In this document: positions 1-13,874 of the stretch, piece by piece
Layout of the letters: the number at the start of each line of letters is the position of its first letter
Position numbering within the stretch: position 1 is the stretch's first letter
Program-made: the position numbers and the translations under genes
Assembly: GCA_016840695.1 (NCBI GenBank)
Contig: JAEORV010000008.1
Span: forward strand, 1-13,874
Direction: 5' to 3'
Source: Promethearchaeota archaeon
Lineage (GTDB): Archaea; Asgardarchaeota; Lokiarchaeia; Sigyniarchaeales; SOKP01
DNA length: 13,874 nucleotides
Notes under the pieces: generated by a model
The model's input: only the letters and a program-made list of their open reading frames with translations
Told to the model about the DNA's origin: nothing
Database searches by the model: none

Positions 1-1
1 T

Positions 2-820
2 AACGAGCTACAAGAAATAGAAGTTAAAATCAACGAGTCTTTAAAGACAGCAAAAGATGTATATAAGAAAAAGCGCGATTACTGGAACGATAAGGTCAAG
101 AAGCTTAAAGATAAAAAGATTGAATATAAAAACATTTTAGATAACTTTATTGAAGAGAAGAAGAAGGCTCAAAAATTAAAAAACGCTAACGGTAATAAAG
201 TACGATTTGTCGATTTAAAACAAATTAATCGAAAAATTGAAAATTTGGAAAGAATCATCGAAACAGAAAAATTGAATATTACCGAAGAAAATGCGATAAT
301 CGACCAGATCAGAGAGTTGGCAGAAACTAAGCAAAAATTCATGGAAGAACGGCAAGACGACGAGTTTCTTAAGCTTAACCGAAAAATTGAACTCGTGAAA
401 GTCAATTTGAATAAGATCTACGAACAATTAAATAAATGGTCAAATAAATCCCAGGACAATCACGCAAAAATGCTCGAACTTTACGATAAGGTTAGCGAGT
501 TAAAGGATAAAAAGAAAAGAATGGAAGAAGATTTAATAAAAAATAAGCAGGCCGCTGACGATTATCACGAGCAATTTTTAGAACTCATGAATCAAAGAAA
601 GAAGATTCCAAAGGGCAAGCGTCCTTACAATCATTCTAACAAGGGACAAAGGTCTTCTAAGAAACCGAAAAAAATGACCTTTACCAACAAAAAGAGGAGT
701 GAAAATGAATTGCTCGAAAAAATGAAACAAGAAAAGCTCGCAACAGCGCTGGAAAAACAGAAAGCGGGAAAGAAATTGAATTTGTACGAGGCCCGCCTTA
801 TTTTTGAAAAATCCGAGTAA
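2..820 (+). CDS. Archaeal coiled-coil protein (COG1340-like), C-terminal part, 5' end outside window
   Basis: The frame is open from the first bases of the window, so the start lies outside it and about 272 C-terminal residues are visible. The sequence is extremely rich in Lys, Glu, Asn and Gln, with heptad-like hydrophobic spacing over roughly the first 200 visible residues, indicating long coiled-coil helices. A basic, Pro/Gly/Ser-containing linker follows (residues around IPKGKRPYNHSNKGQ and SSKKPKK). The protein ends in a short Leu/Lys helix with the tail KAGKKLNLYEARLIFEKSE. A helix of the type 'LEKxKxGKKLxLxE' at the C-terminus is typical, from memory, of the uncharacterised archaeal coiled-coil family COG1340, sometimes misannotated as phosphoserine phosphatase. 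No catalytic motif or membrane segment is visible. Its role is unknown. A TTG at 245 could be mistaken for the start, but the reading frame and coiled coil continue upstream of it. The next gene, lysS, follows on the same strand after 113 bases. Confidence 0.75.
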   Translation, partial: NELQEIEVKINESLKTAKDVYKKKRDYWNDKVKKLKDKKIEYKNILDNFIEEKKKAQKLKNANGNKVRFVDLKQINRKIENLERIIETEKLNITEENAIIDQIRELAETKQKFMEERQDDEFLKLNRKIELVKVNLNKIYEQLNKWSNKSQDNHAKMLELYDKVSELKDKKKRMEEDLIKNKQAADDYHEQFLELMNQRKKIPKGKRPYNHSNKGQRSSKKPKKMTFTNKKRSENELLEKMKQEKLATALEKQKAGKKLNLYEARLIFEKSE

Positions 821-861
821 TTATTTATCGCATCATTAATAGAAATACTAATTAAATCGCT

Positions 862-876
862 ATTCTATATCTATTA
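862..876 (+). promoter_or_regulatory. Possible TATA-type promoter of lysS
   Basis: The gap between the coiled-coil gene and lysS is AT-rich. It contains ATTCTATATCTATTA about 65 bases before the lysS ATG, which would give a leader of about 40 bases. The match is weak and other AT-rich stretches (around 900-913) could serve. Otherwise the 821-933 gap shows only a small AGAAA/TTTCT inverted repeat near 895-905. Confidence 0.3.
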
Positions 877-924
877 TCATCTGTGATCTAAAATAGAAAA
901 TTTCTTTTAAAATCGTTAATTATT

Positions 925-929
925 GTGAT
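925..929 (+). promoter_or_regulatory. GTGAT Shine-Dalgarno element of lysS
   Basis: GTGAT is complementary to the ATCAC part of the conserved 3' end of archaeal 16S rRNA (GATCACCTCC). It sits 4 bases before the ATG at 934. Read naively, this GTG is an in-frame start, but it is better explained as the ribosome-binding site. The same arrangement recurs before the GPH transporter gene and rpl13. Confidence 0.65.
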
Positions 930-933
930 TATA

Positions 934-2442
934 ATGAGCAATTTTGAAAACTTGAAATTTGACGAGTTTAAAGTCAACAAGATGAAAAAACTCGTCGAAA
1001 TGGGTGTGAATTGTTATCCTTACAGATACGAGCGAAAAGTAGTCCTCAACGAAATTAAAGAAAAATATAAGGACGTTACTCACGATAAATCCGAGGAGGA
1101 AGAAATAACCGCGGGTTATATTTACAACATTCGTCAACACGGTCGAGTCATTTTTGTTGATTTAAAAGACGAGAATGGGAGTATTCAGCTATACTTGAGA
1201 GAGGATAGTCTTGGAAAGAGTAATTTCAAGAACTTTAAAGAATACATTGAGACGGGAGATGTCATAGGAGTAAAAGGAAATATTTTCAGGACGAAAATGG
1301 GTGAAATAACCATGTGGGTAAACGATTACGAAATTTTATCCAAATCTCTTTGTCCCTTACCAGAAAAATTTCATGGCCTTAGAGACGTGGAGAAACGATA
1401 CAAACAACGTTATGTCGACTTGAAAGTAAATGAGGACATCAGGCAACTTTTTAAAATCAGAAGCAAAGTGGTATCATTTATTAGGAGATCTTTAGATAGA
1501 CAAGGATTTTTGGAGTTTGAAACGCCTGTTTTGCAACCTTTATACGGAGGAGCAAATGCTAAACCTTTCACGACTCATCACAATTTTTTAAAACAAGATT
1601 TGTACTTGAGAATCGCTCCCGAATTATACTTGAAAAGATTAATAGTAGGGGGATTCGAAAAAGTCTATGAAATAGCTCGAAATTTTAGAAACGAAGATAT
1701 CGATACAACTCATAATCCAGAATTTTCAATGTTAGAGCTATACGAGGCATACAAAGATTACAACGACATCATGAACCTCTGTGAAGACTTGATATCTGAA
1801 ACAATTTTTGAAGTTTTTGGGAAAAACGAGATTGAATTTAATAATACTAGGATTGATCTCAAGAAACCCTGGAAAAAGATCACCATGGAGGACGCCGTAA
1901 AGGAATACGGTGAAATTGACATTTATACACACGATCTTGAAGAGCTAAGGAAAATCTCATTAGAAAAGGGGTTTGAAAATTACGATAAGGCAAGTACGCA
2001 CGGCGAATTTTTAGTTGTCTTTTTTGAGAATTTAGTAGAAAAGAACATTTCCCAACCCACGTTCATCTATGATTTTCCAATAGAAGTATCACCATTAGCA
2101 AAAAAACACAGGGTAAAAGAAGGCTTCACGGAAAGATTTGAATTGTTCATAGGAGGGTACGAGATCGCAAATGGATTTTCTGAGTTAAACGATCCTATCG
2201 ATCAAAAAGAAAGGTTTGAAGCACAAGATAAAAAGAGACGGTCAGGGGATCTCGAAGCTCACGTAATTGATTACGATTACATCAACGCTTTAGGGTACGG
2301 AATGCCGCCAACCGGAGGAATTGGTATTGGAATCGATAGATTGGTCATGCTTCTTACAAATAAAACCTCGATAAAAGAAGTGATCTTATTTCCTCAAATG
2401 AAGACGCAAAAAAATGTCGAAGACTCTAACGAGGAGAAATAA
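934..2442 (+). CDS. lysS: Lysyl-tRNA synthetase, class II
   Basis: Charges tRNA-Lys with lysine in the cytoplasm, using ATP. The protein is 502 residues from the ATG at 934, normal for class II LysRS. An N-terminal OB-fold anticodon-binding domain (about residues 55-140, with ITAGYIYNIRQHGRVIFVDL) leads into the class II catalytic domain. Motif 1 is at about 190-211 (GFLEFETPVLQPLYGGANAK), motif 2 at about 249-268 (RNFRNEDIDTTHNPEFSMLE), and motif 3 at 461-470 (GGIGIGIDRL) with the ATP-binding Arg. TLHNPEF-like and GFSELNDP (414-421) signatures are characteristic of LysRS among class IIb enzymes. An upstream in-frame GTG at 925 would add three residues, but that GTG lies in a GTGAT Shine-Dalgarno element, so ATG 934 is chosen. 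Many archaea use the unrelated class I LysRS, so this class II enzyme is phylogenetically informative. The last dozen residues are charged and probably disordered. Confidence 0.95.
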   Translation: MSNFENLKFDEFKVNKMKKLVEMGVNCYPYRYERKVVLNEIKEKYKDVTHDKSEEEEITAGYIYNIRQHGRVIFVDLKDENGSIQLYLREDSLGKSNFKNFKEYIETGDVIGVKGNIFRTKMGEITMWVNDYEILSKSLCPLPEKFHGLRDVEKRYKQRYVDLKVNEDIRQLFKIRSKVVSFIRRSLDRQGFLEFETPVLQPLYGGANAKPFTTHHNFLKQDLYLRIAPELYLKRLIVGGFEKVYEIARNFRNEDIDTTHNPEFSMLELYEAYKDYNDIMNLCEDLISETIFEVFGKNEIEFNNTRIDLKKPWKKITMEDAVKEYGEIDIYTHDLEELRKISLEKGFENYDKASTHGEFLVVFFENLVEKNISQPTFIYDFPIEVSPLAKKHRVKEGFTERFELFIGGYEIANGFSELNDPIDQKERFEAQDKKRRSGDLEAHVIDYDYINALGYGMPPTGGIGIGIDRLVMLLTNKTSIKEVILFPQMKTQKNVEDSNEEK

Positions 2443-2456
2443 TATAGAATGCCATA

Positions 2457-2468
2457 ATTAATTTTTTG
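2457..2468 (+). terminator. Possible T-rich terminator after lysS
   Basis: A six-T run in a TAATTAATTTTTT context lies about 20 bases after the lysS stop and before the promoter of the next gene. Archaeal intrinsic termination commonly uses T-runs without a stem. There is no convincing hairpin here. Confidence 0.3.
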
Positions 2469-2481
2469 GTACGTAATATCG

Positions 2482-2500
2482 TGGAAAAATTATATAAATA
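2482..2500 (+). promoter_or_regulatory. Archaeal promoter (BRE + TATA box) of the amidohydrolase gene
   Basis: TTATATAAATA at 2490-2500, preceded by a purine-rich TGGAAAAA that fits the TFB recognition element, is the best TATA box in the window. Transcription would start near 2520, leaving a leader of about 25 bases before the TTG start at 2547. Confidence 0.6.
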
Positions 2501-2546
2501 ACCAAACCTAAACCTATAGTAATTTTTATTTTTTACTTGCGATTGG

Positions 2547-3449
2547 TTGGTCAAGCTGATTATTGATGCTCATTGTCATATTTGGGAAGAAAGGCTCCTG
2601 TCTGCCGAAATGAAAGAGAAATATATTGATTTGGCGAAGGAATTTGATTGCGATCCTTCCCTCATAATTGACATTAATCACGAAAAGTTACTCCTGCAAA
2701 TGGACGAAGCGGGAATAGACAAGGCGGTATTGCTTGCATTAGATTATGGGACTCTTTTTAAACTAAAAACGTACAAGCTCTACAATAGCTACGTGGCAGA
2801 CATAGTGAGAAAACACCCGGATAGGTTTATTGGATTTGCGGGAATAGATCCTCGAAGGGGTAATAGAGCCATCGAGGAACTCGAAAGATGCGTGAAGATG
2901 GGACTAAAAGGTGTTAAATTATGGCCACTAACGGGATTTTTTCCCGATAATCCGGAATTTTATCCGTTTTACGAACACATCGAAGAGTTGGGCTTGACAA
3001 TCTTATGCCATACTGGTTCGAGTCCTCCAGGAACGTACATGAAATATAATAGACCCGCGCATATCGATACCATTGCCGTGGATTTTCCAACGATCAAGAT
3101 CATAATGGCTCATGTCGGCGTTCCTTGGCACAACGAAGCAATCTCTGTCGCAAAAAAGAACGAAAACGTGTTCTTTGACATTTCTTCATTACAAGTTGCC
3201 TATAAAAACGCTCCCTTTTTTTTCTATCAAACGCTCGTTGAGGCTAAGATGAAGTGTGGAGTGGAAAAAATACTTTTTGGGTCTGATTGGCCGTTATTCG
3301 TACCTCACATATCTCAAAAGGAATGGGTTCACGCAATAAAGAACTTGAAAATTCCAGAACCAATGAAATCATTGGGCTTTCCAGCCTTTTCTGACGAGGA
3401 AAAAACAATGATTCTAGGAGGTAATGCGGCTAAAATACTTAGTATTTAA
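2547..3449 (+). CDS. Amidohydrolase-2 family metal-dependent hydrolase or decarboxylase
   Basis: A 300-residue TIM-barrel enzyme of the amidohydrolase-related family (PF04909/COG2159), which includes ACMSD-type decarboxylases and lactone hydrolases. The metal-binding HxH is at H9/H11 (DAHCHIW). Further metal or catalytic positions are H155 (LCHTG), H189 (MAHVG) and D247 (FGSDWP); the family's GVKLWP segment is at 122-127. The C-terminal GGNAAKIL (291-298) is the usual closing signature. There is no signal peptide or membrane segment, so it is cytoplasmic. The start is TTG at 2547: it begins directly at the first barrel strand (VKLIIDAHCH), and there is no in-frame ATG nearby upstream. No clear Shine-Dalgarno precedes it. 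It has its own promoter and ends 10 bases from the convergent methyltransferase gene, so it is probably monocistronic. The substrate cannot be inferred; no pathway neighbours are present. Confidence 0.85.
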   Translation: MVKLIIDAHCHIWEERLLSAEMKEKYIDLAKEFDCDPSLIIDINHEKLLLQMDEAGIDKAVLLALDYGTLFKLKTYKLYNSYVADIVRKHPDRFIGFAGIDPRRGNRAIEELERCVKMGLKGVKLWPLTGFFPDNPEFYPFYEHIEELGLTILCHTGSSPPGTYMKYNRPAHIDTIAVDFPTIKIIMAHVGVPWHNEAISVAKKNENVFFDISSLQVAYKNAPFFFYQTLVEAKMKCGVEKILFGSDWPLFVPHISQKEWVHAIKNLKIPEPMKSLGFPAFSDEEKTMILGGNAAKILSI

Positions 3450-3459
3450 AAAAAAGGTT

Positions 3460-4530
3460 TTAAAGCATTTCCTTAATTGATTTAGCGAGAGATACAGCCA
3501 TTAAGGGAGGGACGGCGTTTCCCACTTGTTTGTATTTCTGATTCAAACTTCCTTTAAACACGTAATCGTCTGGAAATGATTGTAACCTCGCAGCTTCGCG
3601 AACTGAGATCGCTCTATCTTGAATTGGGTGGATAAAACGCCCTGGAGCACTGATACACCCGCAATTCCCCGTAATGGTATCAGCAGGTTTATCCAAGTGT
3701 AACCGTCCGTATATGTTTGGATATCCGCTCTTGAGTTGAAATTCTTTGGGTAAAGAAGCGTGATTTTCACCTGGTTTAATGTGCGATATTCGTTCCCTCA
3801 CGACCTTACCATGATTTGGAGCAAAGTGATTACTCAATTTTCTTGAGTTCTTCCTCAAATACTTCTGATAGCTGGTTTTCGGGGGAGATATGTAATCTAA
3901 AGTCATTTCATCCCGACATTTTTTCCTGAAAGGAGGGAGATCTAAGATGTCAGAAATCGCGTCTTTCACTAAATGAGAATTATTCCCATTTTCTTTATGA
4001 AGTTTAATTACTTTAGAATTGCCTTTGAATCCGATGAAGAAAACGCGCTTTCTTTTTTGGGGGACTCTATGATCTAGCGCGCGCATTTTTTCTACTTGAC
4101 AAGAGTAATTTATGTCTTGATACATTTTTTTTATCTTCTTTACTACTCCCCCATTATCCATTGATAAAATACCCGGAACGTTTTCCATTACAAAGAATTC
4201 AGGTTGAAAGAAATCTACCCACTTTATGAAGTAAAAAATCATTGTATTACGAGGATCATTGATATTTCGATTCCCAACGGAAGAATATCCTTGACAGGGG
4301 GGTCCACCAATAATTCCATCAATTTCTTTATTATTGAGGTGTTTATGTGCAATCGCCTCGCAATTTATTAATGTTATATCTTTGTTCAAACAAGTGGAGT
4401 CTTGATTATTGTGTTTATACGTTTCGCAATACACTTTCTCAAGCTCGACAGAAAGAACGATTTGAAAATTCGCTTGTTTAAACCCGAGAGACAAGCCTCC
4501 AGCTCCAGAAAAAATATCAATGATCTTCAT
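3460..4530 (-). CDS. DNA (cytosine-5-)-methyltransferase
   Basis: Transfers a methyl group from S-adenosylmethionine to C5 of cytosine within a short DNA target. The 356-residue protein has the conserved motifs in the standard order. Motif I (AdoMet) is DIFSGAGGLSLGF (5-17); motif IV is GGPPCQGYS with catalytic Cys79; motif VI is ENVPG with Glu116. Motif VIII is QKRKR (158-162), followed by a target-recognition region at about 170-290; motif IX is REAARLQSFPDDY (311-323) and motif X is QVGNAVPP (335-342). All catalytic residues are intact and the length is normal for a single-target enzyme. The recognition sequence cannot be read from the protein. It is transcribed divergently from a T/G-type mismatch glycosylase with 62 bases between start codons, and no endonuclease gene is in the window. 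The ATG at 4530 is the only reasonable start, placing motif I at residue 5. No Shine-Dalgarno is visible, so the message may be leaderless or short-leadered. Confidence 0.95.
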   Translation of the reverse strand: MKIIDIFSGAGGLSLGFKQANFQIVLSVELEKVYCETYKHNNQDSTCLNKDITLINCEAIAHKHLNNKEIDGIIGGPPCQGYSSVGNRNINDPRNTMIFYFIKWVDFFQPEFFVMENVPGILSMDNGGVVKKIKKMYQDINYSCQVEKMRALDHRVPQKRKRVFFIGFKGNSKVIKLHKENGNNSHLVKDAISDILDLPPFRKKCRDEMTLDYISPPKTSYQKYLRKNSRKLSNHFAPNHGKVVRERISHIKPGENHASLPKEFQLKSGYPNIYGRLHLDKPADTITGNCGCISAPGRFIHPIQDRAISVREAARLQSFPDDYVFKGSLNQKYKQVGNAVPPLMAVSLAKSIKEML

Positions 4531-4533
4531 GTG

Positions 4534-4570
4534 TCTATATATAGAAGTATAATTTGGGAGTTAATAAATA
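4534..4570. promoter_or_regulatory. Interleaved divergent promoters of the methyltransferase and glycosylase genes
   Basis: A 12-base perfect palindrome TCTATATATAGA (4534-4545) is a good TATA box for the rightward glycosylase gene: start expected near 4566, leader about 27 bases. On the other strand, TTATTTATTAA (complement of 4560-4570) is a TATA box for the leftward methyltransferase: start expected near 4540, leader about 10 bases. Each box therefore lies on the predicted start point of the other promoter. This is predicted from spacing only. Confidence 0.45.
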
Positions 4571-4592
4571 ATACGTTTGACTTAATACACTA

Positions 4593-5240
4593 ATGACTGG
4601 AGAGAAGAAATATTCTGTCGTTCGAGAGAATCTTTTAGAATGGTACGACGAAAACAAGCGAGAATATCCATGGAGAAAAACTACAAGTCTTTTCCAGATT
4701 TTAATCACGGAAATCTTACTCCAGAAAACGATTGCAAGTAATGTGAATAACCTTTATGACGATTTTTTTAAAAAATATAAGGATTTTACTGCAATAAATA
4801 ATGCAAATATCAAGTCCCTTCAATTAGATATCAAGAGTTTAGGATTATCTAACAAGCGTTCAAAAATCTTGAAAAGCTTGAGCGAGATGATTATCTCGAA
4901 GTTTAATGGTAAAATACCCGAAGATCCGATGGTGTTAAAAGAAATCAATGGAATTGCAGAGTACGTGAGTAATGCGTATGCTTGCTTTGGCTTGAACCAT
5001 CGAACGCTCTTTCACGATGTAAACATAAAAAGAATTATTGAAAGAGTGTTTAAAATACCCATTAATACCAAGAGGAACGAGCTTATCAACGAGCAATTAT
5101 ACATGCTACTACCAGACGACGATTCAAAGCATTTTTATTGGGCTTTACTCGATTTTGGAAGCAATATCTGCGCCAAGAAAAACCCAAAATGCCAAATATG
5201 CCCCATTTCTGATTATTGCCATTATTTCTTTACCAGTTAG
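4593..5240 (+). CDS. Iron-sulfur HhH-GPD DNA mismatch glycosylase, probable T/G-specific (Mig.MthI-like)
   Basis: A 215-residue DNA repair enzyme of the endonuclease III/MutY superfamily. It begins with the MutY/Mig-type LLEWYDENKREYPWRK and has catalytic-pocket Glu40 in ITEILLQKT. The helix-hairpin-helix is at about 116-132 (EINGIAEYVSNAYA), with Tyr124 where Mig.MthI has its active-site Tyr and MutY has Ser. Catalytic Asp142 lies in FHDVNIKRI. The [4Fe-4S] site is C193, C200, C203 and C209 (C-X6-C-X2-C-X5-C). The segment KSLGLSNKR (81-89) closely matches Mig.MthI as I recall it. It lacks the C-terminal 8-oxoguanine-sensing domain that lengthens MutY to about 350 residues. Together with the divergent cytosine-C5 methyltransferase, this points to removal of T from T:G mismatches arising by 5-methylcytosine deamination. 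ATG 4593 is the start; no Shine-Dalgarno is evident. The alternative is a truncated MutY, judged less likely because of Tyr124 and Ala48. Confidence 0.85.
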   Translation: MTGEKKYSVVRENLLEWYDENKREYPWRKTTSLFQILITEILLQKTIASNVNNLYDDFFKKYKDFTAINNANIKSLQLDIKSLGLSNKRSKILKSLSEMIISKFNGKIPEDPMVLKEINGIAEYVSNAYACFGLNHRTLFHDVNIKRIIERVFKIPINTKRNELINEQLYMLLPDDDSKHFYWALLDFGSNICAKKNPKCQICPISDYCHYFFTS

Positions 5241-5311
5241 CATCACTCGCACTAAAATGTAATTTTATTTCGTGAGATTTTACAAAAATTTTAATTTTAT
5301 TGCATGTTTAT

Positions 5312-5346
5312 GTGATCATCAATTCAGAAAAAAACGATTTGATCAC
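5312..5346 (+). promoter_or_regulatory. 7-base inverted repeat GTGATCA/TGATCAC in the glyA leader
   Basis: GTGATCA (5312-5318) and TGATCAC (5340-5346) are exact inverted copies separated by 21 bases, ending 2 bases before the TTG start of glyA. The right arm contains TGATC, which can act as the Shine-Dalgarno element for TTG 5349 (spacing 4). Pairing of the arms in RNA would hide this element; alternatively the arms could be a protein-binding dyad on DNA. Function is not shown. The rest of the 5241-5348 gap is AT-rich with no clear TATA box. Confidence 0.4.
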
Positions 5347-5348
5347 AC

Positions 5349-6677
5349 TTGAGTAAAAAATTAGAAGAAATCCGTTCAATTTTGATGGAACACCACGATG
5401 AAATAAGCAACGCAATACCTTTAATTGCTTCAGAAAACGTTACAAGCCCCGCTGTGAACGAAGCAATCGTTTCCGACTTTTCCCACCGATATGCTGAAGG
5501 ATGGGTAGGTCAGCGCGTGTACGCAGGATGCAAGTTCATAGATAAAGTGGAGCAAATATGTATTGACCTTACTAAGGAGTATTTTAATTGTTGTTTTGCC
5601 GATGTACGTCCTGTTTCTGGAGTCATGGCTAACTTGGTCTTGTATAATGCTTTTACTTCCCGGAATAATGGTAAAATGATGGCAATGCCCATACCCAAAG
5701 GAGGACATATAAGTCATGCCCCCTATGAAACGTCCTCTGGACGAAGGATCTACGGAACTGCGGGAACCGTGAGAGGTTTAGAGATAAAATACCTTGCGTT
5801 TGACGAAGAAAATATGAATTTGGACGTGGATGAATCTGCAAAAGCAATAAGGGAATTTGAACCAGAAATGATCTTGTTTGGTGGTTCAGTCTTTTTATTT
5901 CCTCATCCTGTCAAGGAATTAAGCGAAGTTGCTAAGGAGATAGGGGCCTCTGTAGGTTATGATAGCGCTCACGTTGCAGGTTTGATTGGTTCAGGCTATT
6001 TTCAGGATCCATTGAGAGAAGGGGCGGACGCCATGAGCCTCAGTTGCCATAAAACCTTACCAGGACCACAAACAGGAGCAGTAGTTTCTGATAGGGAAGA
6101 TCTAGTCGATGATTTAAAAAATGCGGCCTTTCCATCGTTGTTTAGCAATCATCACTTGCATAATGTTGCGGGTTTTGCTGTTGCACTGACAGAAATGCTT
6201 GAATTTGGAAAAGAATATCATAAAAAAGTAATCGAAAACGCTCAGGCATTTGGAACCGCATTAAACGAGCGAGGATTTAATGTCCTATGTGAACACTTAG
6301 GATTTACGAAATCCCACCAGGTCGTTATTAACATAGTTGACTTTGAGAAAACTGTTGGTTTAGGAGGAGATATCGAACGCTTGCTTGAGGATGCGAATAT
6401 CATAATAAATAGGAACCTCTTACCTTGGGACATAAGAGAAGGAAGACATTACATGAATCCCGGAGGTTTAAGGTTAGGAACCTCTGAAATCACTCGTTTA
6501 GGAATGGGCAAAAGCGAAATGGTGGACATCGCTGAATTCTTCAAGAAATTAATAATTGATCAAAAGGATCCGAAGAAAGTCAGAGAAGAAGTGGCCGAAT
6601 TTCGAAAAAATTTTCAAGAAGTAAAGTATTGTTTTAATACCCCAAATAAGGCTTATGAATATCTGAAATTTTATTAA
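5349..6677 (+). CDS. glyA: Serine hydroxymethyltransferase (archaeal type)
   Basis: A PLP enzyme that interconverts serine and glycine while passing a one-carbon unit to a tetrahydropterin (H4folate or H4methanopterin; which one cannot be read here). It is 442 residues, cytoplasmic. Visible signatures are IPLIASEN with catalytic Glu29, the conserved SHRYAEG (45-51), GGHISH (118-123), and LFGGSVFLFPHPV (176-188), which is typical of archaeal SHMT. GYDSAHVAGLI holds Asp205 (PLP pyridine) and His208, the PLP Schiff-base Lys235 lies in SCHKT, and GLRLGTSE holds Arg374 (substrate carboxylate). The FSNHHLH and GFNVLCEHLGFTKSHQV segments also match archaeal homologues. The residue before His-Lys is Cys233 instead of the usual Thr (THKT). 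The start is TTG: it is the first start codon at the expected N-terminus, with no nearby ATG, and TGATC at 5340-5344 provides a ribosome-binding site. It appears to be a single-gene unit upstream of the rpoD cluster. Confidence 0.93.
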   Translation: MSKKLEEIRSILMEHHDEISNAIPLIASENVTSPAVNEAIVSDFSHRYAEGWVGQRVYAGCKFIDKVEQICIDLTKEYFNCCFADVRPVSGVMANLVLYNAFTSRNNGKMMAMPIPKGGHISHAPYETSSGRRIYGTAGTVRGLEIKYLAFDEENMNLDVDESAKAIREFEPEMILFGGSVFLFPHPVKELSEVAKEIGASVGYDSAHVAGLIGSGYFQDPLREGADAMSLSCHKTLPGPQTGAVVSDREDLVDDLKNAAFPSLFSNHHLHNVAGFAVALTEMLEFGKEYHKKVIENAQAFGTALNERGFNVLCEHLGFTKSHQVVINIVDFEKTVGLGGDIERLLEDANIIINRNLLPWDIREGRHYMNPGGLRLGTSEITRLGMGKSEMVDIAEFFKKLIIDQKDPKKVREEVAEFRKNFQEVKYCFNTPNKAYEYLKFY

Positions 6678-6702
6678 TTTTTATCCTTCCATTTTTTTGA
6701 TT
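6678..6702 (+). terminator. T-rich terminator region after glyA
   Basis: Immediately after the glyA stop come two T-runs (TTTTT then ATTTTTTTG) within about 25 bases, which fits stem-less archaeal termination. A 14-base palindrome AAAACTTAAGTTTT (6712-6725) follows just downstream. Confidence 0.4.
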
Positions 6703-6784
6703 TAAAACAGAAAAACTTAAGTTTTAGGGCACATTTTAGGTATCATTCACATTCTATTAAAAATTTAATAATTGATTGAATATC

Positions 6785-7630
6785 ATGACACTTAACCTTG
6801 AAGTTCTTAAAAAAGACGAACATAACTTAGTGTTCGTTATAGAAGGAATTTCCATTGAAATGGCTAACGCAATTCGTCGAATCATACTAACAGAAATTCC
6901 CGTCATGGCAATAGACGAAGTGATAATTTTGAAAAACGATTCGCCTTTGTATGACGAGATAATTTCGCATAGACTGGGATTAATTCCGTTAAAAACCGAT
7001 CTCGAAATATATAAACTACCACAAGATTGTGAGTGCTCTGGTTTTGGATGTCCACTATGTCAAGTAAGCCTTACATGTGAAATTACAAATACTACAAATA
7101 ATCCTTTAGAGATTTACTCGGGAGATTTAAAATCGAACGATCCTGCTATTGTTCCAGTTAATCCTCGCATACCTATAGTAAAGATCGATAAAGACGATAA
7201 GGTAATTATAGAAGCTTACGCCATTTTAGGAACCGCAAAAGAACACGCAAAATGGCAAGCAGTCTCGAATGTTCATTATCAATTTTATCCAAAGATAGAT
7301 TTAGACGATTCTAAATGTGCAGCTTGCCCAGACAAATGCATCGTCTCAAGGATGTGCCCAAAAGATTTATTTGATTTCTCGAGCAATAAAACACCCAAGT
7401 TAAAAAAAGATTATCAAGAAACTTGCGATCTGTGTAATGCGTGTGAACTAAACTGTCCTGAAAACGCAATTCAAGCGGATCGCGAAGAGAATAAATACAT
7501 CTTCAGCATTGAAAGCGATGGAGCGTTGTCATTTGAAACAATCATTAAGAAAACTTTTGAAATATTCAATGAAAAAATAATAGAATTACAAGGCTCGTTA
7601 GAAGAGTTAGACATAGATCTCAGCGTTTAA
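6785..7630 (+). CDS. rpoD: DNA-directed RNA polymerase subunit D (Rpo3) with Fe-S domain
   Basis: The alpha/Rpb3-like subunit that, with subunit L, forms the assembly platform of archaeal RNA polymerase. It is 281 residues from the ATG at 6785. The dimerisation domain shows EMANAIRRIILTEIPVMAID (25-44) and SHRLGLIPL (61-69). The insert domain holds a Zn-type knot C82, C84, C89, C92 (CxCx4Cx2C), as in Rpb3. A ferredoxin-like domain follows with eight cysteines: C178, C181, C185, C191 (spacing 2-3-5) and C214, C217, C220, C224 (canonical CX2CX2CX3CP). This suggests up to two [4Fe-4S] clusters, known in some archaeal RpoD proteins to support D-L assembly. The C-terminal helix (SFETIIKKTFEIFNEK) completes the dimerisation domain. 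A TTG at 6776 would add three residues, but it falls in a TTGAT element better read as ribosome-binding sequence. The first gene of the cluster with rpl18e, rpl13 and rps9. Confidence 0.95.
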   Translation: MTLNLEVLKKDEHNLVFVIEGISIEMANAIRRIILTEIPVMAIDEVIILKNDSPLYDEIISHRLGLIPLKTDLEIYKLPQDCECSGFGCPLCQVSLTCEITNTTNNPLEIYSGDLKSNDPAIVPVNPRIPIVKIDKDDKVIIEAYAILGTAKEHAKWQAVSNVHYQFYPKIDLDDSKCAACPDKCIVSRMCPKDLFDFSSNKTPKLKKDYQETCDLCNACELNCPENAIQADREENKYIFSIESDGALSFETIIKKTFEIFNEKIIELQGSLEELDIDLSV

Positions 7631-7650
7631 ATTGCGTCTAAATCAAAAAA

Positions 7651-7664
7651 TTATTAAAATATAA
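7651..7664 (+). promoter_or_regulatory. Possible internal TATA-type promoter before rpl18e
   Basis: TTATTAAAATATAA lies about 48 bases upstream of the rpl18e start, in the 76-base gap after rpoD. The wide gap compared with the tight spacing downstream makes a second promoter plausible. The sequence match is only moderate. Confidence 0.3.
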
Positions 7665-7706
7665 CGAATTTACTTCATCAAGCACAACATAAAAAGAGTA
7701 ATTATA

Positions 7707-8063
7707 ATGAGCCACAAGATCACAGGACCTAGCAACCATTATCAGCGGAAGTTAATAAGAGATTTGTGGAAAACGAAGAGAAAGATTTGGAGAAAAGTAA
7801 GTAAAAAATTATCTGGAGCAAGACAACAAAGAATTGAAGCAAATCTATACCGAATCAACAACAAAACAAAGAAGAACGAGGTCATTGTTGTACCAGGGAA
7901 AGTGTTAGGAATTGGCGAATTAACTCACGAGCTCACGATCTCGTGTCTGGATTGTTCACAATCTGCGAGGAAAAAAATCGAAGCTTCCGGAAGTAAATTA
8001 CTCTCTATAGAAGAATTGTTAGAGCAAAATCCAACAGGAAAGAACATAAAAATATTTTACTAA
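7707..8063 (+). CDS. rpl18e: Ribosomal protein L18e (eL18)
   Basis: An archaeal/eukaryotic large-subunit ribosomal protein with no bacterial counterpart of the same name (related in fold to bacterial L15). It is 118 residues, normal for archaea. Characteristic segments are the basic N-terminus with NHYQRKLIRDLWKTKRKIWR, the core VVVPGKVLGIGELTHELTI (about 61-79), and the C-terminal SARKKIEASGSKLLSIEEL followed by NPTGKNIKI. It starts at ATG 7707, preceded by a weak GTAAT element at ribosome-binding distance. It lies between rpoD (76-base gap) and rpl13 (23-base gap) on the same strand, the standard archaeal order. Confidence 0.95.
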   Translation: MSHKITGPSNHYQRKLIRDLWKTKRKIWRKVSKKLSGARQQRIEANLYRINNKTKKNEVIVVPGKVLGIGELTHELTISCLDCSQSARKKIEASGSKLLSIEELLEQNPTGKNIKIFY

Positions 8064-8075
8064 TTAAAAATAACC

Positions 8076-8080
8076 GTGAT
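8076..8080 (+). promoter_or_regulatory. GTGAT Shine-Dalgarno element of rpl13
   Basis: GTGAT ends 6 bases before the rpl13 ATG at 8087, complementary to ATCAC of the 16S rRNA 3' end. Because this GTG is not in a usable in-frame start position, it supports reading the GTGAT before lysS and the transporter as ribosome-binding sites too. Confidence 0.55.
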
Positions 8081-8086
8081 ATACTC

Positions 8087-8560
8087 ATGATCGAATATCA
8101 ACTATTAGACGCAACTGACAAGATATTGGGACGGTTCTGCAGTCAAGTAGCAAAAAGAGCATTATTAGGGGAAAGAATTGTCATAATAAATGCCAAGGAC
8201 GCCATAATTAGTGGCAATCAGCGAGACATTCACGAGAAATACCTAGCCAAGTTAAACATTAGCACTGCTACTAATCCGCGTAGAGGTCCTTTCTGGCCTC
8301 GAAGACCTGACACCTTCATGAGGAACGTGGTTAAAAAAATGTTGCCTAGAAAGAAACTTAGGGGTAAGGAAGCTTTAAGATTAGTTCACATCTATATCTC
8401 GGACATTCCCGAGCGATTTAAGAATAGGTATCAAAAATTGGTCCCAAGCGAAGTGCCATTCGCAGATAAAAAGCGTCTTTCGTACTATAACAAGTACATA
8501 ACTTTAGACAATTTATGTACTCGAATTGGATGGAATAAACCAGTATTAGAGGTTCAATGA
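8087..8560 (+). CDS. rpl13: Ribosomal protein uL13
   Basis: A large-subunit ribosomal protein, 157 residues, archaeal/eukaryotic type. Recognisable segments are LLDATDKILGRFCSQVAKRAL at about 6-26, IINAKDAIISGN (33-44), the signature GPFWPRRPDTFMRNVVKKML (about 66-85), and PRKKLRGKEALRLVHIYISDIP. The GxFxxRRPDxxxxRxVxxMLPRK pattern is the archaeal L13 hallmark. Its TGA stop overlaps the first possible ATG of rps9 (ATGA), indicating translational coupling. It lies in the conserved order L18e-L13-S9. Confidence 0.95.
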   Translation: MIEYQLLDATDKILGRFCSQVAKRALLGERIVIINAKDAIISGNQRDIHEKYLAKLNISTATNPRRGPFWPRRPDTFMRNVVKKMLPRKKLRGKEALRLVHIYISDIPERFKNRYQKLVPSEVPFADKKRLSYYNKYITLDNLCTRIGWNKPVLEVQ

Positions 8561-8562
8561 GA

Positions 8563-8979
8563 ATGTCAACAAAAGTAAAAGTAATTCAATCATCTGGAAA
8601 AAGGAAGACAGCAATTGCGAGAGCAGTGCTCCATTATCCGGCAAAAGGATTGATCAAGATCAATAACATTCCCTTACAAGTATACGAGCCGGAACTTGCA
8701 AGACAGAGAATACAAGAAGTATTGGAAATAATTAACAATCCCAAGATGGAGAAATGCGATATTAGCGTGAAGGTTAAAGGGGGTGGCAGGAAGGGTCAAA
8801 CCGAAGCCGTTCGAATGGCTATAGCTAAAGCGCTAAATCAATTAATCGGTACTAAGACTCTTGAACGTGTTTTTAGAGAATATGATAACTCCCTTTTATC
8901 AGGAGATTCGAGAAGGACAGAACCAAAAAAGTTTGGCGGGAAGAAAGCACGAGCGCGACGACAAAAGTCGTTTAGGTAA
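8563..8979 (+). CDS. rps9: Ribosomal protein uS9
   Basis: A small-subunit ribosomal protein whose C-terminal tail reaches the P-site tRNA. It is 138 residues from the ATG at 8563. Signatures are SGKRKTAIARAVL (near the N-terminus), VKVKGGGRKGQTEAVRMAIA (residues about 67-86), and the basic tail KKFGGKKARARRQKSFR. An ATG at 8557 overlapping the rpl13 stop would add Met-Arg. The Shine-Dalgarno AGAGGT (8548-8553) is 3 bases from that ATG but 9 from the ATG at 8563, so 8563 is preferred. It is the last gene of the cluster: rpoN and rpoK, which often follow in archaea, are absent, and a convergent gene begins 17 bases downstream. Confidence 0.93.
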   Translation: MSTKVKVIQSSGKRKTAIARAVLHYPAKGLIKINNIPLQVYEPELARQRIQEVLEIINNPKMEKCDISVKVKGGGRKGQTEAVRMAIAKALNQLIGTKTLERVFREYDNSLLSGDSRRTEPKKFGGKKARARRQKSFR

Positions 8980-8996
8980 ATAAAAAAAAAAGAAAG
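8980..8996. terminator. A/T-run between convergent rps9 and flippase genes
   Basis: The 17-base gap is almost pure A on the plus strand (a ten-A run), giving a U-run at the end of the leftward flippase transcript. For rps9, T-runs just inside the opposing gene (9001-9018) could terminate transcription. Confidence 0.4.
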
Positions 8997-11744
8997 TTAA
9001 ATTTTTAAAATCTTTTTCTCTAGCGTTAAATCGTAAGCTTCTTTCATTGCTTCTTCGTATATATCAATCTTGAACTTGTTATGAAAGGGACTGTATTTAG
9101 CACCCGCTTTAGCTACTTTATACAGAGTTTTAGGAAGCGCTCCTAAACGACCCTCAACCATGCTCGCAGCTTTTTCGAATTCCTTCAAGGTATTTTTATC
9201 GTAACCTCCAAGTAATCCGTCTAAGAATGCGTAGAGATACATGAAGAGGAAGATTCCAATGATGAATAAGAGTGCTGTATTTATGAGTTTATCCCCCATG
9301 TCAATCATCCAAATGAGCTCACCGAAGAAATATAAAACGCCATAATTGATTACCGCTGCTAAAATAGGCGTGACAAAGGTAGTAAAGGGGTGTATTTTAT
9401 AGTCTGTAATTTTGTAGCGCACGATGATCCATGCCACGATATCTTTAGTCAAAACGGCAGGAATATAAGCTAGTAAAACAGCGGTCATATCTTTTAGCCA
9501 TATTATTAACACGATCATTAAAAGTGCTCTTAATGTTTGTTCGATAATCCATACGAGAGCAGCAAAGTGAGTTTTCCCTGTTCCCAAAAGGATCGCATCA
9601 ACAAGCCAAGAATAGATCCCGAATGCGTGAAATATCAGAATAAATGGCAGAAATCTTACAGCAGGACCGCCATAATCCTCACCTGCAGCGCCAATCAGAA
9701 ATTTTCCCCCTGTTGCAAAAAGTACAGATATTAAAAAGAAGGCAAAGTAGTTCCCCCACCGAAACGATTGGTAAATGTATAACTTAGTCAGTTTTTTTTT
9801 ATCATGCGCTCTAGATTCACTATATGCTCCTAAAAGGGATTGGCCCCAAAGTGTTACAATTTGGATTATCATACCAATATTCATTGCTAAGCTAAAATAC
9901 CCTAATTCGTTTGAGTAATTAGCGATATAAGCGCTGGTAAATATTAACTGTATGAAATATGTGATCTGAACAAAACTCTCTCCAAACGCTATTCGAGAGC
10001 CGAATTTCATGGTTTCCTTGAATTCTTCTCTGTTGAAATCGATCCTAAAGCAAGTTTTTGGCGAAAAACCCCGTTTTTTAAATAACCTGATTGAAAATAA
10101 GAAAGTCATCCAGTAATCAAAATAACGAGCGATTGAATACCCTATTCCCGCACCGAGAGCTTCTCCAAATATGGGATTTGCAGCACCCCATATTCTTCCT
10201 AGTGGACAAAAGATCAACTGACCTACTATTAGCCAGACTACCTCCCACATCACATATAAAATGAGTTGGTAGTCCGCTTTTTGCATTCCTTGGAAAGAAT
10301 ACATAAAAACGAGGAAAAATCCAGGATATTGAACCAATGAAAAAGAGATAAATACCCAACTCATGTGTGCAAGACTAGTAAGAGGGAAGATAAAAGATCC
10401 TAATAAGGCAAACATGGTAATTTGAGCTAATCCTGTAAACAACTGCCACCACACGAAAATTTGAATGTAGTGTATCGCTTTTTCTGGATTTTTGACCCTA
10501 TATTGCGAGAAATATTTAGCCAACGCGTAAGACGTCCCGAAATCAAACAATAACCAAGCTATTTGGAACGTGTTGTATGCGTAATAATACCAACCTGCCG
10601 CTTGTGGAAACGGTTGTAAAATTTGGGGCATGACAAAATTAGAAATTAATAACTGAGGGATTACTAAAAACAGACTGAGGAATAATGTTTTTAAAAATCC
10701 ACCTAACTGTCTATGTATTCCAATGACTTCCCAATCATCGCTTAAATCAACTCCTTCCTCTAGTTTTTTCTCAAGTTCTTTAGCTTCTTCGATTCTTTTT
10801 TGCTCTTCTTCTTCTGCTTGTTTTTTCAAGGTATCAATTACTGCTTGATCCATCCTTCTAGCAGATCTCTTTTTTACTACCACAAATCCAGTGATAGCCA
10901 ATGTTGCCAAGCAAATTATTACGATTAAAAGAATTACTTGTTCTAGTAAATGTGGAACAGGTGAAAATGGCCACACAGCATAAGTTTGATAGGGTAATCC
11001 TAAACTTTCAAAGAGCATGGTGTATAATAAGTAATTAAAGTATGGCCAAACCTTAAAATCAAGATTAGCGTTTGTTTCTAACCATCCCGTGAAAAGAATT
11101 ATTTCTCCACTACCTTTAGCCATTTCCATTATTAATGGTTTGCTATAAGTAGCTATTTCGAGATTCTTCGAAACAGGATACACGTCCACGATTCTCTTGA
11201 CTTGAGTGTTAAGATCTGAAGGGTTGATGATGGACATGTTTTTCATTTTCATGTCAGGTGCAGAATTCCAATCCATATATGTAGTTAAAGCATAGGAATA
11301 ATTTTTTACTACAAATAGCATTGATTCTTTGTTCTGTTGAAAAGTAACTCCAGTTACGAGTGTTAAATTCTCTAATAAAGTAGCATTATTGTGTAACTTC
11401 TGTCCCATAAAAATCAATACTGCTCCGCCGTTATCGACGAAACTCTCAATGACGCCCATTTTCGAGGGAGTTAATATTGCATCGAATATTATTATGGCAT
11501 CAATTCCCGATAAAGTTAGGGGATCTGATTCTGAAATTACCGAAATGTTGAAATTTTGAGTATCAACACCTAGGCTTTGCCGAAAAAGAGTGTCACTTCC
11601 TTTACTTATTACTAAAATGTTCTGTTTATCCGTTGATTGTCCAGAGGCATGGTTAGGAATAAGAGCTAAGCTAAAACCGCCAATTATTAAAGCAATAAAG
11701 CATATTATAGTTATTTTTGAGATTTTTTTCTTTAAGGCCTTCAT
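8997..11744 (-). CDS. Membrane fusion protein: extracytoplasmic GATase-like domain + polysaccharide flippase-like (MOP superfamily) domain
   Basis: A 915-residue membrane protein. Residues 10-28 form a signal peptide or anchor. About 40-262 is an external alpha/beta domain (QNILVISKGSD; then IDAIIIFDAILTPSKM and FVDNGGAVLIFMG) resembling the glutamine-amidotransferase-like/ThuA/DUF4350 fold, without an obvious catalytic Cys-His pair. It has five N-glycosylation sequons (N66, N120, N126, N148, N169). A membrane helix at 268-290 crosses to a charged coiled coil at about 295-332 (QAEEEEQKRIEEAKELEKK). From about 347 to 845 there are many hydrophobic segments, about twelve to fourteen, organised like Wzx/MurJ-type flippases. 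The polar tail at 846-915 is cytoplasmic. Likely role: moving a lipid-linked glycan across the membrane with an external sensing or partner domain; this is inference. The start is ATG 11744; the in-frame TTG at 11753 lies in a TTGAT ribosome-binding-like element. The two halves are in one uninterrupted frame. Confidence 0.75.
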   Translation of the reverse strand: MKALKKKISKITIICFIALIIGGFSLALIPNHASGQSTDKQNILVISKGSDTLFRQSLGVDTQNFNISVISESDPLTLSGIDAIIIFDAILTPSKMGVIESFVDNGGAVLIFMGQKLHNNATLLENLTLVTGVTFQQNKESMLFVVKNYSYALTTYMDWNSAPDMKMKNMSIINPSDLNTQVKRIVDVYPVSKNLEIATYSKPLIMEMAKGSGEIILFTGWLETNANLDFKVWPYFNYLLYTMLFESLGLPYQTYAVWPFSPVPHLLEQVILLIVIICLATLAITGFVVVKKRSARRMDQAVIDTLKKQAEEEEQKRIEEAKELEKKLEEGVDLSDDWEVIGIHRQLGGFLKTLFLSLFLVIPQLLISNFVMPQILQPFPQAAGWYYYAYNTFQIAWLLFDFGTSYALAKYFSQYRVKNPEKAIHYIQIFVWWQLFTGLAQITMFALLGSFIFPLTSLAHMSWVFISFSLVQYPGFFLVFMYSFQGMQKADYQLILYVMWEVVWLIVGQLIFCPLGRIWGAANPIFGEALGAGIGYSIARYFDYWMTFLFSIRLFKKRGFSPKTCFRIDFNREEFKETMKFGSRIAFGESFVQITYFIQLIFTSAYIANYSNELGYFSLAMNIGMIIQIVTLWGQSLLGAYSESRAHDKKKLTKLYIYQSFRWGNYFAFFLISVLFATGGKFLIGAAGEDYGGPAVRFLPFILIFHAFGIYSWLVDAILLGTGKTHFAALVWIIEQTLRALLMIVLIIWLKDMTAVLLAYIPAVLTKDIVAWIIVRYKITDYKIHPFTTFVTPILAAVINYGVLYFFGELIWMIDMGDKLINTALLFIIGIFLFMYLYAFLDGLLGGYDKNTLKEFEKAASMVEGRLGALPKTLYKVAKAGAKYSPFHNKFKIDIYEEAMKEAYDLTLEKKILKI

Positions 11745-11805
11745 AAAAATCAAGTTTTTATTAAATTAATTATGTAAAAAGAAATTATTTTACAATCAAT
11801 TTTAT

Positions 11806-11815
11806 CCTATATAAA
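11806..11815 (-). promoter_or_regulatory. Candidate TATA box for the flippase-fusion gene
   Basis: On the minus strand, TTTATATAGG lies about 66 bases before the ATG at 11744, predicting a leader of about 40 bases. It is the best TATA-like match in the AT-rich gap 11745-11889, which otherwise holds only the upstream gene's possible terminator. Confidence 0.35.
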
Positions 11816-11844
11816 CATATCATTGATTTATGTTCATTTAAAAA

Positions 11845-11876
11845 AGAAATAATAAAAAGATATAGAGCTAAAGCTC
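11845..11876 (-). terminator. Possible hairpin and T-run terminator after the GPH transporter gene
   Basis: On the minus strand, GAGCT-TT-AGCTC (11865-11876) forms a short stem about 14 bases after the transporter stop. It is followed within about 20 bases by TTTTTATTATTTCTTTTTT. The stem is only 4-5 pairs, so the T-runs may be the real signal. Confidence 0.4.
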
Positions 11877-11889
11877 CAAGTCCATATAA

Positions 11890-13284
11890 TTATAGTTTTA
11901 ATTCTTTTAATTTTTCTGTATTCGCCACCACTTCTTCTGGCGTGATATTATACAATTTCCAAAACACAAGGGCTCCAAGTGTCATTATGACGAGAGGAAA
12001 CACGGATATTTGGAATCTAAGCCCTAAAAGTGCAAGAGGATCCGTTGTTCCAGCAGTATATCCTGTAGTAACCACAATTAACCAGGCGCAAAAGAACCTT
12101 ATAAAAATTCCGACACGAGAGATGAAAGTAAATGTTCCCATATATAAACCCTCTCGACGTTTACCCGATTTTATTGTTGCTTTATCAATCATAGCAGAAA
12201 AAATTGGCATATTCATGCTAATAATTGCACCATCAACAAAACCAGCCGCAATCATGATAATTATTGTCAATCCTAATCCCTCAGGGCCACGAGGAACGAA
12301 AGCAAGAGGGATACCTCCACTAGCTAAGATCAATGCTCCTATTGTAGCAACTTTTTTTACGCCAATTTTATAAGAAAGTTTATACCAAATTGGCGCTGCT
12401 ACAATTACGAATACGATATAAAATACAAGTACTAATTCAGAGGATTTACCCATTAAAAGAATATCTTCTACAAAGTGGGGTATAGACAGCATTACAATTC
12501 CCATCGCGGTTGTATATGCTGTATATAACACGGTGAAAGCTAGAAAATTTCTATCTTTGAAAGCAATTCTCATTCCTTTAAAGAATGGATCGATTTCTCT
12601 CGCTTTATCAATTTCTGAGCGTCGATCTCTCATGCCTTGATCTTCTCTTACACCAGGAATCATCATGAGAAAGATAATAAAACTAAATATGGCAACGATC
12701 GTTACCGTTAGTGTCCATTGGCTAGTATCTGTTCGGTCCTCAATTATTAATGCAGGTATGATGACTCCAAGCAAAATTCCAATGGTTTCGAGAATGGCTG
12801 TAATAGTACCACCTATTCTTCTATCATCATTGTGGCGAAATTTATCTGGAAAAAGAGCAACCCTATTGATATCGTACAGCGAAAATACCATGTCTGTAAG
12901 GCAATAAAATATCAATAACCAAAAAAATACGGCGAGATCACCAGCTTGAGAGGCTAATGGAGACGAGAAGAGAAATATCACCATAAAAGCGTATGGAATC
13001 GCACCCATCATTATAAAAGGAAATCTCTTACCCCATTTGCTTGTAAATCTTGTTGATCTATCGCAAAGATATCCTAAAAGAGGGTCGTTGAACATGTTGA
13101 ATGCCGTATAGATAAATATTGCTATTACAAGCATAGAATAATTTAAATTAACAACACTGCTATAATAGTATTCCAATTGCTGGGAGTACATCTGACTCAT
13201 CATCAATCCTACTAAATTTCCCAGTTGAAACGACGCGATTATCCTTTTTGGAAAGCGCTTAACACTTACATCTTTTTGTTCCAT
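11890..13284 (-). CDS. MFS transporter, GPH (MelB-like) cation symporter family
   Basis: A 464-residue integral membrane transporter with about twelve hydrophobic helices. The glycoside-pentoside-hexuronide family signature is clear. NDPLLGYLCDRS with SKWGKRFPFI (66-91) matches the loop 2-3 motif, where Asp67 corresponds to the region of cation-coupling Asp residues in MelB. The second-half motif MIDKATIKSGKRREGLYMG (365-383) is also present. Family members usually carry sugars or glycosides with Na+ or H+; the substrate here cannot be inferred. The start is ATG 13284. The in-frame GTG at 13293 would add MIK, but it is part of GTGATAAAAATG, that is, a GTGAT ribosome-binding site 4 bases before the ATG. 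It lies upstream of and codirectional with the flippase fusion (145-base gap with its own terminator and promoter candidates), so the two are adjacent but probably separate units. Confidence 0.88.
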   Translation of the reverse strand: MEQKDVSVKRFPKRIIASFQLGNLVGLMMSQMYSQQLEYYYSSVVNLNYSMLVIAIFIYTAFNMFNDPLLGYLCDRSTRFTSKWGKRFPFIMMGAIPYAFMVIFLFSSPLASQAGDLAVFFWLLIFYCLTDMVFSLYDINRVALFPDKFRHNDDRRIGGTITAILETIGILLGVIIPALIIEDRTDTSQWTLTVTIVAIFSFIIFLMMIPGVREDQGMRDRRSEIDKAREIDPFFKGMRIAFKDRNFLAFTVLYTAYTTAMGIVMLSIPHFVEDILLMGKSSELVLVFYIVFVIVAAPIWYKLSYKIGVKKVATIGALILASGGIPLAFVPRGPEGLGLTIIIMIAAGFVDGAIISMNMPIFSAMIDKATIKSGKRREGLYMGTFTFISRVGIFIRFFCAWLIVVTTGYTAGTTDPLALLGLRFQISVFPLVIMTLGALVFWKLYNITPEEVVANTEKLKELKL

Positions 13285-13288
13285 TTTT

Positions 13289-13293
13289 ATCAC
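13289..13293 (-). promoter_or_regulatory. GTGAT Shine-Dalgarno element of the GPH transporter gene
   Basis: On the minus strand, GTGAT stands 4 bases before the ATG at 13284, the same geometry as before lysS. It decides between the GTG and ATG start candidates in favour of ATG. Confidence 0.6.
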
Positions 13294-13322
13294 ATTTTTT
13301 AAAAATTATTTAGAAATAAATT

Positions 13323-13335
13323 GAATATATATAAG
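13323..13335 (-). promoter_or_regulatory. TATA box of the GPH transporter gene
   Basis: CTTATATATATTC on the minus strand is centred about 46 bases before the ATG at 13284, predicting a leader of about 20 bases that contains the GTGAT element. It lies in the 88-base gap after aroA, so the transporter has its own promoter. Confidence 0.5.
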
Positions 13336-13372
13336 ATTTGAGGTGAAGTTATTTAAATGTAATTTCGAAAAA

Positions 13373-13874
13373 TTATTCAATCCCGGCACCTAATTTTAAA
13401 AGGTCATCAATAAAACTAGGATATGAATCTTTAACAATATCCATGTTATTGATCAGAGAATTCGAATTTCCGTTTAAAGCCGCAATACAGCACGCCATGG
13501 CTATCCTATGATCGTTTTCGTGATCGATTTCTGAACCTTTTATATCCTCACACCCATAAATAGTCATTTTGTCTTGCTTTTCTTCTATTTTAACGCCCAT
13601 TTTCGTTAATTCTCGGGCCATTACAGAGATTCGGTCGCTTTCTTTGAGTCTTAATCTTTTAGCATTGTAGAGCGTCGTTTTTTCAGTGAAGGCTCCGATA
13701 ACTGCCAATATTGGAAATAAATCAGGAATATCATGGCAATCAATATCAATACCTTTCAGGGGATATCTAGATAGATTGCCTTTCACGATAACCTGATTTG
13801 TTTCTTGGTTTACTTTAATGTTCGCTCCCATCTCAAGAAGAATGTCAACGATTCTTTTATCTCCTTGAGGATTT
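13373..13874 (-). CDS. aroA: 3-phosphoshikimate 1-carboxyvinyltransferase (EPSP synthase), C-terminal part, 5' end outside window
   Basis: Sixth step of the shikimate pathway: transfer of the enolpyruvyl group of PEP to shikimate-3-phosphate. The frame stays open to the right edge: upstream of the internal Met at 13831 the codons read NPQGDKRIVDILLEMGA, matching the family's 'QGD...ILxxMGA', so that Met is not the start. About 166 C-terminal residues are visible, covering the last part of the C-terminal globular domain. Diagnostic segments are DIPDLFPILAVIGAF, RLRLKESDRI (substrate-binding Lys/Glu/Arg), DHRIAMACCIAAL, and the closing KDSYPSFIDDLLKLG. The gene is complete at its 3' end, with no sign of decay. 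Only 88 bases separate its stop from the transporter start, and that gap holds the transporter's TATA box, so cotranscription is not needed. Confidence 0.95.
   Translation of the reverse strand, partial: NPQGDKRIVDILLEMGANIKVNQETNQVIVKGNLSRYPLKGIDIDCHDIPDLFPILAVIGAFTEKTTLYNAKRLRLKESDRISVMARELTKMGVKIEEKQDKMTIYGCEDIKGSEIDHENDHRIAMACCIAALNGNSNSLINNMDIVKDSYPSFIDDLLKLGAGIE

Follow-up and report, generated by a model that had tools for sequence, protein, structure and literature searches.

A solitary cytosine-C5 methyltransferase paired with a predicted Mig-type mismatch glycosylase in Lokiarchaeia

Introduction

What does a cytosine methyltransferase do beside a predicted mismatch glycosylase when no restriction enzyme adjoins the two? 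The question is raised by a divergent gene pair in a Promethearchaeota archaeon. The window, the whole stretch of 13,874 nucleotides analysed here, is contig C547, one of 558 in a 2.68 Mb genome that is 74% complete, and the named relatives of both proteins belong to Candidatus Lokiarchaeota and other Promethearchaeota. A sequence-only reading of the window had proposed a methylation-plus-repair module with a dedicated glycosylase, in which methylation is epigenetic or an immunity remnant rather than part of classical restriction-modification.

Layout of the locus

The pair and its two immediate flanks have the following coordinates in the window:

2547..3449, plus strand: amidohydrolase, a flank outside the module (PF04909, E 2.2e-45)
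3460..4530, minus strand: solitary C5-cytosine DNA methyltransferase, 356 aa, ATG start, Cys79 codon at 4294-4296
3616..3843, minus strand: probable core of the methyltransferase's target-recognition region, residues 230-305, placed between motifs VIII and IX
4531..4592, no strand: intergenic 62 bases between the divergent ORF starts, where both promoters are presumed to lie
4593..5240, plus strand: Mig-type HhH glycosylase with Fe-S motif, 215 aa, ATG start
4593..5240, plus strand: key residues of the glycosylase, Glu40, Ala48, Tyr124, Asp142, Trp183 and Cys193/200/203/209
5349..6677, plus strand: serine hydroxymethyltransferase, a flank outside the module (PF00464, E 2.2e-69; NF000586 above cut-off)

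The ORF coordinates agree with the divergent arrangement that had been described, with 62 bases (4531-4592) between the starts. They also agree with the earlier view that the flanks are too tight for a restriction enzyme: 10 bases separate the amidohydrolase from the methyltransferase and 108 bases the glycosylase from the serine hydroxymethyltransferase, so no restriction gene fits at the window's locus. The genes around the pair in the window are ordinary genes. Further neighbours include a coiled protein with a DUF7121 match just under cut-off and, identified by eye, a lysyl-tRNA synthetase-like ORF and an RNA polymerase subunit/ribosomal protein cluster past the serine hydroxymethyltransferase.

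The methyltransferase

PF00145 covers residues 1-353 of 356 (E 3.9e-73), and Cys79, within GGPPCQG, aligns together with the other conserved blocks with 24 methyltransferase relatives. The full-length domain match, the catalytic cysteine and the conserved motifs bear out the intact C5 methyltransferase of the sequence-only reading. Residues 230-305 are the most conserved of six blocks, scoring 0.81 across 25 sequences, while the other five score 0.64, 0.74, 0.69, 0.54 and 0.78, the C-terminal block (0.78) coming close to the top. This stretch is the probable core of the recognition region.

Several routes to specificity or kinship were followed and dropped. Outside the clade, the recognition region is nearest to ANME-1, Thermoprotei and Methanomicrobia loci (42-45%), and GHKL-type ATPase genes near two of these loci point to no known motif. 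Composition was compared for 104 palindromic motifs between 7 genomes that carry the methyltransferase and 5 that lack it, and no motif is claimed because the best p values, 0.0044 and 0.0048, stand against a chance-expected minimum of about 0.01. DNMT1 is the best structural match of the methyltransferase, which is not accepted as kinship given PMC12344493, whose accessible part describes an Asgard-eukaryote DNMT link as lacking robust support.

The glycosylase

The second protein combines an HhH-GPD match (E 4.5e-13) with an EndIII Fe-S motif. Its Glu40, Tyr124, Asp142 and four cysteines align with Glu42, Tyr126, Asp144 and the four cysteines of Mig.MthI, to which it is 33% identical across 210 positions. 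By sequence, Mig.MthI is also the best solved relative, at 136 bits against 82 for MutY. Ala48 (Ala50 of Mig), Tyr124 and Asp142 are invariant in 16 tabulated orthologues. Only 6 residues follow the last cysteine, so the protein ends without a MutY C-terminal domain. The HhH-GPD fold, the 4Fe-4S motif and the absence of that domain characterise the Mig type, and domain search and alignment together confirm the short Fe-S HhH glycosylase with Glu40, Tyr124 and Asp142 that had been read from the sequence.

Residue roles follow the accessible part of PMC2714593, which gives Val45/Gln182 as the adenine-recognition pair of MutY. The glycosylase has Ala48 and Trp183 there instead, and it lacks both this Val/Gln pair and the C-terminal 8-oxoG domain of MutY. 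The leucine of Mig position 187 is not matched either: tryptophan occupies the place in the window (Trp183), in the other 15 orthologues and in 3 of 7 other methyltransferase-linked relatives. Leu187 is a feature of one enzyme, Mig.MthI, rather than an established mark of the family, and the glycosylase may be expected to work like Mig with a pocket that is not identical. Elsewhere, the same genome encodes a clusterless MutY (200.8 bits to 8uuc).

Conservation of the pair

Across the 227 genomes of the phylum, an orthologue of the glycosylase occurs in 16 (E below 1e-78), and one of the methyltransferase likewise in 16 (E below 1e-130), at 18 loci. Both are present in 14 genomes, and in 12 of these, namely the window, G098 and ten genomes of genus g8, they are adjacent and divergent, which answers the proposed search of related genomes for the same neighbourhood. 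Since the divergent orthologue pair recurs in 11 genomes besides the window, it is more than a chance arrangement. The gap, measured from longest-ORF starts, is 62-135 bases, with one case of 629. In the remaining two genomes, G131 and G146, the genes lie on different contigs and not near contig ends; G096 and G144 have the methyltransferase without the glycosylase, and there the contig stops at the place where the glycosylase is expected.

In g8 the pair occupies one site, where the common neighbours include a Ras-family GTPase and a small RING-finger protein; in g1 (the window and G098) it is followed by the serine hydroxymethyltransferase and then by the polymerase/ribosomal cluster. Within 1.5 kb, the 12 pairs have no third gene in common. 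The distances of the two genes correlate, with a Mantel r of 0.77 for the 12 pairs and 0.59 for the 10 pairs of one genus. With dN/dS of 0.10-0.23 for the methyltransferase and 0.21-0.29 for the glycosylase (six pairs each), purifying selection acts on both genes.

The methyltransferase gene is also a mosaic (METHYLTRANSFERASE). Between G139 and G147 its dS is 0.65, against 0.16 for the glycosylase and 0.22 and 0.35 for two flanking genes. By block, the same comparison gives 0.25 at the start, 0.8-1.1 in the middle, 0.34 in codons 240-310 (roughly residues 220-290 of the window's methyltransferase) and 0.75 at the end. Two further genome pairs repeat this pattern, and two closer pairs show no such excess. 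Extra methyltransferase copies lie off the site in G139, G147, G146 and G131. Part of the gene seems to have been swapped in place with a diverged copy, and our interpretation is that the target stays the same although other parts of the methyltransferase are exchanged.

Linkage in the wider family

A GTDB scan for the glycosylase family with one peptide pattern (ending LQ[KR]T) kept 80 of 113 confirmed loci and is thus a sample. A C5 methyltransferase, detected with a custom HMM built from 63 sequences, lies within 1.5 kb in 39 of these 80 loci (10 of 14 orthologues and 29 of 66 others). Linkage is no rule of the whole glycosylase family, since the listed cyanobacterial and haloarchaeal members are unlinked. 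On two Ignavibacteriales contigs both domains are fused in one ORF, complete in L159 at 664 aa.

Within the window's own family of 65 genomes, 31 near-full C5 methyltransferase loci were counted, a figure that omits nine fragments (fewer than 200 of 324 profile positions), one of them adjoining a Mig-type gene, and 6 rows under the Pfam cut-off. A Mig-type gene (18 loci) or Vsr (3 loci) lies within 2 kb of 21 of the 31, and 23 have one within 5 kb. Contig C416 of the window's genome carries a second C5 methyltransferase after a Vsr gene (79.7 bits, cut-off 27); in this genome Mig and Vsr coexist as two answers to T:G repair, each next to its own methyltransferase. Similarly, of the three near-full loci in G098, two have a Mig-type gene and one has Vsr; a methyltransferase fragment in this genome adjoins a third Mig-type gene.

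Glycosylases without a neighbouring methyltransferase

Six of the 26 Mig-type genes in the 65 genomes have no C5 methyltransferase within 5 kb. One, in G140, lies near a contig end, and another four, those of G131, G133, G134 and G146, are orthologues that occupy the g8 site. These four genomes cluster in the flanking-gene tree (100/99), which suggests a single loss of the methyltransferase; a weakly supported glycosylase tree sets G131 apart from the other three. No C5 methyltransferase match was found in G133 (100% complete) or G134 (89%). The glycosylases of G133, G134 and G146 have dN/dS of 0.18-0.25 in three comparisons, and this continued selection indicates that the enzyme has work without this methyltransferase, plausibly the repair of U:G and of spontaneous T:G. 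The term "dedicated" used in the sequence-only reading is therefore too strong, with the glycosylase alone at the site in four genomes, two of them without any detected C5 methyltransferase. Its link to the adjacent methyltransferase is not strict, and the enzyme probably serves general T:G and U:G repair as well.

Genome composition bears on the same point. In g8, the median CpG o/e is 0.92 in the 14 genomes with any Mig-type gene and 0.74 in the 6 without, while g7 shows no difference (0.66 in 2 genomes, 0.65 in 8). Homologues of flanking gene c3 are at most 41% identical in the g8 genomes without the orthologue and 50-83% identical in the carrier branch, so the former seem to be one side branch and the CpG comparison amounts to one contrast. 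Pooled CpG o/e tests were accordingly rejected as evidence, as they also included an invalid row for G000, in which three of four stretches consist of masked N; for the window by itself the value is 1.10.

Search for a restriction partner

A PADLOC search of the 107 proteins located up to 4 kb from the 12 pairs gave no type II restriction match (25 matched families in all), and no restriction endonuclease gene stands beside the methyltransferase at the locus. Other defence models do match: BrxP (7), JetC (5), LmuB (4), CasR (3), one each of mad2, Csx1 (4.7e-37) and Cas12f, and others. The BrxP and LmuB matches are weak, as are those of JetC and CasR where traced; Pfam assigns the mad2 match to the GCD14 family of tRNA methyltransferases, and what matches Cas12f fits an IS605-type protein. 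Neighbouring ORFs were picked by a fixed rule that took the longest first and required at least 70 or 80 aa, and that misses small genes.

Among neighbours of distant pairs (134 of 140 scanned, six long proteins being left out), REase_II models match up to 6 members each among 25 listed of 271 matched families, and at least 7 members match EcoRII-C among 25 listed of 184 matched families. L163 and L177 have the gene order methyltransferase, glycosylase, EcoRII-C enzyme. EcoRII-C matches are found in 0 of the 65 family genomes, a count of little weight since the same search also found no match in any control genome. Type II restriction enzymes are hard to recognise from sequence, according to the accessible part of PMC10609329, so the absence of matches elsewhere is weaker evidence than the missing space in the window.

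The earlier judgement against classical restriction-modification holds for the locus and the adjacent genes; beyond them, a genome that is 74% complete leaves room for an enzyme in trans. The proposed "immunity remnant" fares less well, as decay fits poorly with purifying selection on both genes and a site with shared neighbours. A viral origin was set aside, the viral collection holding three relatives at 30-31% identity and none close.

Weighing the explanations

The locus is likely to be a two-gene module of methylation and Mig-type repair, working like Dcm-Vsr and with no restriction partner at the locus. In such a module, the methyltransferase probably methylates cytosine C5 at one short chromosomal motif, and deamination of 5-methylcytosine would leave a T:G mismatch. 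The Mig-type glycosylase probably excises the T of this mismatch, and U opposite G as well, after which base-excision repair would restore C. T:G excision, methylation itself and an epigenetic function for the host in place of defence are inferred from the genes and their conservation. The methylation-plus-repair module first proposed is well supported by sequence, and it is the strict pairing that gives way, with the glycosylase alone in four genomes.

The glycosylase could instead be a general T:G/U:G repair enzyme whose place beside the methyltransferase is historical, the function of that adjacency gone. Its dN/dS of 0.18-0.25 in G133, G134 and G146, which lack the methyltransferase at the site, fits this idea, as does the higher CpG o/e of g8 holders, in effect one contrast. 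Yet co-occurrence is near one-to-one (14 of 16 each way), other lineages show other linkage arrangements and fusions, and the family's other methyltransferases adjoin other Mig-type genes or Vsr, all of which makes this explanation unlikely. A restriction-modification system whose endonuclease lies elsewhere or is of an unrecognised kind, with the glycosylase guarding methylated sites, appears quite improbable. The 107 neighbours of the 12 pairs hold no type II restriction model, the 12 neighbourhoods share no third gene, and just 10 and 108 bases are free in the window, although distant relatives do sit in complete systems (L163, L177, pFV1, pCALKR01) and such enzymes, as the accessible part of PMC10609329 notes, are hard to recognise by sequence.

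Still less probable is a truncated MutY that removes A opposite 8-oxoG and lies next to an unrelated methyltransferase by chance. Against it stand the missing C-terminal 8-oxoG domain and Val/Gln pair, the 54 bits by which Mig exceeds MutY in the PDB sequence comparison, the separate MutY-like protein in the genome and an adjacency repeated in 12 genomes; in its favour, MutY structures are level with Mig in fold comparison and the top NCBIfam model is mutY, whose 139.6 bits fall under the cut-off of 286.5. It is hardly credible that the pair is a writer and an eraser, the glycosylase excising 5-methylcytosine itself and making the marking reversible, as plant ROS1/DME do. Those 5mC glycosylases carry a catalytic lysine in the HhH, where this protein has Tyr124; an Nth-like paralogue in the same genome carries the lysine.

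Within the module reading, a host-used mark is favoured over defence by the constancy of the site, by purifying selection and by the lack of a restriction gene. In most carriers the two genes stay side by side and no restriction enzyme is recognised nearby, so the methyl marks may well be of use to the cell. 5mC carries a mutational risk, and the retention of a repair enzyme next to an orphan methyltransferase implies that the mark repays this cost. More tentatively, Lokiarchaeia, which as Asgard archaea are closely related to eukaryotes, might use 5mC as their own stable, fixed-motif mark guarded by a thymine glycosylase. This would be a prokaryotic parallel of DNMT plus TDG/MBD4, maintained at a single site, in which the recognition region would be conserved despite exchange elsewhere in the methyltransferase gene. 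A natural experiment exists within one genus, where genomes with both genes at the site can be set against genomes with the glycosylase alone.

Comparison with known systems

In E. coli, Dcm-Vsr joins a solitary C5 methyltransferase to a T:G repair enzyme without a restriction enzyme. The window's locus likewise pairs a solitary C5 methyltransferase with a predicted T:G repair enzyme and has no restriction enzyme. Vsr is an endonuclease, whereas the window's repair enzyme is a glycosylase, so the locus would work like Dcm-Vsr rather than being an instance of it.

The comparison with Mig.MthI made in the sequence-only reading is borne out on pFV1 of Methanothermobacter (NC_001336.1), which carries the original mig gene in the vicinity of a C5 methyltransferase and an NgoPII-family restriction enzyme. 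As in the window, the methyltransferase and the Mig glycosylase of pFV1 are on opposite strands, there about 1.4 kb apart, and the two glycosylases (33% identical) share the same Glu, Ala, Tyr, Asp and cysteines, although Leu187 of Mig.MthI is Trp in the window's enzyme. Unlike the window, pFV1 is a plasmid and has the NgoPII-family enzyme and a further ORF between its two genes; the window's locus has no restriction gene and has housekeeping genes of the chromosome as neighbours. The two methyltransferases share 32% identity, with recognition regions that align poorly, so a shared target is unlikely. On pCALKR01 (NC_014719.1, Caldicellulosiruptor), the layout is equally divergent, with 118 bases between the annotated genes, but a PLD-domain restriction enzyme adjoins that pair and its methyltransferase is 26% identical to the window's.

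Among archaea, the nearest described case is HG2, a persistent orphan m5C methyltransferase of Crenarchaeota that recognises CCWGG (PMC10609329, section 3.5); by the paper's description it too is an archaeal orphan m5C methyltransferase retained across a lineage. The consulted main text of that archaeal restriction-modification survey does not use the term "glycosylase", and the table seen covers a single Lokiarchaeota genome, with no m5C gene. The literature search (titles and abstracts, with full text for open-licence papers) gave nothing on this pairing in Asgard archaea among the matches listed, and the accessible parts of PMC12707154 and PMC8307549 contain nothing on it. Mig beside restriction-modification (pFV1) and an orphan m5C methyltransferase in Crenarchaeota (HG2) are already known; what seems to be new is a methyltransferase-Mig pair that has no restriction gene and is conserved in a Lokiarchaeal lineage.

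A Mig-type glycosylase and a C5 methyltransferase are joined as natural fusions within single open reading frames of Ignavibacteriales (L159:2146-4140 and L181:3262-4842, the latter extending past the contig end). Elsewhere, GHKL-type ATPase genes (HATPase_c_3) lie near separate methyltransferase-glycosylase pairs at two loci (L160:6675-8702 and L168:2917-4959), and a PLD/SNF2 helicase is also found close to the L160 pair. Together with these ATPase genes, the L160 and L168 pairs may form a further defence system.

Among close genomes, the methyltransferase genes of loci L072, L074, L077, L078 and L079 diverge in a mosaic pattern: the beginning of the gene and the surroundings of the presumed recognition region have low dS, and the sequence between them has high dS. 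Within g8, the Lokiarchaeal genus holding ten of the 12 adjacent pairs, the CpG observed/expected ratio ranges from 0.87 to 1.22 across the 13 genomes sampled that carry the orthologous glycosylase; in 6 genomes that have neither a Mig-type gene nor the methyltransferase it is 0.60-0.87. Phylogenetically, this amounts to a single contrast. Near the pair, the shared g8 site also encodes a 108-amino-acid RING-finger protein and a Ras-family GTPase (L064:7297-7623 and 10135-10683). Separately, among the proteins neighbouring the 12 pairs (alignment A3), one is a match to the Csx1 model of PADLOC (4.7e-37).

The window's genome, G000, carries other repair and methylation genes. On contig C416 (L204:1080-2409), a Vsr endonuclease gene is immediately followed by a second C5 methyltransferase, seen in part because the sequence stops within it. 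This archaeal genome also encodes a clusterless MutY-like protein of 305 amino acids (L002; G000:C529:1331-1879; top match 8uuc, 200.8 bits), in which Asn and Glu align where Tyr and Asp are usual.

In most glycosylases of the window's clade, NGIA precedes the catalytic Tyr (window:4947-4964; alignment A1), whereas P0120, from the same clade, has KGIG; other Mig and MutY proteins, in contrast to most of this clade, carry PG[VI]G at that position.
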